A DNA stretch of 64,000 bases from a virus: positions 62,001 through 126,000 of the IMG/VR virus record IMGVR_UViG_3300008266_000014, one strand, 5' to 3'. Position numbers and translations under genes: made by a program. A model generated the notes under the pieces. It searched no databases. It saw only the letters and a program-made list of their open reading frames with translations, and was not told the DNA's origin. Below, one piece after another: positions 1-64,000 of the stretch (position 1 is its first letter; every line of letters starts with the position of its first letter).

Positions 1-648
1 ATGAAGTTAATTAGCGAAGTATATGAAAAGGTAAATTTCCTTATAGAAGAAAAGGAAGGTAAGAAGAACTTCTTCATCGAAGGTATCTTCATGGTTTCTG
101 AAAAAGGCAATAAGAATAATAGAGTCTACAGAAAACATATTTTGGATAGAGAAGTTGAGAGATACAATAGAGAATATATTAAAGAAAACAGAGCATTTGG
201 AGAATTAGGCCATCCACAAGGTCCTAACATCAATCTCGAGAGAACAGCTATTCTTATCAAGTCTTTAGTTAGCGAGGGAAATAACTTTATTGGCAAGGCC
301 AAGGTTATGGAAACTCCTTATGGAAATATTGTAAAAAATATTATTATGGAAGGAGGAACTGTTGGTGTTTCTTCAAGAGGCATGGGTTCACTAAAGATGA
401 ATGACAGCGGCTTAAACGAAGTTCAAGACGACTTCTATCTTGCAACAGCAGCAGATGTTGTTGCCGATCCTTCTGCTCCAGGCGCATTCGTGCGAGGAAT
501 CATGGAAGGTGTTGAGTGGGTATGGGATAACGGAGTTCTTAAACCTCAGCAAGTAGAAGAAATGAAACAAACAATTCAGAAGGCATCAAGTAGAAACCTA
601 GAAGAGGCCCAGCTTAAAGTCTTCAAGCAATTCATCAATTCACTGTAA
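1..648 (+). CDS. 21: Prohead core protease gp21
   Basis: Serine protease of T4 gp21 type that matures the prohead by cutting scaffold and shell proteins at (L/I)xE sites. Seen: the IEGIFM segment near residues 26-31, GELGHP with His71, and GVSSRG with Ser124/125, which carry the catalytic His and Ser in this family. The 215 aa length is close to T4 gp21. The ATG is the first base of the window, and MKLISE is the usual beginning in marine T4-like homologues, so I treat the gene as complete; its ribosome site lies outside. First gene of the conserved 21-22-23 head block. The specificity of this enzyme matters for the tagged proteins described further along. Confidence 0.95.
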   Translation: MKLISEVYEKVNFLIEEKEGKKNFFIEGIFMVSEKGNKNNRVYRKHILDREVERYNREYIKENRAFGELGHPQGPNINLERTAILIKSLVSEGNNFIGKAKVMETPYGNIVKNIIMEGGTVGVSSRGMGSLKMNDSGLNEVQDDFYLATAADVVADPSAPGAFVRGIMEGVEWVWDNGVLKPQQVEEMKQTIQKASSRNLEEAQLKVFKQFINSL

Positions 649-658
649 ATCTCAATTA

Positions 659-666
659 TATAAATA
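659..666 (+). promoter_or_regulatory. Late promoter before gene 22
   Basis: Exact TATAAATA, the T4 late promoter box recognised by gp55 bound to the sliding clamp and host RNA polymerase. It lies 27 bases before the gene 22 start, just after the gene 21 stop. Confidence 0.75.
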
Positions 667-692
667 ATAAAGATACTTTAAGGAGTAAACAA

Positions 693-1679
693 ATGGCAAC
701 AAAACAACAACTAGATGAATTACAAGTGGGTGGTGGTGCTACTGGTGTCTCAATGGTTCCAGATGCTGGCACTAAGAAAACCACTTTGCCTAATTCTAAA
801 AGTCAAGGTGACATGGCATCTCAGAAACTTGCTGGTGATCAAGAAGAAACAGATCCAGCAAATAACACAAAGCCAACTGGTGATATGTCTGCTCAAAATG
901 CAGCTACTATCGCAACTAAACCTAGCGCAGCAGGTGCAAGCATGAAAGAACACATCGACGCAATGTTTAATGGTGAAGATCTCTCAGAAGACTTCAGACA
1001 AAAAGCATCAACAATCTTCGAAGCAGCTGTCCAGGCTCGCATTGCTGAAGAGTTGGTCTCTATTGAAGAGCAGTACGAACAAAAACTAGAAGAAGCTGTT
1101 TCTGAAATCGCTTCTGAGCTAACTGCTAAACTAGATGACTATCTAGATTACTGTGTTGAGCAGTGGATGGCAGAAAATGAAGTTGCTATCGAAGCTTCGC
1201 TAAGATCAGAAATCACAGAAGAGTTCATGGACGGTCTAAAGAACCTCTTTGCTGAAAACTATATTGAGATCCCAGAAGACAAGCTAGATGTTCTAGAGCA
1301 ATTGACTGCTAAAGTCGAAGAGCTAGAGAACAAACTCAACAGCTCGATCTCTGAGAATATCGAACTCAACAAAACAATCGACGAATACACAAAGCAAGAA
1401 ATCTTCGACAACGTTGCTGAGGGTCTAGCTCTTACCCAGGTAGAGAAGCTACGCCAGCTAGCAGAGGGTATTGATTTTGATGGTATGCAATCGTATCAGA
1501 AGAAGTTGGTCCTCGTCAAGGAAAACTATTTCCCAAGCCAGTCTCCTAAAGCTGCTGCAGCTAAAGAAGAAGATGATGCTATCGGAAACAATGATCTAGC
1601 AGAAGACACCCAGATCACTTTCCAGGATCAGTCAGTTAAGCGCTATTTCTCGGCTATTTCGCGCACAACAAAAGTATAA
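693..1679 (+). CDS. 22: Prohead core scaffolding protein gp22
   Basis: Major scaffold of the prohead core, degraded by gp21 during maturation. The N-terminal ~90 residues are low-complexity (Ser/Thr/Ala/Gln), followed by an acidic, helical, coiled-coil-rich body from about residue 85 (LSEDFRQKASTIFEAA) to about 270. The C-terminus is again polar and ends with a basic segment. The 328 aa length, acidic helical make-up and position between the protease and the shell gene identify it. An AAGGAG Shine-Dalgarno precedes the ATG and a late promoter sits in the 44-base gap from gene 21. Confidence 0.93.
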   Translation: MATKQQLDELQVGGGATGVSMVPDAGTKKTTLPNSKSQGDMASQKLAGDQEETDPANNTKPTGDMSAQNAATIATKPSAAGASMKEHIDAMFNGEDLSEDFRQKASTIFEAAVQARIAEELVSIEEQYEQKLEEAVSEIASELTAKLDDYLDYCVEQWMAENEVAIEASLRSEITEEFMDGLKNLFAENYIEIPEDKLDVLEQLTAKVEELENKLNSSISENIELNKTIDEYTKQEIFDNVAEGLALTQVEKLRQLAEGIDFDGMQSYQKKLVLVKENYFPSQSPKAAAAKEEDDAIGNNDLAEDTQITFQDQSVKRYFSAISRTTKV

Positions 1680-1682
1680 ATA
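1675..1682 (+). promoter_or_regulatory. Late promoter before gene 23
   Basis: Exact TATAAATA overlapping the gene 22 stop codon, 38 bases before the gene 23 start. A dedicated late promoter for the major capsid gene is also the rule in T4. Confidence 0.78.
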
Positions 1683-1719
1683 AGAAGAATTATTATCAAC
1701 CCCGTAAGGAGAAGTAAAA

Positions 1720-3033
1720 ATGATGTTAGCTGAAGAACTACAATCCAAATGGGATCCAATTCTGTCTCATCCAGATTTGGCTCCTATCAAGGATGCACAT
1801 CGTCGTGGTGTTACCGCTGTTGTTCTAGAGAACACAGAGAAAGCACTTCGCGAAGCCAATCAGTATGTCCCACAAACACTTACTGAAGCCCCTACTAACG
1901 TAACCGGTGCTGACATTGACACTTTCGACCCAGTTTTGATTAGCTTGGTTCGTCGTGCAATGCCTAACCTAATCGCTTATGATATCTGCGGTGTCCAGCC
2001 AATGACTGGTCCTACAGGTCTTATTTTCGCAATGCGTTCGAAGTACAGCAATGCTACAAACAGCGCTGTTGAAACATTCTACAATGAAGTTAATACTTCG
2101 TTCTCGACTCAAGTTTCTGGTGCCAACACACTAGGTCAGAAGAATGTTGGTGGATATCCAGGTAACACAACTACCGGTACTGCTAACCTTGCTGAAACTG
2201 GTATCTACAACTTTGGCTCCGGCATGGCTACTGCTAACGCAGAAAGCAACAATGCATTTGCTGAAATGGCTTTCTCGATCGAGAAAGTTACTGTCACAGC
2301 TAAGTCGCGTGCTCTAAAAGCTGAGTACTCGATGGAACTCGCACAAGACTTGAAAGCAATTCATGGTCTTGACGCTGAGACAGAATTGTCGAACATCCTA
2401 TCGGCTGAAATCCTTGCTGAAATCAACCGTGAAGTCGTTCGTACAATCAACGTAACAGCTACCCGTGGTGCTACTGAGAACACCACAACCACTGGACGTT
2501 TTGACCTCGACACCGACTCGAACGGTCGTTGGAGCGTTGAGAAGTTCAAGGGTCTAATGTTCCAAGTTGAGCGTGAAGCTAACCAAATTGCCAAAGCTAC
2601 TCGTAGAGGCAAAGGTAACATGATCATCTGCTCGTCTGATGTTGCTTCGGCACTCCAGATGGCTGGTGTTCTTGATTACGCTCCTGCTCTAAACAGCAAC
2701 AATCTAAACGTCGATGACACAGGCAATACTTTTGCTGGTGTTCTCAATGGACGTATCCGTGTCTACATCGATCCATATGCAACTGGTAACTACCTAACTG
2801 TTGGTTACAAAGGTTCGTCGGCATTCGATGCTGGTCTCTTCTACTGCCCATATGTTCCACTACAGATGGTCCGTGCTGTTGACCCAGACACCTTCCAGCC
2901 TAAGATTGGTTTCAAGACACGTTATGGTATGGTTGCTAACCCATTTGCAGAGGGTGCAACAGTTGGACTTGGCGCATTGACCAAGGACAGCAACGTCTAC
3001 TATCGTCGTGTTCTAGTTGACAATCTAATGTAA
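1720..3033 (+). CDS. 23: Major capsid protein gp23
   Basis: HK97-fold shell protein forming the head hexamers. The segment DPVLISLVRRAMPNLIAYDI at about residues 71-90 is typical of gp23. QTLTE followed by APTN at residues 52-59 is a clear gp21 cleavage site after Glu56, so the mature protein should begin at Ala57. Length 437 aa, shorter than T4 gp23 but usual for marine relatives. Codon use here is noticeably C/G-rich (for example TCG, CGT, AAC), as expected for a very highly expressed gene. AAGGAG lies 8-13 bases before the ATG and a strong terminator follows. An ATG directly after the first (MM) is an equally possible start. Confidence 0.97.
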   Translation: MMLAEELQSKWDPILSHPDLAPIKDAHRRGVTAVVLENTEKALREANQYVPQTLTEAPTNVTGADIDTFDPVLISLVRRAMPNLIAYDICGVQPMTGPTGLIFAMRSKYSNATNSAVETFYNEVNTSFSTQVSGANTLGQKNVGGYPGNTTTGTANLAETGIYNFGSGMATANAESNNAFAEMAFSIEKVTVTAKSRALKAEYSMELAQDLKAIHGLDAETELSNILSAEILAEINREVVRTINVTATRGATENTTTTGRFDLDTDSNGRWSVEKFKGLMFQVEREANQIAKATRRGKGNMIICSSDVASALQMAGVLDYAPALNSNNLNVDDTGNTFAGVLNGRIRVYIDPYATGNYLTVGYKGSSAFDAGLFYCPYVPLQMVRAVDPDTFQPKIGFKTRYGMVANPFAEGATVGLGALTKDSNVYYRRVLVDNLM

Positions 3034-3068
3034 TAGTAGTTAGAATAATAATTATATAATCATGCTTT

Positions 3069-3097
3069 AAGGGGGCTCACAAGGCCCCCTTTTTTTG
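3069..3097 (+). terminator. Intrinsic terminator after gene 23
   Basis: Six-base GC stem GGGGGC/GCCCCC with two flanking A-T pairs, a 7-base loop and a run of eight T. It closes the 22-23 head transcript. Confidence 0.9.
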
Positions 3098-3101
3098 TTT
3101 G

Positions 3102-3109
3102 GATAAATA
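3102..3109 (+). promoter_or_regulatory. Possible late promoter before the tail-tube-like gene
   Basis: GATAAATA, one base away from the TATAAATA late box, directly after the gene 23 terminator and 19 bases before the next ATG. Its position, where a fresh promoter is needed, supports it. Confidence 0.5.
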
Positions 3110-3128
3110 GAAAGAAAAAGGATCAACC

Positions 3129-3671
3129 ATGAGTGCTGTAGATAATACACCCACAAATAGAAACTTTCTTTCTCCTTTAAACTTCAAAATGGTGCTTCAA
3201 AGAGCACCAATGATCTCGTTCTTTCTTCAGTCGTTCTCACTACCAGGATTGACATTTGAAGGTCCAATGACGATGCCTACACCTTTCGTCAAGATACCTT
3301 TACCTGGAGATCACCTCAACTTTGCTCCGCTAACAGTATCTTTTGCTGTTGATGAGGATATGAAAAACTACTTGGAGATATTCAATTGGATTTCAAGTAT
3401 CGCAGGTCCTGCTTCTTTAACGCCTGGCGAAGTAAACACACTTTACGGTCTTGACAATTCAATTGGAACCGATCCCCTTAGTACCATCAGGTCTGATATT
3501 AAAATACTAATTCTATCAAGTTCAAAGAACCCAAATATTGAGATTACTTTTAAAGATGCTTTTCCATCTGCATTGGGAGAAATGTCTTTCGCAACAACCT
3601 CATCATCTGTCAACTATCTTGAGTCTACAGTGACATTTGAATACATTAAGTACGAGATTGTCAAGTTATAG
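3129..3671 (+). CDS. Tail tube-like virion protein (gp19-like)
   Basis: 180 aa, rich in beta-strand pattern. The layout NFLSPLNFKMVLQRAP, then SLPGLTFEGPMTMPTPFVKIPLPGDHLNF, then VDEDMKNYLEIFNWI is the pattern I associate with small T4-like tail tube/tail-terminator proteins in marine phages, where the PGD..L.F..L...F.VDED...Y.EIFNW core is conserved. Family knowledge suggests a gp19-like tail tube fold. A separate tail structural or completion protein of the same fold is possible, since the tail operon itself is not in this window. Preceded by a terminator and a probable late promoter, so it is its own late unit. Confidence 0.65.
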   Translation: MSAVDNTPTNRNFLSPLNFKMVLQRAPMISFFLQSFSLPGLTFEGPMTMPTPFVKIPLPGDHLNFAPLTVSFAVDEDMKNYLEIFNWISSIAGPASLTPGEVNTLYGLDNSIGTDPLSTIRSDIKILILSSSKNPNIEITFKDAFPSALGEMSFATTSSSVNYLESTVTFEYIKYEIVKL

Positions 3672-3700
3672 TTGACCTTTTAATAAAAATACATTATACT
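3672..3700 (+). promoter_or_regulatory. Sigma70-type promoter for uvsY
   Basis: TTGACC (3672-3677), a 17-base spacer, then TATACT (3695-3700). The predicted start is near 3707, about 17 bases before the uvsY ATG. The bases between the -10 box and the start contain an anti-Shine-Dalgarno sequence (see the hairpin at 3700-3718). Confidence 0.8.
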
Positions 3701-3718
3701 CTCCTGCAGAATAGGAGA
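3700..3718 (+). promoter_or_regulatory. Shine-Dalgarno-sequestering hairpin before uvsY
   Basis: TCTCCT (3700-3705) pairs perfectly with AGGAGA (3713-3718), which is the uvsY ribosome site. The left arm lies upstream of the likely transcription start of the overlapping promoter. Only read-through RNA would then form the hairpin, and RNA started locally would be free of it. The same arrangement occurs before gene 61. Confidence 0.6.
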
Positions 3719-3723
3719 ACTTT

Positions 3724-4158
3724 ATGAAAACAGAAGAGCTGATTCAAGAGTGGGAAAGAGACAGCATAATAGACAGTACAGAACTTGGAAAAGAGTCGCT
3801 TCGAATTCCTCAACTCCACTCAAAATATCTTAAAGAGTTTTATATGGCAAAGACTCTTCTTGCAAAACTTACTCAAGAATACAAATCGCTATATAAATTG
3901 AGATATCAATACTATCAGGGAATTCTACCTAAAGAAGATCTTGATCAACATGGGTGGGACCCACAGCCGCTCAAGATATTAAAGTCAGACATACCAATCT
4001 ACATTGAGTCGGATGATCTGCTACAGATCCAGCAACAAAAGATTAAACTAATAGAAGATAAAATAGAATTTCTTGAAAATATTATCAGAACACTCAACAA
4101 CAGGGGATACCTTTTGAAAAATTGCATTGAGTGGGAAAAATTCAAAATGGGATTATGA
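3724..4158 (+). CDS. uvsY: Recombination mediator UvsY
   Basis: Loads UvsX recombinase onto single-stranded DNA coated with gp32. The order of conserved blocks matches T4 UvsY: an acidic N-terminus with IDSTELGKESLRIPQLHSKYL, a central LRYQYYQGIL segment, and a C-terminal helix with the conserved RGYLLKN and final WEKFKMG. 144 aa versus about 137 in T4. It ends in an ATGA overlap with uvsW, so the two are probably translationally coupled. Transcription comes from the promoter just upstream. Confidence 0.93.
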   Translation: MKTEELIQEWERDSIIDSTELGKESLRIPQLHSKYLKEFYMAKTLLAKLTQEYKSLYKLRYQYYQGILPKEDLDQHGWDPQPLKILKSDIPIYIESDDLLQIQQQKIKLIEDKIEFLENIIRTLNNRGYLLKNCIEWEKFKMGL

Positions 4159-5597
4159 TAAAGATTGAAAAGTTCAATGAGACTTACATCAAGGTACATT
4201 GTGAGGATGATATTGCCCAGCAACTGGGTGATTACTTCACTTTTGAAGTACCTGGTGCTAAGTTTATCCCAGCAGTCAGAAATAAAAAATGGGATGGTAA
4301 GATAAGACTTTTCAACTCTGGTACGCACCACATATATGCTGGACTAATTGATTACGTAACCGATTTTGCTGCACAAAATGAATATGACGTTGAATTATTG
4401 TCTGACTTTTCAGACAATAAAGAAAAAATAGATCTCGAGAAATTTGTTGAAGATATCGGTGCAGCGAAGACACCAAGAGACTATCAATTTGCTGCTCTTG
4501 ATCATGCTATCAGAAAACAAAGAGCACTGCTTCTTTCTCCCACTGCATCAGGTAAGTCGTTAATCATTTACCTTCTATGTAGATTCTACAATCAAAAAAC
4601 TCTTATTATTGTTCCTACAACAAGTCTTGTTCATCAGATGTACTCTGATTTTGAAGAGTACGGGTTTGATTCAAAGAGTAACTGCCATATGATATTTTCA
4701 GGGCAGGAGAAAGAAACAGATAAACAAATTTATATTTCTACGTGGCAGTCAATTTATAACATGCCACGTAAATGGTTTCAACAGTTCAATGTTGTGATTG
4801 GTGATGAGGCTCATTTATTCAAGGCTAAATCACTTACAACAATCATGCAGAATCTAAGCAGCTGTAAGTATAGGTTTGGATTCACGGGCACCCTTGATGG
4901 TTCACAAACCCACAAACTTGTTCTTGAAGGGTTGTTTGGTACAGTAAAAAAAGTAACAACAACTGCTAGTCTGATCGAACAAAAGCATCTCTCTAACTTC
5001 AAAGTTAAAGCTGTTGTTCTTAAGTACGACGATTACTATAAGAACCTAATGAAGAATGCTTCTTACAGAGACGAGATAGCGTTTCTTGTTAACCACATAC
5101 CAAGAAATGAGTTCATATGCAATATAGCAGCCAATCTAAAAGGCAACACACTTATACTGTATCAATATGTTGATGCGCATGGAAAAGCACTTTACGACAT
5201 TTTAAAAAACGATGTTAAATATGATAAACCACTTTTTTTCGTTTCTGGTCAGGTATCTGGTGAGGATAGAAATTCTATTAGAAGAACTTTGGAGCTGGAA
5301 GCTGATTCGATTACTGTCGCTTCTTATGGCACTTTTTCTACTGGCGTCAATATTACGAACTTGCACAATATCATTTTCGCTTCACCTTCAAAATCAAGAA
5401 TCAAGGTCTTACAGTCCATCGGACGCGGACTACGAAGAGGATCAAAAAAAGACACAGCCTGCTTATACGACATAGCAGATGATTTGCAGTGGAAACATCG
5501 TCCTAATTACACACTGAAACATTTCGTAGAACGAGTAAGGATATATAGTGAAGAAAGGTTCGAATACAAAACGTACTCTATCGACCTCAAAGGATAA
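4155..5597 (+). CDS. uvsW: UvsW helicase
   Basis: Superfamily 2 ATPase that branch-migrates and unwinds recombination intermediates and R-loops, shifting replication from origin- to recombination-dependent mode. Seen: Walker A SPTASGKS, DEAH motif in IGDEAHLF, motif VI QSIGRGLRR, plus the small N-terminal domain ending in KKWDGKIRLF as in T4 UvsW. I start it at the ATG of the ATGA overlap with uvsY (4155) rather than at the in-frame ATG at 4131, because MIKIEKFNETYIKVHC matches the family N-terminus. About 480 aa. Confidence 0.95.
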   Translation: MIKIEKFNETYIKVHCEDDIAQQLGDYFTFEVPGAKFIPAVRNKKWDGKIRLFNSGTHHIYAGLIDYVTDFAAQNEYDVELLSDFSDNKEKIDLEKFVEDIGAAKTPRDYQFAALDHAIRKQRALLLSPTASGKSLIIYLLCRFYNQKTLIIVPTTSLVHQMYSDFEEYGFDSKSNCHMIFSGQEKETDKQIYISTWQSIYNMPRKWFQQFNVVIGDEAHLFKAKSLTTIMQNLSSCKYRFGFTGTLDGSQTHKLVLEGLFGTVKKVTTTASLIEQKHLSNFKVKAVVLKYDDYYKNLMKNASYRDEIAFLVNHIPRNEFICNIAANLKGNTLILYQYVDAHGKALYDILKNDVKYDKPLFFVSGQVSGEDRNSIRRTLELEADSITVASYGTFSTGVNITNLHNIIFASPSKSRIKVLQSIGRGLRRGSKKDTACLYDIADDLQWKHRPNYTLKHFVERVRIYSEERFEYKTYSIDLKG

Positions 5598-5599
5598 AG

Positions 5600-6004
5600 A
5601 TGGTAAAAATTGTCAAGCTCCAAAATAATGTAGAGATTATAGGCAATATTGACTTGGTTGATGGTGAAAAGGTAGTTGTAGAAAACCCATTTAGCATTAA
5701 TTATATGATTTCTCCAAGAAGTGAAAGACCAATTGTAGGACTACTAAGGTATATGCCGTTTGCAGAAAATCGAGAAATAGAATTTAAGATGAGTGATGTT
5801 TTGCATGTAGTAGATGCAAGGCAGTCAATGTCAAACTACTATTCAGCTGTACTGGCAAATCACATTGGTGAAATAGATGATACGATTGATCGCGAATTGG
5901 AGCAAGTTGCTGAGATAGAGTCCAGTACACACAATACTGAAGAACCCACAGACTTACTATCAGCAATGCTTGAAAGAATAAATTCAAACAATAACCTACA
6001 TTGA
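5600..6004 (+). CDS. Sm-like (LSm fold) phage protein
   Basis: 134 aa. The first ~75 residues (MVKIVKLQNNVEIIGNIDL ... VVVENPFSI ... LLRYMPFAE ... VLHVVDARQSMSNYY) show the strand pattern of a small Sm-like beta barrel known from cyanophage-type T4-like phages. The tail is acidic and probably disordered. A paralogue of the core lies at 32716-33006, sharing K-I-V-R/K-L-x-N, the E-x-I-G turn, the PFAP/PFAE segment and a final NYY/NYN motif. Sm-like folds usually bind RNA, but no target can be read here. It sits two bases after uvsW and overlaps the gp55 region. Confidence 0.6.
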   Translation: MVKIVKLQNNVEIIGNIDLVDGEKVVVENPFSINYMISPRSERPIVGLLRYMPFAENREIEFKMSDVLHVVDARQSMSNYYSAVLANHIGEIDDTIDRELEQVAEIESSTHNTEEPTDLLSAMLERINSNNNLH

Positions 6005-6006
6005 CT

Positions 6007-6546
6007 ATGGCAGAACATTATATTGATAATAAGACTTTCTACGAAGCTATAAAGAAATACAAAGAAAGTGTCCTACTTGCTGAGAAAGAAGGTAAAACAA
6101 AACCTAGGGTTCCTAACTACATTGGAGAGTGTATTTTACTGATAGCGAACCGACTTGCAACCAAACCAAACTTCATCAACTACTCATACAAAGATGAAAT
6201 GGTTGCAGATGGAATTGAAAATTGTATGATGTATATTGATAACTTTGATCCAGAAAAGTCAACCAATCCTTTTGCATACTTCACACAAATTATATACTTT
6301 GCTTTTTTAAGAAGAATACAAAAAGAAAAAAAGCACTTGTATATCAAACACCAAGTCCTCAAAAACTCTCTCATTTCAGACGAACTTTTTAATATGCAGG
6401 ATGGGGACGATTTCGATGGTTCCACAGTAGAGAACATTGTAGATAACGATAAGATGAATGATTTTATCAAGTCTTTTGAGGAAGGACTCGAGAAGAAACG
6501 AAAGTCTTCACAAAAGGTTGGACTAGAAAAATACTTCGACGAATAA
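6007..6546 (+). CDS. 55: Late transcription sigma factor gp55
   Basis: Small sigma70-related factor that, with the sliding clamp gp45, directs host polymerase to TATAAATA promoters. Matches T4 gp55 in PNYIGECILLIANRLATKPNF, then YKDEMVADGIENCMMYIDNFDPEKSTNPFAYFTQIIYFAFLRRI, the sigma region 2 core. The C-terminal tail (about residues 150-179) is basic and divergent; in T4 this end carries the clamp-binding motif. I chose ATG 6007 over the in-frame TTG at 6001, since neither has a clear Shine-Dalgarno. Fits the exact late boxes found in this window. Confidence 0.93.
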   Translation: MAEHYIDNKTFYEAIKKYKESVLLAEKEGKTKPRVPNYIGECILLIANRLATKPNFINYSYKDEMVADGIENCMMYIDNFDPEKSTNPFAYFTQIIYFAFLRRIQKEKKHLYIKHQVLKNSLISDELFNMQDGDDFDGSTVENIVDNDKMNDFIKSFEEGLEKKRKSSQKVGLEKYFDE

Positions 6547-6547
6547 T

Positions 6548-7594
6548 ATGAAAATAGCTTTAATTACAGATACGCATTTCGGAGCAAGAGGGGACAATGG
6601 AGCATTCGATAGACACTTCAAGAAGTTTTATGAAGAGACATTTTTTCCAACACTTGAACGAGAATCCATACACAGGGTGGTTCACCTTGGCGACATGTTC
6701 GATCGCCGTAAGTATATTAATTATCTTACTCTCAACAATTGTCGCGAGTATTTTTTCGATAATCTGGTTCGTATCGGGGCTACTCTGGATGTTATCGTGG
6801 GTAATCACGACGTGTTCTATAAAAACACAAACAAAATAAATTCACCAGAGTTGCTACTGAAAGAGTACGACAACATCACCGCGTGGAAAGATCCATCAGA
6901 AGTTGTTATAGGCGATATTGAACTGTTGTTTCTTCCATGGATCACTTCAGATAATTATGAACAGTCTATGAAGATGATAAAGAAGACTAGTGCAGAAGTT
7001 TGTTTTGGTCATCTCGAGATTGCTGGGTTTCAAATGTATAAAGGACATAAAAATGACCATGGATTCGACGCCTCAATATTTAATAGATTTGATGCTGTTT
7101 TTTCTGGGCACTTTCATCACCGTTCCACTAGTGGTAATATCACTTATCTTGGAAACCCTTATGAACTCACTTGGGCTGACTACCAAGACCCAAGAGGCTT
7201 CCACATCTTCGACACAAGCACACGAGAGCTGCAATTTATAAAAAACCCAGTAAATGTATTTCACAAGATATTCTTCAACGATTCATACACTATACAGAAC
7301 TATGATCATCTCAAAGATTGTTTTGTTAAGATCATAAACCAGAGTAAAGAAAGTGTACTTCTTGATATGCTTGTTGATAAGTTAGAGAAAGCAGACGTAG
7401 CAGATCTACAAGTTGTAGAAGATCACCACCATTTAGATCTACAAGATGAACAAGAAATAATTGAGGATGCAGAAGACACTCTTTCCATTCTCACAAAGTT
7501 CTGTGATCAAATAGACACCGATGTAGACAAGACAAGACTTAACTCGCTGATGAGAAATTTATACAGTGAAGCACTAGATTTAGAATCCAATTAA
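6548..7594 (+). CDS. 47: Recombination endonuclease subunit gp47
   Basis: SbcD/Mre11-type nuclease of the 46-47 complex that resects ends for recombination-dependent replication. Metallophosphoesterase motifs are all visible: DTHFG (residues 8-12), GDMFDRR (about 49-55), GNHD (about 86-89), and SGHFHHR near residue 184. 348 aa, close to T4 gp47 (339). Begins one base after gp55 and is followed by an unusual 89-base structured gap before gene 46. Confidence 0.95.
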   Translation: MKIALITDTHFGARGDNGAFDRHFKKFYEETFFPTLERESIHRVVHLGDMFDRRKYINYLTLNNCREYFFDNLVRIGATLDVIVGNHDVFYKNTNKINSPELLLKEYDNITAWKDPSEVVIGDIELLFLPWITSDNYEQSMKMIKKTSAEVCFGHLEIAGFQMYKGHKNDHGFDASIFNRFDAVFSGHFHHRSTSGNITYLGNPYELTWADYQDPRGFHIFDTSTRELQFIKNPVNVFHKIFFNDSYTIQNYDHLKDCFVKIINQSKESVLLDMLVDKLEKADVADLQVVEDHHHLDLQDEQEIIEDAEDTLSILTKFCDQIDTDVDKTRLNSLMRNLYSEALDLESN

Positions 7595-7600
7595 CGTCTA

Positions 7601-7670
7601 TGGGTGAATGCTAGTATGTGTTATCCACCCGGAAAGCTGCCAGACTTTCACAGGACCTAGCATTCGCCCA
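7601..7670 (+). ncRNA. Structured RNA element between genes 47 and 46
   Basis: A 14-bp stem (7601-7614 with 7657-7670, one G.U pair) encloses 42 bases. Inside, TGTG (7617-7620) can pair with CACA (7649-7652), and GAAAG (7632-7636) with CTTTC (7645-7649). The inner region also holds CCACCCGG. No long T run follows directly (only CCCTTTTT 3 bases on), and the gene 46 ATG lies 14 bases downstream. It could be an RNase processing site, a translation control element for gene 46, or a small stable RNA. No known family was recognised. Confidence 0.45.
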
Positions 7671-7683
7671 CCCTTTTTGCTTT

Positions 7684-9399
7684 ATGATCTTATTTAAAAA
7701 TATCAAATGGAAAAACATTCTATCCACAGGTGATGCGTGGACAGAAATAAGTTTTACCAGATCAAAATCTACACTGATTGTTGGAGAGAATGGTGCTGGT
7801 AAGAGTACTATTCTTGACGCTCTTTGCTTTGCCCTTTTTGGCAAACCATTTAGAAAAGTCAATAAGTCTCAACTAGTCAATTCAATAAACAAAAAAGGAC
7901 TCTTAGTTGAGGTAGAATTTTCTGTAGGTAGAAAGAACTACACCATAAAAAGAGGGATCAAGCCTAACTTTTTCGAAATATATTCCGATGGTGAAATGGT
8001 AAACCAATCATCTGAAACAAAGGAGTATCAAGAGTATCTAGAAAGGAATATCCTCAAACTAAACTTCAAGTCGTTCTCACAAATAGTTATTCTTGGCAGC
8101 GCTTCGTTTGTTCCATTTATGCAGCTGACTGCTGCTAATCGTAGAGAGATTATTGAAGATCTGTTAGACATTCAGATCTTCTCGACGATGAATTCTTTAC
8201 TCAAAGAAAAGGTGTCTCAGAACAAAACAGATCTTCAGGAAATAACATACGAAATGAAACTTGTTGGTGAGAAGATTGAGATGAATAAGAAGTTAATCCA
8301 GTCTCTCAAAGAAAACAACAAAGGGGAGGAAGAGAAAAAGATTCAGAAGGGGATTGAGGTATCTGGTAATTTACAGCTTGCTTTGTCAGAACTTAAAGCC
8401 AATCAAGATTCAGTTGAGCAACTAAGAAAAACAATATCTGATCAGGAACAAGTAGACGAGAAACGGTCGAAACTAATATCTCTCAGACAGGACCTGCAGC
8501 AAAAGATCAATCATATCAATGCGGATGTAGATTTCTTCGATAAGCATGACAACTGTCCTACCTGCAAACAGTCTATTGATACAAACTTCAAACATACAAC
8601 CGTTACTGAAAAACAGACACTTCTCACTGAGTGTACATCATCAATTGAAAAGATCAATGCTAAGTTATCTATTATAGAACAGCGTAACAAAGAGATTGCA
8701 GATGTTCTTTCTATCATAGATGAAAACAACTCAGCTGCTAGGGATATTCAAACCCAGATTAAAATTTATGAAGCAACACTAACTCAGTTACGCCAAGAAG
8801 TAAAAGACTTAAGAAGTAAAAACAAGCAGATTGAAGTAGATAACACAGAGCTAGACACTCTCAAAGAAGATTTAAAACAATCAATTACAACAAAAGAACA
8901 ACTTCTTGCTGATAAATCCATACTTGATGTTGCATCGGTACTTTTAAAAGACTCAGGAGTAAAAACTAGGATTATCAAGCAGTATGTTCCCGTAATAAAT
9001 AAACTCGTAAACAAGTATCTTGCTGCAATGGACTTTTTTGTTAACTTTGAGTTAAATGAGAACTTTGAGGAGACTATAAAGTCAAGACATAGAGATGAGT
9101 TCAGCTATGAATCATTCTCTGAGGGTGAGAAGATGCGTATTGATCTTGCTCTACTCTTTACATGGAGAGCAATCAGTAAAATGAGGAACTCTGCATCTAC
9201 AAACTTACTAATTATGGATGAAGTATTCGATAGCTCTCTTGATAATAATGGTACAGAAGAGTTCCTAAAAATTATCAGTACATTAACTTCCGACACAAAC
9301 CTATTTGTTATATCTCACAAAGGGGATCAACTTTTTGATAAGTTCCACTCTGTGATCAAATTCCAAAAGCATAAAAACTTTAGCACGATGGTGAAATAA
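7684..9399 (+). CDS. 46: Recombination endonuclease subunit gp46
   Basis: SbcC/Rad50-type ATPase partner of gp47. Walker A GENGAGKST near residue 35, a long coiled coil (about residues 170-430) interrupted by the zinc-hook CPTC (base ~8553), an ABC signature SFSEGEKMR and Walker B LLIMDEVFD. I start at ATG 7684 because MILFKNIKWKNILSTGD matches the start of T4 gp46. An in-frame ATG at 7618 lies inside the hairpin upstream and would add 22 unrelated residues. 571 aa, near T4 size. Confidence 0.95.
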   Translation: MILFKNIKWKNILSTGDAWTEISFTRSKSTLIVGENGAGKSTILDALCFALFGKPFRKVNKSQLVNSINKKGLLVEVEFSVGRKNYTIKRGIKPNFFEIYSDGEMVNQSSETKEYQEYLERNILKLNFKSFSQIVILGSASFVPFMQLTAANRREIIEDLLDIQIFSTMNSLLKEKVSQNKTDLQEITYEMKLVGEKIEMNKKLIQSLKENNKGEEEKKIQKGIEVSGNLQLALSELKANQDSVEQLRKTISDQEQVDEKRSKLISLRQDLQQKINHINADVDFFDKHDNCPTCKQSIDTNFKHTTVTEKQTLLTECTSSIEKINAKLSIIEQRNKEIADVLSIIDENNSAARDIQTQIKIYEATLTQLRQEVKDLRSKNKQIEVDNTELDTLKEDLKQSITTKEQLLADKSILDVASVLLKDSGVKTRIIKQYVPVINKLVNKYLAAMDFFVNFELNENFEETIKSRHRDEFSYESFSEGEKMRIDLALLFTWRAISKMRNSASTNLLIMDEVFDSSLDNNGTEEFLKIISTLTSDTNLFVISHKGDQLFDKFHSVIKFQKHKNFSTMVK

Positions 9400-9917
9400 T
9401 GATATATGATCTTGTACCTCCTGACCATCCTCTATTGAGGACCAAACTTGAGAGGTTTAATTTTACTGATCCCCCCATCAATCCTCATGAGTTGGCTAAC
9501 AATCTTATTGAAACGATGGTGCACTATCAAGGGATCGGTCTCTCAGCTAATCAGTGTGGTCTTCCTTATCGAGTTTTTGTTTTGTGGTCTAACCCAACAA
9601 AAGTCATGTTCAATCCTACCGTGGCAGATGTATCAACCGAAGATATTTTGCTTGAAGAAGGATGCTTGACTTATCCCAATCTTTTTATTAAAATCAAGAG
9701 ACCTAAATTAGTCAGAGTCCGTTACATGGATTCTTTTGGTGAAGCACATACAGACAAATTTACTGGGATGTCCGCTCGTTGCGTTCTTCATGAGGTGGAT
9801 CATCTGAACGGTGTTAACTTCACTCTCAAAGCCAATAAGTTTCATTATGATCAAGCGATGAGGCAGAGGAGCAAGAGAATGAAATCATATAAGGTGCCTA
9901 CATATGAGCAAAATTAA
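9399..9917 (+). CDS. def: Peptide deformylase
   Basis: Removes the N-formyl group from nascent proteins. All three active-site motifs are present: GIGLSANQ (residues 45-52), EGCL (87-90, metal-binding Cys) and HEVDH (131-135, catalytic Glu and two metal His). 172 aa. Phage deformylases are known from cyanophages and other marine T4-like phages, where they are thought to keep up with fast virion protein synthesis. Begins on the last base of gene 46 and overlaps queE by 14 bases. Confidence 0.95.
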   Translation: MIYDLVPPDHPLLRTKLERFNFTDPPINPHELANNLIETMVHYQGIGLSANQCGLPYRVFVLWSNPTKVMFNPTVADVSTEDILLEEGCLTYPNLFIKIKRPKLVRVRYMDSFGEAHTDKFTGMSARCVLHEVDHLNGVNFTLKANKFHYDQAMRQRSKRMKSYKVPTYEQN

Positions 9918-10755
9918 AGTAGCAGAATTATTTTATAGTCTTCAGGGTGAAGGAAAATACGTTGGGGTACCTAGTGTGTTTCTTCGCACTTTCGGTTGTA
10001 ACTTCACGTGTAGTGGATTTGGAATGCCATCAGGTCAACTTTCTACGGAACGCGAAGCAATTGTAAAGAACATTGACCAGTATAAATCGTATAATGATCT
10101 GCCTCTTGTTCATACAGGCTGTGATTCATATGCAAGTTGGGATCCAAGATTCAAGCACCTGTCTCCGCTGTTTACTACAGACGAGATTGTTGATAAGATT
10201 ATGACACTTCTTCCAGAACAGAAGTGGAACAATGAACATTTAATTATTACTGGTGGTGAGCCTTTGCTTGGGTGGCAACGGTCTTATGAGGATTTGTTGA
10301 ATCATGAAAAGATGGAAGGTCTTTCATCACTTACTTTTGAAACAAACGGAACACAGAAGCTAACAGAAGATTTTAAAAAGTATCTATACAAATATTCTAG
10401 GTTACACAAAGGAAGCACAGAGATTGTTTTCTCTGTCAGTGCTAAGTTAAGTCCGTCAGGTGAGAAGTGGGAGGAGGCAATTCTTCCGGATGTTGTAAAA
10501 GAATATGATTGGTATGGTGAAGTGTATTTGAAGTTCGTTGTCGATAAAGAGACAGATATATACGAAATCGATAGAGCAGTTGCTGCTTATCGTGATGTCG
10601 GTATTCGTGGTGATGTTTATTTAATGCCAGTTGGTGGTACTGACCAACTTTACTTTAACAACTACCGAGCAGTTGCAGAGATGGCAATGAAGCGTGGCTG
10701 GAGATACAGTCCAAGACTACAGGTAGATATATGGAGAAACGCATGGGGAACATGA
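9904..10755 (+). CDS. queE: 7-carboxy-7-deazaguanine synthase QueE
   Basis: Radical-SAM enzyme converting 6-carboxy-tetrahydropterin to 7-carboxy-7-deazaguanine. Starts with the usual FYSLQGEGKYVGVPSVFLRTFGCNFTC and has the SAM-binding TGGEPLLGW. The cluster motif is unusual: Cys32-x3-Cys36, but the expected third Cys at 39 is Phe, and the next Cys is Cys73 in TGCDSYASWD after a ~36-residue insertion. I infer that Cys73 completes the cluster, as in related phage QueE proteins. Overlaps def and precedes a phosphoribosyltransferase and queD. Confidence 0.88.
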   Translation: MSKIKVAELFYSLQGEGKYVGVPSVFLRTFGCNFTCSGFGMPSGQLSTEREAIVKNIDQYKSYNDLPLVHTGCDSYASWDPRFKHLSPLFTTDEIVDKIMTLLPEQKWNNEHLIITGGEPLLGWQRSYEDLLNHEKMEGLSSLTFETNGTQKLTEDFKKYLYKYSRLHKGSTEIVFSVSAKLSPSGEKWEEAILPDVVKEYDWYGEVYLKFVVDKETDIYEIDRAVAAYRDVGIRGDVYLMPVGGTDQLYFNNYRAVAEMAMKRGWRYSPRLQVDIWRNAWGT

Positions 10756-10758
10756 TTT

Positions 10759-11199
10759 ATGGACATTACAACGGATGATTTCTTCAAAGCAGTGGCTTGT
10801 CTTCATCAGCAAATCAGAAACTCTGAGGATACGTTTGACAGCGTTGTTGGGATCTCTCGTGGGGGCCTTATTAGTGGCGTTATTCTCTCTCACCGTCTTG
10901 AGATTCCTTTTCGACCTATTGAATGGTCATTAAGAGATTCTCATAGAAAATATATTCCACCCGATATCATTGTTGATGCGTGGGAAGGTAAGAAGATACT
11001 TCTTGTTGATGATATTGTTGATAGTGGGGAAACAATAGTAACAATTAAGAATCGTTTTGGAGATTCTTCTAAAAATGTTAAAGTGGCCTGCCTTGTCTAC
11101 AACAAAGAACAACAGTTAGTTATACCAGATTTTTGGTATGAATCTATTGACAGGAATGAGGATAAGGATTGGGTCAATTTCTGGTGGGAATCTAAATAA
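10759..11199 (+). CDS. Type I phosphoribosyltransferase
   Basis: Transfers ribose-5-phosphate from PRPP to a base. The PRPP-binding loop ILLVDDIVDSGETI (about residues 76-89) is a textbook type I motif, and GISRGGLISGVILSHRL near residue 31 matches the xanthine/hypoxanthine branch. 146 aa. It lies between QueE and QueD, so salvage of guanine-like or 7-deazapurine bases is an attractive but unproven role; plain purine salvage is the conservative call. Its stop codon lies within the long-range stem of the queD leader. Confidence 0.85.
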   Translation: MDITTDDFFKAVACLHQQIRNSEDTFDSVVGISRGGLISGVILSHRLEIPFRPIEWSLRDSHRKYIPPDIIVDAWEGKKILLVDDIVDSGETIVTIKNRFGDSSKNVKVACLVYNKEQQLVIPDFWYESIDRNEDKDWVNFWWESK

Positions 11200-11275
11200 A
11201 TTCTCATAGCGGCCTTTCTGGACTTCATCCCGCTTTATAAATTCTGCAGGCCTATATCTCATATAGGAGAATTTA
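11197..11275 (+). promoter_or_regulatory. Structured leader of queD
   Basis: Two nested long-range pairings, 11197-11205 with 11267-11275 (nine bases, covering the GGAG ribosome site) and GGCC 11211-11214 with GGCC 11249-11252. A local hairpin CCTATAT/ATATAGG (11251-11257 with 11261-11267) also covers the Shine-Dalgarno. A GCGG/CCGC pair (11209-11212 with 11230-11233) lies inside. TATAAATT at 11236-11243 resembles a late box. Translation of queD is probably controlled here; no known riboswitch class was recognised. Confidence 0.4.
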
Positions 11276-11788
11276 ATGTCTCAAACTATGTTTCCATCAA
11301 AAACATACAAATATGTTTCAACAAAAGAATACCATGATGCATTTCCTTGCGCTTATAGGCAATGGCGTGCAGATTCGCATTGTAATCTGATTCATGGTTA
11401 TTCCTTTTCAATGAAGTTTTATTTTGGTACAGATGATCTTGATGTTCGTAACTGGGCGGCTGATTATGGTGGTCTGAAAGAGCTCAAGGGTGTTCTCGAG
11501 AGTCAGTTTGATCATACCTTGCTTGTTGCGGAGGATGATCCTGAATTGGATTTGTACATGGAGATGCAGCGTAGAAACATTGCCAAGCTAACCATTCTTC
11601 CAAAGTTGGGGTGTGAAGGTCTAGCAGACCAACTTTACAAATACGTAAATGGTGTATATATTCCTGACTACTGGGGTCCTGGTGAAGCCGATCGCCTTTG
11701 GTGCTATCGTGTAGAAGTTCGTGAGACACAAAGCAACATGGCTTTCCGTGAAGGTCATCGTGAATGGAATGAGGACTTGTTTGCGTGA
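11276..11788 (+). CDS. queD: 6-carboxy-tetrahydropterin synthase QueD (6-PTPS family)
   Basis: T-fold enzyme of the preQ0 pathway. The region ADSHCNLIHGYSFSMKFYF carries the catalytic Cys36. FDHTLL (about residue 81) and VEVRETQ (about residue 151) supply the catalytic His and Glu. The usual zinc triad is altered: by alignment with bacterial QueD the first His is replaced by Cys25 and the second His of the HGH motif by Tyr42, leaving His40 (His35 lies near). 170 aa, longer than bacterial QueD (about 120) through an insertion around residues 60-125. Strong AGGAGA site, but hidden in RNA structure. Confidence 0.85.
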   Translation: MSQTMFPSKTYKYVSTKEYHDAFPCAYRQWRADSHCNLIHGYSFSMKFYFGTDDLDVRNWAADYGGLKELKGVLESQFDHTLLVAEDDPELDLYMEMQRRNIAKLTILPKLGCEGLADQLYKYVNGVYIPDYWGPGEADRLWCYRVEVRETQSNMAFREGHREWNEDLFA

Positions 11789-12054
11789 TAAAAAGATCCC
11801 AAGTATGGTTTTCTGGTGGTAGAGTCAGGAATACTCCTTTCGATACCTCTAAGAGACATATTAGAAAACAGTTTCCCTGGGTACCAGATGGCGTATATGA
11901 TCACTCTGGTTTTCAAATACGGTATGAAATTCAACAAGGTTTTATACTCACCTGTATATCAAAAATGTGGATTGACAACGGTGGGCCAGACGATGCAGAC
12001 GTGGCGTTGAGACTACCATGGGGAACATACTTAGATATTCCACCTAAACCCTAA
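11785..12054 (+). CDS. Hypothetical protein
   Basis: 89 aa with a GTG start in a GTGA overlap with the queD stop, so probably coupled to queD. No motif recognised. Tryptophan- and aromatic-rich (FPWVPDGVYDHSGFQIRYEI), predicted soluble and mixed alpha/beta. The position at the end of the que block suggests co-expression but not function. Confidence 0.65.
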   Translation: MIKRSQVWFSGGRVRNTPFDTSKRHIRKQFPWVPDGVYDHSGFQIRYEIQQGFILTCISKMWIDNGGPDDADVALRLPWGTYLDIPPKP

Positions 12055-12081
12055 GATGTATTAAAGTAAAAAATAATTATC

Positions 12082-12669
12082 ATGAAAAGGGAAAACTGGT
12101 TCGCTACTCCCGTTTGGTATGATGATACTGATGTGCCAGATGCAGTAGTCGAGCAAATAGCTAGCAAGTGGATATCTTTGTCACGAGATGTGCAATCAGC
12201 AAGTGTATCTAATGTTGGTGGATGGCAAAGCCATAGTCTGACATATGATGAATGTGATTCTTTTGAGAGAGAGTTATTTCATCATGTAGACCTCGCTGCT
12301 GACTTTATACACGAAGACTATAAGATAAAGAATAAAATAGTTCTCGGCAATTGGTGGGTTAACATTAACGGGTATGGTAACTACAACAGGCTCCACATAC
12401 ACGGAGGAGTTTTGTCTGGAGTTTTTTATGTGAAAACTGCTAAAGCTGACTCAGGATCCTTAATTTTCCACAGACCTTCTTACATGTACGAGGTTGCATC
12501 CTTTACTACCACCGATTTAGATTCTACAGCTTTGGAAGTTAGTTATGAGCCTTTGGATAAGAGATTGATATTGTTTCCTGCGTGGATACCCCATAGCGTA
12601 AATGCTAATTTTTCTGACCAAAAGCGAGTATCTATTGGGTTCAACTACGTCGTGGCACAGGGGTTATAG
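12082..12669 (+). CDS. Putative Fe(II)/2-oxoglutarate oxygenase (2OG-FeII_Oxy_5-like)
   Basis: 195 aa. The core NRLHIHGGVLSGVFYVKT (about residues 102-119) followed by LIFHRPS and the C-terminal LFPAWIPHSVNANFSDQKRVSIGFNYV is the pattern of a putative 2OG oxygenase family found in cyanophages and oceanic bacteria: metal His residues at the HIH and PHSV sites and an Arg in RVSIGFN for 2-oxoglutarate. Substrate unknown. N-terminal WFATPVW is also family-typical. One of at least five such enzymes in the window. Confidence 0.8.
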   Translation: MKRENWFATPVWYDDTDVPDAVVEQIASKWISLSRDVQSASVSNVGGWQSHSLTYDECDSFERELFHHVDLAADFIHEDYKIKNKIVLGNWWVNINGYGNYNRLHIHGGVLSGVFYVKTAKADSGSLIFHRPSYMYEVASFTTTDLDSTALEVSYEPLDKRLILFPAWIPHSVNANFSDQKRVSIGFNYVVAQGL

Positions 12670-12691
12670 GATGTTACATAAATGTTAACTA

Positions 12692-12706
12692 TTACTATTT
12701 TAGTAA
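12692..12706 (+). promoter_or_regulatory. Inverted repeat upstream of a strong promoter
   Basis: TTACTA and TAGTAA separated by three bases, ending three bases before the -35 box at 12710. It could be an operator for a dimeric regulator or an activator site. The gene downstream encodes a basic helix-turn-helix-like protein, so autoregulation is one idea. Confidence 0.35.
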
Positions 12707-12709
12707 CTG

Positions 12710-12738
12710 TTGACCTATGATGAACTTATCTATATGAT
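12710..12738 (+). promoter_or_regulatory. Sigma70-type promoter before the HTH-like gene
   Basis: TTGACC (12710-12715), 17-base spacer, TATGAT (12733-12738). The expected RNA starts near 12745 and soon carries a CACC-GAAA-GGTG tetraloop hairpin (12749-12760) before the ribosome site. Confidence 0.75.
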
Positions 12739-12780
12739 AAGGGTTCCTCACCGAAAGGTGGTTTTGTAATGGAGAACATC

Positions 12781-13104
12781 ATGGCGAAAAAATCAAAAGT
12801 AGATCCAGACACGGGTTACACCCCAGAAGAGCAGCAAGAGAAGTTCAAGGAGATCTTCTCTGCAAAAAAGCAGTCAAAGCAGAAGCCACAGACCAAGCGA
12901 AAAGTACATCGCAATCCAATGGTGGAAGCAAAAAGCGAAGCGGATCTAAAGGCAAAAGCAGTGGCTCTGTATGAAGGTGGTAAGGGTCCAAAAGAGGTTT
13001 CCAAAGAACTCAGTATCAGCTATGCTAGCGCATATTACTACAAGCGCTTTGCTGGTTCTTCTGTTAAGAAAGAGCGTTTGAAAAAGTCGATGGAACGCGT
13101 GTGA
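12781..13104 (+). CDS. Small basic helix-turn-helix-like protein
   Basis: 107 aa from ATG 12781, chosen because GGAG (12771-12774) sits 6 bases before it; an in-frame ATG at 12769 would leave that site inside the gene. Lys/Gln-rich N-terminal half; the C-terminal half (ADLKAKAVALYEGGKGPKEVSKELSISYASAYYYKRF) reads like a Hin/resolvase-type helix-turn-helix. Likely DNA-binding; whether it is a transcription factor or packaging-related is unknown. It has its own strong promoter and ends just before a tRNA. Confidence 0.7.
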   Translation: MAKKSKVDPDTGYTPEEQQEKFKEIFSAKKQSKQKPQTKRKVHRNPMVEAKSEADLKAKAVALYEGGKGPKEVSKELSISYASAYYYKRFAGSSVKKERLKKSMERV

Positions 13105-13139
13105 GGTGATTAGTGGGGTGCGACACTTCAACGCACTTA

Positions 13140-13216
13140 GGGCCGGAAGCTTAATTGGTATAAGCGTCCGACTCATAATCGGAGGACAGTGAGTTCGAGT
13201 CTCACCCGGCCCACCA
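13140..13216 (+). tRNA. tRNA with CAU anticodon (Met or Ile2)
   Basis: Full cloverleaf: acceptor GGGCCGG/CCGGCCC, anticodon stem TCCGA/TCGGA with loop CTCATAA, T arm with GTTCGAGTC, discriminator A and encoded CCA. The G1-C72 pair argues against initiator tRNA. A CAU anticodon can be elongator Met or lysidine-modified Ile2, which I cannot separate by eye. Confidence 0.93.
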
Positions 13217-13231
13217 CCTGATGGAGATAAT

Positions 13232-13675
13232 ATGGAAAAGAAGTGGACATTGCCAGTACTAGAAAATCAAAACGGTGAGCTCTATATTGAACTCAATGAT
13301 GAGATTCTCGAAGGGTCTGGTTTGAATATTGGTGATACGTTGAACTGGAAAGACAACAAAGATGGATCTTACAGTCTCACAAAAGCTGAGGGTGATCTCT
13401 TCGTTGTAGATTCCATTAGCGTGTTTCACATCAGGCATGTTGTGAGAGCAAAGAATGCAGAGCACGCGATGGACGAGGTCGTGTGTGATAACGGTAATCT
13501 AAGAGAGTTTAGCCAGAAGCATGTCGATTGTAATATTATTGATGCACGAAAGATCACTGCAGAGGAGTATCTGAATATGTTTGATAAGGATAACTCATAC
13601 CTATCCAGCTGGTCTGAAGATAAAAAGTTGGAGTTCATTAATACCATTGACTACGAGAAGCACTACAAATCATGA
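13232..13675 (+). CDS. Hypothetical protein with AbrB-like N-terminus
   Basis: 147 aa. The first ~50 residues (WTLPVLENQNGELYIELNDEILEGSGLNIGDTLNWKDNKDGSYSLTK) read like a SpoVT/AbrB swapped-hairpin domain. The rest contains an alpha/beta segment (FHIRHVVRAKNAEHAMDEVV) seen in small conserved phage proteins. DNA binding is possible from the fold alone. GGAG precedes the start, and the gene overlaps the next by ATGA. Confidence 0.7.
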   Translation: MEKKWTLPVLENQNGELYIELNDEILEGSGLNIGDTLNWKDNKDGSYSLTKAEGDLFVVDSISVFHIRHVVRAKNAEHAMDEVVCDNGNLREFSQKHVDCNIIDARKITAEEYLNMFDKDNSYLSSWSEDKKLEFINTIDYEKHYKS

Positions 13676-13830
13676 AAGTTATTGAGAAGTGGTACGAGAG
13701 GCTGCTAGGATATGACTGGCACTATCGACTAAGATCACGGTTTACTTTTCTTGAATGGCTGTTCCTAGCAGCAGCTATTGTGTTCATTGTTTGGTGGCTC
13801 TATGACTGGTTAATTTTAGGAATACTATGA
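13672..13830 (+). CDS. Small single-span membrane protein (52 aa)
   Basis: Opens at the ATG of an ATGA overlap with the preceding gene and ends in an ATGA overlap with the next, strong support for a real coupled gene. N-terminal amphipathic, aromatic part (MKVIEKWYERLLGYDWHY) followed by one clear membrane segment around FLEWLFLAAAIVFIVWWLY. No recognised function; it may work with the exported Tat-signal protein encoded next. Confidence 0.65.
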   Translation: MKVIEKWYERLLGYDWHYRLRSRFTFLEWLFLAAAIVFIVWWLYDWLILGIL

Positions 13831-14177
13831 TGGATACTAATTTACGGCGTGGTTTTTTAAAGAATCTTGGATTCCTTGGTGCATTTGCTTCCGGTGCTGC
13901 ATCAGCAAAGATCGTTATTGAAGAAAAGCTACCAGAAGTTAAGCCAGAACCAAAAGAAGATATATCTCATCTGGCACCAGAGTTTGGTGATCAGTTCGTA
14001 TTACAAGGTAATCGAAAGTACAAAGACTATTCAAATTTAACTGTAGATGGTATTTCTACCTATGGTATTCAAAGTTGGGAGTATGCAAATAGAGTGCAGC
14101 TTGGTGTAGGCAAAGATAATCGTCTTTGGCTACAGATTGGTGATAGCTGGCACAGGGTAGCACTGGAGTCCAGATGA
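13827..14177 (+). CDS. Exported protein with a Tat-type signal peptide
   Basis: 116 aa. The N-terminus LRRGFLKNLGFLGAFASGAASA fits a twin-arginine signal (RRxFLK), a hydrophobic stretch and an AxA cleavage site near residue 27. The mature part is small and beta-rich (DGISTYGIQSWEYANRVQLGVGKDNRLWLQIGDSWHRV), with no catalytic motif I recognise. Tat export implies a cofactor-bearing or pre-folded protein, or use of the host Tat route to the periplasm. Coupled by overlap to the membrane peptide before it and the gene after it. Confidence 0.7.
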   Translation: MMDTNLRRGFLKNLGFLGAFASGAASAKIVIEEKLPEVKPEPKEDISHLAPEFGDQFVLQGNRKYKDYSNLTVDGISTYGIQSWEYANRVQLGVGKDNRLWLQIGDSWHRVALESR

Positions 14178-14833
14178 AAGTAAACATAGGATGCTACAAG
14201 AACTGGATTGGTCCGTACCAAATAGCTGAGAAGTTGATGTTCTGGGCTGATAAGTACGAAGACGATCGAGTACATAGACTTGGTGATCTTCTGGATAAAA
14301 TTCCAGGACTCACCAAGTTTTGTTTGTGGGTTGATAAACACAGACAGCGCAATGTTGAGGTACGCATTGACAAGTGGGACACGTGGTCAATGGATCACAC
14401 ACTCGCTCTTATCATTTTACCAATGCTGAAACAGTTACAAGAAACAAAACATGGATCACAGTTTGTTGATGATGAGGATGTACCTGAAGAACTAAAATCC
14501 ACATCTGCTCCCCCTAAGGAAAATGAGTGGGATACTGATGACAACATTCACAAAAGATGGGACTGGGTTCTTAAAGAAATGATATTTGCTTTTGAATGTA
14601 AGCTGAATGATAACTGGGATGATGAGTTTTGGACCGGAGAATGGGGGGAATCCACGTTCGTTGAGACAGGTGAAGAGCACTTTAATTCGTTGACCAACAA
14701 ATCTGAAAAGTTGTATACTATGCATAACACAGGTAATCGTACTTGTGACTGGGAAGCGCGTCAAAAGGTTCAAAACCGTATTACTAATGGTTTCAGACTT
14801 TTTGGCAAATATTATGAAGGACTTTGGGATTAA
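14174..14833 (+). CDS. Conserved phage protein of unknown function
   Basis: 219 aa, ATGA overlap with the preceding gene. Begins MKVNIGCYKNWIGPYQIAEKLMFW, has a variable acidic middle (about residues 95-120), then DDNIHKRWDWVLKEMIFAFE and ends NRITNGFRLFGKYYEGLWD. I recall this architecture as a widespread protein in marine T4-like phages, function unknown. No signal peptide or membrane segment. Confidence 0.75.
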   Translation: MKVNIGCYKNWIGPYQIAEKLMFWADKYEDDRVHRLGDLLDKIPGLTKFCLWVDKHRQRNVEVRIDKWDTWSMDHTLALIILPMLKQLQETKHGSQFVDDEDVPEELKSTSAPPKENEWDTDDNIHKRWDWVLKEMIFAFECKLNDNWDDEFWTGEWGESTFVETGEEHFNSLTNKSEKLYTMHNTGNRTCDWEARQKVQNRITNGFRLFGKYYEGLWD

Positions 14834-14841
14834 TCTATATC

Positions 14842-15357
14842 ATGAAAACTTTATACGTTGTACTGCTAGCAGCTGCAATTACAGGTTGTTCGAGTCAGAA
14901 GATGGTAAAGATTCCGGATTCAAAAGGAACTGTGCCAGAGTGGTTTGCTGCTGAGCCAGAAAAGCAAGGTAGTGATATCATTGTCACTGCAACAGATACT
15001 TCTCGTGATATGCAGTTTGCGATTGACAAAGCAATGCTACAGGGCCGTGTAGAGCTTGCTAATCGTATTGGTGTTCGTGTTGATTCTCTTGTTCGTGAAA
15101 GCGTCAAAGAAGATTCCGGTGCCAAGATGAAAGATGTTGATCGCGAAGTTGATCGTGTATCCAAGCAGGTAACAAATCAGATGTTATCAATGTATACGCG
15201 TGAGAAGCTAACAGTGATGAAAGAAGATGGTGGGTTCCGTGCTTTCGTCATGTTGAAAATTTCTGAAGATCAGAGTAGGAAACTTTTTGAGTTGAATCGC
15301 CGCAATCCAAAGAATCGTGACGAACAGTTCAGAGAGCTGGAAGTACTTACTCGATGA
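14842..15357 (+). CDS. LPP20-like lipoprotein
   Basis: 171 aa from ATG 14842, which directly opens a lipoprotein signal MKTLYVVLLAAAITGC with the lipobox Cys at residue 16. The mature part (DMQFAIDKAMLQGRVELANRIG, then a helical stretch and MYTREKLTVMKEDGGFRAFVMLKI) resembles the LPP20 family of outer-membrane lipoproteins. Rare in phages; it could alter the infected cell surface or block superinfection (inference). A terminator follows. Confidence 0.75.
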   Translation: MKTLYVVLLAAAITGCSSQKMVKIPDSKGTVPEWFAAEPEKQGSDIIVTATDTSRDMQFAIDKAMLQGRVELANRIGVRVDSLVRESVKEDSGAKMKDVDREVDRVSKQVTNQMLSMYTREKLTVMKEDGGFRAFVMLKISEDQSRKLFELNRRNPKNRDEQFRELEVLTR

Positions 15358-15383
15358 TCAACGAAAGATATATAGTAAATTAG

Positions 15384-15410
15384 AACCCGAGTTATACTCG
15401 GGTTTTTTAT
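15384..15410 (+). terminator. Intrinsic terminator
   Basis: Nine-base stem AACCCGAGT/ACTCGGGTT, TAT loop, T-rich tail. Ends the transcript from the HTH-like gene to the LPP20-like lipoprotein. Confidence 0.9.
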
Positions 15411-15422
15411 TGTTAAATTAAA

Positions 15423-15965
15423 ATGCCAAATTCTTTTTTTATTAGCGACACTCATTTTGGTCACACAGGTGTATGTAAGTTTCTCAGAGATGATGGAACA
15501 AAACTTCGTCCGTGGGATGATCCAGATGAGATGGATCAGGCTATGATCGAGAATTGGAACAAGACTGTCCGACCGAATGATAAGGTGTACCATCTTGGTG
15601 ATGTGGTGATCAATCGAAAATCATTGAAGACACTTGCTCTTCTCAATGGTGATAAGGTTCTGATCAAAGGTAATCATGATATATTTAAACTTAATGAGTA
15701 TACAGAGTTCTTTCGCGATATAAGAGGGTATCATGTTTTAAATGGCATGATCCTTAGTCATATTCCGATCCACGAAGAAAGCATTGCAAGATTTGGTGTT
15801 AACATTCACGGACATTTGCACTACAACCGTGTAAAGAAGAATGGTGAGATTGATCCTCGCTATTTCAACGTGAGTGTAGAGCAGATTAACTATACCCCCA
15901 TTTCAATTGACGAACTGAGACAGAGAGTGATTGAACAGGGTGGACAAGTGAATTTCAGGAGCTAA
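15423..15965 (+). CDS. Metallophosphoesterase
   Basis: 180 aa calcineurin-type phosphoesterase. Motifs: SDTHFGH (8-14), GDVV (about 59), GNHD (about 81), SHIPIH and HGHLH (about 138). Compact size matches single-domain phage/bacterial phosphodiesterases acting on small nucleotides or phosphoproteins; the substrate is not deducible. It begins after a terminator with no clear promoter of its own. Confidence 0.88.
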   Translation: MPNSFFISDTHFGHTGVCKFLRDDGTKLRPWDDPDEMDQAMIENWNKTVRPNDKVYHLGDVVINRKSLKTLALLNGDKVLIKGNHDIFKLNEYTEFFRDIRGYHVLNGMILSHIPIHEESIARFGVNIHGHLHYNRVKKNGEIDPRYFNVSVEQINYTPISIDELRQRVIEQGGQVNFRS

Positions 15966-15967
15966 TT

Positions 15968-16159
15968 ATGTCAGGCAAAGGAAGCAAACCAAGACCTTAT
16001 AGTGTTGACCAAGAAACTTTTGACAAAAATTGGGATGAGATATTCACTAAAGAAAAGAAAATGACACGTGAAGAAGCCCTGCAAGAAATGGTTAGAATCA
16101 GTGAAGAAATGGGATTATATATAGATGATCCTATCGATAATCCGTTAATCAAGAAATAA
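15968..16159 (+). CDS. Small conserved hypothetical protein
   Basis: 63 aa, two bases after the phosphoesterase. The opening MSGKGSKPRPYSVDQETFDKNWDEIF is a pattern I know from short proteins in marine T4-like phages. Charged, helical, no cysteine or membrane segment. Ends just before tRNA-Trp. Confidence 0.7.
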   Translation: MSGKGSKPRPYSVDQETFDKNWDEIFTKEKKMTREEALQEMVRISEEMGLYIDDPIDNPLIKK

Positions 16160-16160
16160 T

Positions 16161-16234
16161 CCCGGTGTAGTGTAGTGGCAACACGTTGATCTCCAAAATC
16201 AAAATTCGCGGTTCGATTCCGTGCACCAGGGCCA
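16161..16234 (+). tRNA. tRNA-Trp (CCA)
   Basis: Anticodon stem TTGAT/ATCAA with loop CTCCAAA, T arm with GTTCGATTC, discriminator G as in bacterial tRNA-Trp, and encoded CCA at 16232-16234. The acceptor CCCGGTG/CACCAGG has one C-A mismatch at pair 3-70. The CCA end runs straight into a -35 box. Confidence 0.9.
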
Positions 16235-16263
16235 TTGACATACATATAAATATAATGTATAAT
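16235..16263 (+). promoter_or_regulatory. Consensus sigma70 promoter with a nested late box
   Basis: TTGACA (16235-16240), 17-base spacer, TATAAT (16258-16263): a perfect sigma70 consensus immediately after tRNA-Trp. The spacer contains an exact late box TATAAATA (16245-16252), so the gene downstream may be transcribed both early and late. Confidence 0.82.
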
Positions 16264-16285
16264 CTTTTTGCCGGAGGAAAAATAA

Positions 16286-16942
16286 ATGCAGAAGTTCTCT
16301 AGTTACCTTCTGAACGAGGAAGAGAGAGTTAATGACACTCGTAAGACCCAGGTTGCAACAACTGGTGGTACCTATGAGAAAACAGGTAAGTTCCTCCATC
16401 CACTTCTACAACCAAAATCCAAGATCATTAGCATTGGAGCAGGGTTGGAACACACCAAGGTAGCTTTACAAAGAGGTCTTGGTGGTGAGAAGAGTACTCA
16501 TACAATCCACGATATGGAACCTAATCCCGAAGGGAGAAAGGTAAAACCAGAGTACACCAAAGCCGAGGATATCCCTCATAATCATTATCATGCAGCAGTG
16601 TCACATAATGTATTGAATGTTGTTGAACCTCATGTACGTGAGCACGTTATGCATTCCATCTTCAATTCAATGAAGGAAGGTGGTCATGCAGTGATTGGCA
16701 CACGTAAATGGAAGGGTGATATTGATAAGACAAAAAATGCAGAACCTGGAGACGAACCCAAGTCATTGTGGGTTAAGAAGAAGGGTGGGGCATCTTATCA
16801 AAAAGGTTTTGATGGTAACGAACTAAAAGAATATGTTCATGATTACGCTTCGCGTCACGGGCATGAAGTTAAGGTTACGAACTTGAAAGGCATCGCAGCA
16901 ACTGGCGTCCATGTTCATTTGCTGAAGAAAGCAAAACCGTAA
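16286..16942 (+). CDS. Class I methyltransferase-like protein with an N-terminal (L/I)xE tag
   Basis: 218 aa. Residues ~45-130 follow a Rossmann methyltransferase pattern: KIISIGAGLEHTK for motif I, an acidic HDMEP strand, NVLNVVEPHVREHVMHSIFNSMKEGGHAVIG for the later strands. The core lies in KSKIISIG to HAVIGTRKWKG; residues 150-218 are basic. The N-terminus MQKFSSYLLNEEE resembles the capsid-targeting peptides of T4 internal proteins, with LNE as a possible gp21 cut. Transcribed from a perfect promoter. Substrate unknown. Confidence 0.65.
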   Translation: MQKFSSYLLNEEERVNDTRKTQVATTGGTYEKTGKFLHPLLQPKSKIISIGAGLEHTKVALQRGLGGEKSTHTIHDMEPNPEGRKVKPEYTKAEDIPHNHYHAAVSHNVLNVVEPHVREHVMHSIFNSMKEGGHAVIGTRKWKGDIDKTKNAEPGDEPKSLWVKKKGGASYQKGFDGNELKEYVHDYASRHGHEVKVTNLKGIAATGVHVHLLKKAKP

Positions 16943-16966
16943 TAAAGGTGGACATCAAATGGGGCA

Positions 16967-17023
16967 ATGTTTGTAATTATTTTTGTTTTACTTCTACTAT
17001 TTTATATACATAATAGCTTTTGA
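16967..17023 (+). CDS. Possible 18-residue membrane micropeptide
   Basis: ATG preceded by GGGG three bases earlier; the encoded peptide MFVIIFVLLLLFYIHNSF is almost wholly hydrophobic. It fills the gap between two genes and ends just before the next start. Could be chance in an AT-rich gap; T4-like phages do carry many tiny membrane peptides. Confidence 0.3.
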   Translation: MFVIIFVLLLLFYIHNSF

Positions 17024-17029
17024 AGCGCT

Positions 17030-17584
17030 ATGAATATTTTTTTATATGATGATCTCATCGATAGTAATACGGTAGATGAGACAGAGCAGCTTCTATGCGG
17101 TATCTACTTTCCATGGTATTTTCAAAACTCTACCGTGCTACCTCCTGAAGTTTTTGGTATTAGTGGAGGTCCTCTATACGATTTTCAATTCATTCACACA
17201 TTTATTAGGAATGGAGAATTAAACTCTGGTAGTGTGAATCTTCCAATGAAAATTTTTGATATTGTTGCTGAAAGATTGAAACTCAACATACGGCACGTCA
17301 CCAGAATAAAGGCTAATCTTCTCACCACGGGGTTCCCTTCAAGTCAAGATTTAGATCAACAATATCACACCGATCACACGGAAGAAAGCACATATAGTAT
17401 GATTTATTATGTTAATGATTCGGACGGTGATACTGTATTTAAAGACATCAACAACAACGAACAGAGAAGAATAAGTCCGAAAAAAGGAAGAATTGCTTTG
17501 TTTAGATCTAATATTATGCACAGAGCAACCAACCCTACTCACCATAAGCGCAGAGTTGTCATTAATTACATTTTTCAAGTATAA
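17030..17584 (+). CDS. Putative Fe(II)/2-oxoglutarate oxygenase (prolyl-hydroxylase-like)
   Basis: 184 aa. The double-stranded beta-helix core is visible: QQYHTDHTEESTYSMIYYVND with the HxD metal motif (His115, Asp117), the GDTVF strand, then MHRATNPTHHKRRVVINYIF with the distal His and the Arg that holds 2-oxoglutarate. The N-terminal IFLYDDLIDSNTVDE is family-typical. Substrate unknown; phage members of this family are suspected to modify proteins. Confidence 0.82.
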   Translation: MNIFLYDDLIDSNTVDETEQLLCGIYFPWYFQNSTVLPPEVFGISGGPLYDFQFIHTFIRNGELNSGSVNLPMKIFDIVAERLKLNIRHVTRIKANLLTTGFPSSQDLDQQYHTDHTEESTYSMIYYVNDSDGDTVFKDINNNEQRRISPKKGRIALFRSNIMHRATNPTHHKRRVVINYIFQV

Positions 17585-17592
17585 TAACCAAT

Positions 17593-17764
17593 CATTTTTG
17601 AGAGTCCTTAAGCGAGGAGCCTAACCAGCGACCTGACTGCCGAGGGAAAACAATACCTCTTTCAATTGCATCTGGAAACCAGATATGTACGTGGTGCGTA
17701 CGCAAGACAATGAGGGGCCAACAAAATTCTGGCTTAAAAGGACATGGCAGTACTCTCAAAAATG
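17593..17764 (+). ncRNA. Candidate structured RNA upstream of tRNA-Asn (RNA 1)
   Basis: A perfect 13-bp outer stem (17593-17605 with 17752-17764) encloses ~146 bases. Directly stacked on it is ACTGCC/GGCAGT (17636-17641 with 17746-17751). Inside are hairpins ATCTGG-AAA-CCAGAT (17670-17684), GTACG/CGTAC (17687-17701), GAGG/CCTC (17642-17659) and GCCA/TGGC (17717-17733). No convincing coding frame. The stem ends one base before tRNA-Asn. T4 also makes small stable RNAs from its tRNA cluster, so a stable RNA is plausible. Family not recognised. Confidence 0.6.
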
Positions 17765-17765
17765 T

Positions 17766-17841
17766 TGACCGGTAGCTCAGTCGGTAGAGCAGGTGACTGT
17801 TAATCACCCTGTCGCTGGTTCGATCCCAGCCCGGTCAGCCA
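17766..17841 (+). tRNA. tRNA-Asn (GUU)
   Basis: Acceptor TGACCGG/CCGGTCA, anticodon stem GGTGA/TCACC with loop CTGTTAA, T arm with GTTCGATCC, discriminator G and encoded CCA (17839-17841). It is embedded between two large structured regions, and its CCA is part of the stem of the second. Confidence 0.95.
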
Positions 17842-18035
17842 TCTTAGATGTGGTGTTATGGAAAATCCCTGTGTACCAGGGCAGTGCACTGTCAATGGGT
17901 CCTCTGTCTAGCTAGCACGGCCAATACAGTTGATATAAACAAAAACACAGGGACGCCTATACAAATAAGTTTATTCGTTAAAAGCAAACAGTAGTAGGTA
18001 TTACTACTCATAACATGGCATCACACCTAAGATGG
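17839..18035 (+). ncRNA. Candidate structured RNA downstream of tRNA-Asn (RNA 2)
   Basis: A 22-pair stem (17839-17860 with 18014-18035) has one A-C mismatch and three G.U pairs, a sign that pairing rather than sequence is kept. Inside: TCCCTGTGT/ACACAGGGA (17866-17874 with 17945-17953), GTAGTA/TACTAC hairpin (17991-18007) and a self-complementary CAGTGCACTG (17882-17891). The stem begins with the CCA of tRNA-Asn and ends before the ribosome site of the carboxypeptidase gene. With RNA 1 and the tRNA it accounts for the 480-base gap 17585-18068. Family not recognised. Confidence 0.6.
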
Positions 18036-18068
18036 ATATATACTCTTTTAAATATCACAAAGGAAAAA

Positions 18069-18836
18069 ATGAAGCATCTGTTTTTTACCTTTGCATTACT
18101 ATTCTCGGGAAGTAGTTTTGCAGGATCACAATTCGTACTCAACGTATCAAAAAATGAGGTTGTACTAGACTCAAGAGCAGAGGTTGTAAGACCAATTGCA
18201 AGTGTTACAAAATTAATGACAGCACTTGTTGTTATTGATAGTAATCTTGATATGCAGGAAAAGATTCCATATAGAGGATCAAAATCTGTTCCAGGCAAAC
18301 CAAGAACGAGAGAAGAACTCTTATCACTAATGTTAATTAAGAGTGATAATAATGCAGCAGAGTCTCTTGCAAAAAGTCATCCGCTAGGACGATCTGGATT
18401 CATCTATTTGATGAACAAGAAAGCGCAAGACATAGGAATGCAGTTTACTTCATACGAAGACCCTTCTGGTATAGGTATTAACAACCAGAGTACAGCCAAA
18501 GACTTGTCGTTGTTGTTGAAACATACTTCCAACTATTCTAAGATTACAGAGGTTGCATCCTCAACAAATTACACCCTTGTTGAACCTGTTAGCAGCAGAA
18601 AGAAAAAGAAGAAGTCGAAGGGGTATAGAGTGATTAGTGTTAATAACACCAACTTTAGACTTCTTAATGAATATGAAGAAATAAAGATTTCTAAAACTGG
18701 TTTTACTAACCCTGCTGGTAAATGTCTTGCAATGTTCATTAACAAGCACGGTGATAACTTTGCCGTTGTAATCCTTGGTGAGAGGGACATGAGAGCAGTA
18801 GAGAAAGTATCAAGAAACATCATTAATAGTTTATAG
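18069..18836 (+). CDS. D-alanyl-D-alanine carboxypeptidase (peptidase S11)
   Basis: 255 aa, penicillin-binding serine peptidase that trims peptidoglycan stem peptides in the periplasm. Active-site motifs: SVTK (45-48), SDN (92-94) and KTG (209-211), all in register. Start at ATG 18069 gives an immediate Sec signal MKHLFFTFALLFSGSSFAG and has AGGAAA upstream; the in-frame ATG at 18015 lies inside RNA 2. A Lys-rich insertion near residues 178-184 is unusual. It could remodel the wall against superinfection or during infection. The stop codon overlaps the first base of tRNA-Thr. Confidence 0.9.
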   Translation: MKHLFFTFALLFSGSSFAGSQFVLNVSKNEVVLDSRAEVVRPIASVTKLMTALVVIDSNLDMQEKIPYRGSKSVPGKPRTREELLSLMLIKSDNNAAESLAKSHPLGRSGFIYLMNKKAQDIGMQFTSYEDPSGIGINNQSTAKDLSLLLKHTSNYSKITEVASSTNYTLVEPVSSRKKKKKSKGYRVISVNNTNFRLLNEYEEIKISKTGFTNPAGKCLAMFINKHGDNFAVVILGERDMRAVEKVSRNIINSL

Positions 18837-18911
18837 CCCACTTAGCACAATTGGTAGTGCAACTGATTTGTAATCAGTAGGTTGGGAGTTCGAGTCTCTC
18901 AGTGGGCACCA
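18836..18911 (+). tRNA. tRNA-Thr (UGU)
   Basis: Acceptor GCCCACT/AGTGGGC, anticodon stem ACTGA/TCAGT with loop TTTGTAA, T arm with GTTCGAGTC, discriminator A, encoded CCA. Its first base is the last base of the carboxypeptidase stop codon. Confidence 0.94.
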
Positions 18912-18912
18912 T

Positions 18913-18989
18913 CTCGGTATAGCACAGCCTGGTAGTGCGCCTGGTTTGGGACCAGGAGGTCGGGAGTTCGATCCTCTCTACCGAGACCA
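18913..18989 (+). tRNA. tRNA-Pro (UGG)
   Basis: Acceptor CTCGGTA/TACCGAG, anticodon stem CCTGG/CCAGG with loop TTTGGGA, T arm with GTTCGATCC, discriminator A, encoded CCA. One base separates it from tRNA-Thr, so processing from a shared precursor is likely. Confidence 0.94.
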
Positions 18990-18996
18990 GTAATAG

Positions 18997-19079
18997 GCGT
19001 CTGTGGCGTAATTGGTAGCCGCGCTGGATTTAGGTTCCAGTCTTTCGGGGTGGGGGTTCGAGTCCCTCCAGACGCACCA
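18997..19079 (+). tRNA. tRNA-Leu (UAG)
   Basis: Acceptor GCGTCTG/CAGACGC, anticodon stem CTGGA/TCCAG with loop TTTAGGT, extended variable arm as expected for Leu, T arm with GTTCGAGTC, discriminator A and encoded CCA. Confidence 0.93.
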
Positions 19080-19080
19080 A

Positions 19081-19165
19081 GCCCAAGTGGTGAAACGGTA
19101 GACACAGGAGACTTAAAATCTCCCACCCATTGGGTGTGCCGGTTCGATTCCGGCCTTGGGTACCA
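19081..19165 (+). tRNA. tRNA-Leu (UAA)
   Basis: Acceptor GCCCAAG/CTTGGGT (first pair G.U), anticodon stem GGAGA/TCTCC with loop CTTAAAA, long variable arm CACCCATTGGGTGT, T arm with GTTCGATTC, discriminator A and encoded CCA. Second Leu tRNA, reading UUA/UUG codons common in AT-rich phage genes. Confidence 0.93.
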
Positions 19166-19186
19166 CGTATAAACTAACGTATAGAC

Positions 19187-19843
19187 ATGCTAGAAGACAT
19201 AGCAACAGAGTTGAAGAATAAACAAATATTCTACAGACCAAATATCTTAAGCAATATATTTTCTTGGCAAGAATTAGAGAAACTAATAAATCTTAGACCG
19301 TTCATTAATTCTCAAAGAGTTCATATTATATCTGATCAAGAAGATGATTGGAAATGGCCGTATCAAAATTGGTTGACAGATGTTAATACATACCCTCCAA
19401 CACTTTTTGAGAATTTGATTCGCAAGTACACTGTTTTTCTTTCTGACTGTTCTAGAGTAAATGAGAAAATTAATTCCATATGTGGTGAAATAGAAAATAT
19501 CACTGGATGTTCCTCCGATGCTCATTTATACTTTAATTTAGTAGGAAATAATTCGGAAAGTTTTGGGATACATTGTGATATATCAAATGTCCTTGTTTTG
19601 CAGGTAGAAGGGACTACTAGGTTTAAAATATGGTCAAAGTTCAACAAAAACAGAATGGTTGATAACTTGGGTCACATAGACCAACCACCTGTTGTGGATG
19701 TGGAAATGAAACCAGGGGACGTTGTATACATTCCAAAATATTACTATCACCAGGGCATATCCACAACAAAACGGCTGTCAATAAGTTTTCCTCACTTCGA
19801 AAGTGAGGATCTGCATCAAGATAGAAAATGGATAGAATTATAA
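19187..19843 (+). CDS. JmjC/cupin-type 2-oxoglutarate oxygenase-like protein
   Basis: 218 aa. FGIHCDISNVLVLQVEGTTRFKIW (about residues 124-147) has the HxD metal motif followed by the cupin strand and a lysine for 2-oxoglutarate. MKPGDVVYIPKYYYHQGIST (about 174-193) is the second cupin motif with the distal His. This is the cupin_8/JmjC-like layout of ribosomal or protein hydroxylases. Follows the tRNA cluster with a 24-base gap. Substrate unknown. Confidence 0.8.
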   Translation: MLEDIATELKNKQIFYRPNILSNIFSWQELEKLINLRPFINSQRVHIISDQEDDWKWPYQNWLTDVNTYPPTLFENLIRKYTVFLSDCSRVNEKINSICGEIENITGCSSDAHLYFNLVGNNSESFGIHCDISNVLVLQVEGTTRFKIWSKFNKNRMVDNLGHIDQPPVVDVEMKPGDVVYIPKYYYHQGISTTKRLSISFPHFESEDLHQDRKWIEL

Positions 19844-19854
19844 GGTGATATGAT

Positions 19855-20055
19855 ATGAGTATAGAGTTAAAAAGAGAGCAGATTGAGAAGCTGATTGACA
19901 TTTACAACCACTTCCACGAAATTCAATCATTCACAATTGCTCTGGAAGAAGATTCTGATATGATAACAGTGAGCTTTAATATTAATGATGTTAAACCAGA
20001 GCACACTACAGAAGATCGATTTGATAAACCATTTAAGAAACAGGTATTCAAATGA
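19855..20055 (+). CDS. Small acidic hypothetical protein
   Basis: 66 aa, charged and mostly helical at the N-terminus (KREQIEKLIDIYNHFHEIQSFTIALEEDSDMITVSFNI). No motif recognised. Overlaps the next gene by four bases (ATGA), so likely co-translated. Confidence 0.6.
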   Translation: MSIELKREQIEKLIDIYNHFHEIQSFTIALEEDSDMITVSFNINDVKPEHTTEDRFDKPFKKQVFK

Positions 20056-20264
20056 AAATAGACATCAGTGATGAAACAGTATACAATCTCGTGGTTGATG
20101 TACTGATGAATGATTACAAGTATCTGTGTAGTGACATTGAACGATACCAAGATAAGACAATTCTTTCTGATATTGAACAAGAAGATTTAAGTAACTGGAT
20201 CAGTCACCGAGATGCTCTGGAAATAACAATTAACTACTATGCAGGATATAACAGCTGGAAATAA
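20052..20264 (+). CDS. Small hypothetical protein
   Basis: 70 aa, ATGA overlap with the preceding gene. Acidic helical protein (DETVYNLVVDVLMNDYKYLCSDIERYQD ... DLSNWISHRDALEITINYYAG). Similar short proteins occur in T4-like phages; function unknown. Confidence 0.6.
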   Translation: MKIDISDETVYNLVVDVLMNDYKYLCSDIERYQDKTILSDIEQEDLSNWISHRDALEITINYYAGYNSWK

Positions 20265-20265
20265 T

Positions 20266-20715
20266 ATGAGTGATTATAGAGACACATACTACCTTGATGT
20301 TGGATTTACATGCTCCTGCTTTGACTTGTTTCATGCTGGTCATGTGTTGATGTTACAAGAAGCACGCTCACAGTGTGACTATCTGATAGTGGGATTGCAG
20401 ACCGATCCAACAATTAATCGACCAGAGAAGAACAAACCAGTCCAGTCAATCTTCGAACGATACGTTCAACTTAAAGCATGTAAGTATGTCGATGAGATTG
20501 TGATATATGAAACAGAAAATGATCTGTTGAATATTTTGAGATCTTATCGTATAGATAAAAGGTTTGTTGGTGAAGAATATCAAGACAGAATGTTTACTGG
20601 ATCTGATATCTCAACCATTGAGATAATTTATAACTCGAGAAGACACAACTTCTCAACAACAGAATTACGAAAGCGTGTTGCTGACTGCAACGCAATTGAT
20701 AGTTTAGTTAAGTAG
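20266..20715 (+). CDS. Cytidylyltransferase-like nucleotidyltransferase
   Basis: 149 aa from ATG 20266 (an in-frame upstream ATG at 20239 lies inside the previous gene). The HxGH nucleotide-binding motif is in GFTCSCFDLFHAGHVLMLQEA (about residues 14-34), and STTELRKRV near the C-terminus matches the ISST..R.R motif. Overall like glycerol-3-phosphate cytidylyltransferase (TagD) or the RfaE C-terminal domain. Such genes in marine phages are thought to act in sugar or lipid-head-group activation; the substrate is unproven. Confidence 0.82.
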   Translation: MSDYRDTYYLDVGFTCSCFDLFHAGHVLMLQEARSQCDYLIVGLQTDPTINRPEKNKPVQSIFERYVQLKACKYVDEIVIYETENDLLNILRSYRIDKRFVGEEYQDRMFTGSDISTIEIIYNSRRHNFSTTELRKRVADCNAIDSLVK

Positions 20716-20741
20716 TATCCTATCTGACCGTAGACGAGAAT

Positions 20742-20816
20742 CTGGCTATAGTTAAATGGATATAACAAGGGTCTTCTAAACCTTAATTCCTGGTTCGATT
20801 CCAGGTAGCCGGACCA
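20742..20816 (+). tRNA. tRNA-Arg (UCU)
   Basis: Acceptor CTGGCTA/TAGCCGG (one G.U), anticodon stem AGGGT/ACCTT (one G.U) with loop CTTCTAA, T arm with GTTCGATTC, discriminator A and encoded CCA. Reads AGA/AGG, heavily used in these genes. Confidence 0.92.
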
Positions 20817-20843
20817 AAAAATCAGGCCATATTTTTATTTCAT

Positions 20844-21212
20844 ATGATTTTAGTAAAAACGTATATTGATAAAAGCGACATTCATGGTGTAGGGGTGTTT
20901 GCTGCTGAGTTCATATCTAAGGGAACCAAAATTTGGGAAATTAATAGACAGCTAGATTTAGAGTGGGCAATCGAAGAGTTTATTGAGTTACCTCGTGAGG
21001 CTCAGCTCTATATTCAGCACTGGGGATATAGAGATCCTGAAACATTAATGTATAGACTAAGTTTTGATAATGATAGATTTATGAATTGGAGTAGTGATCC
21101 TAACGTAATTGGTAATTCTAAAGAAACATTTGCAGCAAGAGATATAGACAAATATCAAGAGCTGACTTATCCTTTCAGTGAAGATCTGTTTTCTCAGTTT
21201 ACTTCAAGTTAA
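20844..21212 (+). CDS. SET-domain protein
   Basis: 122 aa, near the minimal size of a SET lysine-methyltransferase domain. DKSDIHGVGVFAAEFISKGTKIWEIN (N-terminal SET segment) and DNDRFMNWSSDPNV match the GxG and the RFxNHS pseudoknot motifs, though NHS reads NWS; ELTYPFSEDLF matches the EELTYDY motif. The two changes suggest a divergent enzyme. SET proteins are rare in phages; possible target is a host or phage protein lysine. Confidence 0.75.
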   Translation: MILVKTYIDKSDIHGVGVFAAEFISKGTKIWEINRQLDLEWAIEEFIELPREAQLYIQHWGYRDPETLMYRLSFDNDRFMNWSSDPNVIGNSKETFAARDIDKYQELTYPFSEDLFSQFTSS

Positions 21213-21213
21213 T

Positions 21214-21288
21214 GCGGGTGTAACTCAGTGGTAGAGTGTCAGCCTTCCAAGCTGTTCGTCGCAGGTTCGATCCCTGTCACCCGCTCCA
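21214..21288 (+). tRNA. tRNA-Gly (UCC)
   Basis: Acceptor GCGGGTG/CACCCGC, anticodon stem TCAGC/GCTGT with loop CTTCCAA, T arm with GTTCGATCC, discriminator T and encoded CCA. Confidence 0.93.
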
Positions 21289-21301
21289 TTATTACAACAA
21301 A

Positions 21302-21868
21302 ATGCAAAATCTAATTTTAACTTTAGATAGTAGTGGAATACCAAACAACTGGACAACGTGGCAAGAAGCAGTACTATTAAAATGTAAGGGATTGATTGCA
21401 TGGGAGTTTGGTGATAGAGAGTTCATGTTCAGAGGTGGTATATCAAGAATAACCGGAGAGCAGTCGGTAATTGAAGTGTCCTCTATTATTGCATTGAAGA
21501 CTAAATTCAAATACAAGGGACGCACCCCCACATTCTCTAACAGAAATCTTTTTAGACGCGATTTACATACGTGTGCATATTGTGGTAAGAGCTCTGGGGA
21601 TCATGAACTAACGAAGGATCATATCATTCCGATATCTAAAAAAGGTCCTACGTCTTGGATGAATTGTGTTACTTCCTGTAAGAAGTGTAATGGTAAGAAA
21701 GGGAACAGAACCCCAGAAGAGTCTGGTATGCATCTTCTTTATGTGCCATATATACCAGATAAGGCAGAATCGTTGATCCTGCAAAACAGAAACATTCTTG
21801 CAGACCAAATGCAGTTTTTGTTGAATTTCATTCCCAAACACAGTAGAGTGTGGAACACTGTTGATTAA
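21302..21868 (+). CDS. HNH endonuclease
   Basis: 188 aa from ATG 21302; the only longer in-frame reading begins inside tRNA-Gly. The HNH fold is clear at about residues 96-140: CAYCG ... TKDHIIPISKKGPTSWMNCVTSCKKCNGKKGNRTPEESGM, with two CxxC zinc pairs and the DHIIP strand. The N-terminal ~80 residues have the usual WQEAV...KGLIAWE pattern of HNH proteins often encoded by marine phages. Could be a homing or packaging-type nuclease; no intron is seen next to it. Confidence 0.88.
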   Translation: MQNLILTLDSSGIPNNWTTWQEAVLLKCKGLIAWEFGDREFMFRGGISRITGEQSVIEVSSIIALKTKFKYKGRTPTFSNRNLFRRDLHTCAYCGKSSGDHELTKDHIIPISKKGPTSWMNCVTSCKKCNGKKGNRTPEESGMHLLYVPYIPDKAESLILQNRNILADQMQFLLNFIPKHSRVWNTVD

Positions 21869-21901
21869 CAGATTGAATTCTTTACTATGAGGTAACACAC
21901 A

Positions 21902-22222
21902 ATGCTTCAGCAGACAAATAAGTTAATGAAAAGTAGCATCATATCAAAGCAGTTTAATTATGTTGAATTTGACCCTAACAACAAAAAACATAGAATAGCT
22001 TTCTTTCAGTTTAAAGTCTCTGGTAAGTGGCCAGATAATATGAGATTTAATCTTGATCCGTTGTATGGAAATGTTCCGTCAATGATTAATCAGAAACTTC
22101 TTGATTTTTATTTTGCAAGAGATAGAGCTATCCCTAAAGATCTCAAAGAGAAATATAGTGAGAAGAAACTAGTATACCCTATAAGTGACATGACTGAAAT
22201 GACAGGAGAAGAAATTGAGTGA
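21902..22222 (+). CDS. Hypothetical protein
   Basis: 106 aa, rich in aromatic residues and lysine (FNYVEFDPNNKKHRIAFFQFKVSGKWPDNMRFNLDPLYGNVP). No motif recognised. Its last codons contain the AGGAG ribosome site and TTG start of folE, so it probably controls folE translation by coupling. Confidence 0.6.
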   Translation: MLQQTNKLMKSSIISKQFNYVEFDPNNKKHRIAFFQFKVSGKWPDNMRFNLDPLYGNVPSMINQKLLDFYFARDRAIPKDLKEKYSEKKLVYPISDMTEMTGEEIE

Positions 22223-22913
22223 CAATGATCCCAAAGTTGATGTTTCGAATCTAATTAAGCAGCGATTGAAAGCTGCGAATGCACAATACAAAGCATGTGA
22301 CAATATCTCTTCATACATTAACGAAGAAGAGATACCCCTTCTCATAGATGAGGTCAAGTATAAGTTTCAGCAGGTACTTGACTCTCTCATTATCGATACA
22401 GAAAACGATCCTAACTCCAAAGACACAGCAAAGCGTCTTGCAAAGATGTATGTGTATGAGTTGATGTCTGGTCGTTATGAACCAAAACCAGATGTCACTT
22501 CATTTCCTAACGAAGGTGAAAACAGATTCGAAGGAATGCTGGTTGTTCGAGCAGAGATTCGTTCTATGTGCTCGCATCACCACCAGCCAGTGAAGGGTGT
22601 TTGTTATATTGGTATTGTTCCTACTGGTCGAGTAATTGGATTGTCGAAGTATGTTCGTATTGCACAATGGTGTGCACGTCGTGGACAATTACAAGAAGAA
22701 TTAGTTAATCAAATTGCAGGGGAAATTATGAAAGCAACAGAGACAGAAAATGTTGCTGTGTATATTGAGGCCACACATGGATGTATGGATAACAGAGGAG
22801 TAATGGCACACTCATCAATGACTCAGACATCTGCTGTGCATGGATTGTTCCACAACAATAGTGTCAAGCAAGAATTCTTTGACAACATTAAATTACAGTC
22901 GATGAGATGTTGA
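22215..22913 (+). CDS. folE: GTP cyclohydrolase I
   Basis: Makes 7,8-dihydroneopterin triphosphate, the first step to tetrahydrofolate and to 7-deazaguanines. Zinc ligands in SMCSHHHQPVKG (Cys119, His121/122) and the second Cys in ATHGCMDNRGV; the catalytic region GLSKYVRIAQWCARRGQLQEELVNQIA is intact. 232 aa with a TTG start, chosen because AGGAG lies seven bases before it and the next in-frame ATG would be well inside. With QueD and QueE in this window it supports preQ0 synthesis. Confidence 0.93.
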   Translation: MSDNDPKVDVSNLIKQRLKAANAQYKACDNISSYINEEEIPLLIDEVKYKFQQVLDSLIIDTENDPNSKDTAKRLAKMYVYELMSGRYEPKPDVTSFPNEGENRFEGMLVVRAEIRSMCSHHHQPVKGVCYIGIVPTGRVIGLSKYVRIAQWCARRGQLQEELVNQIAGEIMKATETENVAVYIEATHGCMDNRGVMAHSSMTQTSAVHGLFHNNSVKQEFFDNIKLQSMRC

Positions 22914-22944
22914 CACTGAGTATAACTTTTTATAAGGTAGTTAA

Positions 22945-23157
22945 CTGAGAGATTTATCAGTATTTGCTCAAGAAGTATGGGCTGCAGAAAGTCTTGAAGC
23001 TAAACGTAGTGCAATGCTATGTTTATTAGGGGAGCTTCAACACAGGCAAAAGTTGCAACAGTTCATCAAGGAGGTAGAAACAACTACATCTTTGAAACGT
23101 CTCGACTTCTTGGCTGCTAATCTCGTGTTAAGAGACGGTGACCCTGTAATTAAATAA
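22945..23157 (+). CDS. Small conserved-looking protein with an apparent CTG start
   Basis: A 70-codon frame follows directly after an in-frame TAA and has no ATG, GTG or TTG until an internal ATG 23 codons in. The first codon is CTG at 22945, with AAGG seven bases before it. The product (LRDLSVFAQEVWAAESLEAKRSAMLCLLGEL ... LKRLDFLAANLVLRDGDPVIK) has a normal helical composition. Either a CTG start or a lost ATG. It accounts for most of the 273-base gap after folE. Confidence 0.5.
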   Translation: MRDLSVFAQEVWAAESLEAKRSAMLCLLGELQHRQKLQQFIKEVETTTSLKRLDFLAANLVLRDGDPVIK

Positions 23158-23186
23158 TTTTTTAACATGTAATAAGGAGAAATCTT

Positions 23187-23405
23187 ATGACTCAATATGA
23201 AAAAATCATCAACTTCCTAGACTCTGGTAAAGAGTTGACCGCATCGCAAGCAGCATCGCGCTTTGGTATTACTAATTTATCGGCACGTGTTCATGAACTA
23301 CGTGAAGATGGTTACAAGATTGCAACCGTAAAGACTAAGTCTGGTAAGTCGGCTTATGTCAAGGCTACTGGTAAGAAAGTTGCTCGTGCAACAGCACGTG
23401 CTTAA
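23187..23405 (+). CDS. Small helix-turn-helix protein (HTH_39-like)
   Basis: 72 aa. MTQYEKIINFLDSGKELTASQAASRFGITNLSARVHELREDGYKIATVK is a winged-helix module of a type common in phages; the C-terminus is a basic tail (VKATGKKVARATARA). Likely DNA-binding regulator or nucleoid-like protein. AAGGAGA ribosome site, then a strong terminator, so it is the end of a transcript and probably abundant. Confidence 0.8.
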   Translation: MTQYEKIINFLDSGKELTASQAASRFGITNLSARVHELREDGYKIATVKTKSGKSAYVKATGKKVARATARA

Positions 23406-23422
23406 TTAATAGCACTTCTACC

Positions 23423-23453
23423 AACCCTCTCTGCAAAACAGAGAGGGTTTTTT
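23423..23453 (+). terminator. Intrinsic terminator
   Basis: Eleven-pair stem AACCCTCTCTG/CAGAGAGGGTT, AAA-type loop, T6 tail at the end of the HTH gene. Confidence 0.92.
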
Positions 23454-23456
23454 CGT

Positions 23457-23933
23457 ATGCAAAGACTGACAACCAAATGGACTGACACTCTCGAGGAAGC
23501 TTTTGGTCCTCAAGTAAAGAGAGCAAGAGATGCTGAAATCATGGTAATGGATGCATTTACTAAATGGGGGTATGAAGTAATAGATCATGAGTCAGATAGG
23601 GATTTACAGACTCAAGGGCTTGATTTTTCTATACGAAAGAATACGTGGAGAAACTTTTACTCAATCGATGTGAAGGCCAACCTCGACAGCTACGGTTCTT
23701 ATTACGTTGATCTAAAACCAGATGGGTGGTTGTTTAACCCTAAAAAGACAAGTGATAGAATCTGTCATGCCTGCGTTGAGACAGGGTGGTTCCTCTGGTA
23801 CGGTAGAGACGACATGAAGAACTATATTCATAAAATGAATTTTGATATTTCCGAAGAAACAGTATTCAAGATAACTCCAAAAATTAAACTTGATTTTGTG
23901 ACACGCCGGAATGCTAACAAGGAGAGAGAATGA
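23457..23933 (+). CDS. Putative PD-(D/E)xK-like nuclease-fold protein
   Basis: 158 aa. ESDRDLQTQGLDFSIRKN followed by YSIDVKANL fits the D...(D/E)xK spacing of restriction-endonuclease-fold proteins (acid in QGLDF, then DVK). KRARDAEIMVMDAFTKWGYEVIDHE supplies the typical first helix. A WFLWYG..DM segment follows. Similar proteins occur in marine T4-like phages without a known function. It starts four bases after the terminator, so transcription must read through or begin within it. Confidence 0.55.
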   Translation: MQRLTTKWTDTLEEAFGPQVKRARDAEIMVMDAFTKWGYEVIDHESDRDLQTQGLDFSIRKNTWRNFYSIDVKANLDSYGSYYVDLKPDGWLFNPKKTSDRICHACVETGWFLWYGRDDMKNYIHKMNFDISEETVFKITPKIKLDFVTRRNANKERE

Positions 23934-24313
23934 TAAAAACGTCAATATGGGTCACATTCCAAAAAGAAGGAATACACAAATATCCCCAAGCAGCAACAGA
24001 CCCCAAGCTAGTCCACGTAGCATTCCTTGCAAATCCCCATCGTCACATCTTCCACTTCAGAGTCGAATTAGAAGTTTTTCATGATGACCGTGACATAGAA
24101 TTTATTTTACTGAAGCGTGAGTTGGAGGAGCTATATAATACAGGAACTCTCATGCTGAATAATATGTCATGTGAAATGATAGCAAGAGAGTTGCTGGCGT
24201 ACATATCAGAATACTACCCTGGTCGCGACTGCACCATCAGTGTTAGTGAAGATAATGAAAATGGATGCACACTTCATTATGTGAAGGAAAGTCCTAAATC
24301 TGATTGGAAATAA
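23930..24313 (+). CDS. Conserved hypothetical protein with an HRHIFHF motif
   Basis: 127 aa, ATGA overlap with the previous gene. The sequence VHVAFLANPHRHIFHFRVELEVFHDDRDIEFILLKRELEELY and PGRDCTISVSEDNENG is a pattern I recall from many phages and mobile elements. The clustered His and Asp residues resemble T-fold or metal-binding enzymes such as QueD, but that is only a hint. Function unknown. Confidence 0.7.
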   Translation: MIKTSIWVTFQKEGIHKYPQAATDPKLVHVAFLANPHRHIFHFRVELEVFHDDRDIEFILLKRELEELYNTGTLMLNNMSCEMIARELLAYISEYYPGRDCTISVSEDNENGCTLHYVKESPKSDWK

Positions 24314-24316
24314 ATT

Positions 24317-25171
24317 ATGGCTACATTCTGTCACATCGCTCCCATCCCACACCTAGATATCATCAAAGGATCAAAGGCTCATCTTGCGCTTGCACATCTT
24401 ATCGAGCAAAGCGAAGAGTACACTTCCTTTTATGCCAAGGAAAGACAAAATGGCAGTATGGTAATTCTAGATAATTCTGCTTTTGAAATGTACAAGCAAG
24501 GGAAGCCAATGTATGAAATACCCAAGCTGATTGAGATGGCAGATCGACTGAAAGCAGATTATGTTGTAATGTCGGATTATCCAAACGACTACAGCAAAAC
24601 AACAATCAGTGCTGCAAAAGAAATTGCACCTGTTTTGAAGGACAAAGGATACGGTACTTTCTTTTGTCCACAGTCTAAGATTGGAGACAAGGGTGATTTG
24701 TTTAATTGTTTTGAATGGGCCGCTGATTCTGATCTCGTTGACTATATCGGTGTATCAATTCTTGCAATTCCAAATGCTTATGGTGTGGAAAAAAAGAACA
24801 AACTCCAGCGTTTTGTTAGCCGGTATATGTTTATGCAGGAGTTGAGAGATAGTGGTGTACTTGATCATGCAAAGTCCAAAGGTAAAAAGATCCACATGCT
24901 CGGTATGTTAGATGGTCCTGGTGAGATTAGATTGATGGAATCATTTAAAGACTATATCGATACGTGGGACAGTAGTGCTGCGATGTGGTTAGGTCTTCAT
25001 GCCGGTAAAACATTCGACAGTTCCCCAACAGGACTGATAAACGGTAAGTATGAGGAAGAAGTAGACTTTGATTATCAAAATGATAAAGGTAAGTTGAATG
25101 CAATTATCAACATGAGTATAATCAACAACTATATTCAAATGTACCTAACACCGGAGAGCGATGATGAGTAA
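24317..25171 (+). CDS. DNA/tRNA-guanine transglycosylase-like protein (DpdA-like)
   Basis: 284 aa TIM-barrel protein of the TGT superfamily. Seen: MVILDNSAFE near residue 50 and ADYVVMSDYPNDYSKT near residue 82, with the Asp residues expected for nucleophile/base binding; the C-terminal zinc site of bacterial TGT (CxCxxC) is absent. Phage DpdA proteins of this kind insert 7-deazaguanine bases into DNA. Together with QueE, QueD and FolE here, DNA modification is the best role. A tRNA role cannot be ruled out. Confidence 0.72.
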   Translation: MATFCHIAPIPHLDIIKGSKAHLALAHLIEQSEEYTSFYAKERQNGSMVILDNSAFEMYKQGKPMYEIPKLIEMADRLKADYVVMSDYPNDYSKTTISAAKEIAPVLKDKGYGTFFCPQSKIGDKGDLFNCFEWAADSDLVDYIGVSILAIPNAYGVEKKNKLQRFVSRYMFMQELRDSGVLDHAKSKGKKIHMLGMLDGPGEIRLMESFKDYIDTWDSSAAMWLGLHAGKTFDSSPTGLINGKYEEEVDFDYQNDKGKLNAIINMSIINNYIQMYLTPESDDE

Positions 25172-25541
25172 TTACAGATACAATGAAGATGTGTATCTTG
25201 GTAACATAATGAAATACCTTAAAGGAACATATGGAGAACATTATGTTGCTAAAGATATCCAGGTAATTGATATATGGGAGTCTCTAGACTCTCTTGAGTC
25301 TACAGCAAGAGACACAGCTATTAAATATCTATGTCGGTATGGAAAAAAGGATGGCAAGAATCGAAAAGATTTAATGAAGGCGATTCATTACATCATTCTT
25401 ATGATGTACGCAAGTGATAGGCAGGATCAACAAGAAAAGATCGATGCTTCCAAATACGAGGCTGTAAAAAACAATCAGCCAGAAATTCAAGATGCTTATG
25501 ATAAGGTGAATAATTATGATACATATCTCAGGACATCATAG
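25161..25541 (+). CDS. DUF3310-type protein
   Basis: About 125 aa. YVAKDIQVIDIWESLDSLESTARDTAIKYLCRYGKKDGKNRKDLMKAIHYIILMM is the conserved helical core of a small family widespread in phages, sometimes annotated as a nucleotide kinase-like protein without proof. Start could be ATG 25161 or ATG 25164; GGAG is correctly spaced for either. Overlaps the genes on both sides. Confidence 0.8.
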   Translation: MMSNYRYNEDVYLGNIMKYLKGTYGEHYVAKDIQVIDIWESLDSLESTARDTAIKYLCRYGKKDGKNRKDLMKAIHYIILMMYASDRQDQQEKIDASKYEAVKNNQPEIQDAYDKVNNYDTYLRTS

Positions 25542-26007
25542 TAAATCAACTCTTACAAATGTAAGAGAAAATGATAATCAACCCAATGCTGTTGACCTTC
25601 GGTTAGATAAAGTTTTCGTCATTGCTAAAAACAATTTTGTGATTAGTGAAGATGAAAAACAGCACAGAGGTACTATCGAGTGGATACCAGATGAGGATGG
25701 GTGGTTTACCCTTTCTGAAGGCACGTACGAAGTTGTAATGGAAAACATTATTCATGTTGGTCCAGATGAAGCAGGATGGGTAATTACAAGATCCACACTA
25801 AACCGTAATGGGGTTTTTATAACTTCTGGTCTGTATGATTCTGGATATCATGGTGTTATGGCAGGTGCTCTTCATGTAAGGGGAGGACCTTTAAAGATTA
25901 AAAGAGGAACACGAGTTGCTCAGTTCCTTCTTTTCAAAGCCGAGGCTCTCTCAGAATATAATGGATCTTATGGTTTGAAAAGTGAACACGATAAAAAATA
26001 CGTATAA
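25516..26007 (+). CDS. dUTPase/dCTP deaminase family protein
   Basis: 163 aa trimeric beta-barrel family that removes dUTP or makes dUMP. Motifs: NAVDLRLDKVF (about 25-35), ITRSTLNRNGVFITSGLYDSGYHG (about 94-117, the subunit-interface and catalytic motifs), GTRVAQFLLF (about 135) and the C-terminal GSYGL. I cannot tell dUTP diphosphatase from dCTP deaminase by motif alone. Fits the nucleotide-supply theme with ThyX and dCMP deaminase. Confidence 0.8.
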   Translation: MIHISGHHSKSTLTNVRENDNQPNAVDLRLDKVFVIAKNNFVISEDEKQHRGTIEWIPDEDGWFTLSEGTYEVVMENIIHVGPDEAGWVITRSTLNRNGVFITSGLYDSGYHGVMAGALHVRGGPLKIKRGTRVAQFLLFKAEALSEYNGSYGLKSEHDKKYV

Positions 26008-26018
26008 GGAGATAGACT

Positions 26019-26984
26019 ATGGCAGAGCCTTTTAAATTGCAGGTAAGTGTGGAAGAATTACAGAAACGTAAATTGTTTCTCGCAGTTCCAATGTATGGTG
26101 GTCAGTGTGCAGGTATGTTTACAAGATCAGTAGCAGATCTTTCAGCACTATGTACCAAATATCAAATACCTCTTCAAATGTTTTTCTTGTTTAATGAGTC
26201 GCTTATTACTCGAGCAAGAAACTACTGCGTTGATGAGTTCATGCGTTCAGGTGCAACTCACTTGATGTTTATCGATAGTGATATTGGATTCAACCCTCAA
26301 GATGTTATTGCCCTGCTTGCAATGCAGGATGACGCAAGCCCCTATGATGTTATTGGCGGTCCATATCCTAAGAAATGTATTTCATGGGAAAAGATCAAAC
26401 AAGCTGTTGATAAAGGAATGGCTGATGAAGATCCGCAACGACTAGAGAAGTATGTCGGTGACTATGTTTTCAATCCAAAAACAACATCCCGTGAGATTCC
26501 AATCAACCAGCCTGTAGAAGTTCTTGAGATTGGTACTGGCTTTATGATGGTTCGTCGTAAGACATTTGAAGACTATCAAAAAGCATTTCCTCATCTCTGG
26601 TACAAACCAGATCACGTTCGCACAGAAGCATTTGATGGTTCTCGTGAGATCATGGCATACTTTGATTGTATTATTGATCGTGGGTATGGTTATGAATATC
26701 TACATCAACTGTTACGTGACGTGGCTGATGGTAAAGAGGGCATACAAGAAGTAGCTAAGAAAATGGTTGAAGGTGAGGCTCATTCATCGAAGCGATATCT
26801 GTCCGAAGACTATATGTTTTGCTACAATGTTCAACGGATGGGTGCTAAAGTCTGGTTCTGTCCTTGGATGCAGCTACAACACGTTGGTAGTTATGTATTC
26901 GGTGGTTCTCTTGCTGATCTTGCATCCATTGGTGCTTCTGCAACAGCAGATTCAGGACAGCTAAAAAAAGCCAAGAAGAAGTAA
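26019..26984 (+). CDS. GT-A type glycosyltransferase
   Basis: 321 aa. LFLAVPMYGGQCAGMFTRSVADL at the N-terminus, then the metal-binding FIDSDIGF (DxD-like, about residues 84-91), followed by YDVIGGPYPKK and the C-terminal SEDYMFCYNVQRMGAKVWFCPWMQLQHVG, the usual GT-2 acceptor region. Ends with a Lys-rich tail. Acceptor could be modified DNA bases, LPS or protein. AAGGAG ribosome site, located just before the replication genes. Confidence 0.82.
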   Translation: MAEPFKLQVSVEELQKRKLFLAVPMYGGQCAGMFTRSVADLSALCTKYQIPLQMFFLFNESLITRARNYCVDEFMRSGATHLMFIDSDIGFNPQDVIALLAMQDDASPYDVIGGPYPKKCISWEKIKQAVDKGMADEDPQRLEKYVGDYVFNPKTTSREIPINQPVEVLEIGTGFMMVRRKTFEDYQKAFPHLWYKPDHVRTEAFDGSREIMAYFDCIIDRGYGYEYLHQLLRDVADGKEGIQEVAKKMVEGEAHSSKRYLSEDYMFCYNVQRMGAKVWFCPWMQLQHVGSYVFGGSLADLASIGASATADSGQLKKAKKK

Positions 26985-27003
26985 TTTTTTAGGAATCTAT
27001 ATT

Positions 27004-27681
27004 ATGAAGTTTAGTGCACGTACAATTCAAATCCTGAAGAACTTTAATCAGATCAATCAGAGTATTATCTTTGCACCAGGAAACACTATTAAGACAGTAT
27101 CTCCAATGATGACTGTCATGGCTAAAGCTACGATCGACGAAACTATCCCTCGTAGCTTTGCCATCTTCGATCTGTCACGTTTCCTTGGTGTTCTATCTCT
27201 CTTTGATGATCCAGAGATTGATTTTAGTGAAAAGTTCCTAGAAATTAAAAGTGGCAAACAAAAACTTAGCTACCAGTATGCGGATCCTAGCCATATCAAA
27301 GCTCCACCAGAGAAAGAGATAGAGATTCCTGCAGACAATGTTGAGAAGATTCTCACTGCTGCGACAATGCAATCAGTAATGAAAGCAGTTGCAGTTCTTC
27401 AACTACCAGACATTGCTTTTACTGGAAAAGATGGTAATATGTTTATTGAGGCAATCGATACATCACCAAAATCAAAAGCGGTTGGTGTATCGAGTGACAC
27501 ATTCGCTATTAACATTGGTGAGACCACCAAACAGTTCAAAGTAATTGTTAAGCCGGATAATATTAAACTACTTCATGGTGATTACACTCTCAAGATCTCA
27601 TCCAAGAAAGTTCTCTACCTACAAGGTCCAGACGTCCAGTATTGGATTGCCTGCGAGGAGAGCTCTGTCTATAATGGATGA
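27004..27681 (+). CDS. 45: Sliding clamp gp45
   Basis: Trimeric processivity clamp for gp43 polymerase and co-activator of late transcription with gp55. The 225 aa length and order (MKFSARTIQILKNFNQINQSIIFAPGNTIKTVSPMMTVMAKATI, then FAIFDLSRFLGVLSLFDDPEIDF) match T4 gp45. C-terminal QGPDVQYWIACEESS is typical. First gene of the 45-44-62-regA block, with AGGAA upstream. Confidence 0.96.
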   Translation: MKFSARTIQILKNFNQINQSIIFAPGNTIKTVSPMMTVMAKATIDETIPRSFAIFDLSRFLGVLSLFDDPEIDFSEKFLEIKSGKQKLSYQYADPSHIKAPPEKEIEIPADNVEKILTAATMQSVMKAVAVLQLPDIAFTGKDGNMFIEAIDTSPKSKAVGVSSDTFAINIGETTKQFKVIVKPDNIKLLHGDYTLKISSKKVLYLQGPDVQYWIACEESSVYNG

Positions 27682-27696
27682 ATTTGAGGTGACTAA

Positions 27697-28635
27697 ATGC
27701 ATGATGATTTCTTGTGGGTTGAACGATTTAGACCAAAGTCAGTATCGGAAACAGTTCTTCCAGCATCACTGAAGCAGACGTTTCAGCAGTTCGTAGATCA
27801 GAAGAACATTCCTAATCTACTACTATCTGGTCGTGCAGGGGTTGGTAAGACAACAATTGCTCGAGCAATGTTGGAAGAACTGGGAAATGATTACCTCGTC
27901 ATCAATGGATCGATGAATGGTAACATTGACACTCTTCGTAACGACATCAGACAGTTTGCATCGTCGGTATCTTTTTATGGCGGACGTAAGTACGTCATAC
28001 TTGATGAGGCTGACTATCTGAATCCAAATAGTACACAACCAGCTCTTCGTAACTTCATGGAAGAGTTTTCAAAGAATTGTGGGTTCATTCTTACTTGCAA
28101 TTACGTTAATCGTATTATCGAACCACTGCATAGTCGTTGTTCGGTAGTTGAGTTCAAGATAGACAAAGAAGAAAAGCCAAAGATGGCTGGTGCTTTCTTC
28201 AAGCGTGTTTGTCATATACTTGAACAAGAAGGTGTTGAATATGATCAGAAAGCTGTTATCGAGGTTATCAAGAAGTTCTTCCCAGATTGGAGAAGAGTAC
28301 TAAACGAACTTCAACGATATTCTGCTACTGGTAAAATTGATTCCGGTATCCTTGTTAATTTCTCTGATGATAATCTCAAGCACATTGTTGAGTTAATCAA
28401 GCAGAAAAACTTTACAGAAATTCGAAAGTGGGTTGGAGAAAATTCTGATATTGACACAACAACATTCTTTCGCAAGTTGTACGATACTGCTTCTGAATAC
28501 TTAAAGCCATCATCCATCCCTCAGTTAGTATTGATCCTTGCTCAATACCAATATAAGGCAGCTTTCGTTGCAGACCATGAAATAAATATTCTGGCTTGTC
28601 TAACAGAAATAATGGTCGAAGGAGAATTTAAATGA
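27697..28635 (+). CDS. 44: Clamp loader large subunit gp44
   Basis: AAA+ ATPase that loads gp45. Walker A GRAGVGKTT (about residues 48-56), DEAD box in ILDEADYL (about 105), SRC sensor motif in EPLHSRCSV (about 147). 312 aa, near T4 gp44 (319). Overlaps the next small gene by four bases (ATGA). Confidence 0.96.
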   Translation: MHDDFLWVERFRPKSVSETVLPASLKQTFQQFVDQKNIPNLLLSGRAGVGKTTIARAMLEELGNDYLVINGSMNGNIDTLRNDIRQFASSVSFYGGRKYVILDEADYLNPNSTQPALRNFMEEFSKNCGFILTCNYVNRIIEPLHSRCSVVEFKIDKEEKPKMAGAFFKRVCHILEQEGVEYDQKAVIEVIKKFFPDWRRVLNELQRYSATGKIDSGILVNFSDDNLKHIVELIKQKNFTEIRKWVGENSDIDTTTFFRKLYDTASEYLKPSSIPQLVLILAQYQYKAAFVADHEINILACLTEIMVEGEFK

Positions 28636-28814
28636 GTGTACTGCTGAGTGAGTTTGAGCAAGGTCAGATAAACACAAGAGTGTTTAGACTTAATGACGGT
28701 AATTATCAAGTACTCGTTTTCAATGCAACAACAGGGAAAGAAGTAGCTGAGTTCTTTAAAAATTATGAGCAAGCCTGTAATTTTGCTGAAAATAAAGTGC
28801 TTCTAAATGAATGA
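28632..28814 (+). CDS. Small hypothetical protein in the clamp-loader operon
   Basis: 60 aa, ATGA overlap with gene 44 and 8-base overlap with the next gene. RLNDGNYQVLVFNATTGKEVAEFFKNYEQACNFAENKVL reads like one small alpha/beta domain. No family recognised. Such short inserts between 44 and 62 are common in marine T4-like phages. Confidence 0.65.
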   Translation: MSVLLSEFEQGQINTRVFRLNDGNYQVLVFNATTGKEVAEFFKNYEQACNFAENKVLLNE

Positions 28815-29094
28815 TGCTGTTAGAGGAGTTTTTGACTGGATTAGGACTGACTATAATTCAAACCGTTTTCGTTTCTGTGTTGAGTTATTGGCTTGGGCTA
28901 TTTCTATTTGTTGTGCTCTTACTATGGCTCTCACTGTGCCTGACCCACCTCTTCGAATACTCTACCCGATTTGGATTCTTGGGTGTTCTATGTATGCTTG
29001 GGCTGCTTGGACTCGTAGGTCTTTCGGTATGCTCGCAAACTATATGCTGTTAGTCACTATTGATATGGTAGGTCTCATTAGAATGATTGGGTAG
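28807..29094 (+). CDS. Multi-span small membrane protein
   Basis: 95 aa with three hydrophobic segments: FCVELLAWAISICCALTMALT, ILYPIWILGCSMYAWAAW and MLANYMLLVTIDMVGLIRM. I recall the same pattern (LYP.WI.GC..YAWAA..R.SFGM..NY) in cyanophage-type phages. It reads as a small inner-membrane protein; function unknown. Confidence 0.7.
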   Translation: MNDAVRGVFDWIRTDYNSNRFRFCVELLAWAISICCALTMALTVPDPPLRILYPIWILGCSMYAWAAWTRRSFGMLANYMLLVTIDMVGLIRMIG

Positions 29095-29097
29095 GGT

Positions 29098-29673
29098 ATG
29101 AGAAAAAAATGTCTAACAACAAGCACAGGTGATGATATACTGATCTTTGATGATGTGTTTGAGGTAAGTCTGATAGGTAGATTTCAAGAATTTGCAGAAC
29201 AGTCTTTTTATACGCTGACGTGTGCAGCTCTACCTTTTCTTCACAAAAGGGATGAGACGAGTATGCGATGTATGTTCACACCCGATGATTTACAGCGGTT
29301 TGGTATATTAGACACATTTGCGTTCCAGGAGATCAGTAAATATATCGTAAACAAGAATGCTCCAATTAAAAATTGGATTGTTCTTTCAGACCAGTCATCT
29401 AACTATAGTTTTCATTCTGATGTGTTTAAACACCCAGGTGTATCAAAAAAAGAAGCAGGTCAAACTCTGCTTTATTTTATAAACACAGAGTGGGACAAAA
29501 ACTGGGGAAGTGAAATTCTGTTTTGTAATGATGTAGGAGAACTGGAGGTTGCGGTATCATGTACACCAAATAGGATTGTTCTTTTTGATAGTGTAATTCC
29601 GCATAGATCAACTTTAATCTCACCTAAAGCACCCTCTTACAATCTAATATTTGTATCCCAATTTTTACTATGA
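29098..29673 (+). CDS. Putative Fe(II)/2-oxoglutarate oxygenase
   Basis: 191 aa. The metal motif appears as YSFHSDVF (HxD, about residues 103-106), then AGQTLLYFINTEWDKNWGSEILFCND and the distal VIPHRSTL (His near 165). Family-typical IFDDVF at the start. The C-terminal Arg/Lys for 2-oxoglutarate is less clear than in the other copies. It sits unexpectedly within the clamp-loader operon, overlapping gene 62 by four bases. Confidence 0.72.
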   Translation: MRKKCLTTSTGDDILIFDDVFEVSLIGRFQEFAEQSFYTLTCAALPFLHKRDETSMRCMFTPDDLQRFGILDTFAFQEISKYIVNKNAPIKNWIVLSDQSSNYSFHSDVFKHPGVSKKEAGQTLLYFINTEWDKNWGSEILFCNDVGELEVAVSCTPNRIVLFDSVIPHRSTLISPKAPSYNLIFVSQFLL

Positions 29674-30041
29674 CTCCTTTTGATTTTGTCAATGCAATAA
29701 ACAAGACTAAAGAAGATCTACTAAAAGACCCTACCAACGAGAAGCTTTATCAGCCATTTATGGTCAATAAAGCATTGTCATATTTCTCTGATACTGCATT
29801 ATATGCAAATGAGATGAATCTGTATCGTGATCTTGACCATAAACTGCAATTTCATTTTTTTCTAAATAGTATAAGACCTGCCAAGCGGTTTGCAAAGTGG
29901 GTGAAGAGGCAAGAAGATAATGATCTTTCAGCAGTAATGGAATATTATGGTTATAGCACCGAAAAAGCTCAAAAAGCATTATCTGTCCTTTCTTCTGATC
30001 AAATTACAATAATAAAACAAAAATTAGAAAAAGGTGGTTAG
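29670..30041 (+). CDS. 62: Clamp loader small subunit gp62
   Basis: Partner of gp44. The motif YQPFMVNKALSYFSDTALYANEMN (about residues 26-49) is diagnostic for gp62 in marine T4-like phages. 123 aa, shorter than T4 gp62 (187), as usual for this branch. ATGA overlap with the oxygenase upstream and three bases from regA. Confidence 0.92.
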   Translation: MTPFDFVNAINKTKEDLLKDPTNEKLYQPFMVNKALSYFSDTALYANEMNLYRDLDHKLQFHFFLNSIRPAKRFAKWVKRQEDNDLSAVMEYYGYSTEKAQKALSVLSSDQITIIKQKLEKGG

Positions 30042-30043
30042 CT

Positions 30044-30442
30044 ATGAGTATTATCGATAGTCTTGTAGAGGTTGCACTTTCAGCAGAAGATGATTTTCTA
30101 AAAGTGAAAGAAACACTCACACGTATTGGGGTTGCATCAAGAAAAGACCGCAAATTGTTTCAGTCATGTCATATTCTCCATAAGCAGGGTAGGTATTATA
30201 TTGTTCATTTTAAAGAGTTGTTTGCTCTTGATGGCAAACCTTCTAACTTTTCCGATGATGATAGAGCACGAAGAAACACGATCATTAATCTACTTGCAGA
30301 GTGGGGGTTAATCAAGCTACTAAATCCTCAAAAGTCTAGTTCCCCTGTTGCACCATTCTCTCAGGTCAAAGTTATTACTCACAAAGAGAAAAACGACTGG
30401 GAGCTTGTTGCCAAATATAATATCGGCTCCAAACGTGGATAA
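30044..30442 (+). CDS. regA: RegA translational repressor
   Basis: Binds the initiation regions of early mRNAs, including clamp and clamp-loader genes and its own. SAEDDFLKVKETLTRIGVASRKDRKLFQSCHILHKQGRYYIVHFKELFALDG aligns almost column for column with T4 RegA. 132 aa versus 122 in T4. Located after 44-62 as in T4. Its stop codon overlaps the GTG start of the next gene's frame. Confidence 0.95.
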   Translation: MSIIDSLVEVALSAEDDFLKVKETLTRIGVASRKDRKLFQSCHILHKQGRYYIVHFKELFALDGKPSNFSDDDRARRNTIINLLAEWGLIKLLNPQKSSSPVAPFSQVKVITHKEKNDWELVAKYNIGSKRG

Positions 30443-31058
30443 TCAGAAGATATGGGACTATAGGTTTCTTGAGCTGGCAGAAACCGTGGCACAGTGGTCC
30501 AAAGACCCATCAACGAAAGTTGGTAGTGTGATTGTTGATAACAATCGAAGAGTTATTGGGCTTGGTTATAACGGGTTTCCAAGAGGGATAGAAGACCACT
30601 CGGAGCGATATTCAGACCGCGATGTAAAATACCTGTTTGTTTGCCATGCAGAGCGAAATGCTCTTGATAATGCGCCGGGAAACGTGGAAGGGTCCACTCT
30701 CTATGTAACCCTGTTTCCATGCAACGAATGTTGTAAAAGTATTATCCAAAGAGGTGTTAAAAAAGTAGTAACTTTTGTTCCTTCCGCGGGGAAACGACTG
30801 TTGCACAACCATGACATTTCGTATATAATGTTAAAAGAGGCTGGTGTGGAACTGCACCAGTTAGCTCGGACATATTATGAGGAGTGGAAAAATGGAATTA
30901 GTATCAGTGGAAAAGATGAAGGAAGATCTGAGATCAAACAAGTGCAAAGTGACGTTCACCAAACAAGATGGGACGGTCCGAGATATGTTATGCACACTGA
31001 TGGAAGCCTTTATTATACCTCAGGAGAAAAAGACAGAACGTGTAAAGACACCTTCTGA
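30435..31058 (+). CDS. dCMP deaminase with a C-terminal extension
   Basis: Deaminates dCMP to dUMP for ThyX. CHAERNAL and PCNECC give the zinc ligands and catalytic Glu; WSKDPSTKVGSVIVD opens the domain. I choose GTG 30435 (overlapping the regA stop) because the family N-terminus begins there. The normal family end, LARTYYEEWKN, is near 30894, but the frame stays open for ~55 more codons to 31058, inside the next gene in another frame. That extension has no recognised features. Confidence 0.88.
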   Translation: MDNQKIWDYRFLELAETVAQWSKDPSTKVGSVIVDNNRRVIGLGYNGFPRGIEDHSERYSDRDVKYLFVCHAERNALDNAPGNVEGSTLYVTLFPCNECCKSIIQRGVKKVVTFVPSAGKRLLHNHDISYIMLKEAGVELHQLARTYYEEWKNGISISGKDEGRSEIKQVQSDVHQTRWDGPRYVMHTDGSLYYTSGEKDRTCKDTF

Positions 31059-31143
31059 GAATACTTTGGCAGTATGGGATCTTGAAAAAAATGCATGGAG
31101 ATCTTTCAGAACTGACTCGGTTTCAGCCTTTCAGGTATTATAA
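30892..31143 (+). CDS. WYL_2/DUF2693-like small protein
   Basis: 83 aa from ATG 30892, preceded by GGAG nine bases upstream. DLRSNKCKVTFTKQDGTVRDMLCTLMEAFI and ending VWDLEKNAWRSFRTDSVSAFQ match a small Sm/SH3-like barrel family (WYL_2, formerly DUF2693, from memory) common in T4-like phages. It overlaps the extended dCMP deaminase frame by 167 bases. Its stop lies in a late promoter box. Confidence 0.82.
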   Translation: MELVSVEKMKEDLRSNKCKVTFTKQDGTVRDMLCTLMEAFIIPQEKKTERVKTPSENTLAVWDLEKNAWRSFRTDSVSAFQVL

Positions 31144-31146
31144 ATA
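31139..31146 (+). promoter_or_regulatory. Late promoter box followed by a terminator
   Basis: Exact TATAAATA at the end of the WYL_2-like gene. Only ~90 bases separate it from the terminator at 31208-31244, so it would make a very short transcript. Confidence 0.55.
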
Positions 31147-31172
31147 ATGTAAAGTACAACTAGGACAACTGC

Positions 31173-31205
31173 ATGCATCGTAAAAAAGAAGTAAAGCAGT
31201 CGTAG
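31173..31205 (+). CDS. Possible 10-residue leader peptide frame
   Basis: ATG with AGGA seven bases upstream, encoding MHRKKEVKQS before a stop just ahead of a terminator. The ribosome site is well formed, the peptide is basic, and the arrangement (late box, mini-frame, terminator) could be an attenuator or a sponge RNA. Chance is also quite possible. Confidence 0.25.
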   Translation: MHRKKEVKQS

Positions 31206-31207
31206 GG

Positions 31208-31244
31208 AAAAGGGCACATAGCTGAGAGGCGTGTGCCCTTTTTT
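31208..31244 (+). terminator. Intrinsic terminator before phoH
   Basis: Nine-pair stem AAGGGCACA/TGTGCCCTT, 13-base loop and a T run. Confidence 0.9.
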
Positions 31245-31273
31245 GTTTTATAACCATAACAAGAAGGACAGCC

Positions 31274-32017
31274 ATGAAACACAAAGCAAGAATTGCTGAA
31301 GCCTCAATCCACAATTTCCCAGACCAACCAAAAAGAAAACTCAAATTAAGAATAGATGATTTATCAGTTTTTGATCCTCTCACCAGAAACCAATCACTGT
31401 TTTTCGAAACATACAAGCAAGGAGCCAAAGCAATGATGCTGCATGGTGCAGCAGGTACAGGAAAAACCTTCATAGCCATGTATAAGGCGTTGGAAGAGGT
31501 TATGGATAAGGGTAATCCCTATCAGAAGGTGGTTCTTGTACGGTCTGTTGTTCCTTCACGTGAGATCGGTCATCTTCCAGGTGATGAAAAAGAAAAGACC
31601 GATGTATACCTTGCACCGTATAAAGCAACGTGTCAACAACTCTTTAACATAGATCAGGCATATGAAAGACTTGTTGAACAGAAAAACATTGAGTTCATGA
31701 TTACATCTTTTGTTCGTGGCATTACAATCGATAACGCAGTTATAATTGTCGATGAATGTCAAAACATGAACTTCCAGGAACTTAGTTCAATCATGACAAG
31801 GGTTGGTGAAAACACAAAGATCATTTTCTGCGGGGACTTCAAGCAGACAGATCTCTGCAAGAAAAATGATCAATCTGGCTTGCGGGACTTTGTAGAAATT
31901 ATAAAGCACATGCCATCGTTCAGATCCATTGAGTTTGGGATTGAGGATATTGTTCGCAGTGATCTAGTTCGTGAATTTATCGTGGCAAACCTACACATTC
32001 AAACAATAAAAAGTTGA
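31274..32017 (+). CDS. phoH: PhoH-like ATPase
   Basis: 247 aa. Walker A GAAGTGKTF (about residues 58-66), RSVVPSREIGHLPGDEKEK and VIIVDECQNM (Walker B region, about 155) and FCGDFKQTDL are the PhoH signature. phoH is a well-known marker gene of marine phages; its role is unsettled, with RNA-related helicase/ATPase activity suggested for the family. AAGGA site 8 bases before the ATG. Confidence 0.93.
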   Translation: MKHKARIAEASIHNFPDQPKRKLKLRIDDLSVFDPLTRNQSLFFETYKQGAKAMMLHGAAGTGKTFIAMYKALEEVMDKGNPYQKVVLVRSVVPSREIGHLPGDEKEKTDVYLAPYKATCQQLFNIDQAYERLVEQKNIEFMITSFVRGITIDNAVIIVDECQNMNFQELSSIMTRVGENTKIIFCGDFKQTDLCKKNDQSGLRDFVEIIKHMPSFRSIEFGIEDIVRSDLVREFIVANLHIQTIKS

Positions 32018-32042
32018 AATAGTTTAGTAACTTTAGTATAAA
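32014..32042 (+). promoter_or_regulatory. Sigma70-type promoter overlapping a late box before hsp20
   Basis: TTGAAA (32014-32019), 17-base spacer, TATAAA (32037-32042). The -10 is also an exact late box TATAAATA (32037-32044). The predicted start falls in the terminator-like hairpin that follows. Confidence 0.55.
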
Positions 32043-32045
32043 TAT

Positions 32046-32077
32046 GGGGTGCGTTGCCAATCGGGACGCACCTTTTT
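32046..32077 (+). terminator. Terminator hairpin between phoH and hsp20
   Basis: GGTGCGT (32048-32054) pairs with ACGCACC (32066-32072), followed by T5. It ends phoH transcription, but it also lies at the expected start of RNA from the promoter at 32014, where it would form a 5' hairpin. Confidence 0.85.
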
Positions 32078-32110
32078 AATTTAATAAACCTTGCTTAATA
32101 GGAGGTCGTA

Positions 32111-32503
32111 ATGACTAATGATGAGCTGACAAAGAACATTCCTAACTATCCTCCATACAACATCAAAAAAGTTGATGAAAACAAATATACAATCGAGCTT
32201 GCAGTGGCTGGTTTTGCAAAGCAAGATGTTGAAATCACTTTCGAAGATAACAAACTAATCATCTCAGGCAAAGCTTCTGACGATTCCGATGGTGAAAACT
32301 TCATCTGGAAGGGTATTGCTAATCGTGCCTTCACTCGTACTTTTGTTCTCGATGATCAGGTTGAGATTGAAAACGCGGAGATGTTGAATGGAATGTTGAA
32401 GATCTTTCTTGAGCGCATCATTCCAGAGCACAAGAAGCCAAAGAAGATTGATATCAACGAGAAGCCTTCAAAAAGTGATAAGCAGCTACTGACGGAGGAA
32501 TAA
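32111..32503 (+). CDS. hsp20: Small heat-shock protein (Hsp20/alpha-crystallin)
   Basis: 130 aa. NYPPYNIKKVDENKYTIELAVAGFAKQDVEITFEDNKLIISGKA is the alpha-crystallin core start, and FTRTFVLDDQVEIENAEMLNGMLKIFLERIIPE is the GVL-like end (LNGML). Typical of IbpA-type holdases and widespread in cyanophage-type T4-like phages. AGGAGG ribosome site. Its stop overlaps the ATG of the next gene. Confidence 0.94.
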   Translation: MTNDELTKNIPNYPPYNIKKVDENKYTIELAVAGFAKQDVEITFEDNKLIISGKASDDSDGENFIWKGIANRAFTRTFVLDDQVEIENAEMLNGMLKIFLERIIPEHKKPKKIDINEKPSKSDKQLLTEE

Positions 32504-32673
32504 TGAGTAATCCAGTTGAAGACTTTCTCAGAGTAACGAGAGAGTTTTTGTTTGGTGACAACTCTCATTTTTCCAAAACAGAACTCACTTATTTGAATCA
32601 ATCTGTTGATGCGGTAGATCTTGAATACCGTATGAAGCAGCTTGAAAGAAATCGTAATTATCTTCGTTACTAA
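32503..32673 (+). CDS. Small conserved hypothetical protein (56 aa)
   Basis: ATG 32503 shares a base with the hsp20 stop and has a strong GGAGG site five bases before it. Product MSNPVEDFLRVTREFLFGDN ... SVDAVDLEYRMKQLERNRNYLRY is acidic-to-basic and helical. Coupled to hsp20 by position. Similar short genes follow hsp20 in marine T4-like phages as far as I recall; no function known. Confidence 0.7.
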   Translation: MSNPVEDFLRVTREFLFGDNSHFSKTELTYLNQSVDAVDLEYRMKQLERNRNYLRY

Positions 32674-32676
32674 AAC

Positions 32677-32698
32677 ATAGGGGACGATTGTCCCCTAT
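32677..32698 (+). other. Intergenic hairpin without a T tail
   Basis: ATAGGGGAC/GTCCCCTAT, nine pairs with a four-base GATT loop. No T run follows, so it is not a standard terminator; it may stabilise RNA ends or regulate the Sm-like gene 18 bases on. Confidence 0.6.
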
Positions 32699-32715
32699 CT
32701 CAAAGGAAATATATT

Positions 32716-33006
32716 ATGACCATCAAAGTTATTCGACTTGTCAATGGTGAAGAATTGATCGGCAAGTATTCAGAAGCACCTACTCATGTTACTCTAGATA
32801 AGGTCGGAGTAGTTCAAATGATCCCAACCCAAAAAGGTGTAAATATTGGATTGTTCCCTTTTGCACCATATGCTGAAGAAGACTCGTTTAAATTTAGTCA
32901 TGAACATATCGTGACAACCTTTACTCCCGCAACTGATCTACTTAACAACTACAACCAAATGTTTGGATCTGGGATACAAATTGCTGGTGCGGGTTCATTG
33001 AAGTAA
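32716..33006 (+). CDS. Sm-like (LSm fold) phage protein, second copy
   Basis: 96 aa. MTIKVIRLVNGEELIGKYSEAPTHVTLDKVGVVQMIP ... LFPFAPYAEEDSFKFSHEHIVTTFTPATDLLNNYNQMFGSG matches the compact Sm-like proteins of cyanophage-type phages. It keeps only the barrel plus the C-terminal NYN motif, whereas the copy at 5600 adds an acidic tail. Sits before DNA polymerase. An RNA-binding role is likely by fold, not shown. Confidence 0.7.
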   Translation: MTIKVIRLVNGEELIGKYSEAPTHVTLDKVGVVQMIPTQKGVNIGLFPFAPYAEEDSFKFSHEHIVTTFTPATDLLNNYNQMFGSGIQIAGAGSLK

Positions 33007-33021
33007 TCTCCAAGAGGTAAT

Positions 33022-35559
33022 ATGCGTTTCTACACCAATGTTCATGTGAACAGTAGTTCTGCTTTTGTACGTGGGTACGAGGATGGAAAGAGGTTTCAGT
33101 ATCGACAGGACTTCTCCCCATACCTCTTTGCTCCATCACAAATCCCAACGGGGTATAGAACCCTTGATGGTAAGTATGTAAAACCTCTGCATTTTACTGA
33201 TGTGAGAGAAGCAAGAGATTTTCTGAAGAGGTATGAGGAAGTCTCAAACTTTGCTCTCTACGGTTCTAATATGTTTACGTATCAATGCATATACGACACA
33301 TTCAAAGGCGAGATTGAATATAACGTCGATGACATTAGTGTCGTATCTCTTGATATAGAAACATCAACGAAGAATGGTTTTCCAAATATTGCCCTTGCGG
33401 ATAAAGAAGTAATCACTCTTTCTATGCGAAAGAATGGAAAGTGTGCAGTTATTGGTACGAGACCGTATACACCAAAGTCTGATGATATTGTTTATTATCA
33501 GTGTAAGAATGAGTCTGATCTTCTCACTACATTTCTTAATCTTTGGAATTCTGAAGAATGGAAACCAGATGTTGTGACTGGCTGGAACGTCGAGGTATTT
33601 GATATTCCCTATCTGTACGTTCGGATATCAAACATACTTGGTGAGAAGGAGGCAAAGAGAATGTCTCCATGGAAACTTGTTAACTCGAGGTCCATTAGTG
33701 CAGAGAATCAAGGTCCGTTTGTTTATGATCTGATTGGTATTTCAACTCTAGACTATCTTGCCTTATACAAAAAGTTCTCATACACACCTCAAGAGTCATA
33801 TAAGCTCGATCACATTGCTGAATACGAGCTTGGTGAAAATAAACTAGACTACTCTGAATATGAATCGATGCATGAGTTTTATGTTCAGAATTACGAAAAG
33901 TTTATTGACTATAACATCCACGACGTTGTTCTTGTTGATAAGCTGGAAGAGAAGTTGAAGTTTATCGAGCAGGTATTTGCTATCGCATATGATGCGAAGG
34001 TCAACTACGTTGACACATTCACAACTGTTCGTATCTGGGATATTATTATTACCAATTATCTCCTCGACAAGAAGATCGTTGTTCCTCATCACAAGTCCGA
34101 GGTATTAGAGAAACGAATCGAGTACGATAGACAAAAAGGTCCGATCGTTGGTGCATATGTGAAAGATCCTCAAGTTGGGTTACATAAATGGGTTTGTTCT
34201 TTCGATTTGAACTCTCTCTATCCTCACTTGATCATGCAGTACAACATCTCACCTGAAACATATAAAGGATTGGAGAGTGATATAACAATCGAGAATCTTC
34301 TCGAAAGTGAAAAGAGTAATGATCTGATTAAGAGACTTGATGATACCAATCAAACAATGACTCCCAATGGTGCTCTGTTTGATAAAGACTTTAAAGGATT
34401 CTTACCAACGCTGATGGAGAACATGTACAACGATCGTTCTGAGTGGAAGAAGCGAATGATCGAAGCAAAGAAGGCATATGAAAAGAATCCATCTCGTAAA
34501 ATAAGTAATGAGATTGCTCGATGCCATAACATGCAAATGGCAAAGAAGATTCAATTGAACTCCTGCTACGGTGCTCTTGGTAACACCTACTTCAGATGGT
34601 ATCAACGTAATCTTGCAGAAGCAATTACAATGTCTGGCCAACTTTCTATTCGCTGGATGGAAAAGAACATCAACAAGTATCTAAACAAGTTGTTCAAGAC
34701 TGATAATGAAGACTATGTGATTGCTTGTGATACCGACTCGATGTACATTCGACTTGATCGCCTAGTGCAAACGATGTTCGAGGATGATTCTGATAAAGCG
34801 AAGATCGTGAAATTTCTTGATGATGTTTGTGAAAAGAAGATCCAACCCTTTATTGATAAGACGTATGAAGATCTTGGCAATTACATGCAAGTGATGGATC
34901 AGAAGATGGTAATGAAGCGTGAAGCGATTGCAGATAAAGGAATTTGGACAGGGAAGAAGCATTACATTCTCAATGTGTACAATAACGAAGGTGTACAGTA
35001 TGCAGAACCAAAGTTGAAGATGCAGGGTATTGAAGCTGTTCGTTCTTCAACCCCCTCAGCTTGTAGAAAGAACATTGAGAAAGCTCTTAAGATTATCATG
35101 AACAAAAATGAGAGTGATATGATTGAGTTCATTCGCAACTTCAAAGAAGAATTCGTATCACTTCCTTTTGAAGAGATTGCTTTTCCAAGAGGCGTTAAAG
35201 ATCTGAAAAAGTATGCTGATAGTTCTTCGATCTACAGAAAATCAACTCCTATCCACGTTAAAGGATCGCTGATCTACAACAACCTTCTGAGGGAGTATAA
35301 GATGCAGGATAAATATCCTTTCATCGGCGATGGAGATAAGGTCAAGTTTTCTTATCTTGTGAAGCCAAATCCTGCAAGAGATTCCGTTATTTCTTGCCCA
35401 GGTGAATTGCCTAAACAACTCGGTCTAGAAAAATACATCGACTACGATACCCAGTTTGATAAATCATTTCTGGAACCGATTCGCTCTATCACAGATGCCA
35501 TTGGTTGGAAGACAGAAGTCAAACAACAAAGAGCAACATTGGAAGATCTTTTTGCATAG
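33022..35559 (+). CDS. 43: DNA polymerase gp43
   Basis: Family B replicative polymerase with 3'-5' exonuclease. Exo I motif DIET (111-114), exo II region VTGWNVEVFDIPYLY, palm motif A DLNSLYPH near residue 396-403, motif B NSCYGALGNTYFRWY and motif C CDTDSMY near residue 570. 845 aa versus 898 in T4. C-terminal KQQRATLEDLFA is the clamp-interacting end typical of gp43. AGAGG site precedes the start. Confidence 0.97.
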   Translation: MRFYTNVHVNSSSAFVRGYEDGKRFQYRQDFSPYLFAPSQIPTGYRTLDGKYVKPLHFTDVREARDFLKRYEEVSNFALYGSNMFTYQCIYDTFKGEIEYNVDDISVVSLDIETSTKNGFPNIALADKEVITLSMRKNGKCAVIGTRPYTPKSDDIVYYQCKNESDLLTTFLNLWNSEEWKPDVVTGWNVEVFDIPYLYVRISNILGEKEAKRMSPWKLVNSRSISAENQGPFVYDLIGISTLDYLALYKKFSYTPQESYKLDHIAEYELGENKLDYSEYESMHEFYVQNYEKFIDYNIHDVVLVDKLEEKLKFIEQVFAIAYDAKVNYVDTFTTVRIWDIIITNYLLDKKIVVPHHKSEVLEKRIEYDRQKGPIVGAYVKDPQVGLHKWVCSFDLNSLYPHLIMQYNISPETYKGLESDITIENLLESEKSNDLIKRLDDTNQTMTPNGALFDKDFKGFLPTLMENMYNDRSEWKKRMIEAKKAYEKNPSRKISNEIARCHNMQMAKKIQLNSCYGALGNTYFRWYQRNLAEAITMSGQLSIRWMEKNINKYLNKLFKTDNEDYVIACDTDSMYIRLDRLVQTMFEDDSDKAKIVKFLDDVCEKKIQPFIDKTYEDLGNYMQVMDQKMVMKREAIADKGIWTGKKHYILNVYNNEGVQYAEPKLKMQGIEAVRSSTPSACRKNIEKALKIIMNKNESDMIEFIRNFKEEFVSLPFEEIAFPRGVKDLKKYADSSSIYRKSTPIHVKGSLIYNNLLREYKMQDKYPFIGDGDKVKFSYLVKPNPARDSVISCPGELPKQLGLEKYIDYDTQFDKSFLEPIRSITDAIGWKTEVKQQRATLEDLFA

Positions 35560-35567
35560 GAAATAAA

Positions 35568-35864
35568 ATGAGCAAACCTATTTTTGATCTTGATGATGTA
35601 GAGGACTTTGGGTTCTCTGCAGTCAGTGAAGACGAGCTCAAATCACTTGAAAGAGAGCTAAAACAGCAGGTTGAACAGAAAGAGCAAGAGCTATCGTTGA
35701 CTTCGAAGGAGTACAAGGATAAACTAGAAGCTCTTTATAAACTAATTATGCCTTTGCTCTTGAATTTGCAAAAAGATCCAGAAAAAGAATATATCCTTTG
35801 GCCAGATAGGTCAAAGAAAATGACAGCGTTTATTGCAAGGGTAAACAAGATAGTTCAGGATTAA
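35568..35864 (+). CDS. Conserved coiled-coil hypothetical protein
   Basis: 98 aa from ATG 35568, nine bases after gene 43; a longer frame would overlap the polymerase. Acidic start (FDLDDVEDFGFSAVSEDE), a coiled coil (about residues 20-55) and a conserved end KEYILWPDRSKKMTAFIARVNKI. Frequent next to polymerase in marine T4-like phages as I recall. Function unknown. Confidence 0.75.
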   Translation: MSKPIFDLDDVEDFGFSAVSEDELKSLERELKQQVEQKEQELSLTSKEYKDKLEALYKLIMPLLLNLQKDPEKEYILWPDRSKKMTAFIARVNKIVQD

Positions 35865-35865
35865 A

Positions 35866-36465
35866 ATGATTGTACAGACATTTGGTAATGGAGTGCCAAT
35901 TGTAATCCTTAAAAACATTATAAAAGACAAATATATCTTAGTAATGTTGAAAGAAATTGAACAGATTATCGTCAACAATCTGTTAGAAGATGCTTCATCG
36001 TCAACCTCTGCTATCAGCGATCTTAAAAGGATTAAAAATAACAGAGGACTGTTTATCGATGACTATTATAATGAGAGACGCGATGAAAGTGATATACTTA
36101 ACGTACATCAGATCGTCAATACAATACTCCTTGACGAATTAGAAAACAAACACCAGCTGTTCAGATATTTTTCGGCAACTAACTCCCATAACACGCTACT
36201 GAGTGTTTATACAAACAGCAACAGTTACTTCGAGCATTTTGATAGATCCGTTATAACAGCCATAACGTATTTGTGGAATCAACCAAAGAAGTTCACTGGC
36301 GGTAACCTATTATTCAATGAGTATGATATACAGTATGAACCAGAGCTGGGGGATGTTGTTGTTTTTCCAGGTTTTGTTAGACATGAGGTTTCGGAAGTTC
36401 AAATGAACAACGATGATCCACTTCACGGAAGATATGCTATTTCACAATTCTTTCACATTAGATGA
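35866..36465 (+). CDS. Putative Fe(II)/2-oxoglutarate oxygenase (prolyl-hydroxylase-like)
   Basis: 199 aa. YFEHFDRSVITAITYLWNQPKKFTGGNLLFNEY (about residues 123-155) has the HxD motif and the GGNLLF strand. VVVFPGFVRHEVSEV (about 165) gives the distal His, and GRYAISQFF the Arg for 2-oxoglutarate. All functional positions look intact. Overlaps the next gene by four bases. Fifth member of this superfamily in the window. Confidence 0.83.
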   Translation: MIVQTFGNGVPIVILKNIIKDKYILVMLKEIEQIIVNNLLEDASSSTSAISDLKRIKNNRGLFIDDYYNERRDESDILNVHQIVNTILLDELENKHQLFRYFSATNSHNTLLSVYTNSNSYFEHFDRSVITAITYLWNQPKKFTGGNLLFNEYDIQYEPELGDVVVFPGFVRHEVSEVQMNNDDPLHGRYAISQFFHIR

Positions 36466-37367
36466 TTAATTATATCGCACTTCTGGTAGCAATTTGCTTG
36501 TCTGCGGTTGCAGCTTACTTTTCAATACTAGGCCTTGCAGCAATCTTTGCAGCATCGTTCTGGCCGATTGTTATTATGGGGTCTGCTCTTGAAGCAGCCA
36601 AGGTTGTTGCTGCTTCATGGGCATTTAGGAATTGGCACACAGCTCCTGCTTTCATAAAGTACTATCTTGCATCTGCTGTTGTTGTATTAATGTTCATTAC
36701 ATCAATGGGCACGTTTGGATATCTTTCAAAAGCTCACATTGAACAGACAGCATCGATTAGCGATGTGTCAGCTCAAGTTGATGTTTATGATGAAAGGATT
36801 AAATCACTAAATGAAACAATCGAAGCCAACCGTAAACTTCTTAAACAGTACGACGAGGCAGTTGACCAAGTCATGGCACGCTCGACAGATTCAAAGGGGG
36901 CGGAACGTGCGCTCCAAATTAGAAAGACCCAACAGAAAGATCGTGGCAGGATTATGGAAGAAATCAGTTCTCTCCAGAAAGAAGTTTCAAAGGTCACTGC
37001 AGAGAGGGCTCCTCTTATCTCTCAAGTTAAGAAAGTTGAAAGGGAAGTGGGTCCTATTAAGTACATTGCCGAACTCTTTATCGATAAAGCTGATGATACG
37101 TTTTTGGAGAAGACAGTTCGGTGGGTAATTATTATGATTGTTGCGGTATTTGATCCTCTTGCTGTTTTGCTATTGATCGCTGCTAATCAAGGTATCCTCA
37201 GAGCCAAGCGATATCAGAAAGCAATGAACACAAGAATCAAGAATAAATGGCAGCCAGAAAAAGATGAAGCAGCTGAGAAGAGGTATCAAAAATTGGTTTC
37301 GTTGATTGGAAAGGGATCAAAGAAGAAGATCTCGATTGACAAAGATAAAATAAGGAAGATGACATGA
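36462..37367 (+). CDS. Membrane protein with a coiled-coil loop
   Basis: 301 aa. Three hydrophobic segments at the N-terminus (IALLVAICLSAVAAYFSILGLAAIFAASFWPIVIMG, then FIKYYLASAVVVLMFITSMGTF), a ~120-residue coiled coil (about 100-215) and a C-terminal membrane hairpin VRWVIIMIVAVFDPLAVLLLIAANQ, ending in a basic tail. Known to me as a conserved marine T4-like phage protein next to uvsX. It may anchor replication or act at the envelope; unproven. Confidence 0.75.
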   Translation: MINYIALLVAICLSAVAAYFSILGLAAIFAASFWPIVIMGSALEAAKVVAASWAFRNWHTAPAFIKYYLASAVVVLMFITSMGTFGYLSKAHIEQTASISDVSAQVDVYDERIKSLNETIEANRKLLKQYDEAVDQVMARSTDSKGAERALQIRKTQQKDRGRIMEEISSLQKEVSKVTAERAPLISQVKKVEREVGPIKYIAELFIDKADDTFLEKTVRWVIIMIVAVFDPLAVLLLIAANQGILRAKRYQKAMNTRIKNKWQPEKDEAAEKRYQKLVSLIGKGSKKKISIDKDKIRKMT

Positions 37368-38413
37368 GCTTTTTGAAAAATTTGATTAAGGAGATTGGTG
37401 ATGAGGATACTCACCTGGCCAGTGACGGCGATGGTAGTGCTGAGTTTTCTGGTTGTATTGATACTGGCAGCTATATTCTCAACGCTCTTCTCTCTGGTAG
37501 CCTCTATGGCGGCGTACCTGATAACAAAATTACTGCTTTTGCAGGAGAGTCCGCTACTGGTAAAACTTTCTTCGTACTTGGTATCGTTAGAGCCTTCCTT
37601 GACAAGAACCCAACAGGAGCAGTCGTCTACTACGATACAGAAGCAGCGGTTACCAGAGCAATGATGGAGTCCCGTGGGGTTGACACCACACGTGTTATTA
37701 TTGCAGAGCCAGATACTATTCAGAAATTCAAGACACACGCATTAAAGATGATCGATGCTTATGAAAAGCAGCAAGATCGTCCACCAATGATGTTTGTGTT
37801 AGATAGTCTTGGTCTTTTGTCTACTAATAAAGAGATGGAAGACTCGCTAGATGGAAAAGATGTTCGCGACATGACAAAAGCTCAGGTTATCAAAGCAGCT
37901 TTTCGTGTACTTACTTTAAAGCTGGCAAAGGTGAAAGTACCAATGCTTGTTACAAACCACGTCTATGAGGTAGTCGGATCATATGTACCAACAAAAGAAC
38001 TCGGTGGAGGAACAGGCCTCAAGTACGCAGCTAGCACTATTGCTATGCTCTCCAAAAAGAAAGAAAAGGATTCTGATGGAGACGTCATCGGGAGCCAGAT
38101 CAAGATCAAAACATACAAATCAAGACTCTCAAAAGAAAACCAAGACGCAACTGTGTTACTTACTTTCGACAAGGGATTAGATAGGTACTTTGGACTTCTT
38201 GAGCTTGCGGAAGAAGCTGGTTTGTTTAAAAAAGTTGGTAATAGATACGAACTACCAGATGGTCGTAAAGTATATGGTAAGGAAATAATTACCAAACCAG
38301 AATCCTTCTTTGATGACACCTATATGCAACAACTTGAAGAGTATGCAAAAAGGAAATTTAGCTATGGATCAGCAATCGCAGAAGTACAAGGTGACGTACA
38401 AGAACCAGCATGA
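37364..38413 (+). CDS. uvsX: RecA-like recombinase UvsX
   Basis: Strand-exchange protein working with UvsY and UvsW. Walker A GESATGKT (about residues 64-71), Walker B region MFVLDSLGLL, and the DNA-binding loops around VTNHVYEVVGSYVPTKELGGGTGLKYAASTI. 349 aa versus 391 in T4. ATGA overlap with the membrane protein upstream. Confidence 0.96.
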   Translation: MSFLKNLIKEIGDEDTHLASDGDGSAEFSGCIDTGSYILNALLSGSLYGGVPDNKITAFAGESATGKTFFVLGIVRAFLDKNPTGAVVYYDTEAAVTRAMMESRGVDTTRVIIAEPDTIQKFKTHALKMIDAYEKQQDRPPMMFVLDSLGLLSTNKEMEDSLDGKDVRDMTKAQVIKAAFRVLTLKLAKVKVPMLVTNHVYEVVGSYVPTKELGGGTGLKYAASTIAMLSKKKEKDSDGDVIGSQIKIKTYKSRLSKENQDATVLLTFDKGLDRYFGLLELAEEAGLFKKVGNRYELPDGRKVYGKEIITKPESFFDDTYMQQLEEYAKRKFSYGSAIAEVQGDVQEPA

Positions 38414-38549
38414 CGAAATTGGCTTTAAGTATTTTTTTCGTGATAGAGATATACTAGACTTTCTCTCAAAAAGACCAAATGGTGCCCTTGTAGTTAAACT
38501 GGAGCAATATGATAGAGAAACTAATTCTTTCCAATCTATTAAACAATGA
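38364..38549 (+). CDS. Small protein overlapping uvsX and gene 41
   Basis: 61 aa (MDQQSQKYKVTYKNQHDEIGFKYFFRDRDILDFLSKRPNGALVVKLEQYDRE). It overlaps the uvsX end by 50 bases and the gene 41 start by 41 bases. The peptide has a clear alpha/beta pattern and I recall similar short genes between uvsX and 41 in marine phages, so I think it is real. No function known. Confidence 0.6.
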   Translation: MDQQSQKYKVTYKNQHDEIGFKYFFRDRDILDFLSKRPNGALVVKLEQYDRETNSFQSIKQ

Positions 38550-39897
38550 GGAGTATGGCCGCAAGGCCATTCCTTTTTTAAAGGTTGAATATTTTCAAGA
38601 TAGGGTTCACAAAGCAGTATTTGATTGCGTGCATGCATTCACAAACAAATACAATAAGTTCCCATCAAAAGAAGCACTTGTTGTTGAGTTAGACAACGAT
38701 AAAAATATATCTTCTTACTTTAATGAGGTAGAAGAGTTTGTAAATGCGCTTGAAGACACTCCTTCACAGAACATTCACTGGTTACTAGACCACACAGAGA
38801 AGTTCTGTCAAGATAAAGCAATTTACAATGCCATCATGAAATCAATAACGATTCTTGATGATGGCAAAGGAAACGAAAGTAAAGGGTCGATACCTCAGAT
38901 CCTTTCTGATGCATTAGCAGTTTCTTTCGATTCACATATAGGACATGATTTTCTAGAAGACTACGATGCTCGATACGATTACTACCATAAAAAAGAAAAG
39001 AGAGTACCGTTCGATTTGGAACTACTTAACAAGATTTCCAAGGGTGGGCTACCAAACAAGACTCTCAATGTTATACTTGCTGGCACTGGTGTTGGTAAGT
39101 CTCTCTTTATGTGTCATTGTGCAGCAGCTAACCTTTCCAAAGGTAATAATGTCCTTTACATAACAATGGAGATGGCAGAAGAGCGTATTGCAGAACGTAT
39201 TGATGCCAATCTACTCAATGTCACAGTCGATGAGTTGAGTATTCTACCAAAGGACGCATATGAGAAAAAGATTGCTCGTGTAAGAGAGAAGACAAGTGGA
39301 AAGTTGATAATTAAAGAGTATCCGACAGCATCTGCTGGTGCTGGTCACATGAGACATCTTCTCAATGAGCTGAAAATCAAACGAAACTTTGCTCCAGACA
39401 TCATCTATATTGATTACCTCAATATTTGTACATCATCGAGACTCAAGTATGGTGCAAATGTAAACTCATATACATACATTAAGGCGATTGCAGAGGAGTT
39501 GCGAGGACTTGCTGTCGAGTTTGATGTGCCTATTGTAACTGCTACTCAAACAACGAGAAGTGGTTACACATCGAGTGATCTTGGACTTGAAGATACTAGT
39601 GAATCGTTTGGTCTTCCTGCAACAGCAGATTTCATGATTGCGCTAATTAGTTCTGATGAACTTCAAGATCTGAATCAGTTCATGGTAAAGCAGTTAAAGA
39701 ACAGATATAGTGATCCTAACATCAACAGACGTTTTGTTATTGGTGTCGATAGACCAAAGATGCGTTTGTATGATGTCGAACAGAGTGCTCAAGAGGATGT
39801 GGTTGACGACACTCCCGTATTCGATAAATCCGATACTGGTGCAAGATTGAAACAAGAGAAGGGAAAATTCAAAGATGCTTTTAAGACGTTTGTTTAG
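38509..39897 (+). CDS. 41: Replicative helicase gp41
   Basis: DnaB-type 5'-3' helicase that works with primase gp61. Start MIEKLILSNLLNNEEYG aligns with T4 gp41 (MVEIILSHLIFDQAYF). Walker A AGTGVGKSL near residue 190, Walker B IIYIDYLNIC, and the TATQTTRSGY and RYSDPN segments. 462 aa, near T4 (475). Confidence 0.96.
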   Translation: MIEKLILSNLLNNEEYGRKAIPFLKVEYFQDRVHKAVFDCVHAFTNKYNKFPSKEALVVELDNDKNISSYFNEVEEFVNALEDTPSQNIHWLLDHTEKFCQDKAIYNAIMKSITILDDGKGNESKGSIPQILSDALAVSFDSHIGHDFLEDYDARYDYYHKKEKRVPFDLELLNKISKGGLPNKTLNVILAGTGVGKSLFMCHCAAANLSKGNNVLYITMEMAEERIAERIDANLLNVTVDELSILPKDAYEKKIARVREKTSGKLIIKEYPTASAGAGHMRHLLNELKIKRNFAPDIIYIDYLNICTSSRLKYGANVNSYTYIKAIAEELRGLAVEFDVPIVTATQTTRSGYTSSDLGLEDTSESFGLPATADFMIALISSDELQDLNQFMVKQLKNRYSDPNINRRFVIGVDRPKMRLYDVEQSAQEDVVDDTPVFDKSDTGARLKQEKGKFKDAFKTFV

Positions 39898-40069
39898 TTT
39901 TATTACCGTAATATTCCTTTTCTCGTGGATATTTGCTCTTTCCGCTGTTATAATTACGATTCAAACAATCTTCTACTACATCATGAGAATGTTTGATCTT
40001 CCAGCTGATGTTATTCATGCCATGATTGAGACCAATAAACTACATGATAGTAAAAACGAGAAAGTTTAA
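39875..40069 (+). CDS. Small membrane protein
   Basis: 64 aa, overlapping the last 23 bases of gene 41. One long hydrophobic segment (FSFITVIFLFSWIFALSAVIITIQTIFYYIM) and a polar C-terminal tail. No family recognised. Confidence 0.6.
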   Translation: MLLRRLFSFITVIFLFSWIFALSAVIITIQTIFYYIMRMFDLPADVIHAMIETNKLHDSKNEKV

Positions 40070-40505
40070 TAATAGATACCTTGCAAAAGTTATTCGTGAG
40101 GCAACAAGGTTCTATCTCGGCAGACTCCTTCCCGAAACTAAATTCAAGAAGCTCAACATAATTGTCAAACAAACAGATAGTGATTATGCCGATGGTTCAT
40201 GCTACTACAAGAGCAAGTATGAATACGAAATTGAGCTCGGTGCTCATGTATCTGTTAATCACAAATTATTAACACTTGCACACGAGTGTGTTCACGTCAA
40301 GCAATATACAACAAGACAATTGAAGACGTTTTATGTTGGTCATTACCCAGTTGATATGTGGGAAGGAAAAAGATACAGGAATCTTAAGTACGACGATCAA
40401 CCGTGGGAAAGAGAAGCACTGGAATCAGAAGAAGAACTACTTTACAGCTTTATCTCAGAATGTTATGCGTTAGGTAATCTGGATCTTGAAAAACTTAAAA
40501 GCTAA
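40044..40505 (+). CDS. HExxH zinc protein (SprT-like)
   Basis: 153 aa from ATG 40044 (an in-frame ATG at 40026 lies deeper inside the previous gene). HECVH (about residue 79-83) within LLTLAHECVHVKQY is a zinc-protease motif, with a distal Glu in WEREALESEEE. Gene size and context resemble small SprT/WLM-like metallopeptidases of phages. It could cleave protein-DNA adducts or virion proteins; unproven. Confidence 0.7.
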   Translation: MIVKTRKFNNRYLAKVIREATRFYLGRLLPETKFKKLNIIVKQTDSDYADGSCYYKSKYEYEIELGAHVSVNHKLLTLAHECVHVKQYTTRQLKTFYVGHYPVDMWEGKRYRNLKYDDQPWEREALESEEELLYSFISECYALGNLDLEKLKS

Positions 40506-40941
40506 GTTATTACTACTTTTGTGCTTGTACTCCCCATCGGTTTTTGCTATGTGGGATATAAACTCACTGCTCAATGACGCCAGAGTGCTGATGAATTATG
40601 ATGGATATCTATCAACACCTACTCTGGTTCCAAGATCAAGACAAGAACTAGAGGAAGTGTTTTGCCATAGTTCTGGCTGTACTGTCTCTGCGATATATAC
40701 CAAAGGAGTCGTTTACTATGACTATACCTTGGATCCTAATAACATTATCGACAGATCGATAATGGTTCATGAAATGATTCATCATATTCAACGAGCTCAG
40801 TGGGGAGATACATACACTTGCAGTAGATGGTTAAAAAAAGAAAGACAGGCTTACAGACTTCAGTCTTTATACCTTTATAGAAGAGGTGTAAAGCTACCAT
40901 ATATTGAAACTGTAATCTCAAACTTGAAGTGTCCAATATAG
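40486..40941 (+). CDS. Secreted HExxH protein
   Basis: 151 aa with a TTG start overlapping the previous gene by 20 bases. Sec signal MKNLKAKLLLLLCLYSPSVFA, then a domain with HEMIHH (about 94-99) in IMVHEMIHHIQRAQWG and four Cys (two in FCHSSGC, one in TCSRW, one at the end). A periplasmic zinc protease is likely. Second HExxH protein in a row. Confidence 0.7.
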   Translation: MKNLKAKLLLLLCLYSPSVFAMWDINSLLNDARVLMNYDGYLSTPTLVPRSRQELEEVFCHSSGCTVSAIYTKGVVYYDYTLDPNNIIDRSIMVHEMIHHIQRAQWGDTYTCSRWLKKERQAYRLQSLYLYRRGVKLPYIETVISNLKCPI

Positions 40942-40948
40942 GAAAATT

Positions 40949-41512
40949 ATGAACGATATTCCAAACGCATCAACAGTGCAGGATCAAATAGATTGGAATC
41001 TGTACAGAAGTGGTACTTTCTATCTGACTGGAGATATTGACGAAGTTAGCTGCGGAGAGGTTATTCGTTGGATACTTTCAGAAAATATTACAGGTCAGCA
41101 CAAGGAACTGAGACTATTCATTAATAGTTGTGGTGGTGAACTGTATAGTGCCTTTGCTCTGATCGATATCATGAAAGCAAGTCGTATTCCTGTTTATACA
41201 GTTGGAACAGGAAGCCTGATGAGCGCTGCATTCTTGATCTTTATCTCTGGTGCGAGAGGCCACAGATCAATTACAAAGAATACTAGCGTCATGTCTCATC
41301 AGTTTTCTACCTTTTATGAAGGTAAAGAACATGACATCAAAGCATCAGAAAAAGAGACAAGATATGTCAAACAAAGGATGCTAGATATAATGAAGGAACA
41401 ATGCCCGATGGATGAAAAAACAATAAAAAGAAAGCTACTGCCTCCTTCGGATGTATGGCTATCTGCGCAGGAGTGTATAGATCTAGGAGTTGCAGATGGA
41501 ATCTTCGAATAA
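40949..41512 (+). CDS. ClpP-like serine protease
   Basis: 187 aa. FINSCGGELYSAFALIDIMKAS and MSHQF (catalytic His117) are ClpP motifs. The nucleophile region reads GTGSLMSAAFL, one residue longer than the usual GQAASMGAFL, so Ser89 or Ser92 may be catalytic. The C-terminal LSAQECIDLGVADGIFE is typical. Phage ClpP-like proteases often process capsid proteins, but this phage has gp21, so host protein turnover is another role. Confidence 0.85.
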   Translation: MNDIPNASTVQDQIDWNLYRSGTFYLTGDIDEVSCGEVIRWILSENITGQHKELRLFINSCGGELYSAFALIDIMKASRIPVYTVGTGSLMSAAFLIFISGARGHRSITKNTSVMSHQFSTFYEGKEHDIKASEKETRYVKQRMLDIMKEQCPMDEKTIKRKLLPPSDVWLSAQECIDLGVADGIFE

Positions 41513-42143
41513 CGGTTTAAATGATTTAGTACTGTTTAAGCATCACAATATCGACGGTATAGAAAAATGGATGTGGCCAAAATCAGATACTGGTCTTTGG
41601 GAAGGTCCTCTCTACGACTGGCCAAAACTAAAAGAAGGATTTTTAAGCCACGTAAAAAAATTTGATGTTGTCGTTCAGGCAGGTGGTGCTTGTGGAATGT
41701 ATCCAAAACTTTTAAGAAACCATTTTAACTATGTCTATACATTTGAACCGGACCCACTTAATTTTTATTGCCTTTCTCATAATTGTGACGATCCAAACAT
41801 AATTAAAATTAATGCAGCGCTTGGTGATCGTAATGAGATGATGGCAATATTGAACCATAACAAAGAAAATGTAGGAACTCATCGAGTAACAACTGATGGT
41901 GAGAGATACATTCCTATGTTCACTATTGATCAGCTAAATTTAACCGCATGTGATTATATTCAACTTGATTGTGAGACATTTGAAGAAAATGTTATTAGAG
42001 GAGCAATCAATACAATTCAAAAGTTTAAACCTGTAATAACCTTAGAAACATGCAGTCCGGGAATAGAGCAAATGCTTTTACCGCTAGGATACTCTTTCCG
42101 AGGTAGGTTCGGGCATATAGATCAGCTCCTTTCTGTAGATTAA
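41496..42143 (+). CDS. FkbM-type methyltransferase
   Basis: 215 aa from ATG 41496 with AGGAG six bases upstream; an in-frame TTG at 41490 is less likely. DVVVQAGGACGMYPKLL is the SAM-binding motif I, YTFEPDPLNFYCL motif II, and DYIQLDCETFEENVIRGA the conserved FkbM DxE segment. FkbM enzymes O-methylate sugars or small molecules. It may act with the glycosyltransferases; substrate unknown. Followed by a terminator. Confidence 0.85.
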   Translation: MESSNNGLNDLVLFKHHNIDGIEKWMWPKSDTGLWEGPLYDWPKLKEGFLSHVKKFDVVVQAGGACGMYPKLLRNHFNYVYTFEPDPLNFYCLSHNCDDPNIIKINAALGDRNEMMAILNHNKENVGTHRVTTDGERYIPMFTIDQLNLTACDYIQLDCETFEENVIRGAINTIQKFKPVITLETCSPGIEQMLLPLGYSFRGRFGHIDQLLSVD

Positions 42144-42164
42144 CCCACTTCGGTGGGTTTTTTT
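42142..42164 (+). terminator. Intrinsic terminator
   Basis: AACCCAC-TTCG-GTGGGTT tetraloop hairpin plus T run, overlapping the methyltransferase stop codon. Ends the replication-region transcript. Confidence 0.93.
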
Positions 42165-42178
42165 ACGAGCTAAATAAT

Positions 42179-42186
42179 TATAAATA
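42179..42186 (+). promoter_or_regulatory. Late promoter of the 42-54 kb virion operon
   Basis: Exact TATAAATA 15 bases after a terminator and 46 bases before the first gene. It is the only strong late box before the ~8 kb run of virion genes. Confidence 0.75.
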
Positions 42187-42231
42187 CAAACAATGTGCAG
42201 TTAAACGGCCTAGGTAAACCTGCGGAAAAAT

Positions 42232-43764
42232 ATGAAAAAGACAAAAAAGAAACCACAAGACGTGGCACTCATCACTGGTAACCCTGCTGACAAGGTTGTT
42301 ATCAGTCCAGAAGACCCACCTAAAAAATTCCAGACGGAAGCTATCAAGCTGCTCAAAACAAAGCTGAATGCTCCGGAATTCAAATACTTGGCACCAACTG
42401 ATCGTGTTGAAATCGATAATCAGAATGTCGATAAGCAGGTAAAGCATATTCGTAAAGTCGTGACAAAGATCAGCACTCAGCCTGTCACAGAGCAAGAACT
42501 CAATGATATTTTCAGTGCAGTGAATGAAGCGGGGAGAATTGGATCAATACTTTCATCTCCAGTTCGTGCTGCAGGACTTGCTGGAAAAGCACTTACTGGT
42601 CTAGGAACAGCAGCAACATTCTTATCAACACCCCAGTCCGCAGCATTGTCGACCGCACTTGCTACCAAAGTTGTTTCTCAGAAAATGTCTGAGTTTGGTA
42701 AGTACCAGAAGAAAGCACCAACAACTACTACATCTAAACCTGCTCAGAAAGCTTCTCCACCAAAGCAGGCAGTAAAAACTAAACCAGAGCTGGAATACGA
42801 ACCACTGCCACCTAAGTTCCCTATTAAGGATGAGCCTAAGGTACAAGTTCCACAGGCAACTGCCGCAGTGTCGCAGAAACCTAGGGAAACCACAGTGATG
42901 GGTAAAAAGTATATCGAACCTCAGGCACCGGCTCCTGCAGCCCCTTCAAGACCACAGGGTGGAGGCAAGCAAAAAGGTCAACTGAGTCAGACTCCTGGTG
43001 CAGTAAAGAAAAGACAACAAAGAGCTCAGGCAAAAGGAACAGTTGTATCTCACAGAGAATGGGACTACGACACATACATCATTGAAAAGCTCGAGCAATC
43101 GCTTTTCAGGAAATCAGAAAGAAGTGGTGTTGATGCTGAGATTCTAAGTGATGTATTTGAAAGAGGGATGAATTCCTGGAATGAAGAGTCCACAATTTCA
43201 CAACAACAATTTGCAATGCAGCGTGTTAACTCTTTCATTGCAAAGGGAAAAACCTATTACAACGAAGATGCTGATCTACAAGAAAAGTCTGTTGTGATTG
43301 GTGGTAGAAGGCATCAGCAAGCTGGTGAAGGTCCAAGAGATATTGTAAAGAGAAAGCTATCAAAGCTGTTTGGTAAACATACTCTCATTAAGAAACCTCT
43401 CACACCAACTCAGAGAGTCAAAATTGCTTTGCAAAGACTAAAGAGAAAGTATGCTCAGAGCGCAGCAGCTGTCAAGTTCAAAAAAGGACTTGGGGAGTCC
43501 ATATCTAAAATCCAACAATCAATAGATGAAAGTTTCGTAGTAGATCGTGCTGCTGGTTATAGCACTACTTACACTGCTGCAGATCTTGGAATCAAGATTC
43601 AAGGTGGGTTTGCATTACATCCTTCTGTAGCAGAAGAGGGTGGAGCAGGCGACATTGGTACTACAAAACTGGTCAATAAATATAAGAAAGACACTCCAGG
43701 CGAAGCAGTGGAGCAATTGCAGCGAATGATTCGTGCAAAAAGAAAGGCGAACACTCAATGCTAG
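42232..43764 (+). CDS. Large putative internal virion protein
   Basis: 510 aa. Lys-rich N-terminus, a Gly/Ala helical stretch (about residues 98-145), a long Pro/Lys/Gln-rich linker (about 160-270), then a conserved module EILSDVFERGMNSWNEESTISQQQFAMQRVNSFIAKGKTYYNEDADLQE (about 300-350) found in many phage structural or DNA-associated proteins, and a basic C-terminal part. Head-internal or DNA-packaged location is likely; no enzyme motif. First gene of the late operon. Confidence 0.65.
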   Translation: MKKTKKKPQDVALITGNPADKVVISPEDPPKKFQTEAIKLLKTKLNAPEFKYLAPTDRVEIDNQNVDKQVKHIRKVVTKISTQPVTEQELNDIFSAVNEAGRIGSILSSPVRAAGLAGKALTGLGTAATFLSTPQSAALSTALATKVVSQKMSEFGKYQKKAPTTTTSKPAQKASPPKQAVKTKPELEYEPLPPKFPIKDEPKVQVPQATAAVSQKPRETTVMGKKYIEPQAPAPAAPSRPQGGGKQKGQLSQTPGAVKKRQQRAQAKGTVVSHREWDYDTYIIEKLEQSLFRKSERSGVDAEILSDVFERGMNSWNEESTISQQQFAMQRVNSFIAKGKTYYNEDADLQEKSVVIGGRRHQQAGEGPRDIVKRKLSKLFGKHTLIKKPLTPTQRVKIALQRLKRKYAQSAAAVKFKKGLGESISKIQQSIDESFVVDRAAGYSTTYTAADLGIKIQGGFALHPSVAEEGGAGDIGTTKLVNKYKKDTPGEAVEQLQRMIRAKRKANTQC

Positions 43765-44225
43765 GTGCCAACATTCATACTAAAGAACTTCATAGAGTTC
43801 TCAAGAAAGAAGGATGGCAGCTAACAAGAACATCAGGAGATCATGATGTATATACTCACCCTGAGGCAAAACATCATCTCTCCATTCCAAGACACAAGCA
43901 GCTTAAAGCTCCTTTAGTAGTGAAAGTGTTGAAGGCAATGAAAGTAAACGAAACCAAACTTCTTTCTTTTTCGCAATTTATTGCTGAAGCAGAATACCAA
44001 GGTCGTGATGTTCAATTGAACAAACCTATGGCAGGGGACGTCAAAAAGTCTAAGGTGTTTGTAAGAAATGCAGAAGGTAATGTCGTAAAAGTAAACTTTG
44101 GTGATAAAAACATGACGATCAAGAAAAACATTCCGGCTCGTCGTAGAAGTTTCAGAGCAAGACATAATTGTGATGATCCAGGACCAAAGACAAAAGCAAG
44201 GTATTGGAGCTGCAAAGCATGGTAA
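43758..44225 (+). CDS. HicA-like domain fused to a tagged conserved virion domain
   Basis: 155 aa in two parts. Residues 1-60: HicA/YcfA-like mRNA-interferase fold with VLKKEGWQLTRTSGDHDVYTHP (catalytic His in GDH) and SIPRHKQLKAPLVVKVLKAM. Residues 62-155: an internal start-like MKVNETKLLSFSQFIAE, a gp21-type IAE site before AEYQGRDVQLNKPM, then FGDKNMTIKKNIPARRRSFRARHNCDDPGPKTKARYWSCKAW, which I recall as a stand-alone virion protein. gp21 could split the two parts. No HicB antitoxin is seen. Confidence 0.65.
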   Translation: MLGANIHTKELHRVLKKEGWQLTRTSGDHDVYTHPEAKHHLSIPRHKQLKAPLVVKVLKAMKVNETKLLSFSQFIAEAEYQGRDVQLNKPMAGDVKKSKVFVRNAEGNVVKVNFGDKNMTIKKNIPARRRSFRARHNCDDPGPKTKARYWSCKAW

Positions 44226-44647
44226 AAAGATATATTACATTTTTAACTGAGGCAACTAACTCCTGTCCTCGTGCAACATACGACCTTGCCATGAATCTGG
44301 AAAACAGACAAAAGGCAATTGATGAGTATGGGTATGGCCCTTTGAATCCTCTTGAGCCTTCATCGGACTTTTGGAATGAGAAGGCAGATATGTGGAATGT
44401 ATCTGTTAAGGATGCAAAGACAGCAAGATGTGGCAATTGTGCTGCGTTTGTTATTACAGACGATATGAGACAGTGTATCGTCAGTGGAAGAAAAGATGAA
44501 GATGATGAAAATGAGAACGATCACTTTGATGTGACTGTAGAGAAGGCAGATCTTGGGTACTGTAACATCTTACACTTTAAGTGTGCAGGAGAGAGAACTT
44601 GTGATGCATGGATCGCTGGTGGTCCAATAGATAATAAGGATGTGTAA
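44219..44647 (+). CDS. Conserved phage protein with LTE tag and CGNCAAF motif
   Basis: 142 aa from ATG 44219; an in-frame ATG at 44204 lies inside the previous gene. Begins MVKRYITFLTEAT, where LTE followed by Ala is identical to the gp21 site in the capsid protein. Then CPRATYDLAMNLENRQKAI, GPLNPLEPSSDFWNEKADMW, RCGNCAAF and FKCAGERTCDAWIAGGPI. The Cys pattern suggests a metal or cluster site. I know the body as a conserved protein in T4-like marine phages. Probably packaged in the head. Confidence 0.7.
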   Translation: MVKRYITFLTEATNSCPRATYDLAMNLENRQKAIDEYGYGPLNPLEPSSDFWNEKADMWNVSVKDAKTARCGNCAAFVITDDMRQCIVSGRKDEDDENENDHFDVTVEKADLGYCNILHFKCAGERTCDAWIAGGPIDNKDV

Positions 44648-45090
44648 TGGAATCGTTAATTGAAGAAATGAAGGTAGTTCTTGCTGATACGTTTGCAATG
44701 TATTTGAAAGCACATAACTATCACTGGAATGTGGAGGGAAGTAACTTCCCTCAGTACCATGATTTTCTTGGCAACCTATATGAAGAGCTTCATGGTGCAG
44801 TAGATCCTATTGCAGAGCATATCAGAGCGCTAGACGCATATGCTCCTGGATCGTTAACAAGATTTAGAGAACTATCTTCTATCAGAGACAGCATGACCCC
44901 TCCTCCAACAATGGGAATGATATCAGAGCTATATGGAGATAACGAGATTGTTATGGCATCGCTAGTGAGAACATATAAATTAGCAGAGCAGGCGAATGAA
45001 ATTGGTCTGTCTAACTTTATTCAAGATAGATATGATATCCACAAGAAGCATGCATGGATGCTACGTTCTATACTTAAGAGAGCAGAATGA
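44647..45090 (+). CDS. dps: Dps-like ferritin-family DNA protection protein
   Basis: 147 aa, usual Dps size. KAHNYHWNVEGSNFPQYHDFLGNLYEELHGAVDPIAEHIRALD aligns with the ferroxidase region: His26, His38, Asp53 and Glu57 are in place, but the Asp expected four residues after the second His is Gly42. Dps shells bind DNA and oxidise iron(II), protecting from peroxide damage. It lies in the late operon among presumed head proteins and begins MESLIEEM with a LIE site at residue 4-6. ATGA overlap with the next gene. Confidence 0.88.
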   Translation: MESLIEEMKVVLADTFAMYLKAHNYHWNVEGSNFPQYHDFLGNLYEELHGAVDPIAEHIRALDAYAPGSLTRFRELSSIRDSMTPPPTMGMISELYGDNEIVMASLVRTYKLAEQANEIGLSNFIQDRYDIHKKHAWMLRSILKRAE

Positions 45091-45695
45091 AAACAATAAG
45101 AAGACTTTTTGAGACCAGAAAGCAAGGGAAGAGGTATAGAACTGTTGAGAATCTCATCAGAGATGTTCTTCGCGGTAAGATCTTTGAGCAAAGAGAAAAG
45201 ATCGAGAAAGATCAAAGCGATCAGATTGTTGCTGGCACATACAAAACAAAGAACTTTGAGATGTGCCCTAGAGCACAAAAATTATTCACCCAGCTACCAA
45301 AAGGTACGAGTCCTAATGACGCAGAGCATGCTGCTATTCATCACGATGAGTTGTTTGCATTGGAAAAGCAGGCTGTGGCAAAGGAAAGAAGTACCAAGGC
45401 GGATGTTGAAGAAGCCAAACATCTTGTTGCAATGATTCGTCAGTTAGGTAAGACGATGAAGATCGAAGGTAAGATGGATTATCTTGACGATCACGTTGCA
45501 AAAATAGCTTCGTATATGCAAGATGAAAAAGAAACATATGATAACCCATCACCGGAAATGATGAAGAAGAGATTCACATCTCCTCCAATGTCAAGAACAA
45601 AAGAGCCTGATGATAGAGACATTGATAACTCAAAGTTTCTAGTTTCCAGAAACATTAAGGCACAAAGAAAACTTAAAATTATCGACGCAGACTAA
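45087..45695 (+). CDS. Basic helical hypothetical virion-operon protein
   Basis: 202 aa, ATGA overlap with dps. Very Lys/Arg/Glu-rich, long helices, no Walker or metal motif. Starts MKTIRRLFETRKQG (LFE could be a cleavage site) and contains YLDDHVAKIASYMQDEKETYDNPSPEMM. Location implies a head-internal or assembly role. Confidence 0.6.
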   Translation: MKTIRRLFETRKQGKRYRTVENLIRDVLRGKIFEQREKIEKDQSDQIVAGTYKTKNFEMCPRAQKLFTQLPKGTSPNDAEHAAIHHDELFALEKQAVAKERSTKADVEEAKHLVAMIRQLGKTMKIEGKMDYLDDHVAKIASYMQDEKETYDNPSPEMMKKRFTSPPMSRTKEPDDRDIDNSKFLVSRNIKAQRKLKIIDAD

Positions 45696-45696
45696 A

Positions 45697-47613
45697 ATGA
45701 AGAATCTCTACGAATCAATCAAACAAGTTATCTCTGAGAAAACTCTTACACCTTTTCAGCAAGAGTTTGCAAAGCAGATGAAGGAGAAGGGTGCTGGTAA
45801 GACCTTTACATGGCAAGATCCTAAGACAGGAAAGAGCACAGAAATCCTTTTGAAGTATAAAGAGGAACCAAAGCCTCAGGCTGCAGTTAAGCCAGAAGCA
45901 AAAAAAGAACCACCTAAGGTAGAGCCAGCAAAACCAGAAGTCAAAAAGCCAGAGCCAGAGGCTGGTGTTGATAAGAAGAAAAGCGATGAGCTGTTTGCCG
46001 ACATCAGAAAAGATGCGCAAGGTAAGTCACCAGAAGAGGTTCGTGCTGCTGCTCAGAAGGCATTAAAAGACACAGAAGCTGATCTTGCCAAGAAGGAAGG
46101 TCCAAAGCCAGCCGAACCAATTAAGACAGAACCACAGTCTGCAGAGATGGAAATCAAAACTGTAGACATGATTAAAGACAAAGAAAAGAATTCTAAAAAA
46201 ACTAACGAGGAAATTAAAATGTCAATAAACAAGAAATTTAATGTTTCTGACGCTCTTTACAGCTCTGTCATGGAAGTTATGGCAAAGTCTTCTGGGGGCA
46301 CAGTCCCAAAGAACGAAAAACAGAAGCAACTTGCTGCAAAGCATGGAGATCCAAATGTCATTACTCACGGTGATGTGTTGAAAGCACGTGGCGTAAAGAT
46401 GAAGGAAGAGACTGAACAAGTTGATGAACTGAGCACAAAGACTCTTTCTTCTTACGTCAAAAAACGTGGTGCCCAATTAAGAGGTGGGTATGAGGACTCG
46501 GAGAAAGTTAAAGGTATTAATGCTGCTCTTAGAAAGATTAAACAAAATTCAGTTAAAGAAGATATCGAGCAGGTTGATGAACTCTCGCGTGGCAAGTTAG
46601 TTGGATACATTGAGAAAGCATCAAAGACCAAGGGTTCAGAAGCAATTGCACGGGTTGCTGGTATCAAGAAAGCAGCTCAGAAGTTGAAAGACATCAAGAA
46701 GCAGTCGATGCAGTCTGAGGATGTTGAGCAGGTCGATGAGATTAGTAAAGGTACTCTAGGATCATACATTTCTAAATCTGCAGACAAGGCTCGTGAACAT
46801 GGTTTTTATGGTGGTGTTGCCTTCACTAAAGGAAAGCTGGGTCAAAGCGATTATCATGCAAAAAAAGAGTTGAAACGTACCACAGGAATCAACAAAGCAT
46901 TAGGTCGTCTAACAAAAGAAGAAGCTCTTGATGAAGCCAAGAAACTAATTTCTAAGCACGGTGAAGATCAGCCTATCTCTGCTAAGGTCTATAAAGACAC
47001 AGAGTGGAATGAGTATCAGGTTCATTTCTTCAAAGATGGTAAGCACATGGGAGAAGGCCCTGTTAGCTATCACGATGACAAAGAAGATGCTCAGAATACA
47101 GCAGATCATGCATTGGAAAAGATGAATAAGTCAAAAACCAATGCAGCCTCGATCGTTGCAGCTGCAAAGAAGCGTTCAGCTGGTGAACATGCAATGGAAG
47201 AGAGAATCATCGAAGGTACAATGAGAGGTGGTAAGTATGTTGATGATGCACCACGTCCAGGAACAAATGAAGTTCCAGTTCCTGACGAGGGGTACAGACC
47301 ACCAAAGTCTCAACCAAAGAAGCCAGTCAAATCTTCTGATACAACAAAGTTGAATGACGTGGAAGAATCAAAGAACATGGACACTCCTGGTAACAGCTAC
47401 GAGCATCAGTGTGCGATCCATGTAAGAAGTGAGTCATTTGGTGACGGTCGTACTATTACCACACAACATGCTGATCCAGACGAGTATGGTAACATTGCAT
47501 GGTACGATGTTATGTTTGAGCACGGAATCGAGAAGTTTGTTCCAACAAACTCACTTGAGATCCTTGTTTCTGAGTCGCATATGCATTCCAAGCGTAAGAA
47601 AAAAGGAATGTAA
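45697..47613 (+). CDS. Large repeat-containing virion-operon protein A
   Basis: 638 aa. N-terminus MKNLYESIKQVISEK with an ISE site, a Lys/Pro/Glu-rich linker (about residues 60-165), then three copies of an EQVDE(L/I)S...T(L)xSY(V/I)xK unit beginning near bases 46414, 46567 and 46726, and a C-terminal domain (YQVHFFKDGKHMGEGPVSYHDDKEDAQNTADHALEKM and YEHQCAIHVRSESFGDGRTITTQHADPDEYGNIAWYDVMFEHGIEKFVPT). I know VDELS-type repeats from marine phages; function unclear. Likely virion. Confidence 0.65.
   Translation: MKNLYESIKQVISEKTLTPFQQEFAKQMKEKGAGKTFTWQDPKTGKSTEILLKYKEEPKPQAAVKPEAKKEPPKVEPAKPEVKKPEPEAGVDKKKSDELFADIRKDAQGKSPEEVRAAAQKALKDTEADLAKKEGPKPAEPIKTEPQSAEMEIKTVDMIKDKEKNSKKTNEEIKMSINKKFNVSDALYSSVMEVMAKSSGGTVPKNEKQKQLAAKHGDPNVITHGDVLKARGVKMKEETEQVDELSTKTLSSYVKKRGAQLRGGYEDSEKVKGINAALRKIKQNSVKEDIEQVDELSRGKLVGYIEKASKTKGSEAIARVAGIKKAAQKLKDIKKQSMQSEDVEQVDEISKGTLGSYISKSADKAREHGFYGGVAFTKGKLGQSDYHAKKELKRTTGINKALGRLTKEEALDEAKKLISKHGEDQPISAKVYKDTEWNEYQVHFFKDGKHMGEGPVSYHDDKEDAQNTADHALEKMNKSKTNAASIVAAAKKRSAGEHAMEERIIEGTMRGGKYVDDAPRPGTNEVPVPDEGYRPPKSQPKKPVKSSDTTKLNDVEESKNMDTPGNSYEHQCAIHVRSESFGDGRTITTQHADPDEYGNIAWYDVMFEHGIEKFVPTNSLEILVSESHMHSKRKKKGM
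46414..46850 (+). repeat. Protein-coding VDE(L/I)S repeats in protein A
   Basis: Three diverged repeats, each opening EQVDE(L/I)S and followed by T/G-x-L-x-S/G-Y-(V/I)-x-K, starting near 46414, 46567 and 46726, within one reading frame. They share protein rather than nucleotide identity. Confidence 0.75.
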
Positions 47614-50204
47614 TGAACGAAGATTTGCGTAACTGGTTCCGTGAGAAATGGGTTCGTATGGATACCAAAGGCAATATCAAAGGTGATTGTGCAAGAGAGG
47701 AAGGTGAAGGTAAACCCAAATGTCTTCCTCTTGCCAAAGCATCTAGTATGAGTAAAGAGAAACGTGCAGCAGCGGCAAGAAGAAAAAGAAGAGAAGATCC
47801 AGTTGCAGACAGACCAGGTAAAGGCGGCAAGCCAGTCAATGTTGCAACAGAAGAAGCAAGTACATCAGAGCTAATCAAAAAGAGTCATGAGAAACGAGGA
47901 GCTCCTGGTACACTGAAAGCAAAGATTAAAGGTCCAATCACTTTAGAGAAAGTAAGACAACTAAAGAACAGACCGAATGCAACCACACTAGATAAGAAAC
48001 AAGCTAACTTTTATATCAATATGCACACAGAAGAATATCTAGAAGAAAAGAATACACCAACCAATCCATCACTATGGAGCAAAGCAAAGTCACTTGCAAA
48101 ACAAAAGTTTGACGTGTATCCATCTGCATATGCAAATGGCTGGGCATCCAAATGGTACAAATCAAAAGGTGGTGGTTGGAAATCCGTACAAGAGGAAAGA
48201 CCAATGAAGACGTTAAGAGATATTACTGAAGGCGCAGATGAAGATCGTCCTTTCGAAATAGTTCATAAGAGTGGTAAAAGTATTGGACGATATAAAACCC
48301 TTAAAACTGCTCGTATGGTAGCAGATAAAAAAGATCTAGAATATGGAGCAATTGCTCATTCAGTAAGGAGAGTAAAACAAGATGATCAAAAGACTACTTC
48401 AGAAGGTGTTGTAGTTATGTCTGACTATAAACTAGACAAAAAAGGTCGTAAATACAAAGCTCACAGAAAAACAATAAGTCCTACGGCAATGGATGTCGCA
48501 AAAGGAATGAGGAAAGGTCCTCAATCAGAGCTTGGTGAGGCAGTCAACCCTTATCAAATTCAAGAAGAGGGTGACTATCCTCATGTAGGAACAGGTACAA
48601 GCAGAAGTATGCAGATGGCAAGAGATATCGCTACCAATAAAGCAAGATCATCGATGATGAAAGCAAAATATGGTGATGACGTATCTGGTAAAGAGATTCC
48701 TGCATATGATGAAGATAAACTAGATTTGAAGTCTGATGACAAAGGAAACTATGTTGCTACTGTAAAGATGCGTGAAAAGATTGCTGCTATGAAGGAAAGT
48801 ATCAATCCATATTACGAGGCTGTGAATATTCAGGGTCACAATATTAATGATGATGACTGGTATATTGTTCATAACAAAACCAAGAAGATAGTTAGTTCTG
48901 TTGGTGGAAAGAGTCATGTTGGAAAGCAAATATCATTCAATGCAGGATATTCCGGAAACAAAGCCAAGGTAGATGACGAGCACACTGCATATACAGGAAT
49001 GAAAGTAAAGAGTGTCATGGCAGAGGAAGTCGATCAAATTGACGAGGTTGGTAACACACCTGAAGGCAAAAAGACTCTCCAGGCATATATGTCAAGATCA
49101 ATAACCAATATGATGAAGAATCCAGAAAAAGGTTCGCAGAGAGAAAGAGGCATGCAAAGGGCAGCAGATCGTCTAGATAAAATTAGACAATCAGAAAGAA
49201 GTTCCAAACGTAAAGATACTATTATTAAAAAAGCTAAAGAAATTGATAATTTGATGTGGCAAAACGAAGAAGCTATTCAAGTTGATGAGATTTCCAAAAA
49301 GGCAGCTGCTTCATATATTTCCAAAGCAGCTAAAGATATTGCATATGATGCAAACTACGTTGGTTTTGTTGCTGGAAAGAAAACAAAAGGACATAATCCA
49401 ACTGAAGAATCTCCAAGAGAGTTAAAGCGTCATGCAGGTATTGCAAACGCATTAAAAAGACTTGTGAAGGAAGCAAGGATTGAGCAGGTTGATGAAATTA
49501 GCAAAAAGACTGTAAAGAGCTATCTTGAAAAGACTGTTGATCCTGTCTATGGTATTCCTAAAAGCAAGGAAAAGATTGCTCAAAGAATGCAAGGTATTTC
49601 CCGTGCTCATCAAAGAGTTGTAGGAAACAAACCTACAAGTGAAGAAGTAGAATTAGATGAGGCTTCTGATTACGCAATTGTAAGCACACACCACTTTCCA
49701 GATAAATCAATGGCTGTTAAAGTCAAAGACAAAGAATCGGGTAAGGAGTTTCATCATGTAGGTAGCCCTACACACTTGAATAACACACTGAAATCTAGAT
49801 ATAAAATTAACTATAGATTGGTGTGGGATGAAAGAAATGTCAAACCAGCAAATGAAGAGTTTGAACAAGTAGATGAGATCAGCAAAGCAACTGCCACAAG
49901 CTATGTAAGAAAGAAGCTATCTCAGATGGGTAAGCGTTCTGGTGATGCAACTCCAAAAGACTTTGAAAATCTTGCAAGAGCATATAAGCGTATGGGTGTT
50001 AGCGACAAAGCAATGAGAGAGAATGTGAATCAGATTGAAGAAGCATCGCTTGTCAAAGTATCTACAAATCCAGATGGATCAAGAACAGCTTCTGTTAAAA
50101 CTGACACCGGTAAAATTGTAAATCACACATTCAGAAAAGCGGCCTCTATCAATAAACTTTTGAAGAGACGATATAATATTTCAGGATCTATTCCAGAAAA
50201 CTAA
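47613..50204 (+). CDS. Large repeat-containing virion-operon protein B
   Basis: 863 aa. N-terminal module NEDLRNWFREKWVRMDTKGNIKGDC ... KCLPLAKASSMSKEKRAAAARRKRRED and then NPSLWSKAKSLAKQKFDVYPSAYANGWASKWYKSKGGGWK are two domains often joined in phage structural polyproteins. After ~200 further residues come VDE-type repeats near 49030, 49278, 49482, 49645 and 49863. The segment ELKRHAGIANALKRLVKEA mirrors one in protein A, so the two genes share duplicated modules. Shares the TAATG junction with protein A. Confidence 0.65.
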   Translation: MNEDLRNWFREKWVRMDTKGNIKGDCAREEGEGKPKCLPLAKASSMSKEKRAAAARRKRREDPVADRPGKGGKPVNVATEEASTSELIKKSHEKRGAPGTLKAKIKGPITLEKVRQLKNRPNATTLDKKQANFYINMHTEEYLEEKNTPTNPSLWSKAKSLAKQKFDVYPSAYANGWASKWYKSKGGGWKSVQEERPMKTLRDITEGADEDRPFEIVHKSGKSIGRYKTLKTARMVADKKDLEYGAIAHSVRRVKQDDQKTTSEGVVVMSDYKLDKKGRKYKAHRKTISPTAMDVAKGMRKGPQSELGEAVNPYQIQEEGDYPHVGTGTSRSMQMARDIATNKARSSMMKAKYGDDVSGKEIPAYDEDKLDLKSDDKGNYVATVKMREKIAAMKESINPYYEAVNIQGHNINDDDWYIVHNKTKKIVSSVGGKSHVGKQISFNAGYSGNKAKVDDEHTAYTGMKVKSVMAEEVDQIDEVGNTPEGKKTLQAYMSRSITNMMKNPEKGSQRERGMQRAADRLDKIRQSERSSKRKDTIIKKAKEIDNLMWQNEEAIQVDEISKKAAASYISKAAKDIAYDANYVGFVAGKKTKGHNPTEESPRELKRHAGIANALKRLVKEARIEQVDEISKKTVKSYLEKTVDPVYGIPKSKEKIAQRMQGISRAHQRVVGNKPTSEEVELDEASDYAIVSTHHFPDKSMAVKVKDKESGKEFHHVGSPTHLNNTLKSRYKINYRLVWDERNVKPANEEFEQVDEISKATATSYVRKKLSQMGKRSGDATPKDFENLARAYKRMGVSDKAMRENVNQIEEASLVKVSTNPDGSRTASVKTDTGKIVNHTFRKAASINKLLKRRYNISGSIPEN
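49030..49960 (+). repeat. Protein-coding VDE(I/L) repeats in protein B
   Basis: Five diverged units: VDQIDEVG, IQVDEISKKAAASYISK, IEQVDEISKKTVKSYLEK, VELDEAS and FEQVDEISKATATSYVRK, at about 49030, 49278, 49482, 49645 and 49863. Related to those in protein A. Confidence 0.75.
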
Positions 50205-50205
50205 G

Positions 50206-50442
50206 ATGCCAATTATTCTTCAGAGCGATATTACCTTTAAAGAACCTCCGCAACCTCAAATTAGAGGAGGTGGTCAGGCTACTTCACTGCAATCACTTAG
50301 AGCAAGGTTAGAACCCAAAGTTGAAAAACCAAATGAGATCAAAAGAGAGTTCAAACCAAAGGTAAGAGACACGAATACCACCCTGATTCAATACAAAGAA
50401 TCTTCGTTTTTAAACGATATGCTGTCGAACAATAAAGAATAA
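50206..50442 (+). CDS. Small virion-operon protein
   Basis: 78 aa, one base after protein B. Pro/Gln-rich start (LQSDITFKEPPQPQIRGGGQATSLQSLRARLEPKV), probably disordered. May be a head or tail accessory; no family recognised. A late-box variant overlaps its stop codon. Confidence 0.55.
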   Translation: MPIILQSDITFKEPPQPQIRGGGQATSLQSLRARLEPKVEKPNEIKREFKPKVRDTNTTLIQYKESSFLNDMLSNNKE

Positions 50443-50445
50443 ATA
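50438..50445 (+). promoter_or_regulatory. Possible late promoter before a structural gene
   Basis: AATAAATA, one mismatch from the late box, 30 bases before the next ATG. It would give the structural gene downstream its own late transcript. Confidence 0.4.
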
Positions 50446-50475
50446 ATAAAACAAACCTAGTCAAGGAGTAAGAAA

Positions 50476-51333
50476 ATGCCATTATGGGGAAATCAAGACG
50501 CAGCCAGTAACTCAGTTATTTCTGCGCCTGCTCAATTTAAACAATCACCAAACACTGCAAATAGAGATGCTTTGTACGGTAATACTACACAAGATGCAGT
50601 AGTGGCTGGTCAGACAGTTGGTATGTACGCTGCTGATACCACAGAAATGAGTGTTGGATCAGGTCCAGTAGTTGATGCCGTGATTACTTTTGCTGGTTCT
50701 GGATATGGAGCAAATACAACTGTAGCATTCAGCTCCAATAACACAGGATCAAGTGCTGCTGCTAATGCTCAATCAAATGCTTCTGGTAGAATCACTGCTG
50801 TTAATCTAACAAACAATGGTTCTGGATATACTACATCACCAATTATCACGATTGCTGCTCCATCAGCTCAAACATTTGCTGGTAACACAACATCTGTTAC
50901 AGTTGGTAATACAACAAATACTGGTTGGATCACACTTGGAACCAACAGAGCATTTTTTGTTAACAACGACATCGTAACATACCTTGTTGCTGCAAGTAAT
51001 ACTGCTATTGGTGGTCTAACAAACAACACCACGTATGCTGTGCAAACAATTAACTCAACAGCTATTCAGTTGCTGGTTAGTGTTGGTGGTGCTTCTGTTA
51101 ACCTCTCTTCTGCTGAAACATCTGCGCAGGCTGGTCACTCAATTACTGGTGAAACAGCAACTGGTGCAGTTACTGTTGGTGGTGCAAAGAACAGAGGTAT
51201 CACTCACGCTGGATGGGTAATTAGAACTGAAGGTACTGGTAACCGTGCAGGACGTGTACAGTATGAAACATTGGTAGCTATGAGCTCCATCACTGGTGAT
51301 GGATCGGACGACAATCCACTACCTGACGCATAA
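50476..51333 (+). CDS. Virion structural protein, beta-rich
   Basis: 285 aa. Opens MPLWGNQDAASNS and ends GAKNRGITHAGWVIRTEGTGNRAGRVQYETLVAMSSITGDGSDDNPLPDA, the conserved ends of a common marine T4-like structural protein. Between them is a Ser/Thr/Asn/Gly-rich insert with two Ig/bulb-like units (VITFAGSGYGANTTVAFSS and AVNLTNNGSGYTTSPIITIAAP). Very high Thr/Asn content suggests exposure on the surface. Head decoration or neck protein is my guess. AAGGAG site. Confidence 0.75.
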   Translation: MPLWGNQDAASNSVISAPAQFKQSPNTANRDALYGNTTQDAVVAGQTVGMYAADTTEMSVGSGPVVDAVITFAGSGYGANTTVAFSSNNTGSSAAANAQSNASGRITAVNLTNNGSGYTTSPIITIAAPSAQTFAGNTTSVTVGNTTNTGWITLGTNRAFFVNNDIVTYLVAASNTAIGGLTNNTTYAVQTINSTAIQLLVSVGGASVNLSSAETSAQAGHSITGETATGAVTVGGAKNRGITHAGWVIRTEGTGNRAGRVQYETLVAMSSITGDGSDDNPLPDA

Positions 51334-51617
51334 TGAGTGATCGTGCTAAAAAGATCACGGAGCTGTCTGCCCTGACAGCTCCGGCTGGTGATGACTTACT
51401 CGTTATTGTTGACGATGTTGCTGGAACTGCAACAACTAAGAAAGTAACTGTTGCTAACCTCTTTGGTAACAGTTCTGCTAATGTTGTGATTTTTAATGCA
51501 ACACCTGCAAATAGCACGATAACAGTCAAAAAAGGTACATTGTTATTTGATAACAACTACATATACATTGCAACATCAAACAACAACTTGAAAAGGGTGT
51601 CCTTGAGTTCTTTCTAA
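51333..51617 (+). CDS. Small structural protein with fibre-like motif
   Basis: 94 aa, sharing a base with the previous stop. KKITELSALTAPAGDDLLVIVDDVAGTATTKKVTVANLF is a short beta motif frequent in phage fibre and decoration proteins. Probably a virion component paired with the larger structural protein upstream. Confidence 0.7.
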   Translation: MSDRAKKITELSALTAPAGDDLLVIVDDVAGTATTKKVTVANLFGNSSANVVIFNATPANSTITVKKGTLLFDNNYIYIATSNNNLKRVSLSSF

Positions 51618-51618
51618 T

Positions 51619-52014
51619 ATGCCTATTGATGATTTGAATGAAGCTAATGCATTAGTTTATGCAGCAAAACATTATGACAATCCACACTTCTTTGATACCG
51701 TAGAGTTCTACGAAGATCTTAGTAGGTTTAAATATCTGAAGAAGCTTTTTGGAAGATATGAGGAGACAGGCGAGATCAATGAAAGACTGGTACTCAACCA
51801 CCTCACTGTGATATACAATGTATTTGGTGTAGAAGCAGCAACAAAGCTGCTGTTCTTAAAAATGGATAATTACGGCTCATATTTGAAGCCGTTTTTATTG
51901 CTTCTAAATTATCTACCAGAGGTCATCTTTGGTGTCCAAGGAAAAAACATAAACACTTCTGATATCATCATGGATCAGAATATAGTAGAGAAGCTGAGAA
52001 AAATAAATGAGTGA
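51619..52014 (+). CDS. Conserved helical T4-like phage protein
   Basis: 131 aa, all-helical pattern. FFDTVEFYEDLSRFKYLKKLFGRYEETGEINERLVLNHLTVIYNVFGVEAATKLLFLKM is a conserved block in marine T4-like phages. Function not known to me; context suggests morphogenesis. Overlaps the next gene by eight bases. Confidence 0.7.
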   Translation: MPIDDLNEANALVYAAKHYDNPHFFDTVEFYEDLSRFKYLKKLFGRYEETGEINERLVLNHLTVIYNVFGVEAATKLLFLKMDNYGSYLKPFLLLLNYLPEVIFGVQGKNINTSDIIMDQNIVEKLRKINE

Positions 52015-52534
52015 TCCAACGATTCCATCGTACATCAAGAATGTTCCCTCCATGTCACAAAATCCTCTTGTTGATATGTTTCTCACCTACCAGCTCTTAA
52101 AAAGAATCAATACACCTTTCGAACAATGGCCAGCATACAGACTAGGAATCATTGACAAGAAAGGAAAAGTATTAAAGAAAAAGTCTTCATTGAAGACAGA
52201 CAAAGAAAAGGCAGCATGGGGATATTTTGACATTGTTGCTACCAACCTCAAAAAGATTATCGCAAAAGCTCCTGGTGGTTCTTCTCAGGCAGGAACAATG
52301 GTTGCGTCCTATCTGCTAATGAAAGAATCGAGAGACTACAACCTCAACGAAGAGCAAGTATCAAGCCTTTGCGAGAATGTTTTTGGTATTGCGAGTATGA
52401 ATGCAGGGGATGCTTCTGGTGCTGGAGTAACACCTGTAAATAATATTGGGCAGGGAAATGTCAAGCTGTTTGATCCCTTGCTACCTAGAATGAAAAAGAT
52501 ATTGAGAAGAAAGAAACCAAATGTGGATACTTAA
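52007..52534 (+). CDS. Conserved putative structural protein
   Basis: 175 aa. PSYIKNVPSMSQNPLVDMFLTYQLLKRINTPFEQWPAYRLGIIDKKGKVLKKKSSLKTDKEKAAWGYFDIVATNLKKII is a block I recall from T4-like marine phages, followed by a Gly/Asn-rich linker and a basic end (KKILRRKKPNVDT). Likely virion or assembly protein. Overlaps the spanin-like gene. Confidence 0.7.
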   Translation: MSDPTIPSYIKNVPSMSQNPLVDMFLTYQLLKRINTPFEQWPAYRLGIIDKKGKVLKKKSSLKTDKEKAAWGYFDIVATNLKKIIAKAPGGSSQAGTMVASYLLMKESRDYNLNEEQVSSLCENVFGIASMNAGDASGAGVTPVNNIGQGNVKLFDPLLPRMKKILRRKKPNVDT

Positions 52535-52952
52535 CTTTTTACCTGACTGGTTTTTTCATGCGTTGTTGGTTCTGGGTGTTGCAGGATACACATCAACATT
52601 CCTTTTAAGATTCCTTCCTTCGTTTGTTTACGTCTACAAACTTCCAATTCAACTTGTTTCCATTGCGCTGATTGCTGTCAGTGTTTATATGTTTGGTGCC
52701 TTTGCAGAAAAGGCTGCATGGGAAGCCAGAGTAAAAGAAATGGAAGCTAAAGTCAAAATTGCTGAAGAAAAAGCAAAAGAAGAGAATATTAAGATTGTGA
52801 CCAAGCTCGTCACGAAGACGAAGGTTATTAGAGAGAAGGCTAAGGAAAGAGTAGCGTACATTGATAGGGAAATTGTGAAATTTGATAATAAGTGTGAGAT
52901 TCCGAAAGAATTTGTGAAAGTGGTAAATGATGCAGTGGAGCCACCAAAATGA
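52521..52952 (+). CDS. Inner-membrane spanin-like protein
   Basis: 143 aa. Two hydrophobic segments (WFFHALLVLGVAGYTSTFLLRF and LVSIALIAVSVYMFGAFA), then a long periplasmic coiled coil rich in Lys/Glu (about residues 68-125) and a Pro-containing end. This is the layout of an i-spanin, though two spans rather than one is atypical. It overlaps by four bases a small lipoprotein gene, the usual partner. Confidence 0.65.
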   Translation: MWILNFLPDWFFHALLVLGVAGYTSTFLLRFLPSFVYVYKLPIQLVSIALIAVSVYMFGAFAEKAAWEARVKEMEAKVKIAEEKAKEENIKIVTKLVTKTKVIREKAKERVAYIDREIVKFDNKCEIPKEFVKVVNDAVEPPK

Positions 52953-53206
52953 AATACTTAATTCCTTTAGTTTTACTATGTGGGTGTTCAACAACAGTTC
53001 CAGTTAAGGCAAAGTTCCCTGACGCTCCGGAACCTCTAATGGAAAAGTGTATACCTTTAATTAAACTTCAAGATGAAGCCAAACTAAGTGATGTCGCTAA
53101 GAATATGTCATATAACTATTCACTGTATCATGAGTGTTCAGTAAAGGTGGAAGCATGGCAGGAATGGTATACGAGCCAGAAGAAGATCTTTGATGAGGTC
53201 AAGTAA
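52949..53206 (+). CDS. Outer-membrane spanin-like lipoprotein
   Basis: 85 aa. MKYLIPLVLLCGC is a lipoprotein signal with the lipid-bearing Cys at residue 13. The short mature part has Pro and charged residues. Coupled by ATGA overlap to the i-spanin candidate, as in two-component spanin systems that fuse the membranes in the last step of lysis. Confidence 0.65.
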   Translation: MKYLIPLVLLCGCSTTVPVKAKFPDAPEPLMEKCIPLIKLQDEAKLSDVAKNMSYNYSLYHECSVKVEAWQEWYTSQKKIFDEVK

Positions 53207-54513
53207 TGGCTCAGTTCAGAACTGATCAAAACAAATTAGACTTTTCAAATAACAAAACACGATATGAAGTGTTCATGTTATCTGATAGGTTGACTCCATC
53301 TGGTAATCTTACAGATGCATTTGGTCGCCTAAGAATATCTCAACCCTTCACTCTTTTTGATAGCAGCCACAGATTTGCTGATAATGGACTCTGGTCAACT
53401 TCCAATACAGCTGGCGGCACATATGCTTTCGTCACTAATCAATCAACAATTGATATGACTGTCAATACAACAGCAGATGCTGAAGTAATAAGAGAAACGA
53501 CTAAAGTATTCTCATACCAGCCTGGTAAGTCTTTGTTAGTTATGAACACGTTTGCAATGAGTACCCCTAAGGCTAATTTAAGGCAGCGGGTTGGTTATTT
53601 TGGTGCACAGAATGGTGTATATTTAGAAAACGATGGTACGACGAATTATCTAGTACTTAGAAGTTACACGACAGGGGCGGTTGTTGAGACCCGTGCAGCA
53701 CAGACAAACTGGAACATCGATAAATTTGATGGTACTGGCTATTCAGGTCAAGGATCAGAACAAGCTCATACAACAGGCCTTGATGTTTCAAAAACTAACA
53801 TTCTTTGGTTTGATATAGAGTGGCTAGGCGTTGGTGATGTTAGATGTGGTTTCGTGGTTGATGGAAGATTCGTTACTGCCCATGTGTTTCATAACGATAA
53901 CAGGAACACAATTCCTTATATGACTACAGCATCGTTACCTTTGAGATATGAGATAAAGAACACAGGAACTACTGCCAGCTCAAGTACTCTGAAACAAATA
54001 TGTTCTACTGTAATTTCTGAAGGTGGATATGAATTGAGAGGCGCTCAACAAGGTGTAGGAAATGTAGTGACATCACCTGTTGATATTACCACTGCAGGAA
54101 CATATTACACACTTATTTCTCTCAGATTGAAATCAGCTCGTCTTGATGCAATAGCAGTTCTGACCGCTATATCTCTTTTAGCTGTTACAAATAACGCTGT
54201 GGTGAATTGGCAGATGAGATCTAATGGAACAACAACAGGAGGAACCTGGGTTAGTGCAGGTGCTGATTCTTCGGTTGAGTATAAATTAGATGGCGGAACT
54301 ATTACTGGAGGTCGTATCTTAGCACAAGGATACACCACAGCATCAACCCAAAGCTCCATTCCAGTAGATATTCTTAGAGAAGCACTTTTCAAGTTTCAAA
54401 TGGAAAGAAATGGATTAACTAATACTCCATTCGAATTGACATTATGTGCAACCAGTGATGTTAACGGTACGGATGTACATGCAGCATTGGACTGGGAAGA
54501 GATAACAAGATAA
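53206..54513 (+). CDS. Virion structural protein (beta-rich)
   Basis: 435 aa. N-terminus FRTDQNKLDFSNNKTRYEVFMLSDRLTPSGNLTDAFGRLRISQPFTLFDSSHRFADNGLWST is a conserved start of a cyanophage-type structural protein. The rest is Thr/Gly/Ser-rich with jelly-roll-like strands and the end HAALDWEEITR. Probably an outer capsid or tail-fibre component. Shares a base with the spanin stop. Confidence 0.72.
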   Translation: MAQFRTDQNKLDFSNNKTRYEVFMLSDRLTPSGNLTDAFGRLRISQPFTLFDSSHRFADNGLWSTSNTAGGTYAFVTNQSTIDMTVNTTADAEVIRETTKVFSYQPGKSLLVMNTFAMSTPKANLRQRVGYFGAQNGVYLENDGTTNYLVLRSYTTGAVVETRAAQTNWNIDKFDGTGYSGQGSEQAHTTGLDVSKTNILWFDIEWLGVGDVRCGFVVDGRFVTAHVFHNDNRNTIPYMTTASLPLRYEIKNTGTTASSSTLKQICSTVISEGGYELRGAQQGVGNVVTSPVDITTAGTYYTLISLRLKSARLDAIAVLTAISLLAVTNNAVVNWQMRSNGTTTGGTWVSAGADSSVEYKLDGGTITGGRILAQGYTTASTQSSIPVDILREALFKFQMERNGLTNTPFELTLCATSDVNGTDVHAALDWEEITR

Positions 54514-54516
54514 ATA
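54509..54516 (+). promoter_or_regulatory. Possible late promoter of the lysis cassette
   Basis: GATAAATA, one base off the late consensus, overlapping the stop codon of the structural gene. The expected start would lie just before hairpin I of the endolysin leader. Confidence 0.45.
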
Positions 54517-54528
54517 TTTTTCTAATAC

Positions 54529-54649
54529 ACACCTTAGGACCGTTAATCTTTAAGAGTGTATAGGGAGGCCCCTGCCTACTACATCTGCATTACAATTGCA
54601 GAGGACATAAGTGGGGCAACACCAATAACTATAATTAAAAAGGTGAAAC
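54529..54649 (+). promoter_or_regulatory. Structured leader of the endolysin gene
   Basis: Hairpin I: 54529-54536 pairs with 54551-54559 (one bulged A). Hairpins AGGC/GCCT and TCTGCA/TGCAGA follow. CACCTT (54530-54535), the left arm of hairpin I, is also perfectly complementary to AAGGTG (54640-54645), the ribosome site. The two states are exclusive, so this leader may switch translation. Covers most of the 136-base gap; nothing else is seen in it. Confidence 0.5.
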
Positions 54650-55303
54650 ATGAAGGTAACGAAACAACAATTGAAAGAATTGCTCCCTAAAAATCCTTAC
54701 GTGGATTACTGGTATGACACTCTGTTCGGCCCACAACATGAACTTGGTGGCTCGACCCTTTTGGACGAATACGACATCAACACCCCGAAGCGAGTTGCTG
54801 CTTTTATTGCACAGTGCGCGCACGAATCTGGTGGATTCATGGTTTTGAAAGAGAATCTGAACTACAAAGCTCCTTCTCTTCGTAAACTATTCTCAAAGTA
54901 CTTTCCTACGGATGCGCTTGCAGAGCAGTATGCTTCGAGACCAAACAGACAAGAAGCAATTGCAAATAGAATCTACGCAAGCCGCATGGGCAACGGTGAT
55001 GAGGCTAGCGGGGATGGGTTTAGATACTGCGGACGTGGATTAATTCAGCTGACTGGTAAATCTAACTATCAAAACTTTGCAGATAGTCTTGAAATGAGAG
55101 TTGAGGATGTTCCAGCCTATCTAGCCACGTTTGAAGGTGCTGCACAGTCTGCATGCTGGTTCTGGGAAACAAATAAACTAAACAGATTTGCTGATGCAGG
55201 AGACATCAAGGGTCTAACAAAGGCGATTAACGGTGGTTTCATCGGTCTTGAAGATAGAATCAAGCATTATGAGCATGCACTTCATGTAATAGGAGCTCAC
55301 TGA
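54650..55303 (+). CDS. GH19-type endolysin
   Basis: 217 aa chitinase-like lysozyme that cuts the glycan strands of peptidoglycan. AAFIAQCAHESGGF carries the catalytic Glu (about residue 61), GDGFRYCGRGLIQLTGKSNYQNFA is the GH19 core, and the end CWFWETNKLNRFADAGD...LTKAINGGFIG is typical. No signal peptide, so it needs a holin for release. Start by AGGTG; the site is in a structured leader. Confidence 0.9.
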   Translation: MKVTKQQLKELLPKNPYVDYWYDTLFGPQHELGGSTLLDEYDINTPKRVAAFIAQCAHESGGFMVLKENLNYKAPSLRKLFSKYFPTDALAEQYASRPNRQEAIANRIYASRMGNGDEASGDGFRYCGRGLIQLTGKSNYQNFADSLEMRVEDVPAYLATFEGAAQSACWFWETNKLNRFADAGDIKGLTKAINGGFIGLEDRIKHYEHALHVIGAH

Positions 55304-55533
55304 TGAAATATCTACCCCTAATAATGCTTGTAGCGTTGATGGGATGTGAAGAGCGCTATAGATATCCATGTCAAGATCCAAGTAACTGGCAAGAAGAGCA
55401 ATGCAAGAAACCAATTTGCAGTGCAAATGGAACTTGCCCAGAAGATCTTACCCCATATGAAAAAGAAAAGGTTGGAGGCACAACTGGAAATCCAAATCTA
55501 CAGCCTGCACCTAGTAAAGGAGATTGTAAATGA
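55303..55533 (+). CDS. Small lipoprotein
   Basis: 76 aa. MKYLPLIMLVALMGC signal with lipobox Cys15; the mature part has five more Cys (CQDP, CKKPIC, GTC, DCK) and is Pro-rich. It could be a second outer-membrane lysis protein or an antisuperinfection lipoprotein. Shares a base with the endolysin stop. Confidence 0.65.
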   Translation: MKYLPLIMLVALMGCEERYRYPCQDPSNWQEEQCKKPICSANGTCPEDLTPYEKEKVGGTTGNPNLQPAPSKGDCK

Positions 55534-55967
55534 TTAAGCAACTATGGTCTGAAGATAAGTACACTACAGAAGAACTAAATGCGAGACTAAAGTTCTTCAT
55601 TGGAATTATTCTTGGCTTAACACTTTTTGGTATTGTATTCGTTGTTCTTTACAGCTTGATTTTTGTAACTCAGCCAATGAATGGAATGAGTCCTGTTGAT
55701 AATAAGTTCTTTGAGCTAATTATTCCTGTTGCAACATTCCTAACTGGTACCCTATCTGGAATCATGCTAGCAGGAGATGATAAGGATTTGAGAGCAAAGG
55801 CGCTGGAAGCAGCTAACAAGCCACCTCCTCCTTCTGCACCACCACCAGCACCAGTTCCAGTAACAAGAACATTTACTGAAACAACTTATGCAGGTGCACC
55901 TCCATCAATTACAACTGGGTTTGGTGGCAAAGCAGCTCCTCCTCCTGCACCTGAGCCAGAACTATGA
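55530..55967 (+). CDS. Holin-like membrane protein with a proline-rich tail
   Basis: 145 aa. Two spans (FFIGIILGLTLFGIVFVVLYSLIF and FELIIPVATFLTGTLSGIMLA) and a C-terminal Pro/Ala-rich cytoplasmic tail (about residues 97-145). Located after the endolysin, it is a holin candidate. ATGA overlaps on both sides. Confidence 0.6.
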   Translation: MIKQLWSEDKYTTEELNARLKFFIGIILGLTLFGIVFVVLYSLIFVTQPMNGMSPVDNKFFELIIPVATFLTGTLSGIMLAGDDKDLRAKALEAANKPPPPSAPPPAPVPVTRTFTETTYAGAPPSITTGFGGKAAPPPAPEPEL

Positions 55968-56191
55968 TAGCATTTATCTCAAAGATGCTTGCTGGTGAGG
56001 GAGAGAACAACCCAAGCAGTAAGAGAGTAATTACATTTCTTGCATTCCTGCTTTTAGCAGCTGGATATATAGCAGAGATGTTCTTTGAGAAGAAAGTTAA
56101 TCCCCATACCTTCGATACAATAATGTATATTGTTATTGGTGGTTTGGGGTTTACTGCTTCAGAAAAATTCACTAACAAGGAAAAGAAATGA
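55964..56191 (+). CDS. Second holin-like membrane protein
   Basis: 75 aa with two hydrophobic segments (VITFLAFLLLAAGYIAEMFF and TFDTIMYIVIGGLGFTAS) and a basic end. Compact class II holin-like topology. Coupled by overlap to the larger holin candidate; a holin/antiholin pair is possible but unproven. Confidence 0.6.
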   Translation: MIAFISKMLAGEGENNPSSKRVITFLAFLLLAAGYIAEMFFEKKVNPHTFDTIMYIVIGGLGFTASEKFTNKEKK

Positions 56192-56391
56192 AAAAGGAAA
56201 TTGTATTTGCATCTATGATTCTATTTCTTCTTTTTGCTCCACTATCCAAGGCAGCTTTTGCTGGAGGTGAGATGAAAGAAGTCTGCCGTAAGGAAACGAA
56301 GAACGGTAAAGAGGTTGAAGTGTGCAAGAAGATCAAAGTACACAAGAAACTAGAAGGCACAGCTGTTCCAGAGAAAGCACCAAAGAAGTAA
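56188..56391 (+). CDS. Small exported protein
   Basis: 67 aa. Sec-type signal (MKKEIVFASMILFLLFAPLSKAAFA) with a cleavage site near residue 25, then a short basic mature part (EVCRKETKNGKEVEVCKKIKVHKKL). Two Cys could form a disulfide. Function unknown; in the lysis cassette by position. Confidence 0.55.
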   Translation: MKKEIVFASMILFLLFAPLSKAAFAGGEMKEVCRKETKNGKEVEVCKKIKVHKKLEGTAVPEKAPKK

Positions 56392-56643
56392 ATGTCAATG
56401 GAACTATTCGATACTCAATCAAGGATCGCTATTTTGGAACACGAAGTAAAAAACGTCTCTGAAATGATGAAAGAGCTTCGTAAGGAGCAGAAAGAGCAAC
56501 ACGAAGCAATGATGAAAAGAATCGATTCTATTGACCATAGAATTGCAGTTCTTGAAAAATGGCGGTTCATGTTGATTGGTGGCTCGCTCGTGATTGGCTA
56601 CCTAGTAGCTCAGCTTGTTCAGCTTGCAAAGGTCCTTAGTTGA
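56392..56643 (+). CDS. Coiled-coil protein with a C-terminal membrane anchor
   Basis: 83 aa (ATG 56392 or 56398). Helical coiled coil (ILEHEVKNVSEMMKELRKEQKEQHEAMMKRIDSIDHRIAVLEKWR) then one span (FMLIGGSLVIGYLVAQLVQLAKVL). The layout resembles hemolysin XhlA-type phage lysis proteins. Last gene of the lysis cassette; its stop overlaps the gene 61 promoter. Confidence 0.6.
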   Translation: MSMELFDTQSRIAILEHEVKNVSEMMKELRKEQKEQHEAMMKRIDSIDHRIAVLEKWRFMLIGGSLVIGYLVAQLVQLAKVLS

Positions 56644-56668
56644 CGTTGTAAGTAACTCTACATATAAT
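56640..56668 (+). promoter_or_regulatory. Sigma70-type promoter for primase gene 61
   Basis: TTGACG (56640-56645), 17-base spacer, TATAAT (56663-56668). The predicted start is near 56675. Confidence 0.82.
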
Positions 56669-56688
56669 TCTCCTGCTATCTGAGGAGA
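56669..56688 (+). promoter_or_regulatory. Shine-Dalgarno-sequestering hairpin before gene 61
   Basis: TCTCCT (56669-56674) is complementary to AGGAGA (56683-56688), the primase ribosome site. The left arm lies between the -10 box and the start site, exactly as at uvsY. Confidence 0.6.
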
Positions 56689-56692
56689 GTTT

Positions 56693-57727
56693 ATGCAACC
56701 TATTGATTACAAATATATTGGTCTGATATCATCCCACCTACCGCTCTTCACGAGAAAGCGAGACGGTACATATAATTTTAGATGTATACTATGTGGTGAT
56801 TCTCAAACCAACAAAACAAAGAAACGCGGTTTCCTTCTTGCACAAGGTGACCGCGTTACTTATTACTGCCACAATTGTAATGCCTCACTGAGTCTCCCAA
56901 ATCTTATCAAGCACGTCGATGTAAATCTTTTTGAGGAATATCAAAAAGAAAAACTAGCAGAAAAATATATTTCCAAACAAACTGGAATAACCGCAAGACC
57001 CCGTGACATTACTCGCATAAGTTTTCCTAAATACCTTCGCTCTCATATGAAGGAGCTAGTCAAAGTTTCTTCACTTCGGTATGACCATCCTGCGAAAAAG
57101 TATGTTGACCAGCGAAAGATCCCCAGCAAACACCATCATAAACTGTTCTTTGCTGGAACTTTCAAAAAATGGGTCAACACTCTAATCCCAGATAAATTTG
57201 ACCTTGAGAGTGGTAAAGATGAAGCAAGGCTCGTAATCCCTTTTATTGATATGGATGGTTCGCTAATAGGGTTTACCGGCAGGTCTTTTGATCCCAATAG
57301 TAAGCTGAGATACATTACTATTGCAGTCGATCCAGAAAAGCCAATGCTGTATGGTTTAGACAATATTGACAAAACCAGAAAGATATACGTGACGGAAGGA
57401 CCTATTGATTCACTATTCCTTCCAAACTGTCTTGCGATGTCTTCATCTAATAATTTTGATGGATTAAAAACATTCAACAGTGACCCATCAAAATACATTA
57501 TCGTTATGGATAATGAACCGAAAAATAAAGATATATGTAGAATTGTTGAGAAGGCAATAGATCTTGGTTATAGTGTTTGTATATGGCCAAATCATATCGA
57601 ACACAAAGATGTAAATGAGATGGTGTTGTCTGGGATCTCTCCAGAAAACATAAAACTGATTATCGACAACAATACATATTCTGGTTTGCAAGCAAAGGCT
57701 ACCCTGATGCAGTGGAAAAAATGCTAG
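56693..57727 (+). CDS. 61: DNA primase gp61
   Basis: Primase partner of gp41. Zinc-binding CILCGDSQTNKTKKRGF and YYCHNCNAS at about residues 27-65, then the Toprim domain with VTEGPIDSLFLPNCLA (Glu, about 234) and IIVMDNEPKNKDI. 344 aa, almost equal to T4 gp61 (342). Separate promoter after the lysis cassette. Confidence 0.95.
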   Translation: MQPIDYKYIGLISSHLPLFTRKRDGTYNFRCILCGDSQTNKTKKRGFLLAQGDRVTYYCHNCNASLSLPNLIKHVDVNLFEEYQKEKLAEKYISKQTGITARPRDITRISFPKYLRSHMKELVKVSSLRYDHPAKKYVDQRKIPSKHHHKLFFAGTFKKWVNTLIPDKFDLESGKDEARLVIPFIDMDGSLIGFTGRSFDPNSKLRYITIAVDPEKPMLYGLDNIDKTRKIYVTEGPIDSLFLPNCLAMSSSNNFDGLKTFNSDPSKYIIVMDNEPKNKDICRIVEKAIDLGYSVCIWPNHIEHKDVNEMVLSGISPENIKLIIDNNTYSGLQAKATLMQWKKC

Positions 57728-57945
57728 AGATAGAAAGAAAAGCAAAAATATATCTTCGCTCGATGGATAAGTTAGTTATGTCCTGTGACAATGAAGAAGA
57801 GTTGAGAATGCTTGCTTGTGCAATGATGACGTCTTCAATTCATATTTTAGAACAGCAAATAGGAATTAACCGTACTCGTAAGTTACTAGACGCAACCATG
57901 GAGGCACGTTATGGTGAAAGAGAAGGAGACAGAAGAGCAAAATGA
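57721..57945 (+). CDS. Small helical hypothetical protein
   Basis: 74 aa from ATG 57721, overlapping the primase end by seven bases. RKAKIYLRSMDKLVMSCDNEEELRMLACAMMTSSIHILEQQIGINRTRKLL is helical and I recall it near gene 61 in marine T4-like phages. Function unknown. Confidence 0.65.
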   Translation: MLEIERKAKIYLRSMDKLVMSCDNEEELRMLACAMMTSSIHILEQQIGINRTRKLLDATMEARYGEREGDRRAK

Positions 57946-58234
57946 ATACACAAAGCCAACAAAAAGCAAACATCAAACAAGACTCGGCCAGAAACAAAAT
58001 CACATACAAAAACAATTAAAAATAGTAAAGACGAGTGGTGGTAATAAAAGGTATCTTAGAGAGCCACACCGTCTTGCTAAACACAATGCTATGGACTGTG
58101 GCAAGCCTAATTGTTTTCTCTGTGGAAATAGACGAAAGATGGCTGGCAAAACAGTACAAGAATTAAAATTCGAACAAACTGAGAAATGGAATAATTATGA
58201 AAGTGAAACTGATAAGTTACTCGGGACTCAATAA
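57911..58234 (+). CDS. Small basic zinc-knuckle-like protein
   Basis: 107 aa, overlapping both neighbours by 35-38 bases. Basic N-terminus, then HRLAKHNAMDCGKPNCFLCGNRRKMAGKTVQELKFEQTEKWN, where DCGxxxCxxC is a likely zinc site. I know the AMDCG..CFLCGN motif from many T4-like and marine phages. Probably nucleic-acid binding. Confidence 0.72.
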   Translation: MVKEKETEEQNEYTKPTKSKHQTRLGQKQNHIQKQLKIVKTSGGNKRYLREPHRLAKHNAMDCGKPNCFLCGNRRKMAGKTVQELKFEQTEKWNNYESETDKLLGTQ

Positions 58235-58871
58235 TGAATTACATGCTGAACGGGATAGTCGATCAATTCAAGACCTTATTGCATACTGTGCAAGAGTATC
58301 GAATCCATCGAACCAGTCGAACAAAGAGACCTCTGAAAAACTCATCAAGTACCTTGCAGCACACAAGCACTGGAGTCCGTTTGAAATGGTCAACGCATGC
58401 CTCGAAATTGAAACAACAAGAGACATTGCAAGACAGATCCTCAGGCACCGTAGTTTTAGTTTCCAAGAGTTCAGTCAGCGATATGCTGATCCTACGAAGG
58501 AACTCGAATTCGTATACCGAGATGCCCGACTACAGGATACAAAGAATAGACAAAACAGTATAGAAACAGACGATCGAGAACTAAAACGTCTTTGGCAAGA
58601 ACAGCAACAAGAGGTACTCAAAACAGCTCAGCACGCGTATCAGTGGGCAATATTAAACGGAATTGCAAAAGAACAAGCAAGGGCCGTACTACCTGAAGGG
58701 CTTACAGTATCAAGAATCTACATGAATGGAACTATCAGATCATGGATACACTATATAGAGCTCCGAACCGCAAATGGTACACAAAAAGAACACATGGAGA
58801 TAGCAAGAGCATGCGCTGACGCAATTTCACCAATCTTTCCTATGATCGAACAATATGTCCAACAACAATAA
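58197..58871 (+). CDS. thyX: Flavin-dependent thymidylate synthase ThyX
   Basis: Makes dTMP from dUMP using FAD and methylene-folate. The signature RHRSFSFQEFSQRY is at residues 83-96, and the C-terminal ARAVLPEGLTVSRIYMNGTIRSWIHYIELR is conserved. 224 aa, normal length. Overlaps gene before and nrdA after. Fits dCMP deaminase and nrdA. Confidence 0.96.
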   Translation: MKVKLISYSGLNNELHAERDSRSIQDLIAYCARVSNPSNQSNKETSEKLIKYLAAHKHWSPFEMVNACLEIETTRDIARQILRHRSFSFQEFSQRYADPTKELEFVYRDARLQDTKNRQNSIETDDRELKRLWQEQQQEVLKTAQHAYQWAILNGIAKEQARAVLPEGLTVSRIYMNGTIRSWIHYIELRTANGTQKEHMEIARACADAISPIFPMIEQYVQQQ

Positions 58872-58887
58872 TAATAACGAGGTAGAG

Positions 58888-60711
58888 ATGCATCTTTCAG
58901 TAGTCCCTAAACAGAAACAACTTCCAGATTATCACATCACAGTCGACCTAGAAAGAGATAAATTATTTGATGAGCATGGAATGAAACGACTGCGTGAGTC
59001 GTACATGCTCGATTCAGAACAGTCACCTCAAGATAGATTTGCCTTTGTTTCGAAAGTATTTGCATCGAATCAAGACCACGCACAACGTCTATACGACTAC
59101 TCCTCAAAGCACTGGCTGTCTTACTCTACCCCTATCCTCTCGTTTGGAAGAACTCAAAAGGGACTACCCATCTCTTGTTTTTTGAACTTCATGCATGACA
59201 GCTCTGCTGGTCTTGTCGACAATTTATCCGAGACAAACTGGTTGTCGATGCTGGGTGGTGGTGTAGGTATTGGTTTTGGTATTCGTTCTGCGGACGAAAA
59301 ATCTACTGGTGTTATGCCACATCTTAGAATTTACGATGCATCATCTCTTGCATACAGACAAGGAAGAACACGTCGTGGTTCATATGCAGCATACTTAGAT
59401 ATCGACCACCCAGATATTGCGTTGTTCTTGGATATGAGAAAACCAACTGGTGATCCAAACATGCGCGCACCAAATCTCCATCATGGTATCAATATGTCGG
59501 ATAAGTTCATGCAGCTAATCGAAAAGTGCATGCTGGATCCAGAAGCAGATGATAGCTGGGAGTTGAATGATCCACACGATGGACAGGTTCGTGAGGTCGT
59601 CTCTGCGAAAGCGCTTTGGCAACAAATCCTTGAACTAAGAATGCATACCGGTGAACCATATCTACACTTCATCGATACGAGTAATAGAGCACTCCCACAA
59701 TGGTTGAAAGATAAAGGATTGAAAGTTAGACAGTCAAACCTTTGTTCAGAGATTGTCCTTCCAACTGATAAAGATAGAACTGCTGTATGCTGCCTGTCTT
59801 CTGTAAATCTGGAGTATTATGATGAGTGGAAAAATGATCCCCTTTTCTTGCGTGATATTGCTGAAATGCTTGACAATGTTCTTCAGTATTTCATTGATAA
59901 CGCACCCTCACCAGTTCATAGAGCTGTATACAGTGCTACTCGAGAAAGGTCTATTGGCGTTGGGGCTCTTGGCTTCCATGCTTATCTACAGCGTAATAAT
60001 ATTCCATTCGAGTCATCAATGGCAGTCGGAAGAAACAAACAAATCTTCAAACACGTAAGGAGTAAGTTGGATGAAGCAAACCGGCAACTTGGTAATGAGC
60101 GTGGGGAAGCGCCGGATGCTGCAGGGACTGGTCTTCGTTTCAGCCATCTCATGGCTGTGGCACCCAATGCCAGCTCTTCTATTATCATGGGCAACACATC
60201 TCCTAGTATTGAACCATATAGAGCAAATGCATATAGACAAGATACTCTCTCAGGGGCACATCTCAACAAAAACAAATGGCTAGACAGAATCATTCGTATG
60301 TCTTGCGAGACTAACAAAGATCTTGACTATGATGATATTTGGTCTTCGATTATTGCTAACGATGGGTCGGTGCAGCACTTAGAGTGGATGGATGACTGGA
60401 CAAAGGATGTGTTTAAAACATCCATGGAGATCGATCAGCGTTGGATTGTACAGCATGCATCTGATCGTCAAGAGTTTATTGATCAGGCACAATCAGTCAA
60501 CCTCTTCTTTAGACCAGATGTAAATATCATGTATCTTCATGCAGTGCATTTCCAGGCGTGGAAGCAAGGATTGAAGAGTCTTTACTATTGCAGAAGTGAG
60601 AAACTTGCAAAAGCAGATAAGGTGTCAAAGCGCATTGAGCGTCAGGTAATCGAAGAGATTGATATGAGAGCCCTCGCAGAGGGTAATGAATGCTTGGCTT
60701 GCGAAGGATAA
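58888..60711 (+). CDS. nrdA: Ribonucleotide reductase alpha subunit (class I NrdA)
   Basis: Reduces ribonucleotides. First thiol region PISCFLNFMHDSS, the active-site block VRQSNLCSEIVLPTD, and the redox-active C-terminal NECLACEG (CxxC). I prefer ATG 58888 (GAGG five bases before) over ATG 58855, which lies inside thyX and adds a poly-Asn stretch. 607 aa, shorter than T4 NrdA because the ATP-cone is missing, which would alter feedback control. The beta subunit is not in the window. Confidence 0.93.
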   Translation: MHLSVVPKQKQLPDYHITVDLERDKLFDEHGMKRLRESYMLDSEQSPQDRFAFVSKVFASNQDHAQRLYDYSSKHWLSYSTPILSFGRTQKGLPISCFLNFMHDSSAGLVDNLSETNWLSMLGGGVGIGFGIRSADEKSTGVMPHLRIYDASSLAYRQGRTRRGSYAAYLDIDHPDIALFLDMRKPTGDPNMRAPNLHHGINMSDKFMQLIEKCMLDPEADDSWELNDPHDGQVREVVSAKALWQQILELRMHTGEPYLHFIDTSNRALPQWLKDKGLKVRQSNLCSEIVLPTDKDRTAVCCLSSVNLEYYDEWKNDPLFLRDIAEMLDNVLQYFIDNAPSPVHRAVYSATRERSIGVGALGFHAYLQRNNIPFESSMAVGRNKQIFKHVRSKLDEANRQLGNERGEAPDAAGTGLRFSHLMAVAPNASSSIIMGNTSPSIEPYRANAYRQDTLSGAHLNKNKWLDRIIRMSCETNKDLDYDDIWSSIIANDGSVQHLEWMDDWTKDVFKTSMEIDQRWIVQHASDRQEFIDQAQSVNLFFRPDVNIMYLHAVHFQAWKQGLKSLYYCRSEKLAKADKVSKRIERQVIEEIDMRALAEGNECLACEG

Positions 60712-60730
60712 TAATTAACACAAAAGAAAC

Positions 60731-61798
60731 ATGAAACCATCTCATTTCTATTTTGATGAAAATATTCTTGAAAAGGAAAGTATACTATTTCGTCACGCAA
60801 GATATCTTGGACATGAGCTGCTAGTTCCAGAAGTTGGAAATTACTCCGTTATCCCTCACGATGATAACGGAAGATTTCTCTACCACTCGAAAGAAGGGTT
60901 ACAGTGTGTCTCTAATGTGTGTCGACATAGGCAAGCGTCTATATTAAAAGGGTCTGGTAGTACTTCTAATATCGTATGTCCACTGCACGGATGGACGTAC
61001 GATACAACTGGTAGGTTGATTGGTGCTCCACACTTTGACCCTTGTCCCAATACTTCCCTTCGTAAGTTTGAAACACAACAGTGGAACGGAATACTTTTTG
61101 AAAAAGGAACCCTAGATCTGCTCAATGATCTAGAGGGAATGAGACTATCAAAACACTTCAACTTTAATGGATATGTTTTTCATTCCAGAAAAGAACATGA
61201 ATGCAACTACAACTGGAAAACATTTATTGAGGTTTACTTAGACGATTATCACGTTGATCCGTTCCATCCTGGACTAGGTAATTTTGTTGATTGCAGTAAT
61301 CTCGATTGGCAGTTTGGAAATAGGTACTCTGTTCAGTCCGTTGGTGTGAATAATAAATTGATGCTAGCTGGAACACCAGTCTACAAGCAGTGGCACAGAG
61401 TACTAATGGATTATAGAAAAGGAATTGTTCCAGAGTTTGGGGCAATCTGGCTCACAATATACCCCAACGTAATGGTAGAGTGGTATCCAGAAGTGCTTGT
61501 CATTTCAACTGTATGGCCGGTGACCCCACAAAAGACAAGAAACGTAGTTGACTTCTATTACCCAGAAGAGATTGTTCATTTTGAACCTCAATTTGTAGAA
61601 GCTCATCAAGCAGCGTATATGGAAACCTGTTTTGAAGATGACGAAATTGCAGAAAGAATGGATCAAGGTAGAAAGCATTTAAATAGTGTTAATTTTAATG
61701 ATTATGGGCTTGTCCACGACCCAATGGAAAAGGGATTAGAGTACTTCTATAAGTATTACGATAACTTTATTTTTTCAGACTGGACAAAGAGAGTGTAA
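60731..61798 (+). CDS. Rieske non-heme iron oxygenase, alpha subunit
   Basis: 355 aa. Rieske [2Fe-2S] ligands Cys64-x-His66 and Cys83-x2-His86 (CRHR and CPLHG), and the mononuclear iron site His174-x4-His179 in DDYHVDPFHPG with the distal Asp in CFEDDEIAERMDQG. Both centres look complete and the length is right for the choline-monooxygenase-like or aromatic-ring-hydroxylating group. No reductase partner is adjacent, so host ferredoxin and reductase would be needed. A rare phage enzyme; substrate unknown. Confidence 0.88.
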   Translation: MKPSHFYFDENILEKESILFRHARYLGHELLVPEVGNYSVIPHDDNGRFLYHSKEGLQCVSNVCRHRQASILKGSGSTSNIVCPLHGWTYDTTGRLIGAPHFDPCPNTSLRKFETQQWNGILFEKGTLDLLNDLEGMRLSKHFNFNGYVFHSRKEHECNYNWKTFIEVYLDDYHVDPFHPGLGNFVDCSNLDWQFGNRYSVQSVGVNNKLMLAGTPVYKQWHRVLMDYRKGIVPEFGAIWLTIYPNVMVEWYPEVLVISTVWPVTPQKTRNVVDFYYPEEIVHFEPQFVEAHQAAYMETCFEDDEIAERMDQGRKHLNSVNFNDYGLVHDPMEKGLEYFYKYYDNFIFSDWTKRV

Positions 61799-61799
61799 A

Positions 61800-61913
61800 T
61801 TGGACCCACATACAGTATACTTTCTTTTTGGATTTACTCTTGGATGTCTCCTGATGGGTTGTGTAGCAGTTTTTTCTATGATCATCATGTATGAATATAT
61901 GTCTATCAAATGA
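61800..61913 (+). CDS. Possible small membrane peptide (37 aa)
   Basis: TTG at 61800, one base after the Rieske stop, encodes LDPHTVYFLFGFTLGCLLMGCVAVFSMIIMYEYMSIK, one membrane span, and ends in an ATGA overlap with the next gene. Coupled overlap supports it; lack of Shine-Dalgarno and a TTG start weaken it. Confidence 0.45.
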   Translation: MDPHTVYFLFGFTLGCLLMGCVAVFSMIIMYEYMSIK

Positions 61914-62548
61914 AAACGATTGCTATTTTTGTTCACCAACCAAGGTGTTCGGTGCAGTCAGGTAATGGAATAATCAAAGCCCTAACTCCTCATTATAGAT
62001 TTAAGGTTTTTACTAAACATGAACTTGAAGATGACTTTTTTGATGATGTTGATATGGTCGCTTTTCCTGGTGGCACTGGCGATTCCGATAGTTGGAATCG
62101 TTTATTTAAATCTCATGTTGACCGCATCCGTGGCTTCGTTGCTGGTGGTGGGCATTACTTGGGTATATGCATGGGAGCGTATTGGACGGGACCTGACTAC
62201 TTTAACATACTTGATGGCGTTCAAGTATGTCAATATATAACTCGTCCCAATACAGATACTAGAAGACCACATGCAAAGCAAATGAAGGTTACCTGGAATG
62301 ACCAACCAGAAGAACTCTTTTTTTATGATGGCTGTGCGATTGTAGGTGATGAAGCTAAGTACAATGTAGTATCACGATATCCAAATGGTGATGCTATGGC
62401 GATCATACAAAACAGAGTAGGATTGATTGGGTGTCATCCGGAAGCTGAGCAACACTGGTACAATAGCTATTCGTGGATGAAGAAACGCTGGACAGGCAAC
62501 AAACACAATTTACTACTTGACTTCGTGAACAAAATAATGGAGAAATAG
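61910..62548 (+). CDS. Class I glutamine-amidotransferase-like protein (BPL_N-like)
   Basis: 212 aa. GGGHYLGICMGAYWTG holds the nucleophile Cys (about residue 87) and GCHPEAEQHWY the catalytic His-Glu pair (about 179). The pattern FPGGTGDSDSW near the N-terminus matches the BPL_N/ThuA-like group rather than true synthetases. It may be a hydrolase or amidase. Substrate unknown. Confidence 0.8.
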   Translation: MKTIAIFVHQPRCSVQSGNGIIKALTPHYRFKVFTKHELEDDFFDDVDMVAFPGGTGDSDSWNRLFKSHVDRIRGFVAGGGHYLGICMGAYWTGPDYFNILDGVQVCQYITRPNTDTRRPHAKQMKVTWNDQPEELFFYDGCAIVGDEAKYNVVSRYPNGDAMAIIQNRVGLIGCHPEAEQHWYNSYSWMKKRWTGNKHNLLLDFVNKIMEK

Positions 62549-62549
62549 T

Positions 62550-62735
62550 ATGATAGGTGAGATTCCATACATGATCGTGTGGGGTTTCTTTTCTGCTTTG
62601 GGCTGGATGACAGCTAACTGGGTTGTCGAAAAGAACTTTCCAGACAAGCAGCAAGAAAAACCTCCTGTGATTGAACGTCAGGTTGAGGAGATGAATAATG
62701 GCAGAGATCCTAAGCTTCCAGAGCAAAAAAGATGA
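62550..62735 (+). CDS. Small membrane protein
   Basis: 61 aa: one N-terminal span (YMIVWGFFSALGWMTANWVV) and a polar, Gln/Glu/Pro-rich tail. Overlaps the next gene by 38 bases. No family recognised. Confidence 0.55.
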   Translation: MIGEIPYMIVWGFFSALGWMTANWVVEKNFPDKQQEKPPVIERQVEEMNNGRDPKLPEQKR

Positions 62736-62886
62736 AAAGAATCTTGCAAAACAACACGATGATGTGCTAATTGAAGAGCATAGAATCAAATTACTTACTT
62801 TATACGCTCAAATGGAGCATATAATAAAAGAGATAAATTATCATAAAGAAGTAATACAACTACTAGAAAAAGGCACGAAGAAATGA
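62698..62886 (+). CDS. Small coiled-coil protein
   Basis: 62 aa, charged helix (HDDVLIEEHRIKLLTLYAQMEHIIKEINYHKEVIQLLEKG). ATGA overlap with the superoxide dismutase gene, so probably co-expressed. Function unknown. Confidence 0.6.
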   Translation: MAEILSFQSKKDEKNLAKQHDDVLIEEHRIKLLTLYAQMEHIIKEINYHKEVIQLLEKGTKK

Positions 62887-63434
62887 AAAACTTTTCTCAT
62901 TTCATTGAGGAAAAAGATAATCTAGTACTAGAACCTCTTCCATACAAAGACACTGATTTAAAGGGTGTTATGAGTAAAGAGACGCTAGATTATCATTACA
63001 GCACACTTGCAGCAGGGTATGTAAAGAGATTCAATCAGGGAAAAGGTGATCCTAAGTTCAACACAGCAGGAGCATATCTTCACAACTTGTTCTTTCCTCA
63101 GTTGAAACCTCCAGTTGATGATAATATGCCAGAAGGATCCAGTGACGCTCTGATCAAAAGTGCTTTTGGGTCGTTTCAAAAGTTCCAAGAAGAGATCAAA
63201 AAAATTGCAATGAAGATTCAAGGATCGGGGTGGGTCTATATGGATACGTCTGGAAAAATTAAAACGATCGTAAACCACGAGGTTGTTCCAAACATCGCAC
63301 TGATTATTGATTGGTGGGAGCATGCCTGGGCTCTTGACTACCAAGCTGATAAGGAAAAGTATCTCGATAACATCTGGAAAGTTATCGACTGGAAAGTTGT
63401 CAATGACAGAATAAATAATGAAAGATCTACTTAA
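62883..63434 (+). CDS. Fe/Mn superoxide dismutase with a capsid-targeting-like tag
   Basis: 183 aa. All four metal ligands of the Fe/Mn family are present: His38 (DYHY), His67 (YLHN), Asp143 and His147 (DWWEHAW), and Tyr46 of AGYV for the gateway. The KHH pair after the first ligand is replaced by Leu-Ala and the second-shell Gln appears to be His132, so metal choice is uncertain. The first ten residues MKNFSHFIEE lie before the normal domain start and match the form of the T4 internal-protein targeting peptide MKTYQEFIAE. Removal by gp21 would leave a standard enzyme. Dismutation inside the virion is the inference. Confidence 0.88.
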   Translation: MKNFSHFIEEKDNLVLEPLPYKDTDLKGVMSKETLDYHYSTLAAGYVKRFNQGKGDPKFNTAGAYLHNLFFPQLKPPVDDNMPEGSSDALIKSAFGSFQKFQEEIKKIAMKIQGSGWVYMDTSGKIKTIVNHEVVPNIALIIDWWEHAWALDYQADKEKYLDNIWKVIDWKVVNDRINNERST

Positions 63435-63672
63435 GTTCCTTCCTCAGGTACTGCAAGCGTTACCTGAAGTAATCAAGTACATAAAATACATTCCAGTTCT
63501 AATGGTCCTTGCTGGCATTGGATATGGGGTGTATATGTTTTTCTTAAATTACAAAGATCCCTACAAGTGTTACAACAACCAGCTTTTTGAACAAAAAAGC
63601 ATTCTATCCAATGTTTATATTTTTAACGGCGATACGTGTATAGATAACTCAGAAACCATACAAAAAGAATAA
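63418..63672 (+). CDS. Small single-span membrane protein
   Basis: 84 aa, overlapping the dismutase end by 17 bases. Helical amphipathic start (LLKFLPQVLQALPEVIKYIKYI), one span (VLMVLAGIGYGVYMFFLNY) and a polar end with two Cys. No family recognised. Confidence 0.6.
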   Translation: MKDLLKFLPQVLQALPEVIKYIKYIPVLMVLAGIGYGVYMFFLNYKDPYKCYNNQLFEQKSILSNVYIFNGDTCIDNSETIQKE

Positions 63673-63888
63673 ATGTCAGAAGACAATAAAGATGTAAAAA
63701 ATGAACTCAAGAAGTTCAAACCAAAGAAAAACAAAATAACAGTTCCCGCTGAGTTTTTAGATAATGCAAAGAGTTATGAGGACAAGCTAGTACTGGTCCA
63801 ACACCTGACTGAGAGGGAGAAGGGTAGAGTTTTGTTGATCATAAAATCAATGTTAAAAGATGCTGTAAGTAAGAAAAACAAAGTATAG
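63673..63888 (+). CDS. Small basic hypothetical protein
   Basis: 71 aa, starting right after the previous stop. Lys-rich start, then ITVPAEFLDNAKSYEDKLVLVQHLTEREKGRVLLIIKSMLK. No family recognised; the tail resembles short DNA- or protein-binding helices. Confidence 0.55.
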   Translation: MSEDNKDVKNELKKFKPKKNKITVPAEFLDNAKSYEDKLVLVQHLTEREKGRVLLIIKSMLKDAVSKKNKV

Positions 63889-63896
63889 GGTATAAA

Positions 63897-64000
63897 ATGT
63901 TTGATAATGATTCTATTGGATTCCAGAGGTTTTATGATGTTCTACCCAACAAAGATCATAATGAGTGTTATCAAAAATTAATTAATGGTTCTTGGAATTT
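63897..64000 (+). CDS. Partial gene at the window edge
   Basis: Open frame of 34 codons running off the end (MFDNDSIGFQRFYDVLPNKDHNECYQKLINGSWNF). FYDVLP and GSWNF resemble the start of phage 2OG-Fe(II) oxygenases, but the diagnostic part is missing. It might also be another gene altogether. Confidence 0.5.
   Translation, partial: MFDNDSIGFQRFYDVLPNKDHNECYQKLINGSWN

Follow-up and report, generated by a model that had tools for sequence, protein, structure and literature searches.

Two compact elements on either side of a tRNA-Asn gene in a T4-like phage, E1 and E2, on balance probably represent separate families of structured, noncoding and trans-acting RNAs that are released by tRNA maturation and of which E2 forms a kissing-loop dimer. 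The 64,000 nucleotides (nt) of DNA analysed here, referred to as the window, belong to a 155.5-kb IMG/VR record; the phage is T4-like, sharing 73% identity in the major head protein with Stenotrophomonas phage DLP6. Conserved secondary structure, a location within tRNA arrays, a strand shared with the tRNAs, common use of the tRNA CCA and covariation of both a palindromic loop (E2) and a pseudoknot (E1) are apparent from the comparison of related sequences, which were collected from other contigs and records (cited by L numbers where they need to be told apart).

In the window, the end of E1 is 1 nt away from tRNA-Asn, and the 5′ end of E2 lies on the CCA of the same tRNA (Table 1). An earlier note on this DNA had described a perfect 13-bp stem around 146 nt before the tRNA and a longer stem with one mismatch, enclosing 153 nt and starting on the CCA, behind it. 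Both descriptions, including the coordinates, proved correct: the outer stem of E1 consists of 13 perfect pairs, and the 22 positions of the E2 stem comprise 21 pairs and one mismatch. Of the phrase ‘large structured RNAs’ used in that note, ‘structured’ stands, while ‘large’ is a stretch for elements of 172 nt (E1) and 197 nt (E2). The folding energies correspond to z-scores of −3.8 (E1) and −5.3 (E2), with none of 200 dinucleotide shuffles doing as well in either case. Under purpose-built covariance models, whose E-values are rough but whose bit scores are unaffected by this, the window copy of E1 scores 137.5 bits (model R2) and that of E2 156.5 bits (model R1), each copy being itself part of the set from which its model was built (one of nine sequences for R2 and one of 33 for R1).

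Table 1. Positions of the RNA elements and their parts in the window, and of further elements on other contigs
Feature	Position	Strand	Remarks
E1 structured RNA element	17593–17764	+	Upstream of tRNA-Asn; fold z −3.8, covariance model R2, family covariation
E1 outer stem, 5′ arm CATTTTTGAGAGT	17593–17605	+	Partner 17752–17764; double compensatory changes
E1 pseudoknot, 5′ strand ACCA, in junction	17624–17627	+	Complementary to UGGU 17692–17695
E1 second helix, 5′ arm ACTGCC	17636–17641	+	Partner GGCAGT 17746–17751
E1 pseudoknot, 3′ strand UGGU, in apical hairpin loop	17692–17695	+	Joint changes with 5′ strand
E1 outer stem, 3′ arm ACTCTCAAAAATG	17752–17764	+	1 nt from tRNA-Asn 5′ end
tRNA-Asn (GTT)	17766–17841	+	Encoded CCA 17839–17841; ARAGORN and Rfam
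E2 structured RNA element	17839–18035	+	First 3 nt are the tRNA-Asn CCA; fold z, covariance model R1, family
E2 outer stem P1, 5′ arm	17839–17860	+	Partner 18014–18035
E2 hairpin P2 (CCCUG/CAGGG)	17867–17881	+	Compensatory changes at 2/5 pairs
E2 P3 apical loop palindrome CTAGCTAG	17908–17915	+	Proposed kissing-loop dimer site
E2 helix P4 (AUAAAC 17935–17940/GUUUAU 17969–17974)	17935–17974	+	Double changes in alignment
E2 hairpin P5 (AGUAGUA/UACUACU)	17990–18008	+	Predicted fold in window
E2 outer stem P1, 3′ arm	18014–18035	+	Partner 17839–17860
Family F	L081:7395–7576, L079:7390–7562, L083:2385–2560, L080:55–240, L118:7725–7900		
tRNA-Asn/tRNA-Val element	L090:1358–1511(−), L094:6640–6794, L102:6596–6748, L111, L112, L100, L150:4430–4582		
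Module B	L007:5280–5428, L013:3861–4016, L073:1517–1665, L074:8842–8991(−)		

The earlier note had likened the two RNAs to the small stable RNAs of T4 and to GOLLD and ROOL but had been unable to match them to any known one, and the searches agree with this. Across the window, only tRNA reaches the gathering score in Rfam 15, and at E ≤ 5 the elements of the window draw chance matches only, among which neither GOLLD nor ROOL appears. A DNA search of 50,697 deposited phage records with the window copies and other family members returned one weak chance match and no E1 or E2 homologue. Scans with the 2OG oxygenase and the carboxypeptidase of the window alone gave only a near-identical contig (L002), and in syntenic relatives traced through the gene at 24317 blastn gave no E1 or E2 homologue; the gaps among their tRNAs hold other structured, ORF-poor sequences. 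The carboxypeptidase also led to L081, the only carboxypeptidase-sharing relative with E2, whose copy is 61% identical and retains the full 22-bp outer stem. A short pattern derived from the window and L081 copies then matched 50 contigs, most of them real as confirmed with R1, which recognises 39 full-length copies (144–206 bits) and five at contig ends (60–120 bits) on other contigs; L098 in this list and L081 are one contig. A search of the larger records with the model alone added a divergent copy in L155 (58 bits), which overlaps the CCA of an upstream tRNA-Gly.

Conserved pairing, as the earlier note had proposed, is evident throughout the E2 family: 21 of 32 pairs carry double compensatory changes, a number equalled by none of 500 shuffles, and 97.1% of cells are paired, compared with 78.8% in shuffled and 32–52% in slid alignments. 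Double changes affect 13 of 20 pairs in P1, where 98.9% of cells are paired, and six of seven pairs of P4 in the family alignment; in P2, every cell is paired and the changes are C-G to U-A or the reverse and A-U to U-A or the reverse. P5 has a hairpin at the equivalent place in other subfamilies, as read from the alignment by eye. Collection of the E2 set with the exact pattern TATGGAAAATYCCWGTG makes the invariance of those columns partly a matter of construction, while their pairing partners were free to vary. The subfamilies differ in length by one base.

Members of the E1 family were gathered by blastn within E2-bearing contigs, by two patterns and by model R2, giving 10 distinct sequences that all lie inside tRNA arrays. 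They include a divergent one in L095 that scores 79.5 bits although it was absent from the build set of R2. Double compensation extends to 11 of 31 pairs and 92.4% of cells are paired, with shuffle and slide controls run here as well. In the outer stem, GAGAGT/ACTCTC becomes GAGGGT/ACCCTC and GAAAGT/ACTTTC; in the second helix, a C-G pair is replaced by U-A in L104 and L132, and the single E1 substitution in L002 (17641, C to T) turns C-G into U·G and so keeps the pairing. The junction and the apical loop contain a pseudoknot with two compensatory changes: ACCA:UGGU, which the divergent L095 copy retains, reads GACUA:UAGUC in L122, L138, L144 and L153 and AUCA:UGAU in L139. Pattern matches in L140, L142, L143, L145, L146, L147, L149, L152 and L154, which have neither tRNAs nor the E1 structure, were set aside as chance, as were an 18-bit model match inside the carboxypeptidase gene of the L013 record and a weak match in Escherichia phage Goslar with no model match and no tRNA at the site.

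These data argue against two simple explanations. Chance structure is rejected by the shuffle and slide controls together with the recurrence of both elements in other phages with compensatory changes. A protein-coding gene is rejected as no open frame is conserved across either family: all frames contain stops in 33 of the 35 distinct E2 copies, and only two of the 10 E1 members have a stop-free one, both on the minus strand. Thus, the earlier statement that neither element holds a sound frame is borne out, and its author's own proposal of what would speak against structured RNAs—a lack of covariation among homologues, or a frame that is conserved—was examined for both, with heavy covariation and no conserved frame as the outcome. 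Fragments of RNase P or of a group I intron, suspected from the look-alike motifs GGCUUA and GACUA, were dropped for want of Rfam support.

The genomic setting ties both families to tRNAs. A same-strand tRNA lies within 250 nt of E2 in all 35 distinct copies measured and within 8 nt in 31 of them, the nearest one being mostly 2–7 nt downstream; nine of the 35 overlap the CCA of the previous tRNA. Likewise, the CCA of the upstream tRNA enters the outer stem in five of the 10 E1 copies, and six have a tRNA no more than 14 nt downstream. Which tRNAs and genes adjoin E1 and E2 varies, and both are often found in the middle of an array. Closely related E2 copies termed group I are usually first in their array, with no upstream tRNA detected. 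E2 is single-copy and plus-sense in each of the 19 of 29 records carrying it, a second match in one record being the same site read on the opposite strand. The Gp23 head protein was found in all five searched records above 150 kb and in two shorter ones (the remaining records are fragments, in which its absence is uninformative), and six of these seven contain E2; the E2 carriers are thus T4-like wherever a placement is possible. One copy, in L150, comes from a 5-kb contig assigned to the bin of a β-proteobacterial metagenome-assembled genome; this contig may be phage DNA within the bin, and as a clue to the host it is weak at best.

From this arrangement, we infer transcription, processing, stability and dimer formation as follows. 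E1 and E2 would be transcribed together with the tRNAs of the array, 3′ processing of the upstream tRNA would free their 5′ ends and the 5′-maturation cut of the downstream tRNA by RNase P their 3′ ends, whereupon the long outer stem would seal a compact, stable core. E1 would then fold around its junction-loop pseudoknot, and E2 copies would join through the self-complementary P3 loop into a kissing-loop homodimer or a higher oligomer. Because of the position in the arrays and of established tRNA processing, co-transcription and release by tRNA maturation are likely. Since the window copy of E2 is followed by the gene for a D-Ala-D-Ala carboxypeptidase, starting 34 nt downstream, rather than by a tRNA, its 3′ end would need another nuclease.

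The close fit to tRNA ends also accommodates a reading in which E1 and E2 are processing spacers acting in cis, whose stem hides the upstream CCA, spaces the next tRNA and orders precursor maturation, the excised RNA having no job of its own. Pairing of the CCA into the outer stem in many copies, the strikingly constant gap of 2–7 nt and the almost complete conservation of pairing in the E2 outer stem (98.9% of cells, as above) are all in line with this. A spacer, however, could do without conserved helices over an interior of some 150 nt, without a palindromic loop that evolves and without a pseudoknot that covaries; moreover, E2 occurs once per record even though arrays hold many tRNA junctions, and group I copies have no detected upstream tRNA, and we therefore regard a mere spacer as unlikely. 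Group I copies, which precede the first detected tRNA, and the proximity of the carboxypeptidase gene in the window would instead suit a cis-regulatory leader or riboswitch-like element for the array or the next gene. The diversity of array positions and neighbours and the restriction of E2 to L081 among the carboxypeptidase-sharing relatives leave this reading little probability. Very improbable is a DNA-level element, either a small mobile element with inverted repeats or a recombination hotspot in the array: terminal inverted repeats are indeed present, and comparable gaps in relatives are filled by different structured elements, as in a region that is being shuffled, yet there is one copy per record, a same-strand tRNA accompanies all 35 measured copies and the internal helices show compensatory change. 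A trans-acting role is favoured over spacer or leader with reasonable confidence on three grounds: a conserved interior, one copy of each element, and variable placement with respect to tRNAs and genes. As to what that role might be, our guess, drawn from the company that E1 and E2 keep, is that during infection they may act on the machinery of translation or of tRNA, or shield it.

The argument for self-association of E2 comes from P3, whose apical loop holds, at the homologous site of each complete copy examined, a self-complementary stretch of 4–8 nt that differs in sequence: CUAGCUAG in the window, L094 and L124; CCUGCAGG in L089 and relatives; CCAGCUGG in L096; UCCUAGGA in L090 and relatives; GUGCAC in L092; ACUCGAGU in L095; AUUCGAAU in L122; UUCGAA in L097, L115 and L125; UCCGGA in L099, L105 and L118; GCGCGC in L132; GAUAUC in L081; CUGCAG in L101; and 4-nt palindromic cores in L093, L104, L116 and L117. 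A contiguous palindrome cannot pair inside one hairpin loop. That self-complementarity is kept while the sequence changes consequently points to pairing between two copies, an inference made from sequence, as ViennaRNA does not model kissing loops. Palindrome switching in loop L9.3 of OLE RNA and loop L21a of GOLLD has been used in the same way to support intermolecular contacts (Kretsch et al., PMC12286853).

Palindromes could also be a by-product of the composition of small loops or a dyad recognised by a protein, in which case E1 and E2 would be structured RNAs as proposed and E2 a monomer. Although a shuffle test on the palindromic tips speaks for self-association, its Fisher p is no lower than 0.001–0.007 once each group is reduced to a single loop, and in three of the 15 loop contexts the palindrome is just 4 nt long, both of which would suit a monomer. 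Against it, L106, L096 and L094 have near-identical flanks with three different 8-nt palindromes (CCUGCAGG, CCAGCUGG and CUAGCUAG) that differ by mirror-image double changes. By our own count, a random two-base change in an 8-nt palindrome preserves the palindrome in about 5% of cases. The divergent L155 copy, which played no part in forming the idea, also has a palindrome, CTGCAG, at the same loop. We thus hold a monomeric E2 to be rather unlikely and self-association through the P3 loop to be fairly likely on the strength of these patterns.

As far as the open-access literature in PubMed Central goes, E1 and E2 are new families of a known kind, the phage tRNA-island RNAs; what is new about them is that they are compact and that the self-complementary loop of E2 is unusually variable. 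Among the known ones, rnaC/rnaD of T4, the small stable RNAs called species 1 and 2, lie in the tRNA cluster directly after a tRNA and are of similar size (139 and 119 nt). The T4 region shows no blastn similarity to E1 or E2 and no match to either model, and rnaC contains a T-arm-like sequence, GGGTTCGAATCCCGG, that E1 and E2 lack. Neither ARAGORN nor Rfam detects a tRNA or tmRNA fold in E1 or E2, the intervening tRNA-Asn being the only one called. GOLLD and ROOL resemble E1 and E2 as phage or prophage RNAs of unknown function near tRNA islands, but are much larger multi-helix RNAs of several hundred nt, with many GOLLD members exceeding 800 nt (PMC12286853). Both form homo-oligomers to whose cohesion kissing loops contribute, and one such loop of GOLLD switches from palindrome to palindrome (PMC12286853); the self-complementary loop of E2 also changes in this way among the sequences compared. 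OLE, an RNA-only dimer whose kissing loop L9.3 has a covarying palindrome (PMC12286853), is a named large RNA from another context, and neither E1 nor E2 matches an Rfam family.

Phage tRNA islands are known to host puzzling RNAs such as T4 rnaC/rnaD, ROOL and GOLLD, of which only the large ones have been resolved as assemblies. To these are now added two short families from T4-like phages, without a match in Rfam or among the deposited phage records searched, that come with testable structures and a defined processing hypothesis. Their length of ∼170–200 nt makes them easy to prepare and analyse, and they could show what tRNA-island RNAs do.

Nor are E1 and E2 the only such elements. Related phages carry family F in their tRNA arrays, a structured RNA with a long outer stem and double compensation in 19 of 59 pairs (five sequences); a 160-nt structured element between tRNA-Asn and tRNA-Val, the outer ends of which use the tRNA CCA in several copies, shows it in eight of 41 (seven contigs). 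Further elements, termed A, B, C and E, each recur in two or more phages, and it looks worthwhile to survey the tRNA arrays of phages systematically for structured families. Taken broadly, and only tentatively, it is possible that the T4-like phages of uncultured bacteria hold between their tRNA genes a modular repertoire of compact RNAs (E1, E2, F and several candidates) that would be freed by tRNA processing, and that at least E2 would self-assemble by a phage-specific palindromic code in which a phage's own copies pair best, as a small counterpart of GOLLD and ROOL.

Several observations on the surroundings complete the picture. The palindromic tips, the sharing of the CCA by relatives of E1 and the E1 pseudoknot are additions to what the earlier note had described. 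Module B, a strongly conserved, ORF-poor element of ∼150 nt, lies between tRNA-Glu and tRNA-Asn in syntenic relatives of the window, and its place before tRNA-Asn is taken by E1 in the window itself. Module C spans ∼200 nt, is 80% identical between L013:4030–4232 and L081:7205–7393 and lies directly 3′ of E2 in L081, while A and E are structured, ORF-poor gaps in the same tRNA regions (L013:3733–3850 and L009:3804–3919; L008:649–882). Downstream of E2 in the window, positions 18069–18836 hold a phage gene for a D-alanyl-D-alanine carboxypeptidase (Peptidase_S11), whose product seems to have a signal peptide. The start chosen by the ORF finder, 18015, falls inside E2; a better fit is the ATG at 18069, which follows AAAGGA. 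Further on (19187–21868), genes for JmjC/cupin, cytidylyltransferase-like, SET-domain and HNH endonuclease proteins are interleaved with tRNA genes.
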